Shown: piece by piece, positions 1-64,000 of the stretch
Position numbering within the stretch: the stretch's first letter is position 1
How the letters are laid out: each line of letters begins with the position of its first letter
Assembly: GCF_013170705.1 (NCBI RefSeq)
Contig: NZ_CP033334.1
Span: forward strand, 2,457,501-2,521,500
Direction of reading: 5' to 3'
Source: Mesorhizobium loti
Lineage (GTDB): Bacteria; Pseudomonadota; Alphaproteobacteria; Rhizobiales; Rhizobiaceae
Length of the DNA: 64,000 nt
The notes under the pieces: generated by a model
What the model saw: only the letters and a program-made list of their open reading frames with translations
Database searches by the model: none
Told to the model about the DNA's origin: nothing
Program-made: the position numbers and the translations under genes

Positions 1-2
1 GG

Positions 3-74
3 CTGAAGGAGCTCCAGAGCTATCTCCATTGCGAGGAAGGCGACCTAGACTGCCCGGTGCCGGCGGCACAGTAG
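3..74 (+). CDS. C-terminal end of an unidentified protein (partial)
   Basis: The frame is open from the left edge and stops at TAG 72-74, giving the last 23 residues of a protein that begins outside the window. The tail is acidic, has two cysteines (HCEEGDLDCP) and ends PVPAAQ. GC-rich third positions suggest real coding sequence. The family cannot be identified from so short a piece; the cysteines near the end would fit a metal- or redox-sensing regulator, but that is a guess. About 140 bp separate it from the next gene. Confidence 0.45.
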   Translation: MKELQSYLHCEEGDLDCPVPAAQ

Positions 75-212
75 CCGTCATCCGCTCTTTCCAGGGTTTG
101 GCTATCGTCGCCGCAAGCCGCGCAAGAATGTCGGAACCGATCGCGGCCAGACGTCCTTGGGTCGCAGAGCAACCGCGCCGGGACGCCGGCGCGCGGACCC
201 AAGGAGCCGATC

Positions 213-956
213 ATGATCACCTTTCCCAACGAATCCGCCAGGTACCGCACCGCACGCGAAAAACTCCTGAAGAAGGAAATCGAACTGCGCCGTGCCATGG
301 AAGCCGTGGCCGAGGCGCGGCGTGCGCTGCCGCCGGGCGGGCTTGTCCGCCAGGATTATGTCTTCGACGCGCTCGATGCCGGCGGCAGGCCGGCGAAGGT
401 GAAACTGTCGGAGCTGTTCGCGCCCGGCAGGGATTCGCTCATCCTGTACAACATGATGTTTCCGCGCCACCCGCGGGAAACGCGCGATGTGGCGGCAAGC
501 GGCGGCACGGCCAGGCTCGCACGGCCGGACCAGCCATGCCCGTCCTGCACGGCGCTGCTAGACCAGTTCGACGGCGCGGTCGGCCATCTCGAAGCGGCCG
601 GCTTCAACTTCGCCGTGGTGGCCAAGACCGCGCTGGAAAACCTCGTCACGCTCGGCCGGGACCGCGGCTGGCGCAACATGCGGCTGGTGTCGTCGGCCGC
701 CAACAGTTTCAAGCGCGACTACAATGCCGAGGATGCCGACGGCGCGCAGATCCCGCTGCTGTCGGTGTTCCATCGGGACGGTGACGGCATCCGCCATTTC
801 TGGTCGTCGGAGCTCGGCTTCGCGCCGACGGAGCCCGGCCAGGACCCGCGCGCCATCGGCACCTGCGAGATCCTGTGGAACCTGATGGATTTCACGCCGC
901 AGGGAAGGCCGGATTGGCACGAGCAGCTGCAATATGGCGAGAGGTGCTGCCACTGA
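213..956 (+). CDS. DUF899 family thioredoxin-like protein
   Basis: A 247-residue cytoplasmic protein of the DUF899 family, proteins with a thioredoxin-like fold and no well-defined reaction. The N-terminal 35 residues are charged and helical (RTAREKLLKKEIELRRAME), followed by the family signature around LILYNMMFPR (76-85). A CPSC pair sits at 109-112, in the position of a thioredoxin CxxC site, and a short HFWSSELGF motif follows later. The start ATG 213 has a good AAGGAG ribosome binding site 8 bases upstream. The gene appears monocistronic; a palindromic repeat follows directly. The family call is confident; a redox role is inferred from the CxxC only. Confidence 0.85.
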   Translation: MITFPNESARYRTAREKLLKKEIELRRAMEAVAEARRALPPGGLVRQDYVFDALDAGGRPAKVKLSELFAPGRDSLILYNMMFPRHPRETRDVAASGGTARLARPDQPCPSCTALLDQFDGAVGHLEAAGFNFAVVAKTALENLVTLGRDRGWRNMRLVSSAANSFKRDYNAEDADGAQIPLLSVFHRDGDGIRHFWSSELGFAPTEPGQDPRAIGTCEILWNLMDFTPQGRPDWHEQLQYGERCCH

Positions 957-970
957 GGGTGGTGCGGCCT

Positions 971-1031
971 CCCTTCTCCCCTTGTGGGAGAAGGTGGCCT
1001 CGCGAAGCGAGGTCGGATGAGGGGTGTTCCA
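971..1031 (+). repeat. Palindromic intergenic repeat, family A, copy 1 (forward)
   Basis: A 61-bp unit made of two stem-loops: CTTCTCCC/GGGAGAAG at the left and CCTCGC/GCGAGG in the middle, ending with the tail GATGAGGGGTGTTCCA. Near-identical copies lie at 1530-1590 (reverse), 3911-3970 (forward) and 3995-4060 (reverse). Such units are common between genes in Mesorhizobium-like genomes. This copy abuts the DUF559 gene on its left. Confidence 0.85.
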
Positions 1032-1061
1032 GTGAACGCCAACCTCACTTATTGTTTCGCA

Positions 1062-1433
1062 ATGCCACACCATCCTGTCCTGCCAGAAAAGAGACGTTTT
1101 GCCCGAACCTTGCGGCACGAGCCGACCGAGACCGAGGACAAGCTTAGGCATGAGTTGCGCGGTCGAAAACTGGATCGGATCAAGTTCCGCCGCCAAGTGC
1201 CGATTGGACGTTTCATTGCTGACTTTCTGTGCGCGGAGGCAATGCTGATCGTTGAGATAGACGGTAGCCAGCATGCAGACTCTGTCCACGATCGTGAGCG
1301 GAGCGCCGAGCTGAAGTTGCGAGGGTTCCGCGTGTTACGCTTCTGGAATGATGATGTGTTGCGAGAACTGGATTCTGTCTGTGACACCATCATCGCCTAT
1401 GTTCGGGACACAAGTTTGCAGCCATGGCGCTGA
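1062..1433 (+). CDS. DUF559 (Vsr-like) endonuclease domain protein
   Basis: A 123-residue DUF559 protein, a small PD-(D/E)xK-type endonuclease fold related to very-short-patch repair nucleases. Visible features are the opening TETEDKLRHELRGRKL, then KFRRQVPIGRFIADFLC with the catalytic D, VEIDGSQH (the E-x-D/GxQH motif) and the closing GFRVLRFWNDDVL. The open frame reaches back to 984, but residues encoded before 1062 are a translation of the palindromic repeat, so ATG 1062 is preferred. No transmembrane segment or signal peptide. The gene is bracketed by inverted family-A repeats (971-1031, 1530-1590), suggesting it travels with them. Its DNA target is unknown. Confidence 0.8.
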   Translation: MPHHPVLPEKRRFARTLRHEPTETEDKLRHELRGRKLDRIKFRRQVPIGRFIADFLCAEAMLIVEIDGSQHADSVHDRERSAELKLRGFRVLRFWNDDVLRELDSVCDTIIAYVRDTSLQPWR

Positions 1434-1529
1434 TGGAGGTGCCTTCTCTCGCTGAGAAGAAAACGAGGCGGCAGTAGTTCTGCTTCGTCTCCGACATTGA
1501 AGGGGTTTTGAACAGGCGCATCGCCAAGC

Positions 1530-1590
1530 TGGAACACCCCTCATCCGACCGAGCTTCGCTCGGCCACCTTCTCCCACAAGGGGAGAAGGG
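1530..1590 (-). repeat. Palindromic intergenic repeat, family A, copy 2 (reverse)
   Basis: Reverse-oriented copy of the 61-bp unit at 971-1031, differing by a few bases in the middle stem (CGAG-CTTCG-CTCG here). It lies about 100 bp after the stop of the DUF559 gene, so that gene sits inside an inverted repeat pair about 620 bp across. Confidence 0.85.
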
Positions 1591-1594
1591 GGCC

Positions 1595-1726
1595 TTACCT
1601 GCTCGCCTTGCGCACGGTTTCGGTACCATTGATCGTGCGCTTCACATCGCTGGTGAAGCTCCCGCTCAGGTCGGCCGGAACATCGGAGGGTGCGCCGCAT
1701 TGATAGTGGACGGTTTGCGACCCTCT
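1595..1726 (-). pseudogene. Possible C-terminal gene remnant (43 codons)
   Basis: On the minus strand an open stretch ends at TAA (1597-1595) and encodes a plausible C-terminus including VHYQCGAPSDVP and TINGTETVRKASR. It is bounded upstream by an in-frame TGA at 1729-1727 and has no start codon with a ribosome binding site. It could be the decayed end of a small gene whose front was lost next to the repeat-flanked DUF559 cassette, or a chance open frame. No family recognised. Confidence 0.25.
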
Positions 1727-1739
1727 TCATGGATTCGAA

Positions 1740-2738
1740 GTGCGACTCACAACTGGAAACGCATGGGACTTGCTGCGAGAAAGCGTGGTCGGCTTTGTCA
1801 ACGACAACGCCCTTAGTCACGGCGCGGCGATGGCCTTTTATGCCGCCACGTCGCTGGCCCCGGTCCTGATAATTGTCGTTGCGATAGCTGGCATCGCATT
1901 TGGTCATGACGCAGCGCAGTTGGCTTTGTCTGCCCAGATATCGGGGCTGATGGGTTCAGAAAGCGCGGCGCTCCTTCAGACAGCGCTCGAAGGAGCATCC
2001 AGCAGATCATCGGGGACGCTGGCGGCCATCGTTGGCGTGGTCACCTTGTTCGTTACCGCCTCCGCGGTCTTTGGCGAGATGCAGCAGGCCCTGAATGCGA
2101 TATGGAAGGTTGAGACGAAAGGAAGTTCGCTGTCGCGTCTCCTGCGTGCGCGTGCGGCAAGTCTCGGCCTGGTCGCCGCACTCGGTTTCATGTTGCTGGT
2201 GTCCCTGGTGGCGAGCGCCGCGATCTCGGCCCTGGGCGACATGATCAGCGCTCAATTGCCATTTGGCGAATTTGTTCTGAGCGCGATCAACACCTTGATT
2301 TCCTTTGCCCTGATCTCCGTGATGTTTGCCGCCATCTACAAAGTCTTGCCGGATCGTGCCTTGGAATGGCGGGATGTCGGGATCGGTGCTGTCGTGACCG
2401 CCGCACTGTTCACATTGGGGAAGTCGCTTATAGGCTGGTATATCGGCACAAGTGCGATCGCATCGTCATACGGCGCGGCCGGAGGGCTGCTCGTCATACT
2501 GCTCTGGGTCTACTATTCATCGGAGATCTTTCTGCTCGGCGCGGAGTTGACCCGCGCGTATTCCGTTCGACATGGCAGCAGGTCGGACCTGGACGGCTTG
2601 GTTCAAAATGCGTCCACTTCAGGACAAACTGTTTCAATTCGCCGGGAGGCCAGCCCGTCGGGCGCCGTTGCGTTGTTGGCGGTGGCATGCGTGAGTGCGA
2701 TGGTGACAGCCTTTCTGCTGGGGCCTCGTCGCCCATAG
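1740..2738 (+). CDS. YihY/BrkB family inner-membrane protein
   Basis: A 332-residue polytopic membrane protein of the YihY/virulence factor BrkB family; the physiological role is not settled. The family opening is clear: a short amphipathic helix (WDLLRESVVGF), then SHGAAMAFYAATSLAPVLII as the first membrane segment. Five further hydrophobic segments lie near residues 100-120, 140-165, 180-205, 215-235 and 245-270, with the family motif SSYGAAGGLLVILLWVYYSSEIFLLGAELTRAY. A sixth-type hydrophobic stretch at the very C-terminus (310-328) is an addition. The likely start is GTG 1740; upstream the frame closes at 1704. The next gene is 150 bp away. Confidence 0.85.
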   Translation: MRLTTGNAWDLLRESVVGFVNDNALSHGAAMAFYAATSLAPVLIIVVAIAGIAFGHDAAQLALSAQISGLMGSESAALLQTALEGASSRSSGTLAAIVGVVTLFVTASAVFGEMQQALNAIWKVETKGSSLSRLLRARAASLGLVAALGFMLLVSLVASAAISALGDMISAQLPFGEFVLSAINTLISFALISVMFAAIYKVLPDRALEWRDVGIGAVVTAALFTLGKSLIGWYIGTSAIASSYGAAGGLLVILLWVYYSSEIFLLGAELTRAYSVRHGSRSDLDGLVQNASTSGQTVSIRREASPSGAVALLAVACVSAMVTAFLLGPRRP

Positions 2739-2887
2739 CGTCAAGAAGGCCATGCGTGATGGTGCGCGGCCTCTGCATGCCGCATCCTGTGCCGATGGCG
2801 GATGAATGCTCGGCGCTCCAGATATTCCTGAGAACCAAAGGGGAGATCGCACGTTGCCCTAGCCAACCCCTTTGACAGGAGCACACC

Positions 2888-3310
2888 ATGCCCAACCGCA
2901 GCCTTGCCGAAATCGCCGAGAAGATGCGCGACATCGATGTCGCCATGCTGTCCACCCATTCCCAAGGCGGCGCCATTGCCGGCCGGCCGATGAGCAACAA
3001 CCAGGACGTCGAGTATGACGGCTCTTCCTACTACTTCACCTGGGAGAAATCGGAGGTGGTGGCCGAGATCGAGCGCGATGCCAATGTCTCGCTGGCCTTC
3101 AAGGGCGATGATGGCTTCTGGGTCGCCGTCGCGGGCAAGGCCGAGATCATCCGCGACAAGGCGGCGTTCGAGGAACACTGGAACGAGGACATCGACGAAT
3201 GGTTCGAGCAAGGCACCGACACGCCGGGACTGGCGATGATCAAGATAGAGGCCACGCGCGCCCATTACTGGGACGGCGAGGATGAGGGCGAGGTGACGCT
3301 GCTGTCGTGA
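2888..3310 (+). CDS. Pyridoxamine 5'-phosphate oxidase-like FMN-binding split-barrel protein
   Basis: A 140-residue protein of the general stress protein 26 / PNPOx-like split-barrel group. Features include the start LAEIAEKMRDIDVAMLST, the central GGAIAGRPMSN segment, FTWEKSEVVAEIERDANVSLAFK, and the end TRAHYWDGE, all typical of this flavin-binding subfamily. Members bind FMN or related cofactors as dimers; the substrate is unknown, and this small form is not the pyridoxine-pathway enzyme. GACAGGAG lies 8 bases before ATG 2888. It appears to stand alone, with a short repeat after it. Confidence 0.85.
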   Translation: MPNRSLAEIAEKMRDIDVAMLSTHSQGGAIAGRPMSNNQDVEYDGSSYYFTWEKSEVVAEIERDANVSLAFKGDDGFWVAVAGKAEIIRDKAAFEEHWNEDIDEWFEQGTDTPGLAMIKIEATRAHYWDGEDEGEVTLLS

Positions 3311-3321
3311 GGCCGCCGTTA

Positions 3322-3358
3322 CCCTTCTTCCGCACAGGAGAAGCAGATGAGGGGCGGC
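3322..3358 (+). repeat. Short palindromic repeat, family C (partial)
   Basis: A hairpin-like CCTTCT...AGAAG followed by GCAGATGAGGGGCGGCGCTGAC. The same tail, GCAGATGAGGGGCCGCGCTGAC, follows the hairpin at 26778-26803, so both belong to one repeat family distinct from families A and B. Confidence 0.55.
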
Positions 3359-3423
3359 GCTGACTTCGATGGTTTGGTGGTGAGCGGTCGTATACACTCC
3401 CCCACCAACCCATGGACGCACCC

Positions 3424-3888
3424 ATGCCCAAGATCGACCTCTCATCCGTCCCCATCCGCAAGGGCTCCGGCTATCCCGCGCCCTTCGATGCCCCTTGCGC
3501 CACCCGCACGCGCCGGCGCCTGGGGGACGCCGGCGGCCTCGCCGATTTCGGCGTCAACCTGATGACGCTCCCGCCCGGCGGCTGGTCGAGCCAGCGCCAC
3601 TGGCACAGCCATGAGGATGAGCTTGTCTATGTGCTGGAAGGCGAGTTGACGCTGGTCGAGGATGGCGGCGAGACGCTGCTCAAGGCGGGCGATAGTGCTG
3701 CCTTCGCCAAGAACAGCGGCAACGGCCACCACATGATCAACCGGTCGTCGGTTACAGCCCGCTACCTCGAAGTCGGCTCGCGCGACCCGGACGATGTCAT
3801 CACGTGCTCCGACATCGACATGATGAGCCCGAGTTCGGACGGGCGCTTCCTGCACAAGGACGGCACGCCTTATCCGGGGCAGGGGTGA
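3424..3888 (+). CDS. Cupin domain protein
   Basis: A 154-residue single-domain cupin. The metal-site motif is visible as WHSHEDELVYVLEGE (two His and a Glu, conserved motif 1), with the second motif around GNGHHMINRS. The protein ends with a family-typical FLHKDGTPYPG. Members are often found as stand-alone enzymes or sensors for small polar ligands; the ligand here is unknown. An in-frame ATG at 3412 exists, but MPKIDLSSVP at 3424 matches relatives better. There is no obvious operon partner; repeats flank both sides. Confidence 0.85.
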   Translation: MPKIDLSSVPIRKGSGYPAPFDAPCATRTRRRLGDAGGLADFGVNLMTLPPGGWSSQRHWHSHEDELVYVLEGELTLVEDGGETLLKAGDSAAFAKNSGNGHHMINRSSVTARYLEVGSRDPDDVITCSDIDMMSPSSDGRFLHKDGTPYPGQG

Positions 3889-3910
3889 GCGCTGGACGGC
3901 GTTGGCTTTT

Positions 3911-3970
3911 CCTTCTCCCCTTGTGGGAGAAGGTGGCCTCGCGAAGCGAGGTCGGATGAGGGGTGTTCCA
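3911..3970 (+). repeat. Palindromic intergenic repeat, family A, copy 3 (forward)
   Basis: A copy of the 61-bp unit seen at 971-1031, almost base for base. With copy 4 it forms an inverted pair just 24 bp apart, so the two could fold into one long cruciform between the cupin and RidA genes. Confidence 0.85.
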
Positions 3971-3994
3971 GGGAACACCAACGCCTCACTCCGC

Positions 3995-4060
3995 TGGAAC
4001 ACCCCTCATCCGTCTCGGCGCTATCGCGCCGATCCACCTTCTCCCGCAAGGGGAGAAGGG
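3995..4060 (-). repeat. Palindromic intergenic repeat, family A, copy 4 (reverse, variant)
   Basis: A reverse-oriented family-A unit with a different, longer middle stem (TCGGCGCTATCGCGCCGA). The outer stem CTTCTCCC-GCAA-GGGGAGAAG and the GATGAGGGGTGTTCCA tail (here on the minus strand) are conserved. It lies directly upstream of the duplicated RidA region. Confidence 0.8.
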
Positions 4061-4126
4061 AGGAACTGCGCTGGCGTTCGGCCGGCATCGGGATAAGCTG
4101 CCCCGCAAACCAAGGGGAGGATTGCC

Positions 4127-4519
4127 ATGAAGAAGGAAGTTGTGGAAGTGCCGGTGCTGTCGGCGGCCGTGCGGGCGCTCGGCGTGCCGCTGTCGCTGGT
4201 GACCAGGGGCGCGGGGCTGGTCTTCGTGTCCGGCACGCCGCCGCTCGATATCTCGACCGGCAGGCTGGTCAAGGGCGACATCGAGGTGCAGACCGAGGCC
4301 TCGCTCAAGGCGCTGAAGCATTGCCTGGAAGCCGCCGGTACCTCGCTCGACAATGTGTTGATGGTGCGCGTCTATGCCGTCAACTCCGGTTTCTACAACG
4401 CCATCAACCGCGTCTATGCCAAGTATTTTCCCGAAAACCCGCCGTCGCGGACCTTCGTGCCGGTGGCGTCATGGCCCATGGAGTTCGACATCGAGATCGA
4501 GTGCGTGGCGGTGGCTTGA
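4127..4519 (+). CDS. RidA family (YjgF/YER057c/UK114) protein, copy 1
   Basis: A 130-residue RidA-family protein. RidA enzymes hydrolyse reactive enamine/imine intermediates released by PLP enzymes, as cytoplasmic trimers. The signature near the C-terminus is NPPSRTFVPVASWPMEFDIEIE. Arg108 and Glu123 correspond to the arginine and glutamate used by active RidA, so deaminase activity is plausible. The start ATG 4127 follows a GGGGAGGAT ribosome binding site. It is about 78 percent identical (29 differences in 130) to the adjacent copy 2; differences concentrate in residues 6-53, where the N-terminal strands line the active-site cleft. This suggests divergence in substrate range. Confidence 0.9.
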   Translation: MKKEVVEVPVLSAAVRALGVPLSLVTRGAGLVFVSGTPPLDISTGRLVKGDIEVQTEASLKALKHCLEAAGTSLDNVLMVRVYAVNSGFYNAINRVYAKYFPENPPSRTFVPVASWPMEFDIEIECVAVA

Positions 4520-4591
4520 GGCCTGGCCCATGCCTCGGCGCTGGCGTTCGGCCGGTAGCGCTATAAGCTCCCCGCAAACGGGGAGATTGCC

Positions 4592-4984
4592 ATGAAGAAG
4601 GAAGTCATCGAAGTGCCGGTCATGTCGGCCAAGGTGCGGGCGCTCGGCCTGCCCTGTTCGACCGCGGTGAAAGCCAATGGCTTCGTGTTCATCTCGGCCA
4701 CGCCGCCGGTGGACATGGTGACCGGCGAGATGGTGCGCGGCGACATCGAAACGCAGACCGAGGCATCGCTCAAGGCGCTGAAACATTGCCTGGAAGCGGC
4801 CGGCACCTCGATGGAGAATGTCGTGATGGTGCGCATCTACGCGGTCAATTCAGGGTTCTACAACGCCATCAACAGGGTCTATGCGAAGTATTTTTCCACC
4901 AACCCGCCGGCGCGCAGCTTCGTGCCGGTGGCGTCCTGGCCGATGGAGTTCGATATCGAGATTGAGTGCGTGGCGGTGGCTTGA
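4592..4984 (+). CDS. RidA family protein, copy 2
   Basis: A 130-residue paralogue of the gene just upstream, same length with no internal indel. Arg108 and Glu123 are retained. The C-terminal half, from TEASLKALKHCLEAAGTS on, is nearly unchanged; the N-terminal third differs (for example LPCSTAVKANGFVF against VPLSLVTRGAGLVF). It has its own leader with GGGGAG before ATG 4592, so it can be expressed independently of copy 1. A stem-loop at 5011-5032 follows and probably ends transcription. Confidence 0.9.
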   Translation: MKKEVIEVPVMSAKVRALGLPCSTAVKANGFVFISATPPVDMVTGEMVRGDIETQTEASLKALKHCLEAAGTSMENVVMVRIYAVNSGFYNAINRVYAKYFSTNPPARSFVPVASWPMEFDIEIECVAVA

Positions 4985-5010
4985 GGGTGGGAAGCGGTCC
5001 GCGCAGCGGA

Positions 5011-5032
5011 CGAAAAGCCAATCGGCTTTTCG
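5011..5032 (+). terminator. Stem-loop after the RidA pair
   Basis: CGAAAAGCC (5011-5019) and GGCTTTTCG (5024-5032) form a perfect 9-bp stem with a 4-base loop. A smaller stem GTCCGC-GCA-GCGGAC overlaps it at 4997-5011. The T-run lies inside the second arm rather than after it, so terminator function is likely but not certain. Confidence 0.45.
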
Positions 5033-5083
5033 AGCTTCGAATGCCCTGAGCCTGCGAAGGGCCGGCAATGCCTAGCGTAAGTT

Positions 5084-5104
5084 TTTACTTGTATTTCAAG
5101 TAAA
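5084..5104. promoter_or_regulatory. Inverted repeat upstream of the 5145 gene
   Basis: TTTACTTG (5084-5091) and CAAGTAAA (5097-5104) form a perfect 8-bp inverted repeat with a 5-base TATTT centre. It marks the left edge of an AT-richer stretch, about 40 bp before the next start codon, and could be an operator or part of a promoter. Confidence 0.4.
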
Positions 5105-5144
5105 CTCGTCCTCAATTCCTATTGGGGATAGGGAGGGCGAGTCA

Positions 5145-5933
5145 TTGAACAAACTACCGAAGAAATTCATCGAGCGCGTTGCGTCGAATCTCAAGAAGTA
5201 TCAGCGGATCACGGTGGCCCAGCAAAAATCCGATGTCGCGGAGGCCGACACGGTTACCTTGGTCAAGGATATCCTGGCCGACGTTTTTGGCTACGATAAA
5301 TATGATGAACTCACGTCGGAACATCAGATCAAAGCGACATATTGTGACCTCGCGATCAAGATCGCAGGAAAACTGCGATTGCTTGTCGAAGTGAAATCAG
5401 CTGGCAGCAGCTTGGCCGACAATCACCTGAGACAAGTTATCGACTATGGAGCTCATCAGGGCATTCATTGGGTGATCCTGACCAACGCAGTCGAGTGGCG
5501 GCTGGTCCGTATCTATGTGGCAAACCAGATCAGCCACGAAGAGGTTTGCCGCATTGTACTTGCTGATATGAATCCCAAAAACGCGGATCATCTGCAGTGC
5601 CTTTTCCTGTTCGCCAAGGAAGGGCTGACGACCGATGCGATGGATGCCTTCCACCAGCAGGCCCAGCTGTTCAACAAGTTTACGGTTTCGGCGATCATCC
5701 GGTCCGAAGCTGTAATTTCGGTGGTGCGTCGCGAAATCCGGAAGCTGTTTCCTGACATCAAGGTCGGCAACGAGAACCTATCTCAGTTGATTGAGAACGA
5801 AGTGGTCAAGCGGGACACGATCGAAGGCGACAAGGCGAAGGAGGCAGTCGCCAGGATGCGAAAGGCACTGAACAAGCTGGAGAGAGCGAAAAAGAAAATT
5901 CCCAAGATTCCAGATATCGATCCTGTCTCTTGA
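5145..5933 (+). CDS. HsdR_N-type (type I restriction R subunit N-terminal domain) protein
   Basis: A 262-residue protein resembling the nuclease domain of type I restriction R subunits, here without helicase domains. A PD-(D/E)xK-like site is visible: Asp68 in TYCDLAIK, then Glu82-x-Lys84 in LLVEVKSAG. The typical QVIDYGAHQGIHWVILTNAVEWRLV follows (predicted strand-helix core). The C-terminal 60 residues are charged and helical, probably coiled coil (EAVARMRKALNKLERAKKKI). The start is TTG 5145, 7 bases after GGGAGGG; no better start exists. Codon use is AT-richer than neighbours. Stand-alone HsdR_N proteins occur widely with unknown function, and a defence role is possible. It precedes the graspetide-like genes by 36 bp. 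Confidence 0.7.
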   Translation: MNKLPKKFIERVASNLKKYQRITVAQQKSDVAEADTVTLVKDILADVFGYDKYDELTSEHQIKATYCDLAIKIAGKLRLLVEVKSAGSSLADNHLRQVIDYGAHQGIHWVILTNAVEWRLVRIYVANQISHEEVCRIVLADMNPKNADHLQCLFLFAKEGLTTDAMDAFHQQAQLFNKFTVSAIIRSEAVISVVRREIRKLFPDIKVGNENLSQLIENEVVKRDTIEGDKAKEAVARMRKALNKLERAKKKIPKIPDIDPVS

Positions 5934-5969
5934 TTGCTGAGCATGCGTCAAAGAATTCTAAGGTGATTG

Positions 5970-6944
5970 ATGATTCTGATTTTGGCGGACGCTTTCGACT
6001 CTCATGTTGACGCAGTCGAAATTTACCTCAGGCAGTCTGGGTCTGAATTCTCGAGGCTCAATCTTGACGTTGAGTCTCTTCGACAAACATCTATTTCATT
6101 TGACGGAGACATTTGGGTTTTCAGCCAAAATGGGATCGAAACCAGCTCAGCGGATATCAGCTGTGTGTGGGCGCGCCGCCTTACGGTGAGCCTAACGTTG
6201 GAACAGCAGAACTTGAAGGAAGATGTCACGTCCAAGATATGGCGCGCGGAGTGGAACCGTTGCCTTTATGGCCTGTACGCCCATCTACGAGATATATTCT
6301 GGATGAATCCGATTGCGGCGGCGTCGCTAGCGGACAATAAATACTTTCAATTTCAGGTGGCCAAAAGTCAAGGATTCCTCCTGCCTCCTATCCTATCGTC
6401 CAATTCAAAAATAGATCTACTGAAATTTGCCGAGCGTAGCGAGAGTGTTGCTGTGAAATTTATGTCTCAAGACATATATATGATGCCAAATGGCGAATTT
6501 AAGGGTGTGTATGTTAATAAGATTGATAAAGATGATTTGAGTGAATTTGGTGGGCATGACGAAAATCCAATTACACTTCAGAAATATATAAGAAAGAGCT
6601 ATGAGGTTCGTCATACCTATGTGGATGGGAGTCATTTTAGCTGTAAGATCGAATCGCAGCTTTCGAGTCGAGCAAGCATAGATTGGCGCCGGTATGATGT
6701 GCCTAATACTCCGCATTCCGCCATCGCTTCACCGCCAGAAGTTATAAGGCGAATAAATTCAATTATGAGTAAGCTTGGCCTATATTACGGAGCATTTGAC
6801 TTTATCGTGGATGACGACGACCGTTGGTGGTATCTGGAGGTAAATTCTTCGGGGCAGTGGCTTTGGATTGAAGACTTGGTGGGGCTTCCTATTTCTGCTA
6901 GAGTTGCGGAATCGCTAGCTCAACGGTCGATTGTTAGAAATTGA
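5970..6944 (+). CDS. ATP-grasp peptide ligase, microviridin/graspetide synthetase-like (MvdC/MvdD type)
   Basis: A 324-residue ATP-grasp protein resembling the ligases that install side-chain ester or amide links in microviridins and other graspetides. Seen in order: the N-terminal strand MILILAD, RLNLD (29-33), the helix WNRCLYGLYAHLRDIFWMNP (95-114), NKYFQFQVAKSQGFLLPP as the family linker, AVKF with Lys163 (ATP site), RHTYVDG (214-220), GAFDFIVD (274-281) and YLEVNSSGQWLWIED (288-302). In this last motif Glu290 and Asn292 are the Mg-binding pair. ATG 5970 is chosen over an adjacent TTG. Base use is markedly AT-rich and codons are unlike neighbours, suggesting horizontal transfer. The 68-residue gene 12 bp downstream is the likely substrate. 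Confidence 0.8.
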   Translation: MILILADAFDSHVDAVEIYLRQSGSEFSRLNLDVESLRQTSISFDGDIWVFSQNGIETSSADISCVWARRLTVSLTLEQQNLKEDVTSKIWRAEWNRCLYGLYAHLRDIFWMNPIAAASLADNKYFQFQVAKSQGFLLPPILSSNSKIDLLKFAERSESVAVKFMSQDIYMMPNGEFKGVYVNKIDKDDLSEFGGHDENPITLQKYIRKSYEVRHTYVDGSHFSCKIESQLSSRASIDWRRYDVPNTPHSAIASPPEVIRRINSIMSKLGLYYGAFDFIVDDDDRWWYLEVNSSGQWLWIEDLVGLPISARVAESLAQRSIVRN

Positions 6945-6956
6945 AAGGGAAGGCTA

Positions 6957-7163
6957 ATGAAAGTATTTGGTGAGCGTTTTTTGGAGACGATGCAATCCAA
7001 CGAAACCATTTCTGCTGAAGACTGGTCTTGGAAGCCGGCTTCTGGCGATTCGTATCGAATTTTTGCGTCGGGAAATTCTACCCGCTCGCGCGAATCTACT
7101 TACGCTGCGGAAAGAGATAACCGTGAAGACGAAGACAGGCCAAATGAAGGTTTGGCTGCGTAA
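6957..7163 (+). CDS. Putative graspetide precursor peptide (68 aa)
   Basis: A 68-residue peptide starting 12 bp after the ATP-grasp ligase stop, behind the ribosome binding site GAAAGGGAAGG. Its N-terminus, VFGERFLETM (3-12), resembles the leader helix PFFARFLE that microviridin ligases recognise. The C-terminal half has clustered hydroxyl residues (Ser41, Thr42, Ser44, Ser47, Thr48) followed by acidic residues (Glu46, Glu52, Asp54, Glu57, Asp58, Glu59, Asp60). These are the acceptors and donors needed for omega-ester rings. It ends GLAA. No signal peptide or cysteine is present. Precursor status is inferred from position, leader resemblance and composition; no homologue could be searched. 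An alternative is a small unrelated cytoplasmic protein. Confidence 0.6.
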   Translation: MKVFGERFLETMQSNETISAEDWSWKPASGDSYRIFASGNSTRSRESTYAAERDNREDEDRPNEGLAA

Positions 7164-7262
7164 CGCTTCTGCCGCCTTCTCTTTGGAGCGGGTGGTAATT
7201 GATGTGTTGTGCTGAATGATTTGTCAGAAGAATCGCAGCGCCGGCGGGACAGCGCCCCCCTC

Positions 7263-7298
7263 TGGCCTACCGGCCATCTCCCCCACAAGGGGGGAGAT
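7263..7298. repeat. Palindromic intergenic repeat, family B
   Basis: Two adjoining stem-loops: TGGCC-TACC-GGCCA (7263-7276) and ATCTCCCCC-ACAAG-GGGGGAGAT (7276-7298). It lies at the 3' end of carB and closes the AT-rich island. It could serve as a terminator for both converging units. Confidence 0.7.
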
Positions 7299-7309
7299 CA
7301 GCTAGTCGC

Positions 7310-10300
7310 CTAAGCAAAATACTCCTGCAGCGGCCTGACCTCCAGGCTCCCCGCCTTCAGCGCCGCAATCGCCTCCGCCACCGCAGCCGCACCCGACAGC
7401 GTGGTGTAATACGGCACCTTCTGCATCAGTGTGGCGCGCCGCAGCGATTTCGAGTCCGATACCGCCTTCTGGCCGTCCGTCGTGTTGAAGACGATTTGGA
7501 CCTGGCGGTTGCGGATGGCGTCCTCGATGTGGGGGCGGCCTTCGAGCACCTTGTTGATCTTCTGGGCGTCGACGCCGTTTTCGGCAAGGAAGCGCTGTGT
7601 GCCTGAGGTGGCCAGCACCTTGAAGCCGAGGCCGGCCAGGCGCTTCACCGCCGGCAAGATGCCCTTCTTGTCCTCGTCGCGCACCGAGACGAACAGCGTG
7701 CCGGAGCGGGGAAGGTCGACGCCGGCGCCGAGCTGGCTCTTGGCGAAGGCCAGCGCGAAGTCGCGGTCGAGGCCCATGACCTCGCCGGTCGAGCGCATTT
7801 CCGGCCCGAGCAATATGTCGACGCCGGGGAAGCGGGCGAAGGGGAAGACGGCTTCCTTGACCGCGATGTGGCCGGGATTGCGCGGGTCGGGCATCGCGCC
7901 ATAATGGGCGAAGGCATCTTCCAGCGTCTCGCCGGCCATGATGCGGGCAGCGATTTTCGCAATGGGGCGGCCGATCGTCTTGGCGACGAAGGGCACGGTG
8001 CGCGAGGCGCGCGGGTTGACCTCCAGCACGTATACCGTGCCGTCCTTGATCGCGTACTGCACGTTCATCAGGCCGCCGACATTGAGCGCGCGGGCCAGCG
8101 CCGCCGTCTGGCGTTCCAGCTCGTCGACCAGGTCCGAGGGCAGCGAGTGCACGGGCAGCGAGCAGGCCGAGTCGCCCGAATGGATGCCGGCCTCCTCGAT
8201 GTGCTCCAGGATGCCCGACACGAAGGTCGCCTTGCCGTCGCAGAGGCAGTCGACATCGACCTCGATGGCGCCACTGAGATAGGTGTCGAACAAAAGCGGG
8301 TTCTTGCCCAGGAGCGTGTTGATCTGGCCGGTCTTGTCGTTGGGGTATTTCTGCTTGATGTCCTCCGGCACCAGGCCGGGCACGGTGTCGAGCAGGTAGG
8401 ATTGCAGCATGCCCTCGTCATGGATGATCTGCATGGCGCGGCCGCCGAGCACATAGGACGGGCGCACCACCAGCGGAAAGCCGAGCTCGCCGGCGACGAG
8501 GCGGGCCTGCTCGACCGAATAGGCGATGCCGTTCTTCGGCTGGCTGAGGTTGAGCTTGTGCAACAGCTTCTGGAAGCGGTCGCGGTCTTCCGCCAGATCG
8601 ATCATGTCAGGCGAGGTGCCGAGGATCGGGATGCCGGCCTTCTCCAGGGCGTCGGCGAGCTTCAGCGGCGTCTGGCCGCCGAACTGCACGATGACGCCGA
8701 CCAGTTCGCCCGACGCCTGCTCGGCGCGCAGGATCTCCAGCACGTCCTCCGCCGTCAGCGGATCGAAATAGAGCCGGTCCGACGTGTCGTAGTCGGTCGA
8801 GACCGTCTCCGGGTTGCAGTTGATCATGATCGCTTCATAGCCGGCATCGCGTAGCGCGAAGGCGGCGTGGCAGCAGCAATAGTCGAATTCGATGCCCTGG
8901 CCGATGCGGTTCGGCCCGCCGCCGAGGATGACGACCTTCTTGCGCGACGAGACCTGCGCCTCGTTGGCGAGCGCGCCGGCGAAGGGCACTTCATAGGTCG
9001 AGTACATGTAGGCGGTGGGCGAGGCGAACTCGGCCGCGCAGGTGTCGATGCGTTTATAAACTGGATGAACGTCGAGCTTTTCGCGAATCTTCTGAATCAC
9101 TTCCGCGTCGGTCTTCGTCAGCGAGGCGAGGCGGGCATCGGAGAAGCCCATGGCCTTCAGCATGCGCAGGTTGACCGCATCCTGCGGGATGCCGTGCTCG
9201 CGGATGCGGGCTTCCATGGCCAGGATGCCTGATATCTGTTCGAGGAACCACGGGTCGATCTTGCACATGGCGTGCACGTCTTCCAGCGAGGTCCCCATGC
9301 GGATCGCCTGCGCCACCATGCGCAGCCGGTCGGGTGTCGGCGTGCCAAGGGCGGCGCGGATGGCGTTGCGGTCGTCGGCATGGTTGGCGGAACCGAGACC
9401 GGGGATCTCGATCTCGTCAAGACCGGTGAGGCCGGTTTCGAGGCCGCGCAGCGCCTTCTGCAGCGATTCCTGGAAGGTGCGGCCGATGGCCATCACTTCG
9501 CCGACCGACTTCATGGCGGTGGTCAGCACCGGCTCGGCGCCGGGGAATTTCTCGAAGGCGAAGCGCGGGATCTTGGTGACGACGTAATCGATCGACGGCT
9601 CGAAGGAGGCGGGCGTGGCGCCGCCGGTGATGTCGTTCTCCAGCTCGTCCAGCGTGTAGCCGACGGCGAGCTTTGCGGCGATCTTGGCGATGGGGAAGCC
9701 GGTCGCCTTCGAGGCCAGGGCGGAGCTGCGCGAGACGCGCGGGTTCATCTCGATGACGACGAGGCGGCCGTCGGCCGGGTTGACGGCGAACTGCACGTTG
9801 GAACCGCCGGTCTCGACGCCGATCTCGCGCAGCACCGCGATCGAGGCGTTGCGCATCATCTGGTATTCTTTGTCGGTGAGCGTCAGGGCAGGGGCGACGG
9901 TGATCGAGTCACCCGTATGCACGCCCATCGGGTCGATGTTCTCGATCGAGCAGACGATGATGCAATTGTCCGCTTTGTCGCGGACGACCTCCATCTCATA
10001 CTCCTTCCAGCCGAGCACGCTTTCCTCGATCAGCACTTCGGTGGTCGGCGAGGCGTCGAGGCCTGACTGGACGATCTCGTAGAATTCGGCCCTGTTGTAG
10101 GCGATGCCGCCGCCGGTGCCGCCCATGGTGAAGGAGGGGCGGATGATGGCGGGCAGGCCGACATGGTCGAGCGCCTGGGCGGCGATCGCCATGGCGTGGC
10201 TGATGTAGCGCTGCTTGCGGTCGCCTTCGCCGAGGTTCCAGCGGGTTTCCAGCGCGTCGAGCGCGGCGTCGAGATTGTCGGGCTTCTCGGCCTTGAGCGC

Positions 10301-10801
10301 GGCGCGCTCGGCCTCATGCGTCTTGCGGTCGGCGTTCTTGACGTCGGTGGCGTTGGCCAGCATCGACTTCGGCGTTTCCAGGCCGATCTTGCTCATCGCC
10401 TCGCGGAAGAGCGCGCGGTCCTCGGCCTTGTCGATGGCCGTGGCGTCGGCGCCGATCATCTCGACATTGTAGCGCTCGAGCACGCCCATGCGGCGCAGCG
10501 ACAGAGCGGTGTTGAGCGCGGTCTGGCCGCCCATGGTCGGCAGCAGCGCGTCGGGCCGCTCCTTGGCGATGATCTTGGCGACCACCTCGGGCGTGATCGG
10601 CTCGATATAGGTGGCGTCGGCCAGTTCCGGGTCGGTCATGATGGTGGCCGGGTTGGAATTGACCAGGATGACGCGGAAGCCCTCTTCCTTCAGCGCCTTG
10701 CAGGCCTGGGTGCCGGAATAATCGAACTCGCAGGCCTGGCCGATGACGATGGGGCCGGCCCCGATGATCAGGATCGACTTGATGTCGGTGCGTCTTGGCA
10801 T
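7310..10801 (-). CDS. carB: Carbamoyl-phosphate synthase large subunit
   Basis: The 1163-residue large subunit that makes carbamoyl phosphate from bicarbonate, ATP and ammonia delivered by CarA, for pyrimidine and arginine synthesis. It shows the duplicated ATP-grasp layout: carboxyphosphate half beginning [30 protein letters not shown], carbamate half with [21 protein letters not shown], both with VLEVNPR/VIEMNPR metal-site motifs. A C-terminal MGS-like allosteric domain follows ([20 protein letters not shown]). The length fits alphaproteobacterial CarB, which carries a longer insert near residues 175-205 than the enteric enzyme. The start was placed at MPRRTD rather than the longer frame beginning at 10834. 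carA lies 16 kb away on the same strand. Confidence 0.98.
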
Positions 10802-10940
10802 GTCATAGGTCCGTTCGGCGGGCGGCTTGCACAAAAAACCGGGACGGGAAGACCCGGCCGGTTGTGCTCGCGATTCTGGTATCAGGCTAGGTGGGCCTTA
10901 TAGGGAAGAGTTTTGGCAGATGTAACCCCGAAAATGAGGG

Positions 10941-11012
10941 ACCAGGGCAGTAGGGGAGGCTTGAGCGCCTTTTAACATATTGCCCTGCTGCCCTGCTGCC
11001 TTACTCCCCTGG
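10941..11012. repeat. Imperfect inverted and direct repeat between carB and the SH3 gene
   Basis: CCAGGGCAGTAGGGGAGG at 10942-10959 is imperfectly mirrored by CTGCCCTGCTGCCTTACTCCCCTGG ending near 11012. The right arm contains a short direct repeat (GCCCTGCT twice, then GCC, at 10982-11000). It lies just past the stop of the minus-strand SH3 gene and upstream of carB. It may fold into a long hairpin that ends the SH3 transcript. Confidence 0.5.
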
Positions 11013-11015
11013 CAC

Positions 11016-12059
11016 CTAGTGCCCGAACGCCACCGTGTCGGTGATCTCGAAGCGTTCGGAGACGCCGATGCGGATCATGCTGAGGCTGCCCTCGCGGGTG
11101 AAGCGGAATTCGTTCTTGGCGTTCGAGCCGGCCGGCAGGCCGGCATAGAAGGAGATGACGCGGGTGCCGCCGTCGGGCCAGGTCACGGTGACGTCGGCCT
11201 TGTCAGCGCCCTTGTGCACGACGGTTGCCGCGCAGGGCGTCATCGGCTGGCCGACATAGCGGGCGCAGGGAATCTCGAGAGTGCCGCCGGTGGCAAGGGC
11301 GGCGGGCTGTGGCGGCAGTTCGGCCACGGTCTGCGTGTCGACGGCGGGCGCGGCATCGGCGGATTCCGGCCGCGGCGTGGGAACGGGAAGGGATCCTCCC
11401 GCCGAGCCGCTGTCCGCGGCCATGCCGGCTTCGCCGTCTGGCACCGGGATTTCCCCGGTCGACGGCGTTTCGCTCGCCACCAGGGCCAGGCCGTAGGCAT
11501 CCTGCATGGCGATGGTGGCGGCGGATTTCACCGGAGCTTCGGGAGCAACAGGTTGGGCCGCACCGCCCAGCCTTGCCGTCAGGTCGGGCGGCGGCGTGGC
11601 GCTGCTCGATGCCTGGGCGGCGGGAGGTGCCACCGCCGCTGGGTCCCCGTCGGCGGGCATGGCCGGATCGGCTGCGGCGCTCGCGGCGGTTGGCGCATCC
11701 GCCGCCTGGTCGGGGTCGGGCACGGTTGCCGGATTGACGGGAACGAGGTAGCGCGCGGGCGCCCAGCCGGTGGCTTTGGGATTGTCTGATACAACCTTGC
11801 ACCATGGGTGCCCGTCAATGTCGTTGCAGCCAAGGTTCCTGACGCTTGCACCGGCAGCCAGACGGGTTTCGGTCTTGCCGATCGCCGATGGCTTGGCGCG
11901 GATATTGAGCAAATCGTCTGGGGCGAGGCCGGTGACGATGGAGATGAACGGCGCCTCTTCGGCCTGGGCAGGCACGACAGCCGGCCACGCCGCCATCAGC
12001 AACGGAGCCGCAATCAGCGCATGCAAACTTTTTCGGAGCGTAACTGTGCGCCTCTTCAT
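11016..12059 (-). CDS. Secreted SH3-domain protein with Pro/Ala-rich linker
   Basis: A 347-residue predicted periplasmic protein. Residues 1-34 form a signal peptide (basic start, hydrophobic LHALIAAPLLMAAWPAVV, AQA cleavage). Residues 38-108 are a bacterial SH3 domain (VTGLAPDDLLNIRAKPSAIGK, GHPWCKVV, GWAPARYLVP), usually used to bind peptidoglycan or peptides. A low-complexity Ala/Pro/Asp linker of about 150 residues follows. The C-terminal domain (265-347) has two cysteines, in IPCARYVGQPMTPCAAT, likely a disulfide, then a beta-rich segment ending FEITDTVAFGH. It stands alone behind carB and may act in envelope maintenance; the exact role is unknown. Confidence 0.8.
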   Translation of the reverse strand: MKRRTVTLRKSLHALIAAPLLMAAWPAVVPAQAEEAPFISIVTGLAPDDLLNIRAKPSAIGKTETRLAAGASVRNLGCNDIDGHPWCKVVSDNPKATGWAPARYLVPVNPATVPDPDQAADAPTAASAAADPAMPADGDPAAVAPPAAQASSSATPPPDLTARLGGAAQPVAPEAPVKSAATIAMQDAYGLALVASETPSTGEIPVPDGEAGMAADSGSAGGSLPVPTPRPESADAAPAVDTQTVAELPPQPAALATGGTLEIPCARYVGQPMTPCAATVVHKGADKADVTVTWPDGGTRVISFYAGLPAGSNAKNEFRFTREGSLSMIRIGVSERFEITDTVAFGH

Positions 12060-12273
12060 TTGGCCGTGCGCCGATACTCAAATCACCATGCCGTGGCGGT
12101 TCCGCCGCGTGCCCGGCCGGTTTTATAAGGGACGAAGCGCCGCCATGTAAGTCCGAAAATTCAAGCAAGCCATGGTGATGGTCGGGCGGGAGGCTCCCTG
12201 CCGTTGCCTCCAAAGCCCCGGCGGCGGTGCGGATTCATGGGTCGGGATCGCGGATTTGGCCGTGCGGGGATGC

Positions 12274-13029
12274 CTACGGCATGAAGCCGGTCCTGAGCGC
12301 GTGAGCCCATTCCGGGCGCCCCGCCTGTTCGGCCTGTCGCGCCGCCGCCCCGTGGTCGTAGTCGACGGCGATGGCTTCGAAACGGTCGGGCCGGCCTTCG
12401 CCGCCCAAGGTGACGATGCCGTAGCGCGCATGCGGCGAGCCCTGTTCGGAAACATGGGCCGGCGGGGTGGAATCATCATAGGCGGGGCAGCCGATGCTGC
12501 CCGGATTGAAGATGACGGGACCGCCGGGGACGCGGATCAGCTCCGGGCGGTGGCTGTGGCCGCAGAGCGCGATGCGGCAGGCGGGGTCGAGTGTCTTCAG
12601 CCGCCGCCGGATCGCCGCCAGCGGCGCGCGCACCAGTTGGCCATCGACGATCGCGTCGAGCAGATATTTCTCGTCATGGTCGGGCCGGGCGTGGAAGGCG
12701 ACAATGCCCGGTGCGATCTCCAGCGTCAGCGGCTGGCCGAAGAGGACCTGGCGCTGCGCCTCGGTCAGCCGCTCCTTTGCGTGGACGTCGGACGCCCACA
12801 TGGTTTCGTCCGCGGGATCGGCGGCGACGCGGCGGTCGTGGTTGCCGCGCACCGTCGGCAGGTTCAGCGCCTCAAGCCGGGCAAACGTCTCGCGCGGCCA
12901 GAGCGGGCCGGAAACGCTGTCGCCGAGATTGACGGTGAGATCAGCACCGCCACGCCGGCGCAGATCCTCGAGCACGGCGTCCAGCGCCAGGACGTTGCCA
13001 TGGATATCGGCGAGGACGGCAATGCGCAT
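12274..13029 (-). CDS. Metallophosphoesterase (calcineurin-like, YfcE type)
   Basis: A 251-residue metallophosphoesterase. All five motifs are present: DIHGN (Asp8, His10), GDSVSGP, GNHDRR, AFHARPDHDEK and GHSHRPE. These coordinate two divalent metals for phosphodiester or phosphomonoester hydrolysis. The start at 13029 (MRIAVLADIHGN) matches the family; the upstream nine codons are not needed. The substrate is not predictable; members cleave cyclic nucleotides, dinucleotides or small phosphodiesters. A spaced direct repeat lies upstream at 13074-13105. Confidence 0.88.
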   Translation of the reverse strand: MRIAVLADIHGNVLALDAVLEDLRRRGGADLTVNLGDSVSGPLWPRETFARLEALNLPTVRGNHDRRVAADPADETMWASDVHAKERLTEAQRQVLFGQPLTLEIAPGIVAFHARPDHDEKYLLDAIVDGQLVRAPLAAIRRRLKTLDPACRIALCGHSHRPELIRVPGGPVIFNPGSIGCPAYDDSTPPAHVSEQGSPHARYGIVTLGGEGRPDRFEAIAVDYDHGAAARQAEQAGRPEWAHALRTGFMP

Positions 13030-13073
13030 GCGGCGGGCTCCTTGGTGCAGCCCCATTGGCGGCTCCGGCCCAT

Positions 13074-13105
13074 CTTCGTTATCAAGCCCCCGCCTTCGTT
13101 ATCAA
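13074..13105. promoter_or_regulatory. Two 12-bp direct repeats 20 bp apart
   Basis: CTTCGTTATCAA occurs at 13074-13085 and again at 13094-13105, a 20-bp period (about two helical turns). They sit 45-76 bp before the phosphoesterase start. The spacing is that of a paired binding site on one face of the DNA, so this may be an operator for the minus-strand gene. No cognate regulator is evident. Confidence 0.35.
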
Positions 13106-13243
13106 CCCTTGAGATTGTTCGGGCCAGTTGGGAAGCACCGCGCGCCCGTGGCTATCGCGGAAGCCCTCCATCTGCTAGCGTCCACGCCATCCCGAAGTCC
13201 ATATGGGAATATCCGCTTAGACAGCCTCGAAAGGCACCAGGCG

Positions 13244-13714
13244 ATGACCCGCGACCAGATGTTCGCCCACCTCCGCGCCGCCAATGACGTGGCGCGCGAG
13301 GCTGCCGCGCATGGGCACCATCCTTTCGGCTGTGTGCTCGTCGGCCCCGACGATCGCATCCTCATGCGGCAAGGCAACATCAACACCGTGCGCCACGCCG
13401 AAACCGAGCTTAGCCGGCGTGCCGCAGACGCCTATCCGCCGGAATTCCTGTGGTCCTGCACGCTGGTCTCGACCGGCGAGCCCTGTGCGATGTGCACCGG
13501 AACGCTCTACTGGGCGAATATCGGCCGGCTGGTCTACGGCTTCGAGGAGACCCAGCTTCTGGCGCTGACCGGCGACCACGCCGAGAATCCGACGATGAAT
13601 CTCTCGTCGCGCACGGTTCTCGCCTCCGGGCAGAAGCCGGTCGAGGTCCACGGCCCCTTTCCCGAGATGGACGAGGACCTTCTCGCCCCGCATATCGGTT
13701 TCTGGCAGCGCTAG
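13244..13714 (+). CDS. Nucleoside/cytidine deaminase family protein
   Basis: A 156-residue zinc deaminase of the CMP/dCMP-guanine deaminase superfamily. The catalytic motif HAE is at 51-53 (His51 zinc ligand, Glu53 proton shuttle) and PCAMC at 80-84 supplies Cys81 and Cys84. It resembles the guanine deaminase/nucleoside deaminase branch (HPFGCVLVGPDDRIL, GRLVYGFEE). The substrate could be guanine or a related purine, but is not determined by sequence. The long upstream open frame is a shadow of the phosphoesterase; ATG 13244 gives the standard length. Confidence 0.88.
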   Translation: MTRDQMFAHLRAANDVAREAAAHGHHPFGCVLVGPDDRILMRQGNINTVRHAETELSRRAADAYPPEFLWSCTLVSTGEPCAMCTGTLYWANIGRLVYGFEETQLLALTGDHAENPTMNLSSRTVLASGQKPVEVHGPFPEMDEDLLAPHIGFWQR

Positions 13715-13773
13715 GGGCGAGAAGCGGTGAGTTCTCCAAAAGTATCCGACTGCGTCGCGGGTTGCGTTGGCGA

Positions 13774-14010
13774 CTAGCTGTCCAATCGCCATTTGGCCAA
13801 TTCTATCTGATGGACGCTTCGTGGGTGCCTTCTGCGTTGCCACATCTCAAGAGATACAATCAGCGCAACGTATCCAAATATTGCAATCAGGGTCCACAGG
13901 ATGCCAAGGCCGCTCATACAAGCGGCTACAAGAAGCGCAGATGCCGCCACGGCCACAGTGTAATATAGGACCGACGCCCAGACGTATTTTTCCATTTGAA
14001 AGCTACGCAT
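13774..14010 (-). CDS. Small two-helix membrane protein, unknown
   Basis: A 78-residue protein with two predicted membrane helices (about residues 9-32 and 35-55) and a basic, cytoplasmic-type C-terminus (WQRRRHPRSVHQIELAKWRL). The start ATG 14010 is preceded at 6 bases by AGGAG, which supports translation. No family recognised. It lies between the deaminase and an ArsR gene, 28 bp from the latter and on the same strand, so the two could be co-transcribed. Confidence 0.55.
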   Translation of the reverse strand: MRSFQMEKYVWASVLYYTVAVAASALLVAACMSGLGILWTLIAIFGYVALIVSLEMWQRRRHPRSVHQIELAKWRLDS

Positions 14011-14038
14011 CGCTTACTCCTGGCTCGAAGGCGTGAGC

Positions 14039-14395
14039 CTAAGCCAGCACTTCGATGTCGTGGCCGCCGACCGCGGGCAGTGCGGGATCGTCGCCGGCGG
14101 CGGCGATGACACTGTCGAGCAGGCCGGGGAAGCGGGCGTCGAGGTCGGCGCGGCGCAGCGTGATCATGCGGTTGGTACCGACCACTTCGGCGCGGGTAAC
14201 GCCGGCCTCGCGCAGCTTGGCGAGGTGGTAGCTGAGATTGGTCTTGGAGCCGAGATCAAGGAACTGGCTGCAGTTCAGCGGCACGCCTTCCTTGCTGGCG
14301 AGATAGCGCACGATGGCAAGCCGCGTCGGGTCGCCGAGCACGCCGAGCACGATGGGCAGGCTGATCTGGTCCGTATTGGGATGAGGTAACGTCAT
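14039..14395 (-). CDS. ArsR family transcriptional regulator
   Basis: A 118-residue winged-helix repressor of the ArsR type: LGDPTRLAIVRYLASKEGVPLNCSQFLDL, then the recognition helix region KTNLSYHLAKLREAGVTRAEVVGTNRMITLRRADLDARFPGLL. It lacks the classical CxC metal site of arsenic sensors. It therefore probably responds to an organic ligand, as in ArsR proteins paired with drug exporters. It is divergent from the MFS gene at 14592; a perfect inverted repeat sits in front of that gene. Autoregulation and repression of the exporter are likely (inference). Confidence 0.88.
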   Translation of the reverse strand: MTLPHPNTDQISLPIVLGVLGDPTRLAIVRYLASKEGVPLNCSQFLDLGSKTNLSYHLAKLREAGVTRAEVVGTNRMITLRRADLDARFPGLLDSVIAAAGDDPALPAVGGHDIEVLA

Positions 14396-14558
14396 GGCTG
14401 GAACCTAAGCACAGTTCGGGCCGATTTCAACGCGTCCGTCCCGCCGTGGCCGTGCACACTGTTTCTCCGTTCCGGGATCCGTGCTGACACAGGGCTGTCA
14501 GGATGGTTCAGCTATTTTCCCCTGGCTTCATTGACATCATGGCCTGTTATGTCCAATT

Positions 14559-14576
14559 GTTCAATAACTTTTGAAC
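14559..14576. promoter_or_regulatory. Putative ArsR-type operator
   Basis: GTTCAA (14559-14564) and TTGAAC (14571-14576) form a perfect inverted repeat with a 6-bp TAACTT centre. It ends 15 bp before the MFS start codon, a position where bound repressor would block the transcription start or initiation. It lies between the divergent ArsR and MFS genes. Confidence 0.55.
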
Positions 14577-14591
14577 TAAGGACACCCTGCC

Positions 14592-15770
14592 ATGGATAAG
14601 CGGCTCTTCTGGCTCGCGCTCGGATCGTTCACGATCTCGACCGAAGGCTTCGTCATCTCCAGCCTTCTTCCCGACATCGCCAGGGATGCCGGCATTTCCA
14701 TCCCGCTCGCCGGCTCGCTGATCACCGCTTTCGCGCTCGCCTACGCGGTCGGCACGCCGATCCTGGCGACGCTGACCGGCGAATGGGACCGACGCCGCGT
14801 CATCCTGTGGACGCTGGTGTTCTTCGTCATCGGCAACGTTGCCGCCGCCTTGAGCTCATCCTTCGAAGTGCTGTTGGCGGCGCGCATCATCATGGCGTTG
14901 TCGTCCGGCCTGTTCGCCGCGACAGCGCAGGGCACGGCGGTGGCGCTGGTCGATGACCATCACCGGGCGCGTGCCATCGCCGTCGTCGTCGGCGGCACCA
15001 CCGTGGCCGTTGCCGTCGGGGCGCCGCTTGGCGCGCTGGTCGCGGCGGTCGCTGGCTGGCGTGGCACTTTCTATGCCATTGCCGGGCTTGGCGCGCTCGC
15101 CGGCGCGATCCTGTGGTACCGGCTGCCGCGCGGCATCGTCGGTACCAGGCTGCCGCTCAGGCGCCGTCTGGCGGCAGCGATGCGGCCCGGCGTGATGCCA
15201 ATCCTTGTGACGACATTGCTGGCACTGACCGGCGCCTTCACCGTCTTTGCCTATGTCGCGCCGCTTGCCATCGAAGGCGCCGGGCTCAGCCAGATCGCGC
15301 TGCCCGGCATGCTGCTCGCCTTCGGCGTCGGCGCGGTCATCGGCAACATCGCCGGCGGCCAGGCGGCCGACCGCTTCGGCGCCACGCGCACCGTCGGCTG
15401 GTCGTTGACGCTGAGCGCGGCCATGCTGGTGATGCTGTCGGTCGTGCCGACCTTCCTGCCGCAGCATATTGCCGGCCCGGCGCTGATGGCGATGATGGTG
15501 CCGTGGGGCATCGTCGGCTGGGCTTTCCCGCCGGCGCAGGCCAGCCGCATCATCAAGCTGGCGCCCGATGCGGCCCCGATCGTGCTGTCGCTCAATGGTT
15601 CGGCGCTCTATCTCGGCGTGGCGCTGGGGGCGGTGGTTGGCGGTGGCGTGCTGCGCTACGGCGCGCCGGCCGACCTCGGCCTGGTCGCCGCCGCCTTCCC
15701 GCTGATCGGGCTGGGCATCGTGCTGGCCGGCCGCTGGGCGGCACGGCCGGTCGCGATGCCAGCTGAGTAG
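14592..15770 (+). CDS. MFS transporter, DHA1 family (drug or sugar exporter)
   Basis: A 392-residue major facilitator with 12 predicted helices, of the DHA1/AraJ-like type. N-terminal half: STEGFVISSLLPDIARDAG (helix 1), then the loop 2-3 motif TGEWDRRRV, a variant of GxLaDrxGrr. The second half repeats with GGQAADRFGATRT. Probable proton-coupled efflux in the inner membrane; the substrate is unknown. It is divergent from the ArsR gene, with an inverted repeat just before its start, and so is likely repressed until ligand appears. A MarR gene converges downstream. Confidence 0.88.
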   Translation: MDKRLFWLALGSFTISTEGFVISSLLPDIARDAGISIPLAGSLITAFALAYAVGTPILATLTGEWDRRRVILWTLVFFVIGNVAAALSSSFEVLLAARIIMALSSGLFAATAQGTAVALVDDHHRARAIAVVVGGTTVAVAVGAPLGALVAAVAGWRGTFYAIAGLGALAGAILWYRLPRGIVGTRLPLRRRLAAAMRPGVMPILVTTLLALTGAFTVFAYVAPLAIEGAGLSQIALPGMLLAFGVGAVIGNIAGGQAADRFGATRTVGWSLTLSAAMLVMLSVVPTFLPQHIAGPALMAMMVPWGIVGWAFPPAQASRIIKLAPDAAPIVLSLNGSALYLGVALGAVVGGGVLRYGAPADLGLVAAAFPLIGLGIVLAGRWAARPVAMPAE

Positions 15771-15796
15771 GACCTGTCTTGAATCCGCCGGCCAGC

Positions 15797-16252
15797 TCAG
15801 CTGGCCGGCGGAAGATCAAAATCCAGCGCGGAAATATCATCCAGCGCCGCGCGCAGCTTCGCCGCCTTCTCCTTGCCGACCATGTCTTCGAAACGCTGCT
15901 GGGCCACCTGCCACAGCTTCATCGCCTCATCGAGCTTGACCAACCCTCGAGGCGTCAGCCGCACCCGCTTGATGCGGCGGTCGGCCGGATCGGCGAAGGT
16001 CTCGACATAGCCGTCGCGGATCAGCGGCTTCAGCGTGTGGCCGAGCGCCGACAGGTCCATGATCAGGGCAGACGCAATGGCGCCCATCGCCGGTTCGTTG
16101 GAGATGTGGATCTGGTAGAGCAGGCCCTGCTGCGTGGCTTTCAGGCCCGAGGGCGCCAGCACATCGTCGTAGTACTGACCAATCTTGCGCGTCGCGCGAC
16201 GCAGCATGGCGTTGTTGCAGAGCGACAGTCCGGGCAGGGCCTCTTTCGACAT
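15797..16252 (-). CDS. MarR family transcriptional regulator
   Basis: A 151-residue winged-helix protein of the MarR type: N-terminal dimer helices, the DNA-binding core NEPAMGAIASALIMDLSALGHTLKPLIRDGYVE, and the wing DPADRRIKRVRLTPRG. The start at 16252 (MSKEALPGL) is chosen; 25 upstream codons overlap the promoter. It is divergent from the SDR at 16469. A 16-bp perfect palindrome and a second copy lie in between, the expected operator for a MarR dimer. It probably represses the SDR and itself in response to a phenolic or similar ligand. Confidence 0.88.
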   Translation of the reverse strand: MSKEALPGLSLCNNAMLRRATRKIGQYYDDVLAPSGLKATQQGLLYQIHISNEPAMGAIASALIMDLSALGHTLKPLIRDGYVETFADPADRRIKRVRLTPRGLVKLDEAMKLWQVAQQRFEDMVGKEKAAKLRAALDDISALDFDLPPAS

Positions 16253-16327
16253 GGCGATTCCCTCGGCGGCGCGGACATGATGCCCGGCTGCTGCCTGACA
16301 AATAATCCCGGATCCGCTCATTGACAA

Positions 16328-16371
16328 GATAGTGGCATATGCCTATTTCGATGATAGTGGCATATGCCACT
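16328..16371. promoter_or_regulatory. Twin MarR-type operator
   Basis: GATAGTGGCATATGCC occurs twice, at 16328-16343 and 16353-16368. The second copy extends to a perfect 16-bp palindrome AGTGGCAT/ATGCCACT (16356-16371); the first has the 10-bp core GGCATATGCC. Centre-to-centre spacing is 25 bp. It lies between the MarR and SDR genes. Confidence 0.7.
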
Positions 16372-16468
16372 AAATCAATCAGGCGGCTTGCCGGCAAGGT
16401 GAGGGCTGACGTCCACGGTGCCGGCGGCCAGGTCGAAGCGAACAATTCGAGATAGAAGGAACAGGACA

Positions 16469-17263
16469 ATGAGTGGACAGGCAAACAAGGGCACGGCGGT
16501 CGTCACCGGTGCATCATCGGGCATCGGCGCGGTCTATGCGGACCGGCTGGCCGGGCAGGGTTATGATCTCGTTCTGGTGGCGCGCCGCGCCGACCGGCTC
16601 GAGGAACTGGCTGAGAAGCTGCGCTACGCCTACGATCGCAAGGTCAGCTTCATTACAGCCGACCTGTCCGATGACGACGATTTGCGCCGCGTAGAGCGGC
16701 TGATATCGGCCGACGACAGCGTGACGCTGCTCGTCAACAATGCCGGCCTTGGCGGCCAGCAGGTGGTGGCGACCGCCGACGCCGACGCCGCCGAACGCAT
16801 GATCAAGGTCAACGTCATCGCCTTGACCCGTTTGACCCGGGCCGTGCTGCCGGGTCTTCTGGCGCGCAACCGCGGCGCCATCGTCAACATCGCATCGGTG
16901 CTTGCCTATGAGACCTCGTTCGGCGGTATCTACAGCGGCACCAAGGCCTATGTCGTCAACTTCACCGAGGCCCTGCACCGCGAGGTCGCGGGCACCAATG
17001 TGAAGGTGCAGGTGGTGCTGCCTGGCGCGACCCGGACCGATTTCTGGGACCTTGCCGGCAGTGATATCGACCAGCTCCCGAAGGAAATCATCATGTCCGC
17101 CGACGATATGGTCGATGCGGCGCTCGTTGGCCTGGCCAGTGGCGAGGCCGTCACCGTGCCCGCTCTTGCCGACACCGGCAAGCTGGACACCTTCCTCGGT
17201 GCCCGGCAAGCCTTCTACGGCAGCCTGCACGCCGACAAGCCGGCGGCCCGCTACGGGGTTTGA
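16469..17263 (+). CDS. Short-chain dehydrogenase/reductase (SDR)
   Basis: A 264-residue classical-type SDR, an NAD(P)-dependent oxidoreductase. The cofactor motif TGASSGIG is at about 12-19, NNAG follows (VNNAGLGG), the catalytic serine is in NIASVLAY, and the tyrosine/lysine pair in YSGTKAYV. An Arg pair after strand 2 (VLVARRADRLEEL) suggests NADP preference. The substrate is unknown. The start ATG 16469 has AGAAGGA upstream. It is divergent from a MarR regulator with twin palindromes in between, so probably induced by its substrate or a toxic compound. Confidence 0.9.
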   Translation: MSGQANKGTAVVTGASSGIGAVYADRLAGQGYDLVLVARRADRLEELAEKLRYAYDRKVSFITADLSDDDDLRRVERLISADDSVTLLVNNAGLGGQQVVATADADAAERMIKVNVIALTRLTRAVLPGLLARNRGAIVNIASVLAYETSFGGIYSGTKAYVVNFTEALHREVAGTNVKVQVVLPGATRTDFWDLAGSDIDQLPKEIIMSADDMVDAALVGLASGEAVTVPALADTGKLDTFLGARQAFYGSLHADKPAARYGV

Positions 17264-17276
17264 AGAGCCAAGGGCT

Positions 17277-17345
17277 GGTTCGCCTTTGCGAACCAGCACC
17301 CCCACCCCGCTGCTTCGCAGCGACCCTCCCCACAAGGGGGAGGGT
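17277..17345 (+). repeat. Palindromic intergenic repeat, family B-like, copy 1
   Basis: Three successive stem-loops: GGTTCGC-CTTT-GCGAACC (17277-17294), GCTGC-TTC-GCAGC (17309-17321) and ACCCTCCCC-ACAAG-GGGGAGGGT (17323-17345). The last is shared in inverted orientation with 17411-17431. Confidence 0.75.
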
Positions 17346-17410
17346 GAGGAAGCGCCTGTTCCGCCTACGCGATAATGGTCTCGTGGAGGTGCGAAGAAGT
17401 TGGACTCCCT

Positions 17411-17446
17411 ACCTCCCCCTTGTGGGGAGGTCGGACCGAAGGTCCG
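17411..17446 (-). repeat. Palindromic intergenic repeat, family B-like, copy 2
   Basis: ACCTCCCC-CTTGT-GGGGAGGT (17411-17431) and CGGACC-GAA-GGTCCG (17432-17446), followed by GGTTGGGGGTGCTGG. It is the reverse-oriented partner of the unit at 17277-17345, with about 65 bp between them. This gives a second example of paired inverted units in this window. Confidence 0.75.
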
Positions 17447-17482
17447 GTTGGGGGTGCTGGTGCAGACCTGGCTTGAGCGTCT

Positions 17483-18082
17483 CTAAGCCGACCGCCACAT
17501 CGGAATGACCGACGCCGCCAGCACCAGCGCCAGCACGATGTTGAGCGCGCGCCATTGCCATTCGGTCTTGAGCAGCCGGGCCAGCACCATGCCGGCGAGG
17601 CACCAGACGGACAGCGAGATGGCGGCGGTGAGGCCGAAGGTCGAGCCGAGCAGCAAGGCCAGATGTCCCGGTCCGTCGGCCAGGGCGGCGAACGAGGCCG
17701 CCGCGCCCAGCCCCATCGCCCAGCCCTTGGGGTTCATCCACTGGATACCGGCACCGCCGAGGAAGCTGTTCGGCCTGGCCATGGTCACGTCGAGATTGGG
17801 CGGCCCGGCGCGGCCGATCTTGACCGCCAGCCAAAGGAGATAGAGCGAGCCGGCGATCTTCATCGCCAGTTGCAGCGAAGGGACCGCGAGCAGCAGGCCG
17901 GCGAGCCCAGCGGCGGCCGCGCCTGTCACGGTGGCGAGGCCGGCGGCACTGCCGGCCATCAGCGGAACGGACCGGCGAAAGCCGAACCGCGCGCCCGAAG
18001 CGGTGGACAAGGTGGTGGCGATGCCTGGCGTGGCCGTGGCCACGAAGGCAAACAGGATGAGCGGCAGGATGGGCTGGAGCAT
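17483..18082 (-). CDS. LysE family amino-acid/metabolite exporter
   Basis: A 199-residue inner-membrane protein with six predicted helices, LysE/RhtB family. The family opening ILFAFVATATPGIATTLSTASGARFG contains the PG motif with its conserved glycines. The loop GAGIQWMNPKGWAMGLG contains the NPK motif. It likely exports an amino acid or derivative. The start at 18082 (MLQPILPL) is preferred; the longer frame would run through the LysR promoter. It is divergent from a LysR gene, the usual arrangement for LysE exporters, so substrate-dependent activation by that regulator is likely. Confidence 0.88.
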   Translation of the reverse strand: MLQPILPLILFAFVATATPGIATTLSTASGARFGFRRSVPLMAGSAAGLATVTGAAAAGLAGLLLAVPSLQLAMKIAGSLYLLWLAVKIGRAGPPNLDVTMARPNSFLGGAGIQWMNPKGWAMGLGAAASFAALADGPGHLALLLGSTFGLTAAISLSVWCLAGMVLARLLKTEWQWRALNIVLALVLAASVIPMWRSA

Positions 18083-18141
18083 GGGACGTCCTTTTCGGAG
18101 GCCCGATGGTAGACCAGGGTTAGCATCAGTAAATGCAATGT

Positions 18142-18170
18142 TTGTGATGTCAGGCATTAGTATCTATAAT
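18142..18170 (+). promoter_or_regulatory. Sigma-70-type promoter of the LysR gene, probably leaderless
   Basis: TTGTGA (18142-18147) and TATAAT (18165-18170) are separated by 17 bp, a near-consensus promoter. The TATAAT ends 6 bp before ATG 18177, so the transcript would begin at or within a base of the start codon. No ribosome binding site precedes that ATG. Confidence 0.6.
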
Positions 18171-18176
18171 GCGGAT

Positions 18177-19046
18177 ATGATCCGCAATCTCGATACCGCA
18201 CTGATGCGCACCTTCGTCACCGTCGCCGACAAGGCCAGCATGACGGCGGCCGCCAATGCGCTGCACCTGACGCAGGGCGCCGTCAGCCAGCAGGTGAGGC
18301 GGCTGGAGGAGACGCTTGGCTGCGGGCTGTTCGAGCGCGACCGGCGCGGCCTGCGCCTGACGCGGTCGGGCGAGCGCCTGTTCGACAAGGCAAAGCGCCT
18401 GCTCAGCCTCAACGACGAGATCTGGGCGGAGATGACTGGCTCGGCGGTTGCCGGGCAGGTGCGGCTCGGCGTGCCCTATGATCTGGTCGGAACCTTGCTC
18501 GCGCCGGTGCTGAAGGCCTATGCCGAGACCTATCCGCAGGTCGAGATCTCGCTGGTCTGCGCCTCGTCGCCGGAACTGGCGTCAGCGCTCGCGGCCGGAA
18601 CCATCGACCTTGCGGTGATCGAGGAGCGGGTCGGCCCGACATCAGGCGAATGCCTGGCCATCGACCGGCTGGTCTGGGTCGGCGCCAGAGGCGGCACCGC
18701 GCGTGCCAAGCGGCCGCTGCCGGTGTCGATCGTTGCCGACACCTGCGCCTTCCGGCCGGTGGTGCTGGCGGCGCTCAACGAGCATGGACTGGAATGGCGC
18801 ACCGTGTTCGAGAACGGCAATATCGACGCAACGACGGCGACGGTGCGCTCCGACCTTGCCGTCACCACGTGGCTCGCTTCGACCGTGCCGGCCGATCTCG
18901 ACATCCTGCCGTTCGAGACCGGCCTGCCGCCGCTGCCGAATTTTTCGATCAACCTGCATTTGCCAAGGCACGGCGTCGGGCCGGCGGCGCAGGAATTCGC
19001 GCGGCATATACGCGATGGACTGGCGCGACGGCCTGTCGCGGCTTGA
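18177..19046 (+). CDS. LysR family regulator next to the LysE exporter
   Basis: A 289-residue LysR-type regulator. The N-terminal winged helix is clear: DTALMRTFVTVADKASMTAAANALHLTQGAVSQQVRRLEETLG, then FERDRRGLRLTRSGERL. A periplasmic-binding-like effector domain follows (VRLGVPYDLVGTLLAPVL onward). It is transcribed away from the LysE exporter, resembling ArgP/LysG-type control in which the regulator senses the exported compound. The start codon sits right at the predicted transcription start, so translation may be leaderless. Confidence 0.9.
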   Translation: MIRNLDTALMRTFVTVADKASMTAAANALHLTQGAVSQQVRRLEETLGCGLFERDRRGLRLTRSGERLFDKAKRLLSLNDEIWAEMTGSAVAGQVRLGVPYDLVGTLLAPVLKAYAETYPQVEISLVCASSPELASALAAGTIDLAVIEERVGPTSGECLAIDRLVWVGARGGTARAKRPLPVSIVADTCAFRPVVLAALNEHGLEWRTVFENGNIDATTATVRSDLAVTTWLASTVPADLDILPFETGLPPLPNFSINLHLPRHGVGPAAQEFARHIRDGLARRPVAA

Positions 19047-19066
19047 GACCAAGCAGCACTTGGGCT

Positions 19067-19097
19067 CCTTTCCCCGGTCGATCAGGGGAGAGGAAAG
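19067..19097. repeat. Imperfect hairpin between convergent genes
   Basis: CCTTTCCCC at 19067-19075 pairs with GGGGAGAGGAAAGG at 19085-19098 with a small bulge. It lies between the converging LysR and DHFR-like genes and may act as a bidirectional terminator, although no T-run follows. Confidence 0.35.
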
Positions 19098-19116
19098 GTG
19101 CCAGGGCCGGGTCCCG

Positions 19117-19767
19117 CTATTTCCAGTTCCTGCGCCGTTCGAGTTCGGCGTCGGACGGTTCCCCGGTGACAAAGGAGCCGACCTCGATTTCGCCTGAGCG
19201 CTCGTAGGTCGCGATGATGACGCCGGTGCTGGAGGTTTGCAACTTGGCAAGCCTGAAGGCGGCCGGCATGGCGTCATCGCCGAACAGCCGCTTGCCCTTG
19301 CCAAGCAGCAGCGGGAAGATCATCAGCCGGATCTCGTCGATCAGCCCGTTGGCGAGCAGGGTCTGGATCAGGTTGCCCGATCCCTGGATGAGCAGGTCAG
19401 GTCCATCCTCCTGCTTGACGCGGCGCAATGTCGCGACGATGTCGGGCCCAAGCGATTGCGTGTTCTGCCAGGTGAGGGTGTCGGGCCGATGCGTCGCCAC
19501 ATATTTGGTCGCCGGGTTGAAGGCATCCGCGATCGGATCTTTCTGATACGGCCAGTACGCGGCGAAGATGTCATAGGTCCTGCGGCCGAGCAGCAGGGCG
19601 AAGGGTTTGGAGAAGAGCTCCTCCATTGCCGCGCCTCCCACCTCGTCGAAGTAATGGAAGGTCCAGCCGCCGAACTTGAAGCCGCCGACCGGATCCTCCT
19701 CCGGGCCGCCCGGCGCCTGCATGACGCCGTCCAGGCTGACGAAAGTGGCGGCGATGATCTTCCTCAT
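19117..19767 (-). CDS. Dihydrofolate reductase family protein (RibD C-terminal-like)
   Basis: A 216-residue protein of the DHFR/RibD_C fold. Features: MRKIIAATFVSLDGVMQAPGG at the start, LLLGRRTYDIFAAYWP, YVATHRPDTLTWQNTQSLG, then LLIQGSGNLIQTLLANGLIDEIRLMIFPLLLGKGKRLFG, all family signatures. These proteins bind NADPH-like cofactors, but most have no known substrate. It is not the essential FolA. The start at 19767 was chosen from the family. Upstream lies a minus-strand methyltransferase, 117 bp away. Confidence 0.88.
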   Translation of the reverse strand: MRKIIAATFVSLDGVMQAPGGPEEDPVGGFKFGGWTFHYFDEVGGAAMEELFSKPFALLLGRRTYDIFAAYWPYQKDPIADAFNPATKYVATHRPDTLTWQNTQSLGPDIVATLRRVKQEDGPDLLIQGSGNLIQTLLANGLIDEIRLMIFPLLLGKGKRLFGDDAMPAAFRLAKLQTSSTGVIIATYERSGEIEVGSFVTGEPSDAELERRRNWK

Positions 19768-19884
19768 GGTACTCTCCCTTGTGTCGTCCACGCCGTCGCG
19801 GCAGGACCATGGCCCAAGGACGGAGCGCCGGCGACCATTCCGACAGGGTTCGGGAAATTTTGGAAAAGCCTGCCCATCGATCCG

Positions 19885-20724
19885 TCAGTCGCCGGGTTTG
19901 GCGCCGAGGTTTTTCGATGAGAACCAGACGTCGCCGAAGATGGCCGTGGCCGTGCGGTCCGGCGCCTTGTCGCTCGTCAGCCATATCGAGCGGCTGCGCG
20001 CGGCTTGCTCCCGGGTCGGGATCTTCGCCGCAAGATCCGCAACCGAGGCACCGACGCATGGGATGAACCAGGAGCGCATGAAGGGGTCGCAGGCGAAGCC
20101 CTTTTGGGTGCGGGTCACCATCACCGCCAGCGGGACGCGCTCGGCCGGGCGCCAGGGGAAGATCATGCGGCCGCCGGGGCGCAATGCCTTCAGCCATCCG
20201 GCCGGAGGGGCGACGACCCCGGCGTTGACATAGATGATGTCGGATGGCGGCAAGGGCATGGTCACGGCATCGCCATGGACGACAGTCGCGTTGCCGTAAG
20301 CCTTGAGATTTCCGCGTGCCAGATGGGCCAACTTGTCGTCGAGTTCGAAAGCGGTGAGGGTGCCGGGCGACACAAGCCTGGCGAGCAAGGCTGTGTAGTA
20401 GCCGGTGCCGGCACCGATATGGGTGACGGTCTCACCGAGTTTCGGTGCCAGTTTTCCAATCCACATGGCGTGCAGGAACGGCTCCCCATTGTTGATGCCC
20501 TTGTCGGCATCGAGCGCCACCAGCACGTTCTGGTAAATATGGGAGGGGTCCGCGCTGGGCGTCGTGACCCTGCCGTTGCCGGCGACGATCGTCCACGGTC
20601 CGGGGCCGAGAAAGGCCTCGCGCGGCACGCTGGCGAAAACCTCTTCCAGGCGTGGATCCGACGAGCCGGCATTGGCCGCCATCAGCCGGGCGTAGAATCT
20701 CCTGGTATCTTCTATCGTGCTCAT
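19885..20724 (-). CDS. Protein-L-isoaspartate methyltransferase-like SAM methyltransferase
   Basis: A 279-residue SAM-dependent methyltransferase resembling PCMT. The SAM loop is VTHIGAGTGYYTALLARLV with the acidic FELDD after strand 2, and the PCMT-like FLHAMWIGKLAPKLGE precedes it. The C-terminal 80 residues extend beyond the core (FACDPFMRSWFIPCVG). Canonical PCMT repairs isoaspartyl residues. This one is a distant relative, since the expected GSGYxxA loop and the Q(T)xSxP region are altered (VTTPSADPSHIYQNV). The acceptor is therefore uncertain. Confidence 0.7.
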   Translation of the reverse strand: MSTIEDTRRFYARLMAANAGSSDPRLEEVFASVPREAFLGPGPWTIVAGNGRVTTPSADPSHIYQNVLVALDADKGINNGEPFLHAMWIGKLAPKLGETVTHIGAGTGYYTALLARLVSPGTLTAFELDDKLAHLARGNLKAYGNATVVHGDAVTMPLPPSDIIYVNAGVVAPPAGWLKALRPGGRMIFPWRPAERVPLAVMVTRTQKGFACDPFMRSWFIPCVGASVADLAAKIPTREQAARSRSIWLTSDKAPDRTATAIFGDVWFSSKNLGAKPGD

Positions 20725-20774
20725 GGCGCCAAGATAGCGCGATTTGGCGGTTTGTCTCGCGATCCGGAAGAGCC

Positions 20775-22139
20775 TTAGCCGACCCCGAACATCGTGTCGT
20801 AGAGCAGCTTGAAATTGAGCACGAGGATGATCGCGGCGACCACCCAGGCAAGGGCCGCCACGACGCGTGGAATGGCGAGGCTGCCCATCTTCTTGCGGTC
20901 AGAGACGAACTGCACCAGCGGAATGACCGCGAAGGGCAATTGCATGGACAGGATGACCTGGCTGAACACGAGCAGCTGGCCAGTGCCCTTTTCGCCGTAG
21001 AGCGCGGTGACGACCACCACCGGGATGATGGCGAGGCCGCGTGTCAGAAGCCGCCGGGCCCAGTTGGGGATGCGCAGGCGCAGGAACCCTTCCATGATGA
21101 TCTGGCCGGCGAGCGTCGCCGTCACCGTCGAGTTGAGGCCGGAGGCAAGCAGCGCCACGGCGAACAGGATCGAGGCGATGCCCAGGCCCAGCAGCGGCGA
21201 CAGCAACTCGAAGGCCTGGCCGATCTCCGCGACATCCTGGTGGCCGGTGTCGTGGAAGGCGACAGCCGACACGATCAGGATGGCGGCGTTGACGAACAGC
21301 GCCAGCATCAGGGCGATGGTGGAGTCCATCGTCGCCCATTTGACGGCGTCGCGCTTGCCTTTCTCCGTGCGCTCATAGGCCCGGGTCTGCACGATCGAGG
21401 AGTGCAAATAGAGATTGTGCGGCATGACGGTGGCGCCGATGATGCCGATCGCGATGTAGAGCATCGCGGGGTTGGTGACGATTTCCGAGGACGGCACGAA
21501 CATCGAATGCAGGATCGTGCCGGCCGGTGGGGCGGCGACAAAGATCTGGATGGCAAAGCAGCTGAAGATGATGATCAAAAGCGCGATGACGAAGGCTTCG
21601 AGATAGCGGAACCCCTTGTTCATCAGGAGCAGCACCAGGAAGGCGTCGAGCGCGGTGAGTATGGCGCCCCCGATCAGCGGAATGCCGAACAGCAGCTGCA
21701 ATGCGATCGCCGTGCCGATGACTTCGGCGAGGTCACAGGCGATGATGGCGAGTTCGCAGGCGATCCACAGCACGAAATTGACCGGGCGCGGGTAATAGGC
21801 GCGGCAGGCCTGGGCGAGATCGCGGCCGGTGGCGATGCCGAGGCGTGCGGCCAGCGCCTGCAGCAGGATCGCCATGAGGTTGGACAGCATGATGACGAAC
21901 AAAAGCGTGTAGCCGAACTGGGCGCCGCCGGCGAGGTCGGTCGCCCAGTTGCCGGGGTCCATATAGCCGACCGAGACCATGTAGCCGGGGCCCATGAAGG
22001 CGAACAGACGGCGGAACCAGACACCGGAACTCGGCACCGCGACCGAGGAATTGACCTCGCGCAGGCTGGGCTGGTCGTCCTCGTCCCGTCCGGCGAGCCG
22101 CCATTCGGACCGGGTGGCTGTAACGTCTGCATCTGACAT
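20775..22139 (-). CDS. mntH: Nramp-type Mn2+/divalent metal transporter
   Basis: A 454-residue proton-coupled divalent-metal importer of the Nramp family. The helix 1 metal motif DPGNW (in [15 protein letters not shown]) and the helix 6 motif MPHNLYLHS are intact, so metal binding is expected. About 11 membrane helices; the first 45 residues are a polar cytoplasmic tail. It is divergent from an MntR-type regulator, with an MntR-box-like sequence at 22193-22216, 54 bp before the start. Manganese is therefore the likely physiological substrate, with expression repressed when it is plentiful. Confidence 0.93.
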
Positions 22140-22192
22140 GGAAAGGCTTTCCGCGACTTCCGGGGGTATATCCGCAACCTATGCCATGGCTC

Positions 22193-22216
22193 AACATTAT
22201 GCAATAGGCTATATTT
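22193..22216. promoter_or_regulatory. Putative MntR/Mur-type operator of mntH
   Basis: AACATTATG-CAATAG-GCTATATTT resembles the enteric MntR box (AACATAGC / GCTATGTTT half-sites) with mismatches in each half. It lies between divergent mntH and mntR, upstream of the mntH start. The match is partial and judged from memory of the consensus. Confidence 0.5.
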
Positions 22217-22374
22217 CATTGTCGGTGCTTTTTACCGGATGGTCCGAATTGCGTGTGAAGGTGCCAATCGGAAACGCCGGTTGCGCCTGTGGGGGAATGC
22301 AAATAAACGGCCTGAAGAATCAGAGCCCGTGCTATAAAAGCGCCGACGGCCAAACTCCCGAGGAGGAGCGCGCA

Positions 22375-22827
22375 TTGGCGCTGAAGAACAGACCGGTTCC
22401 GCGCGAGCCATTGCCCGATGCCGATGTCCATTCGGAAGGGTTCAGGCAGACGCGCGAGGCGCGCCGCAGCGCGCTGGTCGAGGACTATGTCGAGCTGATC
22501 GCCGATCTGATCGAGGACGGCAACGAGGCGCGCCAGGTCGACATCGCCGCACGGCTCGGCGTCGCCCAGCCGACGGTGGCCAAGATGCTGACGCGACTGT
22601 GCGCCGACGGGCTCGTTTCGAGAAAACCCTATCGCGGCGTGTTCCTGACCGATGCCGGCCGCAAGGTCGCGGAGGAAAGCCGCATCCGCCACCAGACGGT
22701 GGAAGCCTTCTTGCGTTCATTGGGCGTGAGCGCCGAAACGGCGCGCATCGACGCCGAGGGCATCGAGCACCATGTCAGCGCCGAGACGCTGGAAGCGTTT
22801 CGCAAGGCCATGACCGCGCCGCGTTAG
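22375..22827 (+). CDS. mntR: Manganese-responsive regulator MntR (DtxR family)
   Basis: A 150-residue DtxR/MntR-family repressor. The winged helix is [68 protein letters not shown]; the metal-binding and dimer region [17 protein letters not shown]...EGIEHHVS follows with the expected His/Glu residues. The preferred start is TTG 22375, which has AGGAGGAG ending 6 bases upstream; the frame is open further 5' but lacks another good start. The length matches E. coli MntR. It is divergent from mntH. Confidence 0.9.
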
Positions 22828-22909
22828 GCCGCTTAGCCGTCTCGGAACCACCGCACGTTACGCGCGTTGCTCCTGACATCGCGATGATGTCGCACCAGGG
22901 GAGGAAGCA

Positions 22910-23098
22910 ATGGGCGTTGAACAAGCACCGACCGCCAAGGGCAAGCAAGCCGCCAAAGGGTTGAAACAGGCGGCGGCGAAGGACGAGCGCAAGACCGAGG
23001 CCGAAACCGGCCGTCCGCTGAAAAAGGGCGCCGCGCGTTTCGAGGAGCGCTCGAAAAGCTCCGACGGCAAGAGTGCCGGCGCCAAGCAGAAGGGCTGA
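22910..23098 (+). CDS. Small Lys/Ala-rich hydrophilic protein, unknown
   Basis: A 62-residue protein with no hydrophobic segment, rich in Lys, Ala, Glu and Gly, probably disordered. It starts MGVEQAPTAKGKQAAKGLK and ends KSAGAKQKG. A strong GGGGAGG ribosome binding site 6 bases before ATG 22910 supports translation. The composition recalls small nucleic-acid- or stress-associated proteins, but no family is recognised. It follows mntR by 82 bp on the same strand; about 240 bp without a visible gene come after it. Confidence 0.55.
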   Translation: MGVEQAPTAKGKQAAKGLKQAAAKDERKTEAETGRPLKKGAARFEERSKSSDGKSAGAKQKG

Positions 23099-23341
23099 GG
23101 CCGGGCCGCCGTCAAGGCGCCCCGCTTGTTCACGCCTGCACATCCTGCACCCCATCAAGTCTCGCACGCCCCCGGTTTGCGGGCAAGCTACAGGCCCTGC
23201 TGGCTCTCGGCCAGAGCACCATGCCGGCACCCCGGCGGTCTCGAAAAATACTGTGACTTGGCGCAACCATTGGGCTAATTGTTTGTTGGGTTGAGCCGGC
23301 CTGCCGGAGCAACGGAAAAGTTTGCAGCGCGAGGAGTTGCC

Positions 23342-24283
23342 ATGCTCTGGAGAGGCCGTCGTCAGAGTGACAATATCGAGGACGACCGCAGCGACAGCGG
23401 CTCCGGCGGAGGATTGGGCGGCAGCCCCGGCCAGTTCCGCATTCCCATCGGCGGCAGTTCCGGCGGTGGCGGCATGTCGCTTTCGGGCCTCATCATCTTC
23501 GCGGTCGTGGCGTTGATCGCCTGGGGTGTCTTCGGCATCAATCCGCTGCAATTGCTCAACGGTGACGGCGGCGCCTTGCTGCCGGGCGGCGGCGGGCAGA
23601 TATCGGACAACAGCGGCGGCCAGAACAGCGGCGCGGCGCCCGCCAATGACGAGATGAAGCAGTTCGTCGCGACCGTGCTGGCCGAGACCGAGGACACCTG
23701 GACCGGCATCTTCAAGTCGCAAGGGCTGACCTATGAGGACCCCAAGCTGGTGCTGTTTTCCAGCCAGGTGCGCTCGGCGTGCGGCTTTGCCTCGGCGGCG
23801 GCCGGGCCGTTCTATTGTCCCGGCGACCACAAGGTCTATCTCGACATGACCTTTTTCCAGCAGCTCGACCAGCAGTTCGGCGCTTCCGGCGAGTTCGCCC
23901 GCGCCTATGTTATCGCTCACGAGGTCGGCCACCATGTGCAGAATCTCACCGGCATCATGGGCAAGTTCAACCAGATGCGGCAGGGCATGAGCGAGGCCGA
24001 TGCCAACCAGCTGTCGGTGCGCATCGAGCTGCAGGCCGACTGTTTCGCAGGCGTGTGGGCGCATTACACGGCCCAGAAGGGCATATTGGAGCAGGGCGAC
24101 ATCGAAAGCGCGCTGAATGCCGCCAAGCAGATCGGCGACGACACGCTGCAGAAGAAGATGCAGGGTTATGTGGTGCCGGAAAGCTTCAACCACGGCACCT
24201 CGCAGCAGCGGCAGACCTGGCTGGCGCGCGGCTACAAGAGCGGCAAGCTTTCAGACTGCAACACGATGAGCGGGCCTCTCTGA
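23342..24283 (+). CDS. YpfJ-type neutral zinc metallopeptidase
   Basis: A 313-residue membrane-anchored zinc peptidase of the YpfJ family. The Gly/Ser-rich N-terminal 45 residues precede one membrane helix (LSGLIIFAVVALIAWGVFG, about 47-65). The C-terminal catalytic domain has HEVGHH at 193-198, where His193, His197 and Glu194 form the zincin site; QADCFAGVW supplies the third ligand region. The two-cysteine GPFYCPGDHKVYLD motif is also typical. The substrate is unknown. The start at 23342 was chosen over a frame opening 21 codons earlier. A 9-bp stem-loop follows at 24305-24328. Confidence 0.9.
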   Translation: MLWRGRRQSDNIEDDRSDSGSGGGLGGSPGQFRIPIGGSSGGGGMSLSGLIIFAVVALIAWGVFGINPLQLLNGDGGALLPGGGGQISDNSGGQNSGAAPANDEMKQFVATVLAETEDTWTGIFKSQGLTYEDPKLVLFSSQVRSACGFASAAAGPFYCPGDHKVYLDMTFFQQLDQQFGASGEFARAYVIAHEVGHHVQNLTGIMGKFNQMRQGMSEADANQLSVRIELQADCFAGVWAHYTAQKGILEQGDIESALNAAKQIGDDTLQKKMQGYVVPESFNHGTSQQRQTWLARGYKSGKLSDCNTMSGPL

Positions 24284-24440
24284 ACACTCCTTTCCAGGCG
24301 CCGACCTGACGGCAAAGTCGCCGTCAGGGAGTGTCAGGAACGCGCATTCCTGCCTGTTCCCTCATTGTTCCTTTTCGCCGGCTCGCCTATAAGGTGCGTC
24401 CGCCCGTGCCCCCGGGGCGGCTGGAGGAGCTTGACCCATC

Positions 24441-25706
24441 ATGATCGATCCCAAAACCGCCAGGCGGGGCCTCGCGCTGGTTTTCACCACGCTGCTGCTC
24501 GATATTATCGGGTTCGGCATCATCATGCCGGTGCTGCCGGCCTATTTGCAGGAATTGACCGGTGTCGGCGTCAGCGAGGCGGCCATCGAGGGCGGCTGGC
24601 TGTTCTTCGTCTACGCGGCCATGCAGTTCTTCTTCGCACCCATCATGGGCGGCCTGAGCGACCGCTTCGGGCGGCGGCCGATCCTGCTGGCCTCGGTGCT
24701 GACCTTTTCCATCGACAATCTGATCTGCGCTATCGCCTGGTCCTATCCGATGCTGTTCATCGGGCGTGTGCTGGCCGGCATTTCGGGCGCCAGCTATTCG
24801 ACGACATCGGCCTTCATCGCCGACATCTCGAACGACGAGAACCGAGCAAAGAATTTTGGCCTGCTTGGCATCGCCTTCGGCGTCGGGTTCGTCATCGGAC
24901 CGGTGCTGGGCGGATTGCTCGGCACGTTCGGACCGCGCGTGCCGTTCTATTTCGCCGCCGGGCTCGCCTTCGTGAATTTCCTGATCGCGATGGTCCTCCT
25001 GCCGGAAACGCTCGATGAAAAGCATCGCCGCCGCTTCGAATGGAAACGCGCCAACCCGGTCGGCACGCTTCTGCAGATGCGCCAATATCAAGGCATTGGC
25101 TGGATCGGGCTCGTCTTCTTCCTGATGACGCTCGGCCACATGATGTATCCGGCGGTGTGGTCTTTCGTATCCAGCTACCGTTATGGCTGGAGCCAGCAGC
25201 AGATCGGCTTCTCGCTCGGCGCCTTCGGCCTGTGCGGCGCGATCGTCATGGCAACGGTGCTGCCGCGCGTGGTCTCGAGGCTCGGTGAATGGAAGACGGC
25301 GGCAATCGGGCTGACCTTCACGGCGGCCAGCGCCTTCGGCTATGCCTTCGCCACGCAGGGCTGGATGGTCTACGCGGTGATCGTCGTGGGTTGCCTGGAG
25401 GCCTTGGCCGATCCGCCGTTGAGGAGCCTCGCCGCCGCCAAGGTGCCACCTTCCGCACAAGGCGAACTGCAGGGCGCGATGACCTCGATCTTCTCGATCA
25501 CTTCCATCATCACGCCGCTGCTCTACACGGCGATCTTTTCCTGGTTCACTGGGCCTGGCGCGCCGGTGGCCTTCGGCGGGGCGCCCTATCTGGTCGGTGC
25601 CTGCTTCCTGGTGCTGGCGCTCATCGTCTTCGTCACCAGGGTGGCGAGACCGGCCGTGGTCGGGACTATCACCGCCAACGTGGCGGAAGATGGAGCGCGG
25701 ATATGA
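24441..25706 (+). CDS. MFS transporter, TetA-like (DHA1)
   Basis: A 421-residue 12-helix major facilitator resembling tetracycline exporters: LLLDIIGFGIIMPVLPAYL in helix 1, GGLSDRFGRRPILL in loop 2-3, and helix 4-5 RVLAGISGASYSTTSAFIADISNDENRAKNFGL with the antiporter-type GxxxGPxxGG (GFVIGPVLGGLLG). The actual drug is not predictable, and many TetA-like chromosomal proteins do not give resistance. Its stop overlaps the start of the aldo-keto reductase (ATGA, 25703-25706), so the two are translationally coupled. Confidence 0.88.
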   Translation: MIDPKTARRGLALVFTTLLLDIIGFGIIMPVLPAYLQELTGVGVSEAAIEGGWLFFVYAAMQFFFAPIMGGLSDRFGRRPILLASVLTFSIDNLICAIAWSYPMLFIGRVLAGISGASYSTTSAFIADISNDENRAKNFGLLGIAFGVGFVIGPVLGGLLGTFGPRVPFYFAAGLAFVNFLIAMVLLPETLDEKHRRRFEWKRANPVGTLLQMRQYQGIGWIGLVFFLMTLGHMMYPAVWSFVSSYRYGWSQQQIGFSLGAFGLCGAIVMATVLPRVVSRLGEWKTAAIGLTFTAASAFGYAFATQGWMVYAVIVVGCLEALADPPLRSLAAAKVPPSAQGELQGAMTSIFSITSIITPLLYTAIFSWFTGPGAPVAFGGAPYLVGACFLVLALIVFVTRVARPAVVGTITANVAEDGARI

Positions 25707-26623
25707 GCCGTGACAGCCGCATGGTGCTGACCAGGAACGGGGTGTCGCTGTCGCGATTGGTCTTCGGTGCCTGGCGCCTGCTCGACGGCGACGCCCGCCC
25801 TGATGCCGATCAGGTCGGGAGGCTGATCGGCGCCGCTGTCGATCTCGGCCTGACCAGTTTCGACCACGCCGATATCTACGGGAATTACGAGGTGGAGGCG
25901 GCCTTCGGCGCGGGGCTGTCGCGCTGGAAAGGCAAGCGCGAGGAGATCGAGCTGATCTCGAAATGCGACATCATGCTGGCCTCGGCCAACCGGCCGCGGA
26001 ACCGGCTGAAGCACTATGATACCAGCGCCGCCCACATAACCGCCTCGGTCGACCGCTCGCTCGGCAATCTCGGCACCGATTATCTCGACCTGTTGCTGTT
26101 GCATCGGCCGGATCCGCTGATGGATGCCGACGAGACGGCGGCGGCACTGGCCGGGTTGGTCAAGGCCGGCAAGGTGAGAGCGGTCGGCGTCTCGAATTTC
26201 ACGCCATCACAGTTCGATCTGCTGGCCTCGCGGCTGCCGTTTGCCCTGGTCACCAACCAGATCGAGATGTCGGTGCTGAAGACGTCCGCATTGACCGATG
26301 GCAGTCTCGACCACGCGCAGCGCCTGGGCTACGCGCCGATGATCTGGTCGCCGCTTGGCGGCGGCTCGCTGTTCACCGGCAAGGAAGCCCGGGAGGCTCG
26401 CGTGCGGGCAGCACTCGCGGCGGTCGCCGCCGAAGTCGGCGCCGGTGATCTCGCCACTGTTGCCATCGCCTGGCTGCTGCGCCATCCGGCCCGGCTGGTG
26501 CCGGTGTTGGGGTCAATGAAGCCGGAGCGGCTGGCGGCCATGGTCAAGGCGCTGGAGATCAGCCTCGACCGCCAGCAATGGTTCGCCATACTGGAGGCGA
26601 GTGAAGGCCGGCCGGTGGCGTAA
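25703..26623 (+). CDS. Aldo/keto reductase (YdhF type)
   Basis: A 306-residue NADPH-dependent aldo/keto reductase, TIM-barrel. Visible motifs are GLTSFDHADIYGNYEVE (catalytic Asp/Tyr), LISKCDI (catalytic Lys), LDLLLLHRPDPLMD (catalytic His), and the cofactor end VLGSMKPERL. It resembles YdhF of E. coli, whose substrate is unknown. The ATG overlaps the upstream MFS stop by 4 bases, suggesting that the transporter and reductase work on related compounds. Confidence 0.9.
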   Translation: MSRDSRMVLTRNGVSLSRLVFGAWRLLDGDARPDADQVGRLIGAAVDLGLTSFDHADIYGNYEVEAAFGAGLSRWKGKREEIELISKCDIMLASANRPRNRLKHYDTSAAHITASVDRSLGNLGTDYLDLLLLHRPDPLMDADETAAALAGLVKAGKVRAVGVSNFTPSQFDLLASRLPFALVTNQIEMSVLKTSALTDGSLDHAQRLGYAPMIWSPLGGGSLFTGKEAREARVRAALAAVAAEVGAGDLATVAIAWLLRHPARLVPVLGSMKPERLAAMVKALEISLDRQQWFAILEASEGRPVA

Positions 26624-26777
26624 GGGTGGGGCGGTGCAGGGCTGCGAGATGTTGGCGCTGCCCCTCATTGCCCTGCCGGGCATTTCTACCCTTATGGTGA
26701 CGGGGAAAAAGATGCAGCCAGCGCCGCTTTCGCAAATCGTCGACGTTGCAATAGGAGCGCTGAGGTCGCCACAGCTT

Positions 26778-26825
26778 CCTTCTGCCCGTTCACGGGCAGA
26801 AGGTGCCGGCAGGCAGATGAGGGGC
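26778..26825. repeat. Palindromic repeat, family C
   Basis: CCTTCTGCCCG-TTCA-CGGGCAGAAGG is a perfect 11-bp stem (26778-26803), followed by GCAGATGAGGGGCCGCGCTGAC as at 3322-3358. It lies at the 3' end of carA, between two converging units, and probably also works as a terminator. Confidence 0.7.
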
Positions 26826-26842
26826 CGCGCTGACGGATCGAA

Positions 26843-28060
26843 TTAAGCCCGCTCCGCCAGCAGTTCCTCGCCGCGCTTTTGCCGGATCAGGTTGACGAAA
26901 CGGCGGAACAGATAGTGCGAGTCCTGCGGGCCGGGCGAGGCTTCAGGGTGATGCTGGACCGAGAACACCGGACGGCCGGTCAGCGCGATGCCGCAGTTCG
27001 AACCGTCGAACAGCGAGACATGGGTTTCCTCGACACCCTCGGGCAGCGAGTCGGCATCGACGGCGAAGCCGTGATTCATCGACACGATCTCGACCTTGCC
27101 GGTGGTGTGGTCCTTGACCGGATGGTTGGCGCCATGATGTCCCTGATGCATCTTGGCGGTCCTGCCGCCGAGCGCCAGCGCCAGCATCTGGTGGCCGAGG
27201 CAGATGCCGAACACCGGGATGTTGGTCTTCAGCAGATCCTGGATGACGGGCACGGCATAGTCGCCGGTGGCTTCCGGATCGCCAGGGCCGTTGGAGAGGA
27301 AGATGCCGTCGGGCCGCATGGCGAGGATTTCTTCGGCGCCTGTCTTGGCCGGCACCACGGTGACCTTGGCGCCGAGGCCGGCGAGCAGGCGCAAAATGTT
27401 GCGCTTGACGCCGTAGTCGATGGCCACGACGTGCAGCGACGGATCAGTCTGTTCGCCAAAACCTTCGTTCCACACCCAGGGCGTCTCGCGCCAGACCGAG
27501 GACTGGCCCGAGGTGACTTCCTTGGCGAGGTCGAGCCCGATCAGACCCGACCATGCGGCGGCGCGCTGCTTCAAATCGTCCAGGTCGAAGACGCCGTCCG
27601 GCGCATGCGCGATGACGGCGTTGGGCATGCCCTTTTCGCGGATCAGCGCGGTCAGCGCACGGGTGTCGATGCCCGAGAGCGCCACGATGCCGCGCTTCTT
27701 CAGCCACTGGTCGAGATCGCCGGCGGCGCGGTAGTTGGACGGGTTGGTGACATCGGCCTTGAACACGGCGCCGACGGCGCCGGCGCGGGCGGCCGGGTTG
27801 AGATCCTCGATGTCCTCGTCATTGGTGCCGATGTTGCCGATGTGCGGGAAGGTGAAGGTGACGATCTGGCCGGCATAGGAGGGGTCGGTGAGGATTTCCT
27901 GATAGCCGGTGAGCGCGGTGTTGAAGCAGACTTCGGCGACGGCGGAGCCGGTGGCACCGAGGCCGCGGCCCTCGATGACGGTCCCGTCGGCCAGCACCAG
28001 AAGAGCGGTCGGCTTTTCGGTGGCCCAGGGTGGGGTCAGCGCGGGCGTCGTCTCGGCCAT
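26843..28060 (-). CDS. carA: Carbamoyl-phosphate synthase small subunit
   Basis: A 405-residue glutaminase subunit of carbamoyl-phosphate synthase. The N-terminal CPSase_sm domain includes FNTALTGYQEILTDPSYAGQIVTFTFPHIGN. The class I glutamine amidotransferase domain has VFGICLGHQMLALALGG (nucleophile Cys) and VQHHPEASPGP (His and Glu of the triad). It delivers ammonia to CarB, encoded 16 kb away on the same strand. The start at 28060 (MAETTPALTPP) was chosen; 33 more open codons lie upstream but look like leader sequence. Confidence 0.97.
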   Translation of the reverse strand: MAETTPALTPPWATEKPTALLVLADGTVIEGRGLGATGSAVAEVCFNTALTGYQEILTDPSYAGQIVTFTFPHIGNIGTNDEDIEDLNPAARAGAVGAVFKADVTNPSNYRAAGDLDQWLKKRGIVALSGIDTRALTALIREKGMPNAVIAHAPDGVFDLDDLKQRAAAWSGLIGLDLAKEVTSGQSSVWRETPWVWNEGFGEQTDPSLHVVAIDYGVKRNILRLLAGLGAKVTVVPAKTGAEEILAMRPDGIFLSNGPGDPEATGDYAVPVIQDLLKTNIPVFGICLGHQMLALALGGRTAKMHQGHHGANHPVKDHTTGKVEIVSMNHGFAVDADSLPEGVEETHVSLFDGSNCGIALTGRPVFSVQHHPEASPGPQDSHYLFRRFVNLIRQKRGEELLAERA

Positions 28061-28337
28061 GGCGGCACTCCTATCAGGCTGCGCGCTGCAAAAGGCCCGG
28101 CGGGCCATCCGCGCAGCAAACGGCGCGGAGCGGCGAATTCGCGGCCTCCACGCATTCAAGCTTCAGTTCATGCAAGGCCCAGTACATAGGGGAAGGGGGC
28201 AGGGCGGTCAATGATCATGCGAAATGCCGCCATGATTTATTTCATCAAGCAATATCAGAGGCTTGGTCCACAATATCTGGGTTTGCCTTGGCTGGGCCCC
28301 GGCGCTATTGTCCGCGCCGACCGAAGGAGAAAACATC

Positions 28338-28787
28338 ATGCGCGGAAAAATCGCCGAATCCCTGAAGAGCGCGATGAAGGCGCAGGACAAGCACAGGCTA
28401 CCGACATTGCGGCTGATCCAGGCCGCCATCCACGATCGCGACATCGCCAATCGCGGTTCGGGCAAGGACCCCGCCAGCGACGAGGAAATCCTGCAGATCC
28501 TGGCCAAGATGGTGAAGCAGCGCGAGGAATCGGCCAAGGCGTTCGAAGACGGCAAGCGGCCGGAACTGGCGGCGCAGGAGCGCGGCGAGATGGAGATCAT
28601 CCGCGGCTTCCTGCCGACCCAGCTCGATGATGCCGCGATCACCGCCGCGGCGCGCGAGGCGATTGCCGAGACCGGTGCCGCCAGCCAGAAGGACATGGGC
28701 AAGGTGATTGCCGCGCTGAAGCAGAAATATGCCGGCCAGATGGATTTCGGCAAGGCGAGTGGCATCGTCAAAGGGCTGCTGCAGTAG
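28338..28787 (+). CDS. GatB/YqeY domain protein
   Basis: A 149-residue YqeY-type protein carrying the tRNA-binding helical domain of the amidotransferase GatB tail. Features: MRGKIAESLKSAMKAQDK, LRLIQAAIHDRDIANR, FLPTQLDDAAI and the end GQMDFGKASGIVKGLL. The function of free-standing YqeY is unclear. In many alphaproteobacteria this gene sits immediately before dnaG and rpoD; here about 20 kb of other genes intervene. It is divergent from carA across a 277-bp gap that must contain both promoters. GAAGGAGAAAAC precedes ATG 28338. Confidence 0.93.
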   Translation: MRGKIAESLKSAMKAQDKHRLPTLRLIQAAIHDRDIANRGSGKDPASDEEILQILAKMVKQREESAKAFEDGKRPELAAQERGEMEIIRGFLPTQLDDAAITAAAREAIAETGAASQKDMGKVIAALKQKYAGQMDFGKASGIVKGLLQ

Positions 28788-28957
28788 GGGCCTATCGCTG
28801 GCCGAGGATCACGACCGAGATTGTCTTCTTTCACCTCAGAGCAGGACGGTGCCTTTCGCCGATCTCATCCAGCATGTCCGCCCTGGAAGGTTCAAGGGCT
28901 GGCGGGCACTCGTTGCCCGGCTCGACCTGATGGTGGCCGCCAAGCCGTCCTGCCGGT

Positions 28958-29962
28958 TCACGGCCCCTTGCACATCGGCAGCGGCTGCACGGGTGGGGCG
29001 GGGTGATCCTTCTTGTACTGGGCGATCATCGGCTCGAGGGTTTTTTGCGGCCAGAATTTCGGCGCGCCGATTTCCTTAAGGCATGATGCGTTCCAATAGG
29101 GCGCCTCGCCGGATGGCGAATGGCCTTTGGCCGCCTGCGCGACGGCGGCGATGTCGCGCGATTCCGGATAGATGTAGAGTGTCGTCGGATTGTCCTTCAC
29201 CATCGCGATGATCTGCCGTGCGTCCGCCGGCGACCAGCTGGTGCAGCCATTGCTGCGGCCGCCGGCATACTCGACCAGCTTGCCGAACGGCACCAGGCCA
29301 TCATGGTCGGCATAGGAGCTGTTCGGGCTTTTGCGCATGCACATGGCGCGCAGCACTTGCGCCGCATGGCCGCCGATCACCCTTTGTCTCGCATTGGCGG
29401 CTTCGCCCTCGCCGTCGAACTGGATGAAAGTCCGCAGGAAGGCGGCATCCTGTTTCGCGCCGGTGCTGTAGAAGCCCTTGAAGGAGGTCTTCGCCTCGCG
29501 GGTGACATAGGCGCCGCCGGCGGTCAGCTCCGAATCCATGGCATTGCCGAAGTTCTTGGAGCAGCGCCTGCCATTTGAAAAATCGGCAGTGCCTTTCAGA
29601 TTTTTTCCGCCGCCGTGGCCTGACGCGATGGCGCGAAACGATTGGCTGGCCTCGCAGATGACATAGTACCGGCGCCCCAGCACGCCATTGCCGAGATCGC
29701 CGGGACGTGTAGCGTCCATGGCGAAGTAACAGGGGTTCCTGACCGCGCCTTGCGCCACCTTTTTCAGGTAGAGCGCTCGCGCCCGCTCCAGCACCACGGC
29801 CGAGATCTGGCCGTCGCTGTCGCCGACATGGGCCTGCAGCCAGGCCGGAACACCTGATGGCTGCAATGCGGCGAAGGATCGGGCCGTCGCCGTCAAGGCA
29901 ATGACCATGACAAGGAGGCTGAGGGTGACGACCACACCCAATGGGACAGATCTCAACCGCAC
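28958..29962 (-). CDS. Murein L,D-transpeptidase-type protein (YkuD_2 family)
   Basis: A 334-residue exported protein of the 'murein L,D-transpeptidase catalytic domain family' (YkuD_2-like). An N-terminal hydrophobic segment (VPLGVVVTLSLLVMVIALTAT) is a signal peptide or anchor. The catalytic region contains KTSFKGFYSTGA, IGGHAAQVLRAMC and GRSNGCTSWSP, with the S-x-G-C-T motif supplying the nucleophilic cysteine. It probably acts in the periplasm on peptidoglycan 3-3 crosslinks or on anchoring of proteins, by analogy. It is divergent from the AraC gene. Confidence 0.85.
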   Translation of the reverse strand: MRLRSVPLGVVVTLSLLVMVIALTATARSFAALQPSGVPAWLQAHVGDSDGQISAVVLERARALYLKKVAQGAVRNPCYFAMDATRPGDLGNGVLGRRYYVICEASQSFRAIASGHGGGKNLKGTADFSNGRRCSKNFGNAMDSELTAGGAYVTREAKTSFKGFYSTGAKQDAAFLRTFIQFDGEGEAANARQRVIGGHAAQVLRAMCMRKSPNSSYADHDGLVPFGKLVEYAGGRSNGCTSWSPADARQIIAMVKDNPTTLYIYPESRDIAAVAQAAKGHSPSGEAPYWNASCLKEIGAPKFWPQKTLEPMIAQYKKDHPAPPVQPLPMCKGP

Positions 29963-30185
29963 CGGATCAATTCTCCTGCCGAAGCCATGCGAATCCTTGC
30001 AGCGTCATATCCGCAAGCAATCATAAAATGTCCCGCGCCCATCGGCGAGACACATCTTGTTTAGCTTGCCCGCAGCGATCGTTTTGCGATCAGCCTGCGG
30101 ATGACGCACTGCAGGGACGCCTGCCGCGCTCCCAGCCAAACTGGACAGGCCGGGAGGACGATCTATAATTACCGAGCGCAAAATA

Positions 30186-30200
30186 ATTATGGATCGTCTG
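30186..30200. promoter_or_regulatory. 15-bp motif before the AraC gene (copy 1)
   Basis: ATTATGGATCGTCTG ends 2 bp before the AraC start codon. The identical 15-mer occurs at 31199-31213 upstream of the SDR gene, both preceded by AT-rich AAAATAA-like sequence. It is a candidate site for the AraC protein (autoregulation) or a shared promoter element. Confidence 0.5.
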
Positions 30201-30202
30201 GA

Positions 30203-31105
30203 ATGGATCCTCTCAGTGACATCATTGCTCTTTTGCAACCCAGCACGGCGATTTCCAAGCCCATCAAGGGGCGTGGTCGATGGGGCGTGCGTTACGCCGC
30301 CTATGATGCGCCTGGCTTTACAATAATCGTGGAGGGCACGTGCTGGATCGCCTTTGCGGGCCAGGATCCAGTCAAGTTCGAGAAGGGAGACTTCCTCCTG
30401 CTGCCTTCCACGCCGGCCTTCTCGCTCAGCAGCCATCCAGGCATCGACTGTGAGCTCCGGACGCCAATGGACGTTGCCGTCCAGCATGGCGAGCAAGATG
30501 GAGACCCGGATTTTGTCGCGCTCGGCGGGACGTTTCGAATCGAGCCGGTCAATGCCGCGCTTCTGCTCGCGCTCCTTCCGAGCGTCATCCACGTGCCGGG
30601 ATCGCAGGGGCGTTCCTCCAGGCTTGGCAGGGTCATTAGCCTCATCATGGAGGAGTGCGAGAACGAAGATCCGGGCAAGGAAATGGTCTTGCAGCGATTG
30701 CTCGAGATTCTGCTCGTCGAAGCGCTGCGATGGCGTGGCATCGGTTCCGGCGCGGCCGGCCTGCTCGGTGGGATGCGGGATCCGGCGCTGGCGCGCGTGC
30801 TCCGCGCCATGCACGGGGATGTCCGGGCGGGTTGGACGGTCGCGGGACTCGCCAGGATCGCGGGACTTTCGCGGTCGGCCTTCGCGGCTCGCTTCGTGGA
30901 CGTGCTCGGTTGCGGCCCGATCGAGTACCTGGCCCGCTGGCGCATGGCGCTGGCGAAGGATGCTCTCATCCGAGGCTCGAAAACCCTGGACAAAATAGCC
31001 GGTGAGATCGGCTACGAGTCCGCCAGCGCCTTCAGCACTGCTTTCAGGAAACGGCTTGGTTGCTCACCGGGCAAGTTCGCCCGCGACGCCCGCGTGACCG
31101 CATAG
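30203..31105 (+). CDS. AraC family regulator with N-terminal cupin sensor
   Basis: A 300-residue AraC/XylS-type regulator. Residues 1-190 form a cupin-like sensor domain (WGVRYAAYDAPGFTIIVEGTCWI, KFEKGDFLLLPSTPAFSLSS) of the AraC_binding_2/cupin_6 type often controlling oxidoreductases. The C-terminal pair of helix-turn-helices is WTVAGLARIAGLSRSAFAARFVDVLG and KTLDKIAGEIGYESASAFSTAFRKRLGCSPGKF. The start is ATG 30203. The downstream SDR shares a 15-bp upstream motif with this gene, so it is the probable target. Confidence 0.88.
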   Translation: MDPLSDIIALLQPSTAISKPIKGRGRWGVRYAAYDAPGFTIIVEGTCWIAFAGQDPVKFEKGDFLLLPSTPAFSLSSHPGIDCELRTPMDVAVQHGEQDGDPDFVALGGTFRIEPVNAALLLALLPSVIHVPGSQGRSSRLGRVISLIMEECENEDPGKEMVLQRLLEILLVEALRWRGIGSGAAGLLGGMRDPALARVLRAMHGDVRAGWTVAGLARIAGLSRSAFAARFVDVLGCGPIEYLARWRMALAKDALIRGSKTLDKIAGEIGYESASAFSTAFRKRLGCSPGKFARDARVTA

Positions 31106-31198
31106 GGCAGTGCCTCGCGCGGCGTAGCCTCTTCAAGGTCACTTGCTCGCCCGGTATGAGCCATTTTTGGACAGTTGGAAATAAAAATAAGACTATTG

Positions 31199-31213
31199 AT
31201 TATGGATCGTCTG
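31199..31213. promoter_or_regulatory. 15-bp motif upstream of the SDR gene (copy 2)
   Basis: Exact copy of ATTATGGATCGTCTG, 45 bp before the SDR start; the preceding sequence AAATAAGACTATTG is AT-rich like that of copy 1. Supports common control of the AraC and SDR genes. Confidence 0.5.
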
Positions 31214-31258
31214 TGTTGGCAAGCCTACGAAAGGGCATTGAAACCAACGGAGCCAAGC

Positions 31259-32002
31259 ATGCAAACGATCCTCATCACCGGCTGTTCATCTGGCTATGGC
31301 CTCGAGACAGCCCGCCATTTTCTCGTCAATGGGTGGAACGTCATCGCCACCATGCGGACACCGCGGGAGGACATACTGCCGCGCTCGGAGCGCCTGAGGG
31401 TCCTGCCGCTGGACGTCACCAGCGAGGCCAGTATCTCGGCCACCGTCAAAGCCGCGGGTCCGATCGACGTTCTTGTCAACAATGCAGGCATCGGCGTGGT
31501 CGGCGCCTTTGAGGCGACGACGATGTCGCACATCCGCAAGGTCTTCGAGACCAATACGCTTGGCGTGATGGCCATGGCGCAGGCCGTGATTCCGCAGATG
31601 CGCGAGCGCCGGTCCGGCGTGATCGTCAACGTCACCTCAAGCGCCACCCTCGCCGCAATGCCCTTGGCGGCCGCCTACACCGCCAGCAAGCAGGCCATCG
31701 AGGGCTTCACCGGATCGCTCGCGCACGAACTTGCCTATTTCGGTATCCGCGCAAAGCTGGTCGAGCCCGGATACGCGCCAACAACGCGTTTTTCGCATAA
31801 TACTTCGGTGCGCATCGAAGACATGATCCCTGAAGCCTATGCCGATTTCGCGGCCCCGATCTTCGCGGCCTTCGCCCGGCCCGCGCTGACCACCAAGGAA
31901 AGCGACGTTGCCGAAGCTATCTGGGCCGCTGTCCACGACACTTCGGGCAAACTCCGTTTTCCGGCAGGCCAGGATGCGGTCGCCCTGGCAAACGCGGGCT
32001 GA
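31259..32002 (+). CDS. Short-chain dehydrogenase/reductase
   Basis: A 247-residue SDR of the type often annotated as SDR family oxidoreductase near AraC regulators. TGCSSGYG at 8-15 is the nucleotide-binding motif, VNNAGIGVVG follows, then the catalytic serine in NVTSSATL and YTASKQAIEGF with the Tyr/Lys pair. The MRT after strand 2 fits NADP use. The start ATG 31259 keeps the usual N-terminus MQTILITG. It is next to an AraC gene in the same direction, with a shared upstream motif. Confidence 0.9.
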   Translation: MQTILITGCSSGYGLETARHFLVNGWNVIATMRTPREDILPRSERLRVLPLDVTSEASISATVKAAGPIDVLVNNAGIGVVGAFEATTMSHIRKVFETNTLGVMAMAQAVIPQMRERRSGVIVNVTSSATLAAMPLAAAYTASKQAIEGFTGSLAHELAYFGIRAKLVEPGYAPTTRFSHNTSVRIEDMIPEAYADFAAPIFAAFARPALTTKESDVAEAIWAAVHDTSGKLRFPAGQDAVALANAG

Positions 32003-32210
32003 AGGTGCGAGCGGGGTGCAACGATTTTCGCGACGCCAATTCTACGTCCGTTCGGATTGAGCTATCATCTGATTCTGGCGTGGCCCACGCCTCCTCCCTC
32101 CACCGGGAAAGCATTCGTTCATGCGGGGCACTCTCGTCACCGAACCGACTGTTCGAGCATCAGGCATAAGGAGGGGTTGCGAAAACTGCTCGCACCAGGA
32201 GGTTTTTGAG

Positions 32211-32921
32211 ATGATGTTATCCGCGCCCGCCTACCATCTGAAGCGTCAAGCCAGGCTGTTGTCGCGCGAGGCAAAAATCCCGCTCCACCGGGCGCTTGAC
32301 CGGATTGCCGCGCAAGAGGGATTTGCCAGTTGGAGCCTGCTTGCGGCGAAGCTGTCCGAGACGGCGCCCGCCAGCAGGTTGTTCGCGCAACTCACACCTG
32401 GTGACCTGGTTCTGGTCGGCGCGCGGCCGGGCCATGGCAAGACGCTGATGAGCCTCGAACTGGCGGTCGAAGCGATGAAGTCGGGCCACCGCAGCGTGTT
32501 CTTCACGCTGGAATATACGCAACGCGATGTACTGGAGCGGCTCCGCGCCATCGGCGTCGAGCCGGCCCGGTTCGACCGGCTGTTCGAGTTCGACACTTCC
32601 GATGCCATCAGCGCCGGCTATATCGTCAGGGTGTTGGGGTCGGCGCCGCGTGGCACGCTGGCGGTCATCGATTACCTGCAACTGCTCGATCAGAAACGAG
32701 AGAATCCAGGCCTGATGGACCAGGTCCGCACGCTGAAGGCTTTCGCGCGCGATAGCGGCGTGATCCTGGTCTTCATCTCGCAGATCGACCGGTCCTACGA
32801 TCCCGCGAAGAAGCCGGTCCCGGATATCAGTGATGTTCGCCTGCCCAACCCGCTTGATTTGTCCCTCTTCGACAAGGCCTGCTTCCTGAACGAGGGCGAG
32901 ATCCGCTTCCAGGCGGCTTGA
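32211..32921 (+). CDS. Minimal DnaB/RadA-like ATPase
   Basis: A 236-residue protein made of a short N-terminal helical region (residues 8-45; YHLKRQARLLSREAKIPLHRALDRIA) and a RecA-type ATPase core. Walker A is GARPGHGKT at 70-78, a catalytic-type Glu follows strand 2 (FTLEYTQRD), Walker B is LAVIDYLQLL at 150-159, and ISQIDR at 189-194 resembles the DnaB H-loop. It lacks the DnaB N-terminal domain and most of the linker, so it is not a replicative helicase. AGGAGG 8 bases before ATG 32211 fixes the start. No partner gene is evident; its biological role is unknown. Confidence 0.7.
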   Translation: MMLSAPAYHLKRQARLLSREAKIPLHRALDRIAAQEGFASWSLLAAKLSETAPASRLFAQLTPGDLVLVGARPGHGKTLMSLELAVEAMKSGHRSVFFTLEYTQRDVLERLRAIGVEPARFDRLFEFDTSDAISAGYIVRVLGSAPRGTLAVIDYLQLLDQKRENPGLMDQVRTLKAFARDSGVILVFISQIDRSYDPAKKPVPDISDVRLPNPLDLSLFDKACFLNEGEIRFQAA

Positions 32922-32970
32922 GCGCTCTAGCGGCCAAGGCTATCCCAGCGTCACTGGGAGAGCATGGATC

Positions 32971-33528
32971 ATGGTCGAGATCGTCAAACCGGCGCTTGAA
33001 CATCTGCCGTCCTACAAGGCGGCGCTCGAGCGCGGCTGGTCGCCGGACAATGTTCGGCCCGTGGAGGCAACGCGCGAGCAGCTCGCGGCGATAGAGCAGG
33101 CTCCGGTGGCCTTCCTGGCCAGCCTGGATGATCCTGAAGCCAGGGGCGGCCCGATCACCTTGCCCGATGGCACGCAAGTGCCGCGCCTGCCGGGATTCCG
33201 CCGCTGGATCTGGGATGGCGAGGCGTCGGGCTCGATCGGCTTTCGCTGGCAGAAAGGAACGGCGATGCTGCCGTCGCATGTGCTTGGCCATATCGGCTAT
33301 GCGGTGGTGCCCTGGAAGCAGCGGCGCGGCTACGCAACCGAGGCCCTGCGGCTGATGCTCGACGAGGCGAGGGCGGTCGGCCTTCCCTATGTCGAGATCA
33401 CCGCCAAGCCGGGCAATCCGGCATCACACAAGGTGATCCTGGCCAATGGCGGCAAGCTCGTCGAGCGCTTCCTCGAGGATGCCGCCTATGGCGGGGTGGA
33501 GAGTCTGCGGTTCCGGATCGATTTGTAG
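32971..33528 (+). CDS. GNAT family N-acetyltransferase
   Basis: A 185-residue acetyltransferase fold. The acetyl-CoA loop is HIGYAVVPWKQRRGYATEALRLMLDEARAVGLPYVEIT (R/Q-x-x-G-x-A form), followed by NPASHKVILANGGKLVERF, the family's C-terminal signature. The N-terminal part (LPSYKAALERGWSPDN) is characteristic of a GNAT subgroup whose substrate is unknown. It follows the ATPase gene by 49 bp and could share its transcript. It ends 12 bp before the converging peptidase gene. Confidence 0.85.
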   Translation: MVEIVKPALEHLPSYKAALERGWSPDNVRPVEATREQLAAIEQAPVAFLASLDDPEARGGPITLPDGTQVPRLPGFRRWIWDGEASGSIGFRWQKGTAMLPSHVLGHIGYAVVPWKQRRGYATEALRLMLDEARAVGLPYVEITAKPGNPASHKVILANGGKLVERFLEDAAYGGVESLRFRIDL

Positions 33529-33540
33529 GCCGCCTCGCCG

Positions 33541-34569
33541 CTAGGCCTGATCGCGCAGCCAGTCGGCCAGCGATGCGCGGTGCTTGCCGGCCCTGCCGGT
33601 GAAGGCTTCGGCCGACAGCATGGAGTTCAGCACGGCCTCCTGCGTGGCTTCCGCCGCCGCCCGAAAAAGGATGTCGATGCGTGCTTCGTTGAGCGTCAGC
33701 AGTGGTACCAGATCGCGGCTTTCGTCGTGGTCGACCGGATTTCCGGTGCTGAAGGCAATGGCGATGTCGCCGCTCCCATGGCCCCAGAAGGAGCCAAGTG
33801 TCGCGATGCCTGCCCCGGCGCGGCGTGCTACTCTCTCGAGCTGGCGGTGTTCGAGCGGCACGTCGGTTGCCAGCACGACCATGATCGAACCGCGTTCGGC
33901 CTCGGCCGGCCGCCTGGGGTCGGGCCGGCGCCCATCGGGCAGAATGAGGTCGCCCGGCCTGCCGAAATTCGAGAGCACGAGAACACCAAGGTGATGTTCG
34001 CCGCCAAGCGCGATTCTCCTGGACGCCGAGCCGATGCCGCCCTTGAAGCCGAAGCAGCTCATTCCCGTTCCGGCGCCGACATTGCCCTGTTCGACCGCGC
34101 CTTCACGAGCGTCCGCCAGTGCGGCGAGGGCGTGTTCTTCGGTCACGGCCAGGGCCTGGATGTCGTTCAGCGGACCGTCATTGCACTCGCCGACCACCGG
34201 ATTGACGGTTCCGGTGGTGCGGCCGATATCCGGATTCTGGCGGATGGCGTCGCGGATCAGGGCCGTGGCGCAGGTGCCGACCGAGAGCGTGTTGGTCAAG
34301 AGAACAGGTGTTTCGATGGTGCCGAGTTCCTGCACCTGCGTCAGGCCGACCGTCTTGCCGAAACCATTGATGACATGGCTTGCCGCCGTCACCTTCTTGC
34401 GGAACAGATTTCCGTCATGCGGCAAGATCGCGGTCACGCCGGTGTTGATGTCCCCATCGCGCAGGGTGGAATGGCCGACCCGCACGCCGGGCACGTCGGT
34501 GATGGAATTCCTTGCGCCCGCCGGCAAGGTGCCGCAGGTCAGGCCGAAATCACCGACAGTCCTGATCAT
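33541..34569 (-). CDS. P1 family peptidase (DmpA-like, S58)
   Basis: A 342-residue peptidase of the DmpA/beta-aminopeptidase type (MEROPS S58), an Ntn-like self-cleaving enzyme. The probable self-cleavage site is Gly227-Ser228 in ERGSIMVVLATDVPL, giving Ser228 as the new N-terminal nucleophile. Other signatures: NSITDVPGVRVGHSTL, TPVLLTNTLSVGT, GNVGAGTGMSCFGFKGGIGSASR. DmpA releases N-terminal residues, including D-Ala from D-Ala-amides, and relatives cleave beta-peptides. It is the last gene of a five-gene unit with an amino-acid transporter and a D-amino-acid aminotransferase, which supports a role in D-residue peptides. Confidence 0.88.
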   Translation of the reverse strand: MIRTVGDFGLTCGTLPAGARNSITDVPGVRVGHSTLRDGDINTGVTAILPHDGNLFRKKVTAASHVINGFGKTVGLTQVQELGTIETPVLLTNTLSVGTCATALIRDAIRQNPDIGRTTGTVNPVVGECNDGPLNDIQALAVTEEHALAALADAREGAVEQGNVGAGTGMSCFGFKGGIGSASRRIALGGEHHLGVLVLSNFGRPGDLILPDGRRPDPRRPAEAERGSIMVVLATDVPLEHRQLERVARRAGAGIATLGSFWGHGSGDIAIAFSTGNPVDHDESRDLVPLLTLNEARIDILFRAAAEATQEAVLNSMLSAEAFTGRAGKHRASLADWLRDQA

Positions 34570-34578
34570 CCCTGCTCC

Positions 34579-35322
34579 TTACAAACGTCCCGCGTCGATG
34601 ATCCGTTTCAGGAAGGCGCGGGTGCGTTCGCCCTGCGGGTTGCCGAAAATCCGCGAAGGCGGGCCTTCCTCATAGACCAGCCCTTCCTGCAGGAAACAGA
34701 CCTTGTCGGCAACCTCGCGCGCAAATCCCATTTCGTGCGTCGCCAGCACCATGGTCATGCCCTTGGTCGCCAGGTCGCGCACGATGTCCAGGACTTCCGA
34801 GACGAGCTCGGGATCGAGCGCCGAGGTGATCTCGTCGAGCAGCAGGAGGGCAGGGTCCATCATCAGCGCGCGCACGATCGCCACACGCTGTTGCTGGCCG
34901 CCGGACAGGCGGTCGGGATATTCCCGTGCCTTGGCGGCGAGGCCGACCCGTTCGAGCAGCGCCATGCCCTTGTCTTCGGCCGCCTTGCGCGGCGTGCCCA
35001 GCACCTTGACCGGGCCGAGCGTGATGTTCTCGATGACGCTCATGTGCGGAAACAGGTTGTAGCTCTGGAAGACGATGCCGATCTCGCGCCGGAGCAGGTC
35101 GAGGTCGACGCCCGGACCGGTGACGCGGTCGCCATGCAGCCTGATCTCGCCGCCCTGGATGGGCTCGAGACAGTTGATGCAGCGCAGCAGCGTGGACTTG
35201 CCGCAACCCGAAGGGCCGATCAGGCAGACCACCTGGTGTTCCTCGATGTCCAGCGAAATGCCCTTCAGCACCTCGACCGCGCCATATCGCTTGTAGGCCT
35301 TGTCGATTTCGACCAATGCCAT
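34579..35322 (-). CDS. Amino-acid ABC transporter ATP-binding protein
   Basis: A 247-residue ATPase of the polar amino-acid (HisP/GlnQ) class. Walker A GPSGCGKST, Q-loop IVFQSYNLFPHMSV, signature LSGGQQQR, Walker B LLLLDEITSALDPE and the H-loop ATHEM are all present. It powers uptake through the permease encoded just upstream (19 bp gap) with the binding protein before that. The DmpA-type peptidase gene follows 9 bp after it. Confidence 0.95.
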   Translation of the reverse strand: MALVEIDKAYKRYGAVEVLKGISLDIEEHQVVCLIGPSGCGKSTLLRCINCLEPIQGGEIRLHGDRVTGPGVDLDLLRREIGIVFQSYNLFPHMSVIENITLGPVKVLGTPRKAAEDKGMALLERVGLAAKAREYPDRLSGGQQQRVAIVRALMMDPALLLLDEITSALDPELVSEVLDIVRDLATKGMTMVLATHEMGFAREVADKVCFLQEGLVYEEGPPSRIFGNPQGERTRAFLKRIIDAGRL

Positions 35323-35341
35323 GGTGGTTACTCCCCGCTCG

Positions 35342-36451
35342 TCAGGATCCCGAGCGCATTTTGCGGCGGTCCCGCTCGATCAGCCGATCGACGAACCGGG
35401 CCTGCGGGATGGTGATGAGGATGAAGAGGAGCGCCACAGTCGTCACCGCCGACAGGTTGAAGTTATTGCTGGCGACGATCTTCGACTGGTTGAAGGCATC
35501 GATGGTGCCGATGATGGCGACCAGCGCGGTGTCTTTCTGCAGGCTGATGCAGTTGTTCATCAACGGCGGAATGATGCCGCGTACCGCCTGCGGAACGACC
35601 ACATAGCGCATCGTCCTGAAATAGGAGAGGCCCAGCGAACGCGCCGCCGCGATCTGGCTCGGATGCACGCTTTCGATGCCGGCGCGATAGACTTCCGAGG
35701 TGTAGGCGCCGTAGGTCAGTGTGAGCGCGATGATCGCATAGGCGTTGGAGGACAGGTCCTTCAGGATGGGCAGTCCGGTCAGCGGCAGGCCGAAGCCGAT
35801 GAGATAGATGGTGATGATGGCCGGCAGGCCGCGGAACAGGTCGCCATAGACGATCGCAAGCGTGCGGATCGGCCGGCCGGCCTTGCCAGGCAAGGTGCGG
35901 GCGATGGCGACGACCAGCGCCCAGACCAGGATGAGGATCGCGGAAAAGAAGAAGATCGAGATGTTGGTGCCGAATGCCTTGAGAATGGTCCAGGCCGACT
36001 TCCAGATCAGGTCGAGATCGAAGAACGTCCGGCTGACGGCGGCATCGTTGACCACCAGGAACCAGGCGAAGGCGCAGATGATCAGGAGCGCCACCGAATA
36101 GGAAAGGGCATTCCAGGATGCATCCGAGGATATGGACCCGAGTTCGCGGCCGGCATGTACATCATCCGAGGATGCCGCGCGCGCCGACAGCCTGACAGCG
36201 CGCCAGGCAAGCCCGATGACCCATAGCGGCGGCACGCAGGCGAGCGCCGACATGATCTGGACAGGGACGTTCGGCCAGCCCTGCCGCAGTACATAGGCGG
36301 CGATGTGCAGGGACGTGCAGGCAATGGCGAGGAACATCGCGACAGCCACGCCGAGCACGACCCAGGCCCGCCTGCCATACGTGCGGACCTTGCTGCGAGC
36401 ACGCCATTGGCTGGCGCGCTCGCTTCCCGATTCGGCTGTCGGAATCGACAT
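35342..36451 (-). CDS. Amino-acid ABC transporter permease with N-terminal extension
   Basis: A 369-residue inner-membrane permease of the HisM/GlnP family. The standard domain (residues about 160-365) carries IFFFSAILILVWALVVAIARTLP, YGDLFRGLPAIITIYLIGFG and the EAA-like loop AARSLGLSYFRTMRYVVVPQAVRGIIPPLMN. About 150 residues precede it, with two or three extra hydrophobic segments (AWVVLGVAVAMFLAIACTSL, VQIMSALACVPPLWVIGLAW). Family members are usually 220-250 residues, so this is a long form. Its ATG overlaps the stop of the binding-protein gene by one base (TGATG). Confidence 0.9.
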   Translation of the reverse strand: MSIPTAESGSERASQWRARSKVRTYGRRAWVVLGVAVAMFLAIACTSLHIAAYVLRQGWPNVPVQIMSALACVPPLWVIGLAWRAVRLSARAASSDDVHAGRELGSISSDASWNALSYSVALLIICAFAWFLVVNDAAVSRTFFDLDLIWKSAWTILKAFGTNISIFFFSAILILVWALVVAIARTLPGKAGRPIRTLAIVYGDLFRGLPAIITIYLIGFGLPLTGLPILKDLSSNAYAIIALTLTYGAYTSEVYRAGIESVHPSQIAAARSLGLSYFRTMRYVVVPQAVRGIIPPLMNNCISLQKDTALVAIIGTIDAFNQSKIVASNNFNLSAVTTVALLFILITIPQARFVDRLIERDRRKMRSGS

Positions 36452-37296
36452 CAGTATTTCCAGGTCGGCACGCTGTCGGGGGAGAGGCCACCCCAGGACG
36501 GCAGCAGATAAGCGGCCTCCAGCTTCTTCAGCGTGCCGTCGTTCTTGAGGTCGGTCATGACCTTGTCGATGACCGCTCCGTTCGGCGAGCCCTTCGGGTA
36601 GATGCCGGCGGTCGGCCGGTCGGTGGCGTATTTGCCGACGACGGCAAGCTTGCCGTTGGAATTCGCCACCTGGCCGAGCACGATGCCGAGGTCGGTCATC
36701 ACGGCGTCCACCTTGCCGGCTGCTGCCGCGGTGAACATCGAGGCCGTGTCGTCGAACACATCGACGCTCTTGGCCTTGAGGGTCTCTTGCGCGAACTGCA
36801 CCAGCGTCGTGCCCGCCTGGACGCCGACGCGGCTGGTCTTGATGGTTTCTTCGGTGACCGTGTCGCCGGCCTTCACCGCCACGCCATTGTCCGACTGTAT
36901 GTAGGGCACCGAGAAGTCGACGACCTTCTTGCGCGGCTCCGTCACCGAGATCAGCGCCAGCGCGATGTCGTAATCCTTGTTCTGGCCGGCGACGATGGAA
37001 TCGAACGAGGCGTTGACCAGCTTCACCGTATCGAGGCCGAGCCGATGCGCGATGTTGACCGCCATGCAGAACTCGTAGCCGTCCTTGATCGTGTCGGGCG
37101 TATCGCCGTTGAACTGGCCGACCGCCGGCAGATTGATGATGACGGTGAACTGGCCGGCAACCGCCGGAGTGATCTTGTCGGTGCCGCGCTCGCCGGTCAC
37201 CTGGCAGTCGCCATAGCCCTGGGTCTCGGCCACGGCCGAGGTGGCGCAGGCCAATGTCAGGACGGAGGCGCATAATGCGTATTTCAAGGATTTCAT
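36451..37296 (-). CDS. Amino-acid ABC transporter substrate-binding protein
   Basis: A 281-residue periplasmic binding protein of family 3 (polar amino acids). Signal peptide 1-23 (MKSLKYALCASVLTLACATS, AVA cleavage). Core motifs are DTIKDGYEFCMAVNIAHRLG, YDIALALISVTEPRKKVVDFSVPYI with the conserved Arg for the amino-acid carboxylate, and AGKVDAVMTDLGIVL. Ligand chirality cannot be read from sequence; the neighbours suggest D-amino acids or peptides' residues. Start 37296 was selected because the signal peptide begins there. Confidence 0.92.
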   Translation of the reverse strand: MKSLKYALCASVLTLACATSAVAETQGYGDCQVTGERGTDKITPAVAGQFTVIINLPAVGQFNGDTPDTIKDGYEFCMAVNIAHRLGLDTVKLVNASFDSIVAGQNKDYDIALALISVTEPRKKVVDFSVPYIQSDNGVAVKAGDTVTEETIKTSRVGVQAGTTLVQFAQETLKAKSVDVFDDTASMFTAAAAGKVDAVMTDLGIVLGQVANSNGKLAVVGKYATDRPTAGIYPKGSPNGAVIDKVMTDLKNDGTLKKLEAAYLLPSWGGLSPDSVPTWKY

Positions 37297-37336
37297 TTTC
37301 AATTCCCCATTGTTGATTGTCGTTGCGGGTCTTCTC

Positions 37337-38206
37337 CTACTGAACCTGTGCAGGGCTCCCCAATGCCAGGTCCAGATAGGTCTTCTGCAGGAGCCGCGTG
37401 ACCGGCCCGGACTTGCCGTCGCCGATCGCTCGTCCCGCAATTTCGATCACCGGGGTCACCAGGCTCGATGCGCTGGTGAGGAAGGCCTCGCGGGCGTTCT
37501 GCGCTTCTTCGACGGTGAAGCGTGACTGGTCGACGACCAGGTTCAACTGATCGGCCACCTTGATCACGGCACGGCGCGTGCAGCCCGGCAGGATGGCGCG
37601 CGAGTTGGCACGGGTGACGATGCGGTTGTCGGCGGTGACGATATAGGCGGTGGAGGAGGCGCCCTCGGTCACGAAGCCGTCCTCTACGAGCCAGGCCTCC
37701 TTGCAGCCGCGTTGAGAGGCGACATGCTTGGCCTGGACCTGCGCAAGCAGCATGGTGGTCTTGATATCGCGTCGTGCCCAGCGCTGGTCGTCGACGACGG
37801 CGACGCGGATACCGTCGCGCAATGCCGCCGTGTCGCTGATATCCCTGGCCTGGGTGAAGGCGAAGAAGGTCGGCTTGATGTCTTCGGCATAGCCGAAGTT
37901 GCGGTCGGCGATGCCACGGCTGATCTGCAGGTAGATGACACCTTCCCGCAGCTTGTTGCGGGCAATCAACTGGGTCTGGACTTCGACGATTGCTTCCTTC
38001 GAGAGCGGCATCGGGATTTCGAGTTCGCCAAGCGACCGTTCGAGCCTCGCCAGGTGGAGATCATTGTCGATCAGGCGTCCCTCGATGACCGCGGTCACCT
38101 CATAGATGCTGTCTCCGAACAGCAGCCCCCTGTCGAAGACCGAAATCCTCGCCTCGTGCTCGCTGACGAAACTGCCTTCCACATAGACTTCGCGCGCCAC
38201 GATCAT
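37337..38206 (-). CDS. D-amino-acid aminotransferase (class IV PLP fold)
   Basis: A 289-residue PLP-dependent class IV aminotransferase. The D-alanine aminotransferase-type start REVYVEGSFVSEHEARISVFDRGLLFGDSIYEV is well preserved; Lys149 in ARRDIKTTML is the Schiff-base lysine and Glu181 in VTEGASSTAYIV contacts the PLP nitrogen. It interconverts D-amino acids and 2-oxo acids. Branched-chain and aminodeoxychorismate enzymes share the fold, but the N-terminus fits the D-form. The start 38206 leaves 154 bp to the divergent LysR gene; the first gene of the operon. Confidence 0.88.
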   Translation of the reverse strand: MIVAREVYVEGSFVSEHEARISVFDRGLLFGDSIYEVTAVIEGRLIDNDLHLARLERSLGELEIPMPLSKEAIVEVQTQLIARNKLREGVIYLQISRGIADRNFGYAEDIKPTFFAFTQARDISDTAALRDGIRVAVVDDQRWARRDIKTTMLLAQVQAKHVASQRGCKEAWLVEDGFVTEGASSTAYIVTADNRIVTRANSRAILPGCTRRAVIKVADQLNLVVDQSRFTVEEAQNAREAFLTSASSLVTPVIEIAGRAIGDGKSGPVTRLLQKTYLDLALGSPAQVQ

Positions 38207-38360
38207 TCCCGTTTTGATGAAGTGGGCGGACGCTAGTGGCATCGCTGGACCGTGGCCAATGCCATGTTTCTTCGTGCTTATGCATTTTTTGCATGGGATT
38301 TGCGCGGCGTGAGGAAAGGCCGCTATACGGAGCTGCGCAAGACGCGGGAGACTGGATTGC

Positions 38361-39281
38361 ATGGAACTGAAATGGCTGGAGGATTTCTGCTGCCTGGCCG
38401 GCTGCCTGAGTTTTTCCAGGGCTGCCTATCTGCGCGGCGTGACGCAGCCGGCCTTCAGCCGGCGCATCAAGCAGCTCGAAGGCTGGATGGGCGCCACCCT
38501 CGTCAACCGGGCGACCTTTCCCATAACGCTGACGGCGGAGGGCGCGCGCTTCCTGCCGATGGCCGAGGACGCCATACGCACTATGCATCGCAATCGCGAT
38601 TCACTGCGCCCGCGCAACGAGGCGGAAAAGCACAGGGTGACGTTTTCGGCGCTGCACACGCTAACTGTCACCTTCCTGCCCGCATGGCTGGACGACATGC
38701 GCGCGCACCTGCCGCGCTTCAGTTCGCATGTCAGCCCGGACAAGGGCGGCATCGAGGAGAACATCGACACGCTGCTCGACGGCAATTGCGATTTCCTGCT
38801 GACCTATTTCCATCCCTCGGTGCCGTTCTTGCTCGACAGTTCGCGCTTTTCCTTCCTCGTGCTGGGTACGGAGAAGGTGAAGCCGGTGGCGGCGCCGCAT
38901 CCGGAGGGACCGCTGCTCGACCATGCGCTGAGGACACACACGCCGCTGCCCTATATCGATTATGGCGACTTCTCATTTTTCGGCATGGCGCTGAACAAGC
39001 TGTTCGCCAAGCGTGCGCCCTTCGTGCGCAACACAACGCATGAGAACACCATCTGCATCGGCCACAAGGCGATGGCGCTCGCCGGCTGGGGCGTGTCGTG
39101 GCTGCCGGAACGTCTGATCGCCGGCGAACTGGCCCAGGGAGCACTTGTGCCGGCGTCCGTCGATCCCGACTGGGAGCTGACCACCGAGATCCGCCTCTAT
39201 CGCCACGCCGATGGCGCGCGCCCGATCGCCAACCGTTTCTGGGAAGCGGCGGCCAGCTCGGCCAGTGGCGTCACACGGTGA
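38361..39281 (+). CDS. LysR family regulator (HypT-like branch)
   Basis: A 306-residue LysR regulator; the DNA-binding part is MELKWLEDFCCLAGCLSFSRAAYLRGVTQPAFSRRIKQLEGWMG, with NRATFPITLTAEG next. The layout resembles HypT/YjiE of E. coli (ETKWLYDF, SQPAFSRRI), with the effector domain ending RPIANRFWEA. It is divergent from the D-amino-acid operon, and its last 11 bases overlap the tail of the converging D-aminopeptidase gene. It is probably the regulator of this locus; the effector is unknown. Confidence 0.88.
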   Translation: MELKWLEDFCCLAGCLSFSRAAYLRGVTQPAFSRRIKQLEGWMGATLVNRATFPITLTAEGARFLPMAEDAIRTMHRNRDSLRPRNEAEKHRVTFSALHTLTVTFLPAWLDDMRAHLPRFSSHVSPDKGGIEENIDTLLDGNCDFLLTYFHPSVPFLLDSSRFSFLVLGTEKVKPVAAPHPEGPLLDHALRTHTPLPYIDYGDFSFFGMALNKLFAKRAPFVRNTTHENTICIGHKAMALAGWGVSWLPERLIAGELAQGALVPASVDPDWELTTEIRLYRHADGARPIANRFWEAAASSASGVTR

Positions 39282-40071
39282 GGAAGCGCAGCGCGCGCAG
39301 CACCTCGAAATAATCGTCGGAGACGAAGCGCAAGGTGCGCTCGCGCGGATGCTCCGCTCCCGGATACCAGCTGGCGCGGTAGGCGTCGGTCGGATTGTTG
39401 AACTCGATCTCCACGTCGAAATGCCTGGGCAGATCGAGGCGGCACGCCGTCAGGTCACGCGACAGCGCCTTTTCCACCCCCTCGCGAATCCGGTCGATCG
39501 CTCGCGCCGGCGACATGGACAGCGCGGCGCGTCCGAAGCCTTCGCTCACCGCTACCGTGCCGATTTCCGGCACGAGCGCGCGGGCGTCATCGCATATGCC
39601 GCGATCGCCCGACAGAAACACTGGCGGGACGCCGAGCAGGGCCGCGGTATAGGCGTTGACGGTGAACTCCGAGGCGACCTCGCCATTGATGATCAGCCGC
39701 GAAATCCTGTCGTTCATGGTGTGGGCAAGCGGGTTCGCCTCGACGCCGGCCTTGGCGTGATAGCCGGTGAAAAGTGCCGCGTCGAAACTCTTGTCGAGGC
39801 CGAACATCATGACATGGGGGTGGCCGCTCCAGCCACGCACGATGCTGGCATGGTCGGGCAGTTTCGAAACAATGAGGTTGCGCCCGGTCTGGTGCGCGTC
39901 CTTGATCAGGATCTCTTTGGCGCCGGCGGCCTTGGCGCCTTCGCAGGCGGCGGCGACCTCGGCGGTCATCAGTTCGCGGAATTCCTGGTAATCCGGTCTT
40001 TCCTTCAGCGCCTCGTCCCAGTCCGCTATGCCGGCGGTACCCTCTATGTCGGCGCTGATAAACACTTTCAT
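39271..40071 (-). CDS. M55 family D-aminopeptidase (DppA-like)
   Basis: A 266-residue metalloaminopeptidase of family M55, whose type enzyme DppA of Bacillus is D-Ala-D-Ala/D-Ala-Gly specific. Metal residues are visible in MKVFISADIEGTAGI (Asp8, Glu10), KDAHQTGRNLI, GYHAKAG and NGEVASEFTVNAY (Glu). It is likely cytoplasmic (no signal peptide) and would split imported D-peptides. The gene lies on the minus strand, convergent with the LysR gene, and fits the D-amino-acid uptake and transamination genes at 33541-38206. Confidence 0.9.
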   Translation of the reverse strand: MKVFISADIEGTAGIADWDEALKERPDYQEFRELMTAEVAAACEGAKAAGAKEILIKDAHQTGRNLIVSKLPDHASIVRGWSGHPHVMMFGLDKSFDAALFTGYHAKAGVEANPLAHTMNDRISRLIINGEVASEFTVNAYTAALLGVPPVFLSGDRGICDDARALVPEIGTVAVSEGFGRAALSMSPARAIDRIREGVEKALSRDLTACRLDLPRHFDVEIEFNNPTDAYRASWYPGAEHPRERTLRFVSDDYFEVLRALRFLTV

Positions 40072-40161
40072 CCGTTGTCCCTGCCTTGCCGCTGTTCGAT
40101 TCTTTTCCGCCGATTAACTCCTTTCGCCGCGAAAATGAATCTCCTCGCCGAAATCAAAGTC

Positions 40162-40578
40162 TCACTTGTGCTCATCGGCGCAGAGCGCGTGGTCGGACAG
40201 CGCGCGGATGACGTAGCAGTCGCCGACCGTCTTGCCGTCGCAGCAAGAGGCGATGCGCTCCAGCTCGGTTTCCAGCCGCTTCAGCTGGGCGATCTTTTCG
40301 CGCACGGAAACCAGCTGCTCCTGCGCGATCTTGTCGGCATGGCCGCAAGGCTGCTCGGGATGGAAGCTGAGCTCGATCAGCGAACGGATGTCCTCGACGG
40401 CGAAGCCCAGGTCGCGGGCGTGGCGGATGAAGGCCAGCCGTTCCAGCTCCTGCCTGGAGTAGCGGCGCTGGTTGCCTTCCGAGCGTTCGGGCGCGGCGAC
40501 CAGGCCCATCTGTTCGTAATAACGGATGGTCGGCACCTTGACCCCGGTGCGGCGCGAGAGATCACCGATCGAAAACAT
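40162..40578 (-). CDS. MerR family heavy-metal regulator (CadR/PbrR/ZntR type)
   Basis: A 138-residue MerR-type activator. MFSIGDLSRRTGVKVPTIRYYEQMGLV is the winged-helix start, followed by a long dimer helix and a metal loop. Cysteines at 78 (PCGHAD), 112-113 (SCCDG) and 121 (DCYVI) correspond to those binding Zn, Cd or Pb in ZntR/CadR/PbrR. Five more residues and Cys133 end the protein. It is divergent from the P-type ATPase, whose promoter contains a classic MerR-type dyad; it would activate that gene when metal binds. Confidence 0.93.
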   Translation of the reverse strand: MFSIGDLSRRTGVKVPTIRYYEQMGLVAAPERSEGNQRRYSRQELERLAFIRHARDLGFAVEDIRSLIELSFHPEQPCGHADKIAQEQLVSVREKIAQLKRLETELERIASCCDGKTVGDCYVIRALSDHALCADEHK

Positions 40579-40590
40579 GCATTTTGCCTC

Positions 40591-40621
40591 TTGAAGCTCT
40601 AGTGACTAGAGCAATTACATT
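40591..40621 (+). promoter_or_regulatory. MerR-type promoter/operator of the metal ATPase
   Basis: A -35 element TTGAAG (40591-40596) and -10 element TACATT (40616-40621) are 19 bp apart, the over-long spacer typical of MerR-activated promoters. Between them lies the inverted repeat GCTCTAG-TGA-CTAGAGC (40596-40612). Confidence 0.8.
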
Positions 40622-40682
40622 GGCTGACATCAAGGTGCAAGGTCCGGCGCGGCAGCCGGTGAAAGAGCAGACAGGTGATGTG

Positions 40683-42962
<2,280 letters not shown>

Positions 42963-42981
42963 CCGCATGCTACCGTTTGGG

Positions 42982-43812
42982 TCAGGGGTCGATATCCATG
43001 GCGAGTGCCACGTCCTTCCGGTTCTCCAACTCCGCAAGCCTGCCCTGGAGCGCGCTATGGATCGAGGCGTAGGCGGTGGCGCCGAAGGTCAATCGTCGAG
43101 GCGCGGGATCCTGCTCCACCGAGGCGATCATCGCCTCGACCACCTTGCCGGGATCGCCCTTGATGTCGAACGAACCCTCGGAAAAAGCCCGGCGTAAGTC
43201 CGCGACCGGGGTGTTCTCGTAGGCATCCGTGGACCCGGAACTGACCAGGCTGGCACCGAAGTTCGTGCGTGTCGGCCCGGGCTCGACCAGCGTCAGCCCG
43301 ATGCCGAACGGCTCAACTTCCTGGCGAACGGATTCGACGAAGCCTTCGATGCCCCATTTGGTGGCGTGATAGAGGCTGAAGCCGGGATAGGCCATCTGTC
43401 CGCCCTCCGAGGAGACTTGCAGGATGCGGCCGCCCTGCTGTTTCCTCAGATGCGGCAGTGCTGCCCGGATCAGCTGGATCGAGCCGATGAGGTTTGTGTC
43501 GATCAGGTCGCGGATCTGGCCGTCTTCCAGTTCCTCGGCGGCGCCGAAGAGGCCATAGCCGGCGTTGCTGACGATGACATCGATGCGTCCCAGTTCGCCA
43601 AAGGCCCTGCCGATCGTCGCCCGGATAGCATCGGTGTCGGTTATTTCGAGCGACGCGATCCAGAGCCGATCGCCATGTTGCGCCTTCAAATCGGCGAGCG
43701 TCCGTGGCTTTCGTACAGTCGCGGCGACACGGTCGCCACGGGCCAGAAGCCTTTCTGTCAAAAGTCGCCCGAAACCGGATGAGGTGCCGGTGATGAACCA
43801 TGTCCTGGTCAT
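42982..43812 (-). CDS. Short-chain dehydrogenase/reductase
   Basis: A 276-residue SDR; TGTSSGFG at 8-15, NAGYGLFG with the NAG, serine in QVSSEGGQ, and YHATKWGIEGF with the catalytic Tyr and Lys. ATVRKP after strand 2 fits NADP. It resembles the 'oxidoreductase, SDR family' proteins commonly divergent from LysR genes. The neighbour at 43908 is such a LysR gene with only 95 bp between starts. The substrate is unknown. Confidence 0.9.
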   Translation of the reverse strand: MTRTWFITGTSSGFGRLLTERLLARGDRVAATVRKPRTLADLKAQHGDRLWIASLEITDTDAIRATIGRAFGELGRIDVIVSNAGYGLFGAAEELEDGQIRDLIDTNLIGSIQLIRAALPHLRKQQGGRILQVSSEGGQMAYPGFSLYHATKWGIEGFVESVRQEVEPFGIGLTLVEPGPTRTNFGASLVSSGSTDAYENTPVADLRRAFSEGSFDIKGDPGKVVEAMIASVEQDPAPRRLTFGATAYASIHSALQGRLAELENRKDVALAMDIDP

Positions 43813-43907
43813 GGGAAATGTCCTCTCATGTTGACTTCAGCCAAGACTACTCGATCCAATTCATGATACTATCCGTTCAATTTTATATAGCTTGATGAAG
43901 ATTTCCC

Positions 43908-44804
43908 ATGAGTGGTAAGCCCGGACTTCCGGAATTGACTGCGCTCGCCGCGATTGTCTCGCATCGCAGCTTCCGCAAGGCGGCCGACGATCTCGGCCTT
44001 TCGCCGTCCACGCTCAGCCACATGATGCGGACGCTGGAACGGGGCATGGGTGTGCGCCTGCTCAATCGCACCACGCGCAGCGTCGCGCCGACCGAGGCGG
44101 GCGAGCGGCTCGTTACGCGCCTGCGGCCGCTTCTGTCGGATATCGACGCCGCATTGGCAGAGGTCGACGACTTCCGTGGTCTTGCATCAGGGACGCTGCG
44201 GATCAACACCAGCGAGATCGGTGCGCGACTGTTGCTCGGATCCGTGGTGCCGGTCTTTCTTCAGCGCTACCCCCAAGTCTCGCTCGATCTCGTCACCGAG
44301 GGAAGACTGGTCGATGTCGTCGCTGAAGGCTTTGATGCCGGTATCCGTCTGGGCGAGGCCGTGCCGCAAGACATGGTTGCGGTGCGCTTCGGCGGGCCGA
44401 CACGCTTCATTGCCGTTGCATCGCCGGCCTATCTGGCAGGTCGCCCGGTTCCGCGCGTCCCGGATGATCTCAGGGATCAAACCTGCATCCGGTTTCGGTT
44501 GCCGAGTGGCAAACCCTACCGATGGGAGTTCGAGAAACATGGCCAGGAGATCGCGATCGATGTCCCTGGCGCGCTGACACTCGACAATATGGAGTTGATG
44601 GCCGAGGCCGCCGCCGGCGGCATGGGGATTGCTTACATCTCTGACAAATCCGCCAAGGCTCACCTCGACCGGGGAGCGCTTGTCACCGTGCTGGACGATT
44701 GGTGTCCGCCCATTCCCGGCCTGTTCCTCTATTATCCGGGCCATCGGCTGGTGCCGCCGGCGCTGCGCGCCTTCATCGACGTGCTGAAGGAGACCGAAAG
44801 CTGA
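43908..44804 (+). CDS. LysR family regulator (divergent from an SDR)
   Basis: A 298-residue LysR regulator: LPELTALAAIVSHRSFRKAADDLGLSPSTLSHMMRTLERGMG at the DNA-binding end with RTTRSVAPTEAGERL following, and effector domain GTLRINTSEIGARLLL onward. The C-terminus has DVVAEGFDAGIRLGEAV, typical of the AaeR-like/DsdC-unrelated subgroup that controls dehydrogenases or aromatic efflux. It is divergent from the SDR at 42982, so that gene is the probable target. It ends 5 bp before the stop of the converging MFS gene. Confidence 0.88.
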   Translation: MSGKPGLPELTALAAIVSHRSFRKAADDLGLSPSTLSHMMRTLERGMGVRLLNRTTRSVAPTEAGERLVTRLRPLLSDIDAALAEVDDFRGLASGTLRINTSEIGARLLLGSVVPVFLQRYPQVSLDLVTEGRLVDVVAEGFDAGIRLGEAVPQDMVAVRFGGPTRFIAVASPAYLAGRPVPRVPDDLRDQTCIRFRLPSGKPYRWEFEKHGQEIAIDVPGALTLDNMELMAEAAAGGMGIAYISDKSAKAHLDRGALVTVLDDWCPPIPGLFLYYPGHRLVPPALRAFIDVLKETES

Positions 44805-44809
44805 AGCCG

Positions 44810-45994
44810 CTACTCGGCTGGAGCCGTCAGCGGCGGCGTGGCGTTGCTGCGCCCTTCCCAGACCTGGGAGACAATTGCGACCACCACGGCGACCAGCATC
44901 GCCAAAGCTCCGACCAGCGGCAGGCTGCGGTAGCCGTAGCCGGCATTGAGCATGGCGGCGCCCAGCGACGCGGCAAGCGCGATGCCGACATTGAAGCCGG
45001 ACGGGATCAGCGAGGAGGCGAGGTTGGCGGCATCCGCCGTCCACGCAAGGATGCGGGTCTGGATCGGCGTGCCGATGGCGAAATTGAGGCCGCCCCAGAT
45101 GACGATCGCGATGACCATCGGCACGGGGTAGGGGCTGACGGCGTAGATCACCGCCAGCGTCGCCGCCTGTAGGCCAAGCATGGTGATCAGCGACGGCATC
45201 AGCTTCCAGTCCGACAGCTTGCCGCCGAGGAAGACGCCAAGCGTGGCGCCGACGCCGTTGAGCAGCAGCACCCAGGGCACCAGGTTCTCGTCGAGCCCGG
45301 TGACTTCCAGCAGGGTCGGCGTGATGTAGGTGAACAGGCAGAACTGGCCGAGCATCAGCATCAGCATCAGGATCAACGAGGTCCAGACCTGCTGGCGCGC
45401 CAGCACGCGGACCTCACGGGCAAGGCCGGCGGGCTTGGCCGATGAGCCGGTGGTGCGCGGCAACAGGGCGGCCATGGCAAGAGTTGCCGCCACGCCCAAC
45501 CCACACATCACCCAGAAGGTGGCGCGCCAGCCCCAGATGTTGCCGATCGCCGTGCCGGCCGGCACGCCGATGACGTTGGAGACGGTGAGGCCGGACAGGA
45601 TGACCGCCACCGCCATGCCGCGCTTGTCTTCGGGAACGAGGCCGACAGCGACCACCATGGCGACACCGAAATAGGCGCCGTGCGCGACCGCGACGGCAAT
45701 GCGCAGCAGCAGCATCGAGGTGAAGTCGGGCGCCAGCGCGCAGGCCGCCTGGCCGATGGTGAAGGCGACGGCGAGCCCGAGCAGCAAGGTCTTGCGCGGC
45801 AAGGACTTGGTCGCGAGCGCCAGCAGCGGGCCGCCTATGGCGATGCCGCAAGCATAGCCGGAAACGAGATAGCCGGCGGATGGGACGGAGACGCCAAGCC
45901 CTTGCGCCACCTGCGGCAGCACGCCTGCAATGACGAATTCGGTGGTGCCGAAGGCGAAAGCGGCGATGAACAGGGCGATAAGCGGAAGCGACAT
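44810..45994 (-). CDS. MFS transporter, DHA1 family (AraJ-like)
   Basis: A 394-residue 12-helix MFS protein, AraJ/YdeA-type: LIALFIAAFAFGTTEFVIAGVLPQVAQGLGVS in helix 1, LALATKSLPRKTLLL in loop 2-3 as a variant motif, GVPAGTAIGNIWGWRATFWV in helix 5, and LGGKLSDWKLMP in the second half. Likely exports arabinose-like sugars, drugs or other small molecules; the substrate cannot be given. It is convergent with the LysR gene; no regulator sits at its own 5' end. Confidence 0.88.
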   Translation of the reverse strand: MSLPLIALFIAAFAFGTTEFVIAGVLPQVAQGLGVSVPSAGYLVSGYACGIAIGGPLLALATKSLPRKTLLLGLAVAFTIGQAACALAPDFTSMLLLRIAVAVAHGAYFGVAMVVAVGLVPEDKRGMAVAVILSGLTVSNVIGVPAGTAIGNIWGWRATFWVMCGLGVAATLAMAALLPRTTGSSAKPAGLAREVRVLARQQVWTSLILMLMLMLGQFCLFTYITPTLLEVTGLDENLVPWVLLLNGVGATLGVFLGGKLSDWKLMPSLITMLGLQAATLAVIYAVSPYPVPMVIAIVIWGGLNFAIGTPIQTRILAWTADAANLASSLIPSGFNVGIALAASLGAAMLNAGYGYRSLPLVGALAMLVAVVVAIVSQVWEGRSNATPPLTAPAE

Positions 45995-46091
45995 GGGGAA
46001 GCCTTGGCTGGAATGGCCTCAAACCACGGATGGACCGCGGGGGCAATCCAGAAATTTTTGTCGCGACTTTAGGTTTTCTTGACCGGCAGCT

Positions 46092-46301
46092 TCAGGCCGT
46101 GTTCTTGCGGCCATAGGGAATCTTCAGCCACGCCCGCTCGTGGAAATAGTAGAGCAGGGACTTGGTGAAGACCTCGGTTATGCCGATGGCCGCGGCGAGT
46201 TTGACGCTTCCTGTGACGACCAGGGAAATGATCAGCGTGTCGATGGTGCCGGTCACGCGCCAGGACAGCGCCTTGGCAAAACTGCGCGAATGGGTGTCCA
46301 T
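46092..46301 (-). CDS. DUF2061 small membrane protein
   Basis: A 69-residue protein of the DUF2061 family, mostly one domain: SFAKALSWRVTGTIDTLIISLVVTGSVKLAAAIGITEVFTKSLLYYFHERAW, with two membrane helices. It ends LKIPYGRKNTA. The family is sometimes fused to sulfate-reduction enzymes or placed near them, but the function is unknown. The start 46301 gives the family length; the open frame begins 25 codons upstream without support. Confidence 0.85.
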   Translation of the reverse strand: MDTHSRSFAKALSWRVTGTIDTLIISLVVTGSVKLAAAIGITEVFTKSLLYYFHERAWLKIPYGRKNTA

Positions 46302-46403
46302 CGATTCCTCCGAAAGCCTGGGTAGCCGATCCTTATCCTGTCTGCCGGAAGCGGAGCAAAGGTATTTTGCCGTCAAGTGAGCACCGCAGCCGGTGGGGTG
46401 GCT

Positions 46404-48068
46404 TCAGCTCGCCTTCAACCTTGACCCCGTCAGCAGGCCGCGCTCTTCGAGCACCGGATAGGCCATCGACGCCAGCAGCGAGTTGATCTGCTTCAGGTCG
46501 CGGATGGTATCGAGATGGATCGAGCTGGTCTCGACGCTCTTGGCGGTGCCTTCGCGCAGCCGCAGGAAATGGCTGGCGCTGGTTTCCTTCTCGCGGTCGC
46601 GCAACTGGTCCTTTTCCAGCACCAGCTGGCGGGCGGTTTCAGGGTCGCGGGAGACCAGCACGTTGAAGGCGAGCCTTGCATTGGCCAGCACCGAGCTGTG
46701 GAAGGCGCACAACTCGCTCCAGCCTTCGTCGGTGAATTCCAGCCCGCGATCGAACTTCTTCTTCACATGCACCAGCATGTTGCGCACGACGATGTCGCCG
46801 ACCTGCTCGAGCTTGACGCAGGCGCCGATCAACTCCTGGCAACGCAGCGCCTCGTCCTCGGTCAGCGGGTTCTTGGTGACCTTGGCGAGGTAGAGTTTGA
46901 TGGCGGCATGCTTCCGGTCGACGCGGTCGTCGAGGGCGGCCAGCGCCTTGATCTTGTCGGCGTCGGCGCTCTCATAGAGCTCGATGATGCGTTTCAGCAT
47001 GATCTCGACCGTCTCGCAGACCCGCACCACCTCGCGCGTGGCGTTGGCCAGCGCCTGGCTCGGCACGTCGAGCGCGCTCTCGTTGAGCGCGGACAACTCG
47101 ACGACGTCGAGCGAGGCCGTTGGCTCCGGCTTGGTGCCAAGCGCCACGATCTTCTCCGAAGCGCGGTAGACGAAACCGGCCAGCGGCAGGCCTGCCAGCA
47201 GGATGATGACGTTGAACAGGATGTGGGCGTTGACGATCTGATCCGCGGCCGTCGCGCCGAGGAAGCCGACATGCGGCCGGAAGATCATGAACAGGATCAG
47301 CATGACCAGCGAGCCAAGCCCGCGCATCAGGAGATTGCCGATCGGCACGACGCGCACGGCAGGCCCGGCCGAGCGGGTCAGCATCGGTGCGATGATGGAG
47401 GAGCCGAGATTGACGCCGAGGATGAGGACGACGCCGAGTTCCGGGCTGATCAGGCCACGGCCGGCCAGCGTCGCCATCAGCAGAACCGCCGCGATGCTCG
47501 ACTGGAACAGCCAGGTGATCAGCGCCGCCAGCAGGTAGGCGGTGATGGAATCGCTGGAGAAGTAATTGATGATGACCGGCATGAGCTGGCTGTTGCGCAG
47601 CGGCTCCGATGCCTGGCCGATCATTTCCAGCGACAGGATCAAAAGGCCGATGCCGACCAGGATGCGGCCGGTCTGGCGCCAGTCGCGCCGTTCGGTGGCC
47701 ATGAACATCACCGTGCCGGTGATCAGGCAGAGCGGCACCAAAAGCGTGAGGTCGAAGGTCAGCAGCTTGACCACCAGCGCCGAGCCGATCTCGGCGCCAC
47801 GCACGGCCAATTGGCCTGCGGCACCCGAAACGATGCCGGAGCCGGCGAAGGAGCCCACCAGAAGCGTCACCGCGGTCGAGCTTTGCAGCGCGATCGCAAG
47901 GCCGGTGCCGGCCAGCACCGCCATGATCGGATTGCGCATGGTGGCGCGCAGACGATGGCGCAGCACATCACCATAAGCACGTTCGACGCCGGTCTTGACC
48001 ATGCGGGTGGCAAACAGCATCAGCGCGACAGCGCCGGCCAGATGCAGAAGGACGACGGAACCGCTCAT
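46404..48068 (-). CDS. Na+/phosphate cotransporter family protein with PhoU-like domain
   Basis: A 554-residue Na/Pi cotransporter (NptA/YjbB type). The N-terminal 310 residues carry two inverted repeats with the QSST motif: GLAIALQSSTAVTLLVGSFAG and ITWLFQSSIAAVLLMATLAG. These form the ion/phosphate path. The C-terminal 210 residues are a PhoU-like helical domain (ETVEIMLKRIIELYES, ACVKLEQVGDIVVRNMLVHVKKK). It probably exports or imports phosphate at high concentrations, in the inner membrane. It stands alone; a 386-bp gap without genes precedes it. Confidence 0.9.
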   Translation of the reverse strand: MSGSVVLLHLAGAVALMLFATRMVKTGVERAYGDVLRHRLRATMRNPIMAVLAGTGLAIALQSSTAVTLLVGSFAGSGIVSGAAGQLAVRGAEIGSALVVKLLTFDLTLLVPLCLITGTVMFMATERRDWRQTGRILVGIGLLILSLEMIGQASEPLRNSQLMPVIINYFSSDSITAYLLAALITWLFQSSIAAVLLMATLAGRGLISPELGVVLILGVNLGSSIIAPMLTRSAGPAVRVVPIGNLLMRGLGSLVMLILFMIFRPHVGFLGATAADQIVNAHILFNVIILLAGLPLAGFVYRASEKIVALGTKPEPTASLDVVELSALNESALDVPSQALANATREVVRVCETVEIMLKRIIELYESADADKIKALAALDDRVDRKHAAIKLYLAKVTKNPLTEDEALRCQELIGACVKLEQVGDIVVRNMLVHVKKKFDRGLEFTDEGWSELCAFHSSVLANARLAFNVLVSRDPETARQLVLEKDQLRDREKETSASHFLRLREGTAKSVETSSIHLDTIRDLKQINSLLASMAYPVLEERGLLTGSRLKAS

Positions 48069-48454
48069 TGCGGCGCCTGCATGCGGGCGGGGCGCGCGGT
48101 GCGGACGGCGCTGCGGTCAGGAAGGGAAGCGAGGGTACGAATCATGGTCATGGCAGTCGTCATATATAACTGGAATATTTTAGCCGGATAATAAAATCTT
48201 GTCGATTTCAAGGGGCCGCCGCAAGGCGACAGGCGGTGTCGGGAAATGGACGGGTGCGCAAATGGTTGCATCGCCGGGTCGCGGTGGGACAGGGAAGCGG
48301 CCGGTTGGCGTGCTTGTGGCGGCTGTCTTTGCGATGATGTTCAAATATTCGAAATAAGCGGAGGATTTCATTACACAATTGTAATGCCGCCGTTCAGTTT
48401 CAGTTCATCCCCCGGCCGCTATTCCTCGGGCATCGACAACCAAGGAGACCTCTT
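48069..48454. other. 386-bp intergenic region between divergent Na/Pi and RcnB-like genes
   Basis: No gene was seen. It must hold promoters for both divergent genes. It contains AT-rich stretches around 48160-48200 (ATATATAACTGGAATATTTT). An inverted repeat CATTAC-ACAATT-GTAATG lies at 48369-48386, about 70 bp before the RcnB-like start, and could be an operator. A ribosome binding site AAGGAG lies just before 48455. Confidence 0.5.
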
Positions 48455-48823
48455 ATGAAACGCATTGTCCTTTCCGCTCTCGCTGTCACGATGCTGGCCG
48501 CCACCTCCATGACCGGTCAGGCCGCGCCGATGAACGCCCCGGTCGCGCCGCAGTCGAATTACACCAAGGTCGACTGGCAGAAGCCAGGCCACCACAACGA
48601 CGTGAGGAAGCGCGTCTACAAGAAGAAGGTCGTCGTGAAGCGCAACAACTGGCGCAACGGCCAGAAGTATTCCGGCTGGAGGCAACACCAGCCGATCCGC
48701 GACTATGGCCGCTACGGCCTGCATCGTCCCGGCCGCGGCCAGGAATGGATCCGCGTCGGCAACGACTACGTGCTGGTCGGCATCCTCTCCGGCGTCGTCT
48801 TCGGCGCGCTTGCCGCGCGGTAA
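48455..48823 (+). CDS. RcnB family periplasmic protein
   Basis: A 122-residue secreted protein of the RcnB/YohN family, named for a periplasmic nickel/cobalt homeostasis factor. Signal peptide 1-23 (MKRIVLSALAVTMLAATSM, cleavage after GQA). The mature part is Lys/Arg/His-rich and has no cysteine. The family C-terminal block is WRQHQPIRDYGRYGLHRPGRGQEWIRVGNDYVLVGILSGVV. Nickel or cobalt binding here is unproven. A strong terminator follows at 48849-48881. Confidence 0.85.
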   Translation: MKRIVLSALAVTMLAATSMTGQAAPMNAPVAPQSNYTKVDWQKPGHHNDVRKRVYKKKVVVKRNNWRNGQKYSGWRQHQPIRDYGRYGLHRPGRGQEWIRVGNDYVLVGILSGVVFGALAAR

Positions 48824-48848
48824 GGTTCGATCGCTGGATTGAGCTGGG

Positions 48849-48881
48849 AAGGGCGGTCCGCAAAGGGCCGCCTTTCTTTTT
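48849..48881 (+). terminator. Rho-independent terminator after the RcnB-like gene
   Basis: AAGGGCGGTCC-GCAAA-GGGCCGCCTTT forms an 11-bp stem with two G-T pairs, followed by CTTTTT. It separates the RcnB-like gene from dnaG. Confidence 0.8.
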
Positions 48882-48966
48882 GCCCTGTGGAAACCGGGCA
48901 TCGTCCGCATTGGGGGTCGTCGGATTTCGCGGGTATGCTTATATGGAGGGGAAACGAGTTCCCTCA

Positions 48967-50901
48967 ATGCGCTTTCCGCCCGCCTTTCTCGACGAGATCC
49001 GCGACCGCGTGCCGATTTCATCTGTTATCGGCCAGCGCGTCGCGTGGGATCGCAAGAAGACCAATACGTCGCGCGGCGACTATTGGGCCTGCTGTCCCTT
49101 CCATGGCGAGAAGAGCCCGTCCTTCCATTGCGAGGACAAGAAGGGCCGCTACCATTGCTTCGGCTGCTCGGTCTCGGGCGACCATTTCAAATTCCTCACC
49201 GAACTCGACGGAATGAGCTTCCCCGAAGCGGTCGAGAAGATCGCCGACATGGCCGGTGTCCCGATGCCAGTCCGCGACGTCCAGGAGGAACGGCGCGAGA
49301 AGGAACGCGCCAGCCTGACCGACGTCATGGAAATGGCGACCGCCTTCTTCCAGGAACGGCTTCAGGGACCCGAGGGCGCCAAGGCCCGCGCGTATCTGCG
49401 GGACCGCGGGCTGACGCCGGCGACGCAGCATTCGTTCCGGCTCGGCTTCGCGCCCGATAGCCGCAATGCCTTGAAGGAGCATCTCGCCGCAAAGGGCGTG
49501 CCGAAAGCCGATATCGAGGCGTGCGGGCTGGTGCGCCACGGCGACGACATTCCGGTCTCCTATGACTGGTTCCGCGACCGCATCATGTTCCCGATCCCGG
49601 ATTCGCGCGGCAAGATCATCGCCTTTGGTGGCCGGGCGCTGGCGCCCGATGCGCTGGCCAAATACATGAACTCGCCCGACACGGAGCTCTTCCACAAGGG
49701 CAATGTGCTCTACAATTTCGCCCGTGCCCGCAAGGCTCTGGCCAAGGGCGGCACGGTGATTGCCGTCGAAGGCTACATGGACGTGATCGCGCTGGCACAG
49801 GCCGGCTTCGAGAATGTCGTGGCGCCGCTCGGCACCGCGCTCACCGAGAACCAGCTCGAGCTGTTGTGGCGCATGGCGCCGGAGCCGATGCTGTGCTTCG
49901 ACGGCGACAAGGCCGGGCTGAAGGCGGCATGGCGTGCCGCGGATCTGGCATTGCCCTCGGTGCAGGCCGGCCGTTCGGCGCGCTTCGCGCTGCTGCCGGA
50001 AGGCAAGGATCCCGACGACCTCGTCAAGGCCGAGGGGCCTGACGCTTTCCGCGCGGTGCTTGCCGATGCGCGGCCGCTGGTCGACCTGTTGTGGATGCGC
50101 GAGACAGCCGGCGGTGTCTTCGACACGCCGGAACGGCGGGCGGAACTGGGAAAGACGCTGCGGGAGTTGACCAGCCGCATCCGCGACGAAAGCACGCGCT
50201 ATCACTACCAGCAGGAAATGCGTGAGCGGGAAAAGAGCTTCTTCGGCTCGCAGCGCGATGCGCGGCAAGGGCGCCAGGACTGGAAACCGGGACAGGGCAA
50301 GGCAGCCGCGCCCGGCGGGCAATTCGCCAAGCCTGGTGGCGGCCGCATGGCGATCACCGAAAGCCTCGGCCAGTCGGCGCTGGTCAAGCGCGGCAGCGAG
50401 GGCATGTCGGTGCGCGAGGCGACGATCATTGTCGCGCTGGTCAACCATCCGGCGCTGATCGACGAGAATTTCGCCCATGTAGAATTTCTCGACCTCGCCA
50501 ATTCCGAGCTGCAGCGGCTGCACGCCGCCATCCTCGACGCGATGGCGCATGACATGGCCAATGACCGCCATGCCGTGGTGGCGACGATCGAACGCGCCGG
50601 CTGCGCGGAGATCTGGGAGCGCGCCGTCGGCCTGATCCGGCGGGCGCGGCAATGGCCGGCGCTGGAGACGGCCGCGCTCGACGATGCCCGAGATGCCCTG
50701 AACCAGGCCCTGCACTTGCAGCGCAGCGCGCGCACCTTACATAAGGAGCTGAAACAGGCGGAAGCGGCTCTCGAAGCGGATCCTTCGGACGAAAACTTCC
50801 GCCATCTGATCGAAATTCAGGCGCAATTTCAGGATGTACAGGCGACGGAAGCGCTGATCGAAGGATTTGGCGTTTCGTCGGGCAGGGCCGGGCGAGCCTA
50901 A
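48967..50901 (+). CDS. dnaG: DNA primase
   Basis: A 644-residue primase that makes RNA primers at the replication fork. The CHC2 zinc domain is CCPFHGEKSPSFHCEDKKGRYHCFGC (Cys/His ligands). The primase core contains FGGRAL and the TOPRIM motifs VEGYMDVIALAQAG and LCFDGDKAGLKAAWRA. A low-complexity Gly/Lys/Gln stretch (DWKPGQGKAAAPGGQ) joins the C-terminal DnaB-binding domain. ATG 48967 gives the family start (MRFPPAFLDEIRD); an in-frame ATG at 48943 is possible. A hairpin overlaps the GGAGGGG ribosome binding site just upstream. Confidence 0.97.
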   Translation: MRFPPAFLDEIRDRVPISSVIGQRVAWDRKKTNTSRGDYWACCPFHGEKSPSFHCEDKKGRYHCFGCSVSGDHFKFLTELDGMSFPEAVEKIADMAGVPMPVRDVQEERREKERASLTDVMEMATAFFQERLQGPEGAKARAYLRDRGLTPATQHSFRLGFAPDSRNALKEHLAAKGVPKADIEACGLVRHGDDIPVSYDWFRDRIMFPIPDSRGKIIAFGGRALAPDALAKYMNSPDTELFHKGNVLYNFARARKALAKGGTVIAVEGYMDVIALAQAGFENVVAPLGTALTENQLELLWRMAPEPMLCFDGDKAGLKAAWRAADLALPSVQAGRSARFALLPEGKDPDDLVKAEGPDAFRAVLADARPLVDLLWMRETAGGVFDTPERRAELGKTLRELTSRIRDESTRYHYQQEMREREKSFFGSQRDARQGRQDWKPGQGKAAAPGGQFAKPGGGRMAITESLGQSALVKRGSEGMSVREATIIVALVNHPALIDENFAHVEFLDLANSELQRLHAAILDAMAHDMANDRHAVVATIERAGCAEIWERAVGLIRRARQWPALETAALDDARDALNQALHLQRSARTLHKELKQAEAALEADPSDENFRHLIEIQAQFQDVQATEALIEGFGVSSGRAGRA

Positions 50902-51339
50902 GTGCAGCTGAGAACAGGAATGAGAGCGTGGCCGGGCTTCCCCAAGGAGCAGGGCGCGCTAAGTCGGGTAATTGATTCGCTTTTTTCATGCGAATCATGC
51001 CAGAGGCGCTTGACCTTCCGACAGAATGGCGGAATCAGGACGATTCGAAACGTTAACCCGCACCCGCGCCGACGGGAAATGAGCGATGTGAGGTACTGGT
51101 CACTGGACAGGCAGGCCGCCTGCCACAGATATCAGGGTTAATCTGGACTTAATGCATGTCGCCCAAGAGTGGTCAGCCGAGATTGGAACCGGTTTTGGGG
51201 TGATGGCATGCACCAAACAAAAGAGATGATGCGGTTAGTGGCCCGGTGAGGCGCGTTTCAAAAAACGAGCGTATCCGATTTGACTGGTCCGACAGCTTAC
51301 GCGGCCCCAAAGTTTGGCCGCTAGGAGAAGATAAAAATT
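50902..51339 (+). other. 438-bp dnaG-rpoD intergenic region
   Basis: No gene of credible coding character was found. It contains the inverted repeat TGATTCGC-TTTTTTCAT-GCGAATCA (50973-50980 and 50990-50997), and TTGACC at 51010-51015 as a possible -35 element. A long 5' leader would end in AGGAGAAGAT, 8 bases before the rpoD start. It is the presumed site of rpoD promoters separate from the dnaG read-through. Confidence 0.5.
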
Positions 51340-53364
<2,025 letters not shown>

Positions 53365-53388
53365 GTTTTATCCGACGCGAAGAATTGA

Positions 53389-53411
53389 GGGCGCCAACTG
53401 GCGCCCTTTTT
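53389..53411 (+). terminator. Rho-independent terminator of rpoD
   Basis: GGGCGCC-AACT-GGCGCCC (53389-53406) is a perfect 7-bp stem followed by TTTTTC, 25 bp after the rpoD stop. Convergent to the dioxygenase gene. Confidence 0.9.
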
Positions 53412-53459
53412 CGTTTTCACATCAATGGAAAGTCGTTTTCGGACCTTCCGGGAATTGCG

Positions 53460-54515
53460 TTACAACGGCACGTTCAGCCGCGCCCCCTTGACGATGATGC
53501 CGCCCCGGTCGCCGATCTCGATCGAGCCATAACGCTGCCTGAAACATTCGGGCAGCGGGCGGTCGCCGGGAATTGACAGCCATAGGCGCAGCATGTGGCG
53601 CCGCCTGTCGGGTTGCGGCCAGTCGCGAAACCCCATGCGGTCGTGAAGCAGCGAATGATTGTAGACGAACTGCATGTCGCCGGGCTGAAGCCGCATCGAC
53701 AGGTGCAGCTTCGAATCATTGGCAAGGCTGTCGAAGAGATCCAGCGCTTCGACATGGGCGGTGCTCAGCCGCATGGCATCCGGAAAGCGCTGCGCGCTGT
53801 CGATGTACTGGCGCTGGTAGATGCCGGTCAGCAGTCCCGCATGCCAGTTGAGGACCGGGATTTCGAAATAGGGCTTTTCGCCTTCCGGGATCTCGCCGCG
53901 CCGGTCGGTTGCGATCGGATCGAACAGCAGGCGGACCAGATCGGGCCGGCTTTTGCGCATCTCATTGTAGATCGTAACCGTGCTGACCAGCAGGGATTCG
54001 CCGCCTTGCATGGCATCGCGCAGGCAGAGCAGGCCGACGACATCGGCGGAATCGGTGTGAAACGTCTGGCGCTCCGCCGTCTGGTAGATGCGCGTCGTGG
54101 CGTCCCTGGCGTCGGCGCCGATGTCGCGGACATGGCCGAGTATATGGCCCTGGGCATTCTGGGAGCGTGCGCTTCCCAGATGCGCGCCAATCCCGCAGAA
54201 GATGGTTGCCGCCATTTCAGCGGAATATCTCTCGACCGGGAGGCCGCGCAGGACCTCGAAGCCGATGCCGGCGATCAGTTTTCCGTGAAGGGCGGCAAGA
54301 TGGCCGGCAAGCCGGGGCAAGGGGAAATCGGCCTTGGTCAGGCCGCCTATATCGCGCGAGCCGGCGAGAAAGCCGGTTGCCGCCAATTCCAGCTCGGCGA
54401 CGTCGCGAGGGTCCAGTTCGACCAGCCAGCGGCCGGGATGCTTCGCCATGTCCTCGCCGGTCCATGCGGCGGGAATTTCGATCGATGCCGGGGGCAGGTC
54501 TGTCGTCTCGCGCAT
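53460..54515 (-). CDS. TauD/TfdA family dioxygenase
   Basis: A 351-residue Fe(II)/2-oxoglutarate dioxygenase. The metal facial triad is His-x-Asp in QTFHTDSADVV and the distal His in FVYNHSLLHDRMGF; the 2-oxoglutarate Arg lies in RRRHMLRLWLS. Related 'TauD/TfdA' proteins hydroxylate sulfonates, trimethyl-lysine-type compounds or herbicides; the substrate here is unknown. The start 54515 has GGAGGG 6 bases upstream and avoids a poorly conserved 92-codon upstream frame. The upstream gap of 270 bp holds no visible gene and separates it from the divergent GYD gene. Confidence 0.85.
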   Translation of the reverse strand: MRETTDLPPASIEIPAAWTGEDMAKHPGRWLVELDPRDVAELELAATGFLAGSRDIGGLTKADFPLPRLAGHLAALHGKLIAGIGFEVLRGLPVERYSAEMAATIFCGIGAHLGSARSQNAQGHILGHVRDIGADARDATTRIYQTAERQTFHTDSADVVGLLCLRDAMQGGESLLVSTVTIYNEMRKSRPDLVRLLFDPIATDRRGEIPEGEKPYFEIPVLNWHAGLLTGIYQRQYIDSAQRFPDAMRLSTAHVEALDLFDSLANDSKLHLSMRLQPGDMQFVYNHSLLHDRMGFRDWPQPDRRRHMLRLWLSIPGDRPLPECFRQRYGSIEIGDRGGIIVKGARLNVPL

Positions 54516-54789
54516 GAAGCCCTCCGGCGGCTGGATCGATCCTGGACATCGGCCTGGGATTTCCACCATGGCCACGAAGGAGATTGCAGCAATCAGGCGG
54601 GTTTTCAAACCGGCTTTCGCCGGTCGCCGCCGAGTGTCCCTTCCAGCCCGCAAATGATGCGTGGATGCGTCCTTGCAGGACGTTCGCCGCGGGAGGATAA
54701 TTTGACGTCGGATGCATTTTCTGGGCGACAACCCGGATGCCCGCCCCGGCGAAGCCGCCGTGCTCCGTGGCCCCGGAGGGAGGTGAGCC

Positions 54790-55083
54790 ATGACAAGCTA
54801 CATCGTGCTTATGAACTGGACGGAGCAGGGCGCCAGAAACGTGCGCGATTCACCCAAGCGGCTCGACGCCGCCAGGAAGCAGTTGGGAGATATGGGCGGC
54901 TCGTTCAAGTCGTTCTATCTGACCATGGGCGAATACGACATGGTGGCCGTGGTCGAAGCCCCCGACGACGCGGTGCTGGCGCGTTTCTCGCTGATGCTGG
55001 CGGCGAGCGGCAATATCCGGACGCGAACGCTCAAGGCCTTCCCCGAATTCGCTTATCGCGAGATCATAACTTCGCTCGGCTAG
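54790..55083 (+). CDS. GYD domain protein
   Basis: A 97-residue GYD-domain protein, named for the conserved tripeptide, here in the variant form MGEYDMVAVVEAPDD. It opens MTSYIVLMNWTEQGARNVRDSPKRLDAARK and has the end FPEFAYREIITSL. It is a ferredoxin-like alpha/beta fold, probably dimeric, of unknown function. The start ATG 54790 is preceded by GGGAGGTGAGCC. It appears to be a single-gene unit. Confidence 0.88.
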   Translation: MTSYIVLMNWTEQGARNVRDSPKRLDAARKQLGDMGGSFKSFYLTMGEYDMVAVVEAPDDAVLARFSLMLAASGNIRTRTLKAFPEFAYREIITSLG

Positions 55084-55211
55084 TGTTTGCGGACAACCGG
55101 ATCAGGTGCCGCCTTGATGGCACCTGATCCGCCGCGCGTTCCGACATATTTGACAGTTGTCTCGGGACAGGACGTCTCGCCGTGGTAGATATGCGGCCAG
55201 GAGGGATCGCG

Positions 55212-55478
55212 ATGAACAATTTTTCGATACTGGCCGTCGCTTTTGCCTTGATATCATCAATGCCGCTCGAGGCCGGCGCCACGACAAAACCGGTCGGCAT
55301 GGCCAATCCGGCCTCGGTCCATTGCGGTCAGATTGGCGGCCGCCTGACGATCAGGAAAGACAAGGCCGGCAACGAATATGGCTTCTGCCGCTTGCCCGAT
55401 GGGCGCCTGTGCGAGGAATGGGCGCTGTTTCGCGACAACAAATGCATCGGCCCAAAGGCCGCGATGCGCCACAAATAG
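55212..55478 (+). CDS. DUF333 family exported protein
   Basis: An 88-residue secreted protein. Signal peptide 1-22 (MNNFSILAVAFALISSMPLEAGA). The DUF333 domain has NPASVHCGQIGGRLTIRKD, NEYGFCRLPDGRLCEEWALFRDNKC, including four cysteines likely in two disulfides. The family is annotated 'putative hemolysin' in places, without good evidence. The start ATG 55212 follows GGAGGGATCGCG. It precedes the EamA gene by 35 bp on the same strand. Confidence 0.85.
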   Translation: MNNFSILAVAFALISSMPLEAGATTKPVGMANPASVHCGQIGGRLTIRKDKAGNEYGFCRLPDGRLCEEWALFRDNKCIGPKAAMRHK

Positions 55479-55513
55479 CAGCCACGTCGCCGCCTGGGTA
55501 CAAGGATAGGACC

Positions 55514-56578
55514 ATGTCAGACCCGCACCCGCATTCCCATCTGTGGCCCGGCGTGCCGCTTGCCCTGTTTTCGGCCGCATTGTTTGGCGCCACGCCGCCC
55601 CTCTCCAAGCTGCTGCTCAACAGCGTGAGCCCCTTCATGCTGGCCGGCCTGCTCTATCTCGGCGCCGGCATTGGCCTTGCCCTGTATCGCCTGCTTCGCG
55701 GCAAACAGGCCGCGGCCGGCGAAGCGCAGCTGGCCGCCAGGGATGTCCCTTGGCTGGCGCTGGCGATCGGCATGGGCGGCATCCTCGCGCCGGTGTTGTT
55801 GATGTTCGGCCTCAGCCTCAACACGGCATCCAGTTCAGCGCTGCTGCTCAACCTGGAAGGGCTGGCGACGATGGCGATCGCCTGGCTCGTCTATCGCGAG
55901 AATGTCGACCGGCGCCTGCTTGTTGGCGCCTTCGCCATTCTGGCGGGCGCGGTCCTGTTGTCATGGCAGGGCGAGGGTGTCGCCTTCAATCTCGGCGCGC
56001 TGCTCGTCGCCGGGGCCTGCCTGGCATGGGGACTGGACAACAACTTCACCCGCAAAATCTCGGCGACCGACCCGGTGGTGATCGCCATGCTGAAAGGGCT
56101 GGTGGCGGGCGCGGCCAATGTCGGGTTGGCGCTTGCCGCCGGAGCGTCGTTTCCCGCGGTATCCATTGTCGTGGCCACGGCCGCCGTCGGCTTCCTCGGC
56201 ATCGGCGTCAGCCTTGTGATGTTCATCCTGGCATTGCGCCATCTTGGTACCGCGCGGACAGGCGCCTATTACTCGCTGGCTCCGTTCATCGGTGCGCTGC
56301 TGGCCATCGTCATCCTGGGCGATGCCGTCACCTTCAAGCTGGCCTTGGCGGGACTTCTGATGGGTATCGGCCTATGGTTGCATCTGTCGGAACGCCACGA
56401 CCATGAGCACGACCACGAGGCGCTGGAACATGAGCACAGCCATGTGCATGACGAACACCACCAGCACGATCATGACGGGCCGGTGAGCGAGCCGCATTCG
56501 CACTGGCACCGGCATGCGCCGATGCGCCACCGCCATCCGCATTATCCGGACCTGCACCACAGGCACGGCCACGGCTGA
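55514..56578 (+). CDS. EamA (DMT) family transporter with long His-rich C-terminal tail
   Basis: A 354-residue drug/metabolite transporter with ten predicted helices in two EamA repeats (LWPGVPLALFSAALFGATPPLSKLLL first, GALLVAGACLAWGLDNNFTRKIS second). The last 60 residues (295-354) form a histidine-rich tail with 23 His in clusters such as HDHEHDHE and HRHPHYPDLHHRHGHG, a likely metal-binding region facing the cytoplasm or periplasm. A second, shorter His run is at the N-terminus (MSDPHPHSH). Zn, Ni or Co transport or sensing is inferred from the tail. It is followed by a DCC-family gene 2 bp later. Confidence 0.85.
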   Translation: MSDPHPHSHLWPGVPLALFSAALFGATPPLSKLLLNSVSPFMLAGLLYLGAGIGLALYRLLRGKQAAAGEAQLAARDVPWLALAIGMGGILAPVLLMFGLSLNTASSSALLLNLEGLATMAIAWLVYRENVDRRLLVGAFAILAGAVLLSWQGEGVAFNLGALLVAGACLAWGLDNNFTRKISATDPVVIAMLKGLVAGAANVGLALAAGASFPAVSIVVATAAVGFLGIGVSLVMFILALRHLGTARTGAYYSLAPFIGALLAIVILGDAVTFKLALAGLLMGIGLWLHLSERHDHEHDHEALEHEHSHVHDEHHQHDHDGPVSEPHSHWHRHAPMRHRHPHYPDLHHRHGHG

Positions 56579-56580
56579 GC

Positions 56581-56982
56581 ATGCCAATCATGCTCAAGCA
56601 AACGCCAAGGCCTGAACTAACCGTTTGGTACAACACGCGTTGCCCCGTCTGCGATGGCGGCATTACCAGGCAGAAGCGGCGGCTGATCGAAGCGGTCAGG
56701 GCCGGGCGGATCAAATTTCGCGACATCAATCTGGAGCCGGCGGCCCTGGCCGGACACGGCGCCTCGCTGGAGGACATCCGCCGGCGGCTGCACGCCACCG
56801 ATGCGGATGGCCGCTTGCTGGTCGGCGCCGATGTTGCCATCGCCGTGTGGCGGATAACGCCGGGCGAGGGCTGGCTGGCCACGCTTCTCGGCAACCGGTT
56901 GACCCTGCCGATGACGCGCTTCGCCTATGACCGGTTCGCTGATCTGCTCTACGCCTGGAACCGCCGCAAGGGCCGCTGGTAG
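56581..56982 (+). CDS. DUF393/DCC family thiol-disulfide protein
   Basis: A 133-residue protein of the DCC family. The CxxC motif is in VWYNTRCPVCDGGITRQKRRLIEA, as in thioredoxin-like redox proteins, followed by INLEPAALAGHGASLEDIRRRLHATDADGRLLVGADVAIAVW. The family is linked to thiol-disulfide exchange, but targets are unknown. The start ATG 56581 lies 2 bp after the EamA stop, so co-translation is likely; a combined metal and redox role is possible. Confidence 0.88.
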   Translation: MPIMLKQTPRPELTVWYNTRCPVCDGGITRQKRRLIEAVRAGRIKFRDINLEPAALAGHGASLEDIRRRLHATDADGRLLVGADVAIAVWRITPGEGWLATLLGNRLTLPMTRFAYDRFADLLYAWNRRKGRW

Positions 56983-57086
56983 CGCGCGGTGATGCGCAAG
57001 GGTTCGGAGCGTGTCTCCTAACCCTTGTCCGCCGGCTTTATCGGCCAGCGAAAGCAAGCGTCTGGCATGACATTCAGATACATCGT

Positions 57087-57142
57087 AAGATATATCTTGA
57101 CTCCATGGGAAGGCGACCCTAACTAAGATATATCGTAAGATA
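57087..57142. promoter_or_regulatory. Putative PadR operators
   Basis: AAGATATATCTT (57087-57098) is a perfect 12-bp palindrome preceded by ATCGT; a second related site, AAGATATATCGTAAGATA, is at 57125-57142. Both lie within 76 bp before the PadR start. A -35-like TTGACT (57097-57102) overlaps the first site, so binding would hinder RNA polymerase. Confidence 0.65.
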
Positions 57143-57161
57143 GAACTCAAGGAGCAATCCA

Positions 57162-57851
57162 ATGCACAAGGACAATCATTTCGGACGCGGCCATTTCGGT
57201 GAGCGCATGTTCATGCACATGGCCGGCAAGTTCGGTGGCAGAGGGGGCGGCGGCTTCGGCCCGTTCGGCCATGGCGGCCGCGGTGGCGGCCGCGGCGGGC
57301 CGGGGGACATGTTCCGCGCCGGGCGGATGCTGGCCGACGGCGACCTCAAGCTGATCACGCTGTCGCTGCTGGCCGAGGCGCCTCGCCACGGCTACGACAT
57401 CATCAAGGCGCTGGAAGAGCGCACCAGCGGCATCTACAGCCCGAGCCCGGGCGTGGTCTACCCGACGCTGACCTTCCTGGAAGAGGCAGGCTATGCCGTC
57501 TCATCGAGCGAAGGCAACAAGAAGGTATTTTCCATCACCGAGGCCGGCCAGGCGCATCTCGCCGACAATCGCGAGATGATCGACGGCGTGCTCGACCACC
57601 TCGAACGCTTCGGGCGCAAGATGGCCAAGGCGCGCGACTGGTTCGGCTGGAACGACGATGGCGAGGACCGGCGCGGCGGTCGCGGCGGCCGTGGCGAGCG
57701 TTCGGAAACGCGCGACGAATTCCGCGCCATCCGCCATCGCCTGCGCGCGGCGCTGGGCGACATCGTCGATGCCCCGGCTGAAAAGCAGGCCGAGGCGATC
57801 GCCATCCTCGAAGCCGCGGCGGAAGCGCTGGAAGCGCTGACGCATCGCTGA
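57162..57851 (+). CDS. PadR family transcriptional regulator with Gly-rich N-terminus
   Basis: A 229-residue PadR regulator. Residues 20-50 are a Gly/Arg-rich low-complexity stretch (GRGGGGFGPFGHGGRGGGRGG) beyond the usual start. The winged helix is LKLITLSLLAEAPRHGYDIIKALEERTSGIYSPSPGVVYPTLTFLEEAGYAVSSSEGNKKVFSITEAG. A PadR C-terminal helical domain (FRAIRHRLRAALGD) ends it. PadR proteins repress their own gene and nearby targets; AAGATATATCTT-type palindromes sit in its own promoter. The target is not apparent, since the downstream neighbours are transcribed the other way. Confidence 0.88.
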   Translation: MHKDNHFGRGHFGERMFMHMAGKFGGRGGGGFGPFGHGGRGGGRGGPGDMFRAGRMLADGDLKLITLSLLAEAPRHGYDIIKALEERTSGIYSPSPGVVYPTLTFLEEAGYAVSSSEGNKKVFSITEAGQAHLADNREMIDGVLDHLERFGRKMAKARDWFGWNDDGEDRRGGRGGRGERSETRDEFRAIRHRLRAALGDIVDAPAEKQAEAIAILEAAAEALEALTHR

Positions 57852-57873
57852 TCTCGTCGCGACAGACGCAAGA

Positions 57874-57898
57874 AAGCCCGGGGCGACGACCCGGGCTT
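57874..57898. terminator. Bidirectional terminator
   Basis: AAGCCCGGG-GCGACGA-CCCGGGCTT is a perfect 9-bp stem with flanking A and T runs (AGAA on the left, CTTT on the right). It lies between the converging PadR and YiaA/B-type genes. Confidence 0.85.
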
Positions 57899-57921
57899 CT
57901 TTGCGTCAGGGCGGGCCGGCA

Positions 57922-58182
57922 TTATTCCTTGCCGACATATTCGCTGATCAGCTTTTCGTTGCGGGCCTTTTCGATCTTGGCGGTCATCTCGGCCGAGAGG
58001 CGCTCGTCGGTGCGGTACTTGACCAGATTCACCAGGCTGCCGGTGAGCAGCAGAATGCCCATCGCCCAGTAACCCTTGGTCGCCAGGTCGACCGGCGCCA
58101 GCCACAGCGACAGGCCGAGCATGAAATAGGCGGCACCGACCGAGGCGGTGTTGAACATGATGTAGGTCTGATTGGCGTTCAT
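57922..58182 (-). CDS. YiaA/YiaB family inner-membrane protein
   Basis: An 86-residue protein with two membrane helices of the YiaA/YiaB type: NTASVGAAYFMLGLSLWLA and GYWAMGILLLTGSLVNLVKYRTDERL, then a charged, helical C-terminal tail (AEMTAKIEKARNEKLISEYVGKE). The function is unknown. It is 56 bp downstream of the PspA-like gene on the same strand, and probably its operon partner. Confidence 0.85.
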   Translation of the reverse strand: MNANQTYIMFNTASVGAAYFMLGLSLWLAPVDLATKGYWAMGILLLTGSLVNLVKYRTDERLSAEMTAKIEKARNEKLISEYVGKE

Positions 58183-58238
58183 GGGTGTTCTCCGTTGGTT
58201 TGATGGATTTGATGGAAGTCAGGTCTTCAAGGCGGGTT

Positions 58239-58916
58239 TCAGTTGATGGTCTTCAGGCGCTCGAGCACGTCCTTGGCGCGCACCTTCACCGCCGCGCCGT
58301 GCCCGGCGTCGGCAAGGCGGTCGCGGATTGCTTCGTGACGCAGCTCGCCGTCGATCTCGTCGAGAATGCCGGCCTCCTCGAATGGGTCGCCGGCTCCCTT
58401 GATGCGGGCCAAAAGCTCCTCGGCGTCGTTGAGGCTCGCCGAATGGCCGATCGACCTGACGAGGCGTGACTGCGCCTTGCGCTCGGCATCGATGGCCCGG
58501 GCCGAGATCATGCCCTGGTTGAGGTCGATGATGCGGCGATGCGCCCGCTCCACCGAAACGCGCATCCGCAAGGTCTTTTCGCCAAGGCTCTGCACGGTGG
58601 CGCGGCGAACCTCGCGTTCATTTTCCAACTCCGCGACAGCCGCGGCACCACTTTCGGCAAGCCCGTTGTTGCCGGCGGCCAGTGCGCTCAGCGTGCGGCT
58701 TTCGAGATCCGCGTGGCGGCGTTCGAGGTGGTCGAGCCCGGCCTGCTCGGCACGCTGGCGCACGATCAGCGAGGCGAGGGTCTGCTTGGCGGCGGCAAGG
58801 CCCGCCTCGGCGTCGCGGATGCGTTGTGCCAGAAGGTCGATGGCGAAGCGATCCTTCAGGCCGTCCTCGGCCCGCGCGCTGGCGCCGTCGAGCAATGTTC
58901 TGATCAGGCTAAGCAT
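58239..58916 (-). CDS. PspA/IM30 family protein
   Basis: A 225-residue PspA/IM30-type coiled-coil protein. MLSLIRTLLDGASARAEDGLKDRFAIDLLAQRIRDAEAGLAAAKQ is the membrane-binding start helix and first coiled segment; long heptad-rich helices follow (ERKAQSRLVRSIGHSASLNDAEELLARIKG). PspA proteins bind and protect stressed inner membranes, remodelling them as ESCRT-III-like polymers. The start 58916 gives the classical N-terminus. It is divergent from a TetR gene, with three palindromes between them, so it is the probable target of that repressor. Confidence 0.88.
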   Translation of the reverse strand: MLSLIRTLLDGASARAEDGLKDRFAIDLLAQRIRDAEAGLAAAKQTLASLIVRQRAEQAGLDHLERRHADLESRTLSALAAGNNGLAESGAAAVAELENEREVRRATVQSLGEKTLRMRVSVERAHRRIIDLNQGMISARAIDAERKAQSRLVRSIGHSASLNDAEELLARIKGAGDPFEEAGILDEIDGELRHEAIRDRLADAGHGAAVKVRAKDVLERLKTIN

Positions 58917-58942
58917 GGTTCTTCTCCCTTCGAATTGTTCTG

Positions 58943-59011
58943 TGAACAATGTTCACGAGGCCAACATAACAGGAAATGAACATTGTTCAAGACGTTTTTG
59001 AACGCTGTTCA
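58943..59011. promoter_or_regulatory. Three TetR-type operator palindromes
   Basis: TGAACAATGTTCA (58943-58955), TGAACATTGTTCA (58977-58989) and TGAACGCTGTTCA (58999-59011) are three 13-bp palindromes of one consensus, TGAACnnTGTTCA. They are spaced 34 and 22 bp apart, between the divergent PspA and TetR genes. Confidence 0.75.
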
Positions 59012-59095
59012 CGAAACTTCGCATATGGTAAACAGGGGGAAATCGCGGTTCGAACCAGCGTGCCGCGCAAAGCATTCGCACCCACAAGGACTGAT

Positions 59096-59737
59096 ATGGC
59101 ACTGGACAAGGAAGAGACGGGCGAGCGGGTGCTGGCGATTGCCGAAGTGCTGCTCAACGAGGGCGGCATGGACAATCTGAAGGCGAGGACCATCGCCGAG
59201 CAGGCGGGCATCTCGGTCGGTTCGGTCTACAATCTGTTTTCCGATCTCGACGGGGTGCACCGTGCCGTCAACATGCGGCTGCTTGATCGACTCGGGGCGG
59301 CGGGGGCAGCGGCGATGGCCGATCTTTCCCGGCGCGGCATCACCGATGTGCGCCAGCGCCTGCTGGCGCTGGCGGGCGCCTATGTGCGCTTCGTCGAAGC
59401 GCATCCGGGCAGTTGGCCCGCATTGCTTGCCTTCAACAGGCGGCGTCCAACACTGGCCGAACCCGATGCTTACGAGGCGCGGCTCGACCAGCTGTTCGAG
59501 ATCATTGCCGGCGTGCTCGCCAGCGGCGATTTCGACCTTGACGCCGACACGCGACGGATCGCCGCGCGCACCTTGTGGTCAAGCGTGCACGGCATCGTCA
59601 CCAGCGGCTATGCGGCCAGATCCGTGCGCGGGCAGACGGACGAGATCGACCAGCAGATCGACCTCCTGGTCGCCGTCTTCATCAGGGGGCTGGAACGCGG
59701 CGGCGCATTCGCGCATGCTGGGACGACAGCGTCGTGA
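59096..59737 (+). CDS. TetR family transcriptional regulator
   Basis: A 213-residue TetR repressor. The helix-turn-helix is DNLKARTIAEQAGISVGSVYNLFSDLDGVHRAVN; a C-terminal ligand domain follows (TDVRQRLLALAGAYVRFVEAHPGSWPALLAF), of the TetR_C_33/WHG type. The start ATG 59096 is chosen; the longer frame reaches back through the operators. It is divergent from the PspA/YiaA operon with three near-identical palindromes in the gap, and is followed by the HlyU-like gene in the same direction. Autoregulation is likely. Confidence 0.9.
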   Translation: MALDKEETGERVLAIAEVLLNEGGMDNLKARTIAEQAGISVGSVYNLFSDLDGVHRAVNMRLLDRLGAAGAAAMADLSRRGITDVRQRLLALAGAYVRFVEAHPGSWPALLAFNRRRPTLAEPDAYEARLDQLFEIIAGVLASGDFDLDADTRRIAARTLWSSVHGIVTSGYAARSVRGQTDEIDQQIDLLVAVFIRGLERGGAFAHAGTTAS

Positions 59738-59784
59738 ATCGCGAACAGACCGTGGTTTGCAGGACGAACAAGGAGATTTGAGCG

Positions 59785-60081
59785 ATGTCTTTTCTGAAGC
59801 GTCTTTTCGGTGGTGGCGGCGGCGGTGAGACGGCCGAGCCCAAAAGTGCGGCGCCAGCCAAGCAGGTCGAGCATAAGGGTTTCCTCATCAGCGCCACGCC
59901 CTACAAGACCGATGGCCAGTACCAGACCTGCGGTGTCGTTTCCAAGGAGGTCGACGGCGTGGTGAAGGAGCACAAATTCATCCGCGCCGACCGTTTCGCC
60001 GGGCTGGACGACGCCGTCGACATTTCGATCAAGAAGGGCATCCAGCTGGTGGATGAACAGGGCGACCGGATCTTCGGTTAG
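59785..60081 (+). CDS. HlyU family protein
   Basis: A 98-residue member of the HlyU family (named for a Vibrio haemolysin activator). It opens MSFLKRLFGGGGGGE, and the domain is EHKGFLISATPYKTDGQYQTCGVVSKEV, HKFIRADRFAGLDDAVDISIKKGIQLVDEQGDRIF. The rhizobial forms have no known target and lack the helix-turn-helix of classic HlyU, so the 'transcriptional' name may mislead. GGAGATTTGAGCG precedes ATG 59785. It lies 47 bp after the TetR gene. Confidence 0.85.
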   Translation: MSFLKRLFGGGGGGETAEPKSAAPAKQVEHKGFLISATPYKTDGQYQTCGVVSKEVDGVVKEHKFIRADRFAGLDDAVDISIKKGIQLVDEQGDRIFG

Positions 60082-60266
60082 GCGGACTGCTCGAGGCGAC
60101 CGCCCGCATTGCACCAGAGGCGGCAAATGCCGGCGCGGCCAAGCTTGTCGCGAGGCTTGCTCGCGGAGCAAACCTCGGTAACGCCTTGTCCCACTCAAAC
60201 CGCATTGCCCGAGGCCAGACAGGTGTCGAAAATGCGAGGCGATGGTCCTCGCCACGAAACCCGGGT

Positions 60267-61859
60267 TCAAGGTTTCAGCTCGATGGTTCCCGTGTCGCGA
60301 AGCGGGAACGCGCGATGGGTGGAAATGACGACGATCCGGTCGCTCAGCTGGGCGAGCAGCCGCTCCAGGATGCGCTCGCCCTGCTCGTCGTCGAGATGCT
60401 CCGTCGGCTCGTCGAGCAGCACCAGCGGCATGGCGGACAGCCAGGCGCGCGCGAGGTTGATGCGCTGCACCTCGCCGAGCGAAAACCGGTCCTGCCTGAT
60501 CCAGGTATCCAGCCCGCCTGCCTCACGGATTCGCCGGTCCATCTCGACGATTTCCAGCGCGCGCCACAGGGCCGCGTCCGGTGCGTTGCCGACGAAGAGG
60601 TTGGCGCGCACAGTGTCCTCCATGATGACAGCATCATGGAGCACCAGTGCCGAGAGTGCCCGCCGCTCGCCTGCCGACAGGATGCGGTCGCCGGCGGCAA
60701 ATCCATCCTCGCCGATCCAGCCGGCGACCTGCTTGAGCAGGCTGGTCTTGCCCGAGCCGCTGGCGCCGACGAACACCGTCGGCCGACCTCTTTCAAGTGT
60801 CAGCGCGACCGGCGCACCAATGGGACGGTCGTCCGGCGCGCGGCGCTGCAGGGCGCCGTTGCGCAGTTGGCGCGGTTCGGTCGGCATGTGCGCTTGCCTG
60901 TCCGCCGAAGCGGCCTCGGTCCACCTGCCGATCTCGGCCCGGGCGGCATTGCGGCGAAGCACGGCCACGAGCATGCGCGACGCGCCGTTCAGCGCTTCGC
61001 CCAGCGCCAACCATGAGAACGCGAGCAGCATTGGCAGGAGAAGCTCCGTGCCTTGCCGGCCGGCATACCAGGCAGCCGCCATCACGCTTATGCCGCCGAT
61101 CGGACCGAGGGCGGCGCAGAGCGTGTCGAGCCCGGCCTGCAGGCGGCGAAGGGCAAGCATCTCGCCATCCGCGCGGGAGAGTGCGGCAAGCGCCTCGCCA
61201 CACTCGTGGCGCCAGGCACCCTCGGCCTTGAGCGGAACGGCTGACGCCATGGCCGTGCCAAGCCTGCCTGCGCCCCCGCGACGCATCGACCTGGCGCGCT
61301 CCCATGCCATGGCGCCAGCCTTGGCCACCCGGTTCCCCGCGAACAGGATGGCGAGCAGCAGAAGCAGGATCGGTAGAAGCGAGGGCGGTACGAGCACCGC
61401 CGAACCGGCGATGAGGACGGCGAGGCCGCAGGCCAGCGTCAGCGCCGGCAGGCCGGCACGCAGCCGGGCGTAGTCGAGATCCTCGACATCATCGAGATAG
61501 TCGGCCAGCCTTGCGTCATCGCCGAGCTGCCACCCGGCCCGGCGCACGGCGGGCGCCGCCGCCATCGCGGCGAAAAGTTCGACGCGATGCGCGACCTGGT
61601 CCGCGAGTGCTGCCTTGTGGCCGGCCAGCCGCTCGCCATAGCGGGCGGCCGTGCGGCCCACCGCGAACAGCCTGATCAGCGCGGCCGGTATGTGGAAGTT
61701 GAAGGTGAAGGCGGTGGCGGAAAGGCCGGCGATCGCCACCGATCCCAACAGCCAGGCGGAAACACCGCCGAGCAATACGCCGCAGCAGAGTGCCGAGAAG
61801 GCAAAGCCCGTAGCCAGCCGCCACGACTTCCGGCTCGAGGATTGAAGGAGAGTGTTCAT
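60267..61859 (-). CDS. cydC: Thiol reductant ABC exporter subunit CydC
   Basis: A 530-residue half-transporter: six membrane helices (residues about 10-320) followed by an ATPase domain with GASGSGKTS (Walker A), SLGEVQRINLARAWLS (signature, non-canonical LSGGQ), and LVLLDEPTEHLD (Walker B). With CydD it exports cysteine and glutathione to the periplasm, needed for cytochrome bd assembly. Its ATG overlaps the stop of cydD by 4 bases (61856-61859), so they are coupled. A signature motif starting SLGE rather than LSGG is normal for one half of this heterodimer. Confidence 0.93.
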   Translation of the reverse strand: MNTLLQSSSRKSWRLATGFAFSALCCGVLLGGVSAWLLGSVAIAGLSATAFTFNFHIPAALIRLFAVGRTAARYGERLAGHKAALADQVAHRVELFAAMAAAPAVRRAGWQLGDDARLADYLDDVEDLDYARLRAGLPALTLACGLAVLIAGSAVLVPPSLLPILLLLLAILFAGNRVAKAGAMAWERARSMRRGGAGRLGTAMASAVPLKAEGAWRHECGEALAALSRADGEMLALRRLQAGLDTLCAALGPIGGISVMAAAWYAGRQGTELLLPMLLAFSWLALGEALNGASRMLVAVLRRNAARAEIGRWTEAASADRQAHMPTEPRQLRNGALQRRAPDDRPIGAPVALTLERGRPTVFVGASGSGKTSLLKQVAGWIGEDGFAAGDRILSAGERRALSALVLHDAVIMEDTVRANLFVGNAPDAALWRALEIVEMDRRIREAGGLDTWIRQDRFSLGEVQRINLARAWLSAMPLVLLDEPTEHLDDEQGERILERLLAQLSDRIVVISTHRAFPLRDTGTIELKP

Positions 61860-63466
61860 GCCGCCACCTCGATGGCATCGTTGGGGGTGAGATCGACCGT
61901 CATGTCCGCGGCGGCGGCGAGATCGCGGTCATGGGTGGCCACGACGACAAGCCGCGATCGCGAGATCGCAAGCAGCATGCGCCGCACCGCTTCGGCCGTC
62001 TGGCGGTCGAGCTTTGCCGTGGGTTCATCGGCCAGTACGATCCGGCCGGAAAGCTGCGCGCGGGCGATCGCGATGCGCAGTCGTTGCCCACCGGAAAGAT
62101 TGGCTCCGCCCCTGTCCAGCCTGGCTTCGAGGCCGCCGGGCAACAGCGCATCGTTGACCAGGCCGATCGCGCCGGCGGCTGCCTTGAGGTTGTCCCCGGC
62201 CGGCACGTCGATACTCCATGAAAGGGCCTCGGCAAGCGTTCCCTCGGGCACGTAGCTGTCGGTGGAAACCCAGGCGATTTCCCGGCCGGCGAGTGCATCG
62301 GCGTCGAGCGCTCCGCCTGGTTCGAGCCCGGCCAGTCGGCGCAGCAATGTCGACTTGCCTGATCCGCTCGGGCCGACAATGGCGACGAGGCCCTGTTCCG
62401 GCAACGCCAGGGACAGGCGGTCGAGAACCGGCAAGGCCTTTGCCCCGACCGGCTCGGCATCGAGCAGCCGGTCAAGTGCGGCCGCCGCGGCTAGGCCTTC
62501 CGCCTTGGCATGATACTGTTCCGAAAAGCGCCGGAAGGGTGCGAAATATTCCGGCGCGATCATCAGGATGAACAGGCTCTGCCAGAGCGCGAGGTTGGAG
62601 AAGCCAGGAATCATCGCGAGCTTCAGATGGCCAAGGCCGAGGAAGACGGCGAGGATGGCGATCGACAGCGATGCGAAGAAGTCGATGATGCCGGCATTGA
62701 TGAAAGCGATGCGCAGCACGCTCATGGTGTTGTCCGCATAGGTTTCGAGGCGTCGGGCCAGCTTGGCGTCCTCGGTAGCCATCGCGTGGTTGGCGAGGAT
62801 CGTGGGCAGCGTGCGGATGCGGTCGGCGAACTGGCCCGCCAACCGGCCGAAGGCGTGTTCCTGGGCGTCGGCGCGCCGGCGGATGGCATCGCCCACCAGC
62901 GCGAGGAACAGGATCATCACCGGCGTCAGGCACACGACCAGCAGCGCAGCCTGCCAGGAAACGAGGAAAAGTGCGATGGCCGCAAGCACCGGTGCGGCAC
63001 CCATCATCCTGCTGGCCGCGCGATGGCCGACGACAAGGCCGGCCACCGCCTCGGGATGTCGCTGCATCGAGACGATGACGCCGCCGACCGACAGCGATTG
63101 CAGTTGTCGCGCCGGCATGTCGTCCAGGCGCTCGCCCGCAGCCCCGCGCAACCCTACCGACACGGCGGTTTCGGCCGATGCCTGCGCCCTGTCTGAGGCG
63201 AGCCCGGCGAGGCACACAGAAGCGAGAAGCACGATCACAGCCGCGGCCGGCCATGGATCGACGGGATCGCCCATCACCAGCCGTCCGGTGGCGATCGCCG
63301 CCGACGCGGCGAAGCCGAGGCGCAGCCCGGTGCGCGCGACTTGCAGGACGAGCAGCCGACGCAAGCCGCGCCTTGCCAGCCGTTCGGCGATCGACAGTGC
63401 CTGGAAAGGGGCGGGGCCGGAGGGGATGCCCTTCGGATCCGGTGCGGGAACAGCTGACGTTTTCAT
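61856..63466 (-). CDS. cydD: Thiol reductant ABC exporter subunit CydD
   Basis: A 536-residue half-transporter with an N-terminal membrane domain (ALSIAERLARRGLRRLLVLQVARTGL onward) and an ATPase domain: GPSGSGKSTLLRRLAG, LSGGQRLRIAIARAQLSG, IVLADEPTAKLDRQ and ATHDRDL. The partner of CydC, overlapping its start by 4 bp. It is divergent from cydA, encoding the oxidase subunit, across a 100-bp region that carries an FNR/FixK-like box. The start 63466 (MKTSAVPAPD) was chosen; the open frame begins 16 codons earlier inside that region. Confidence 0.93.
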   Translation of the reverse strand: MKTSAVPAPDPKGIPSGPAPFQALSIAERLARRGLRRLLVLQVARTGLRLGFAASAAIATGRLVMGDPVDPWPAAAVIVLLASVCLAGLASDRAQASAETAVSVGLRGAAGERLDDMPARQLQSLSVGGVIVSMQRHPEAVAGLVVGHRAASRMMGAAPVLAAIALFLVSWQAALLVVCLTPVMILFLALVGDAIRRRADAQEHAFGRLAGQFADRIRTLPTILANHAMATEDAKLARRLETYADNTMSVLRIAFINAGIIDFFASLSIAILAVFLGLGHLKLAMIPGFSNLALWQSLFILMIAPEYFAPFRRFSEQYHAKAEGLAAAAALDRLLDAEPVGAKALPVLDRLSLALPEQGLVAIVGPSGSGKSTLLRRLAGLEPGGALDADALAGREIAWVSTDSYVPEGTLAEALSWSIDVPAGDNLKAAAGAIGLVNDALLPGGLEARLDRGGANLSGGQRLRIAIARAQLSGRIVLADEPTAKLDRQTAEAVRRMLLAISRSRLVVVATHDRDLAAAADMTVDLTPNDAIEVAA

Positions 63467-63500
63467 GCCCCGGCTCTCGCACACGCAATGATGAAACGAA

Positions 63501-63514
63501 ATGATCCAGATCAA
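63501..63514. promoter_or_regulatory. FNR/FixK-type anaerobox between cydDC and cydA
   Basis: ATGAT-CCAG-ATCAA matches the TTGAT-N4-ATCAA consensus at nine of ten positions. It lies 52 bp before the cydA start and 34 bp before the cydD start, able to serve either divergent gene under low oxygen. Confidence 0.75.
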
Positions 63515-63566
63515 GCCGCGGATGTTCGCGGCGCGTTATGAGCGGGTGTCCAAAAAGGATGCTCCC

Positions 63567-64000
63567 ATGCCCGACTTTCTCCTCGTTGACCTATCCCGGC
63601 TGCAGTTCGCGCTGACAGCCCTCTACCATTTCCTGTTCGTGCCGCTGACGCTTGGCCTCTCCATCCTGATCGCCATGATGGAGACCGTCTATGTCATGAC
63701 CCGTCGCACCATCTGGCGCGACATGACCAAGTTCTGGGGCGTGCTGTTCGGCATCAATTTCGCCCTCGGCGTCGCCACCGGCATCACCATGGAATTCCAG
63801 TTCGGCATGAACTGGGCCTACTATTCGCACTATGTCGGCGACGTGTTCGGCGCGCCGCTCGCCATCGAGGGCCTGATGGCTTTCTTCCTCGAAGCCACCT
63901 TTGTCGGGCTCTTCTTCTTCGGCTGGGACAGGCTGTCGGCCCGCGCGCATATGATCGTGACCTGGTTGATGGCGCTTGGCACCAATTTCTCCGCGCTCTG
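63567..64000 (+). CDS. cydA: Cytochrome bd ubiquinol oxidase subunit I (partial)
   Basis: The first 144 codons of subunit I of cytochrome bd, the high-affinity terminal oxidase; it continues past the window edge. The N-terminus has [39 protein letters not shown], where His21 matches the haem b595 ligand (His19 in E. coli). [27 protein letters not shown] and [30 protein letters not shown] follow, both family hallmarks (Glu of the proton path included). The ATG 63567 follows AAAGGA. It is divergent from cydDC. Confidence 0.97.

Follow-up and report, generated by a model that had tools for sequence, protein, structure and literature searches.

Does an ATP-grasp ligase gene with a short open reading frame directly behind it form a complete pathway for a modified peptide, and what might such a peptide do? 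The two genes lie in a 64,000-nucleotide stretch of Mesorhizobium loti DNA (the whole stretch analysed, hereafter the window), where a sequence-only reading had proposed a candidate graspetide (omega-ester RiPP) locus. The present analysis upholds this proposal in the main, as the ligase groups with graspetide synthetases (175 bits to the MvdC model, and the fold of MdnC), and the window very probably contains a self-contained graspetide cassette with the following features.

5970..6944, + strand: graspetide synthetase-type ATP-grasp ligase, 324 aa (NCBIfam, PDB, Foldseek, tree)
6957..7163, + strand: predicted graspetide precursor peptide, 68 aa (profile matches, ligase pairing, purifying selection)
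6963..6986, + strand: leader motif V-F-G-E-R-F-L-E, residues 3-10, expected ligase-binding helix (conservation)
7023..7037, + strand: W-x-W-x-P, residues 23-27, leader/linker (conservation)
7062..7073, + strand: F-A-S-G, residues 36-39 (Y-A-S-G in the consensus), a putative region of leader cleavage (conservation)
7074..7160, + strand: predicted core, residues 40-68 (conserved hydroxyls and carboxylates, and R61-P62-N63-E64-G65)

The ligase gene starts with the ATG at 5970, and its stop codon ends at 6944. This ATG was preferred over the TTG at 5967 because most of the aligned ligase relatives start with MILI-. The peptide gene follows after a gap of 12 bp, as had been described, and extends from the ATG at 6957 to a stop codon ending at 7163; AGGGAAGG is located a few bases 5' of this ATG, and the encoded peptide contains the VFGERFLETM sequence noted previously. 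Between positions 5700 and 7350 no sigma-70-like promoter was found, and the single terminator-like site, a count not above that in shuffled sequences, lies within the ligase gene.

The ligase contains both motifs on which its assignment had been based, RLNLD and YLEVNSSGQWLW. In the NCBIfam scan it scored 175 bits with TIGR04185 (MvdC), 165 with TIGR04187 (SAV_5884), 146 with TIGR04184 (MvdD), 106 with the grasp-with-spasm model and 21 with RimK, all below the curated cut-offs of these single equivalog models (425 for MvdC and 143 for RimK). Pfam PF21068 scored 26.5 against a cut-off of 27; thus, the enzyme is not assignable by family models alone. A PDB sequence search matched 7m4s, 5ig9, 5ig8, 7mgv and 9bou, the matched proteins being AMdnB, MdnC, MdnB, a Chryseobacterium RiPP ligase (CdnC) and PruB. 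For the AlphaFold2 model (pLDDT 89.4), the best Foldseek match was MdnC (5ig9 in the Foldseek listing) with a TM-score of 0.85, with PsnB and then RimK below it. Residues K163, R214, D277, E290 and N292 are invariant among 32 aligned ligase relatives and align with K, R, D, E and N of 5ig9.

A RimK- or glutathione synthetase-like ligase could instead add glutamate or another amino acid to the peptide and form no cross-link. RimK glutamate ligases have the ATP-grasp fold in common with our enzyme and are the next fold below the graspetide synthetases in Foldseek (TM-score 0.62-0.68), and the RimK model was matched by 29 of 32 clade ligases (best 6.8e-13), the glutathione synthase model TIGR01380 by two of them (best 1.2e-5). 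However, all 32 matched the four RiPP-ligase models, neither RimK nor glutathione synthetase was the best NCBIfam match of the window ligase (21 bits for RimK versus 175 for MvdC), and the MvdD pre-ATP-grasp domain was matched (7.4e-6). Moreover, conservation in the peptide falls on internal Ser/Thr and Asp/Glu residues, whereas the C-terminal tail is variable in sequence and length. We therefore regard simple amino acid addition as highly improbable, and the comparisons support placing the window ligase with the peptide-crosslinking ATP-grasp enzymes.

The 68-residue peptide is, judging from its homologues, a real and selected precursor and not a chance open reading frame, because a search with the single sequence gave 40 matches (its own and 39 others, with 57-79% identity) and a profile search gave 431 proteins, the window's own included. 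Nearly all of the precursors among the matches listed (120 of 431) are 66-70 aa long. The precursor is under purifying selection; in the codons of residues 39-65 from 29 loci, third positions differ in 61% of comparisons, and first and second positions in 28% and 23%, respectively. The family is without a name in Pfam or NCBIfam: none of 34 precursors matched any NCBIfam family below E 0.09, the window peptide had no Pfam match above cut-off, and the precursor profile gave three matches in PDB, all at chance level. AlphaFold2 produced no confident fold (pLDDT 57.7) and did not model the leader stretch as a helix; such a poor fold is expected for an unmodified RiPP precursor.

We scanned genomes with the ligase alignment and found 126 relatives, of which the best 80 are used for the pairing counts. 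In these 80 the ligase identity steps from 41% (L037) to 34% (L039), and two partial matches, L038 (52%) and L042 (49%), belong to the upper set. The peptide is present in all 27 upper loci (L013-L038 and L042), as well as in L094, L116 and the window. Pairing was strict in the loci examined: a precursor with the conserved leader adjoins 30 of the 31 clade ligases, and in the 31st (L093) the contig ends just after the ligase. The precursor HMM, searched in six frames at E up to 10, matched the cassette loci and the duplicates of the window but none of the 53 other loci among the best 80, nor L002-L012, L095 or L118-L120, with the qualification that it was built partly from cassette loci and that some non-clade loci have short flanks. 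Homologues of the peptide beside related ligases, which had been named as a check on the proposal, are conserved, and none was found in the 53 other loci. The nearest outside ligase, L039, has no family precursor in a stretch that ends about 250 bp past the ligase. The order is ligase then precursor in 27 of 30 loci and is reversed in three Campylobacterota. In these Helicobacter and Campylobacter loci (L034, L036 and L042) the precursor comes first, and the ligase frame of L042 is interrupted.

In a tree of 62 ligases, the 29 cassette ligases formed one clade with support of 100/100 (L015 and L038 were left out as partial, and the row of L042 is half filled), separate from the MvdC/MvdD, tgmB, Bacteroidota and CPR sequences. 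The hosts belong to Pseudomonadota, Bacillota, Bacteroidota, Cyanobacteriota, Campylobacterota and Actinomycetota; the last is represented by one MAG, which groups with two Bacillota (97/98), so that a binning error is possible. The cassette is rare: when 398 genomes of the phylum were sampled, the precursor turned up in two, one of them the window's own. Any ligase match was found in 10 of 150 relatives including its own genome, the others showing at most 30% identity over the full length and, over a single short segment, 39%.

Residue conservation was counted in 172 distinct precursors, obtained from 179 rows (40 from the single-sequence search and the 120 listed of 431, which overlap and total 150, plus 29 loci); because of these sources the set is biased to close relatives. 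In the leader, F4 is conserved in 170, [FY]8 in 171, L9 in 166 and E10 in 171 of them. The leader had been likened to PFFARFLE of microviridin precursors. Its conservation stands, but when hhalign paired it with that motif in a microviridin precursor from Nostoc, the probability was only 2.4%, and this match was set aside as proof. In the linker, W23 (171), W25 (172) and P27 (172) are conserved on a par with the core. Position 36 is Y in 164 precursors and F in seven, position 38 is S in 158, C in 10 and T in four, and G39 is found in all 172; we infer cleavage after G39.

In the core, the putative hydroxyl donors T42 (172), S/T44 (171), S47 (172) and T48 (172) and the carboxylate acceptors E52 (169), D54 (172), D58 (171), D60 (172) and E64 (171) rank among the most conserved positions of the precursor, each being kept in at least 169 of 172; Y49 (172), R61 (172), P62 (171), N63 (170) and G65 (172) are conserved likewise. 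The earlier assignment of acceptor hydroxyls to residues 41-48 and of carboxylates to residues 46-60 thus holds in part: S41, E46, E57 and E59 are not conserved, and the carboxylate range was too narrow, since E64 lies beyond it. Position 44 is split between S (86) and T (85), with A in one precursor, a free exchange that is expected if the hydroxyl alone counts. Position 46 is Q in 73 of the 172, which makes E46 unlikely as an acceptor. Position 53, which is R in the window, is the one core position that is often Lys (K in 124, R in 34, T in 13 and A in one). D58 is replaced by S in one Helicobacter precursor and E52 by G in one Campylobacter precursor; not every carboxylate may be needed everywhere, unless these loci have decayed.

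These patterns suggest the following chemistry. Leader residues 3-10 would dock on the ligase, which would use ATP to phosphorylate conserved Asp/Glu side chains, and the activated side chains would then be joined to those of conserved Ser/Thr residues. Most likely three or four ester rings would connect T42, S44, S47 and T48 with residues chosen from E52, D54, D58, D60 and E64, and the simplest geometry would be a nested hairpin, for example 48-52, 47-54, 44-58 and 42-60. A protease whose gene lies elsewhere may then cleave the product behind G39, or it might be active uncut. The unmodified 68-aa precursor has a calculated monoisotopic mass of 7747.56 Da, which three or four links would lower to 7693.53 or 7675.52 Da; for a 29-aa core the value is 3308.50 Da, less 18.01 for each link. 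If so, one compact enzyme may install three or four esters, and hundreds of natural substrate variants are available.

Around the pair, the window encodes BrkB-like, PNPOx-like, cupin, two Rid-family and HSDR_N-like proteins, the large chain of carbamoyl-phosphate synthase and an SH3 protein. The two Rid/YjgF-family proteins (PF01042), at 4127-4519 and 4592-4984, are a tandem pair of closely similar 130-aa sequences, and the HSDR_N_2-like gene at 5145-5933 is an orphan (PF13588, 24.6 bits, just under the cut-off). The scanned window neighbours included no acetyltransferase, exporter, protease or methyltransferase, the first two as had been noted; the pathway may nevertheless draw on genes elsewhere, as two C39-peptidase-domain frames lie in other parts of the genome. 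In 30 neighbourhoods with 405 ORFs of at least 60 aa, no family beyond the ligase and the peptide occurred in more than four, and no exporter, protease or immunity gene was common to the loci. The most recurrent neighbours were an ABC-type ATPase (four loci), a UvrD helicase (three) and a serine recombinase (three). The ATPase genes lie within 8.5 kb of the cassette, and the two that were scanned match ABC_tran; GNAT acetyltransferase matches were seen in three of 123 neighbour proteins of other members.

The HSDR_N-like gene, being on the same strand and ending 36 bp 5' of the ligase start, might be taken for a third component. However, a genome of the same genus (L100) has an empty site, in which the Rid/HSDR_N stretch (window 4525-5890, 89% identity) is followed by carB without the ligase and the peptide, the matching blocks being 76 bp apart in L100 and about 1.36 kb apart in the window. 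Furthermore, no relative of the gene occurs beside other clade ligases in the 30 neighbourhoods. The empty site and this lack of recurrence rule out the gene as a component, and its involvement has a practically negligible chance. Comparison of 19 loci from the same genus, covering up to 1.5 kb beyond carB, showed it in L100 alone, and it is possibly itself variable at this spot.

The cassette would have spread horizontally as ligase and precursor only. Its GC content is below that of the flank in 25 of 27 loci (the exceptions being L019 and L037), for example 0.46 versus 0.64 in the window, 0.38 versus 0.63 in Pseudomonas and 0.37 versus 0.66 in Halomonas. For this count the cassette was defined as the ligase together with the next 250 bp; the precursors of L034, L036 and L042 fall outside this definition, and L116 contributes a flank of only about 200 bp. 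In L116 (196-2458), the cassette lies between 59-bp inverted repeats (98%), and the resulting unit of 2.26 kb has no other ORF above 93 aa; since no gene of transposase size is enclosed, this unit looks like a non-autonomous mobile element. Of the direct repeats near other cassettes, that of L029 reads as a duplicated start of the downstream gene, and those of L032 and L022 look like terminators or dispersed repeats; thus, we claim no single mobility mechanism.

A tblastn search with the precursor gave no match in 72,556 plasmid records, and the ligase matched 59 plasmid records with a best identity of 30% and no clade member among the 20 matches listed. A Yersinia ruckeri relative (P0047) matched two phage records at 27-29% identity, both outside the clade. 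These graspetide synthetase-like ATP-grasp genes are located in KF114876.1 (59120-60067) and MT835913.1 (8833-9771). Among viral contigs the precursor had no confirmed match; the ligase search gave L093 and L094 within the clade and L095 outside it. The L093 contig (IMG/VR) carries at 3839-7789, directly 5' of the clade ligase, a Gabija system with both of its genes (matches to the GajA and GajB models). In 26 upstream stretches, LexA-type boxes numbered 0, 0 and 1 (0.1, 0.0 and 0.1 in shuffled sequences), loose promoter patterns were slightly above shuffles (13 versus 9.5 and 4 versus 2.3), and no notable 7-mer was in common.

The core has drifted less than the enzyme. Over 351 pairs of 27 loci, mean pairwise identity was 0.70 for the core, 0.46 for the leader and 0.50 for the ligase; the core exceeded the ligase in 99.4% of these non-independent pairs, whereas the leader did so in 22%. 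In a rough control at ligase identities of 0.40-0.62, the last 32 aligned residues of the peptide were more alike than the ligases in 98% of the 316 pairs formed by 26 cassette loci versus 16% of 203 pairs from non-cassette ligase loci of the scan (48 loci); here too the pairs are non-independent, the control small ORFs are presumed precursors, another 63 of the 266 control pairs lacked a homologous small ORF, and a few control pairs reach 81% C-terminal identity. As the core is kept while the leader and the ligase drift across phyla and synonymous sites are well diverged, the product itself seems to be selected. A core that hardly varies suggests a single fixed target or partner and not a diversified weapon.

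There is an appreciable though less than even chance that the product is a protease inhibitor of the microviridin or plesiocin kind, which would be exported and would rely on enzymes from other loci for its processing. The available part of Makarova et al. 2022 (PMC8939145) states that all graspetides characterized by then are protease inhibitors; furthermore, two C39-peptidase-domain frames are encoded in trans in the genome of the window, and ABC-type ATPase genes lie near the cassette in the four loci mentioned. However, no exporter is common to most loci or adjoins the window pair, and according to the same part of that paper graspetide cores are highly diverse, even next to closely related ligases, unlike the near-invariant cross-phylum core found here. 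Conversely, the peptide might stay in the cell and act with its leader still attached, for example as a stable cross-linked miniprotein in anti-phage defence. The lack of transporter, protease and immunity genes common to most neighbourhoods would fit, as would a W-x-W-x-P linker conserved as well as the core. Neighbours of defence type include Gabija by L093, HerA by L016, PLD_Helicase by L029 and UvrD-type helicases by L017 and L031, although these names come from ten hand-picked proteins, concern about five of 31 loci and have no matched background count. UvrD matches are weak evidence of defence, and PADLOC over 123 neighbours gave no family more than three times among the matches listed (25 of 268 families). 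Furthermore, W-x-W-x-P may serve only ligase binding, the small residues of the conserved Y-A-S-G could mark a cleavage site, and C39 peptidases are present in trans; on balance we consider such an intracellular peptide unlikely.

A bolder reading, which we hold to be less likely than not, starts from a mobile cassette of two genes that occurs in at least six phyla but is rare in the one sampled. Its product would be a near-invariant cross-linked peptide whose target is deeply conserved and is perhaps met within the producing cell, for instance a phage protein or a core protein of the cell. If this is true, the product would be a graspetide of fixed function and not a diversified exported inhibitor. 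What the peptide binds becomes approachable with a two-gene construct of 1.2 kb.

Among known systems, the microviridin ligases (MdnB/MdnC, MvdC/MvdD and AMdnB) are similar to the window ligase in fold and sequence, and microviridins likewise have a short leader with x-F-x-x-[RK]-[FY]-L-E, although the alignment is weak. Microviridin cores are characterised by K-[YF]-P-S-D and a Lys amide. In the Nostoc microviridin precursor this motif is repeated, whereas the window core does not contain it. The Nostoc reference locus (L118) has MvdC and MvdD, a peptidase-ABC transporter and HlyD; in contrast, the whole genome of the window has a single MvdC-type ligase match, and no such transporter was found among the scanned window neighbours. 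The cassette also differs from microviridins in placing the ligase first and in forming a separate clade. The stem-loop graspetides OEP6-1, fuscimiditide and amycolimiditide have three nested, two and four links, respectively. As in these peptides, the hydroxyl residues of the window core precede its carboxylates, an order that would allow the nested topology described for stem-loop graspetides in the available part of PMC12291112; this likeness is by description and not by peptide sequence, and unlike them the window has no methyltransferase among the scanned neighbours. Text searches with the core strings DRPNEG, STYAAE and SDRPNE gave no match in the papers searched, and the available part of PMC8939145 describes no multi-phylum branch with the window core. 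Carter et al. 2026 (PMC13097080), in the part available, list 24 plus 19 graspetide groups, of which groups 27, 28 and 35 consist of a synthetase and a precursor only. This is the two-gene layout of the window, likened by description and not by core consensus, and the cassette family may already be included in one of these 43 numbered groups.
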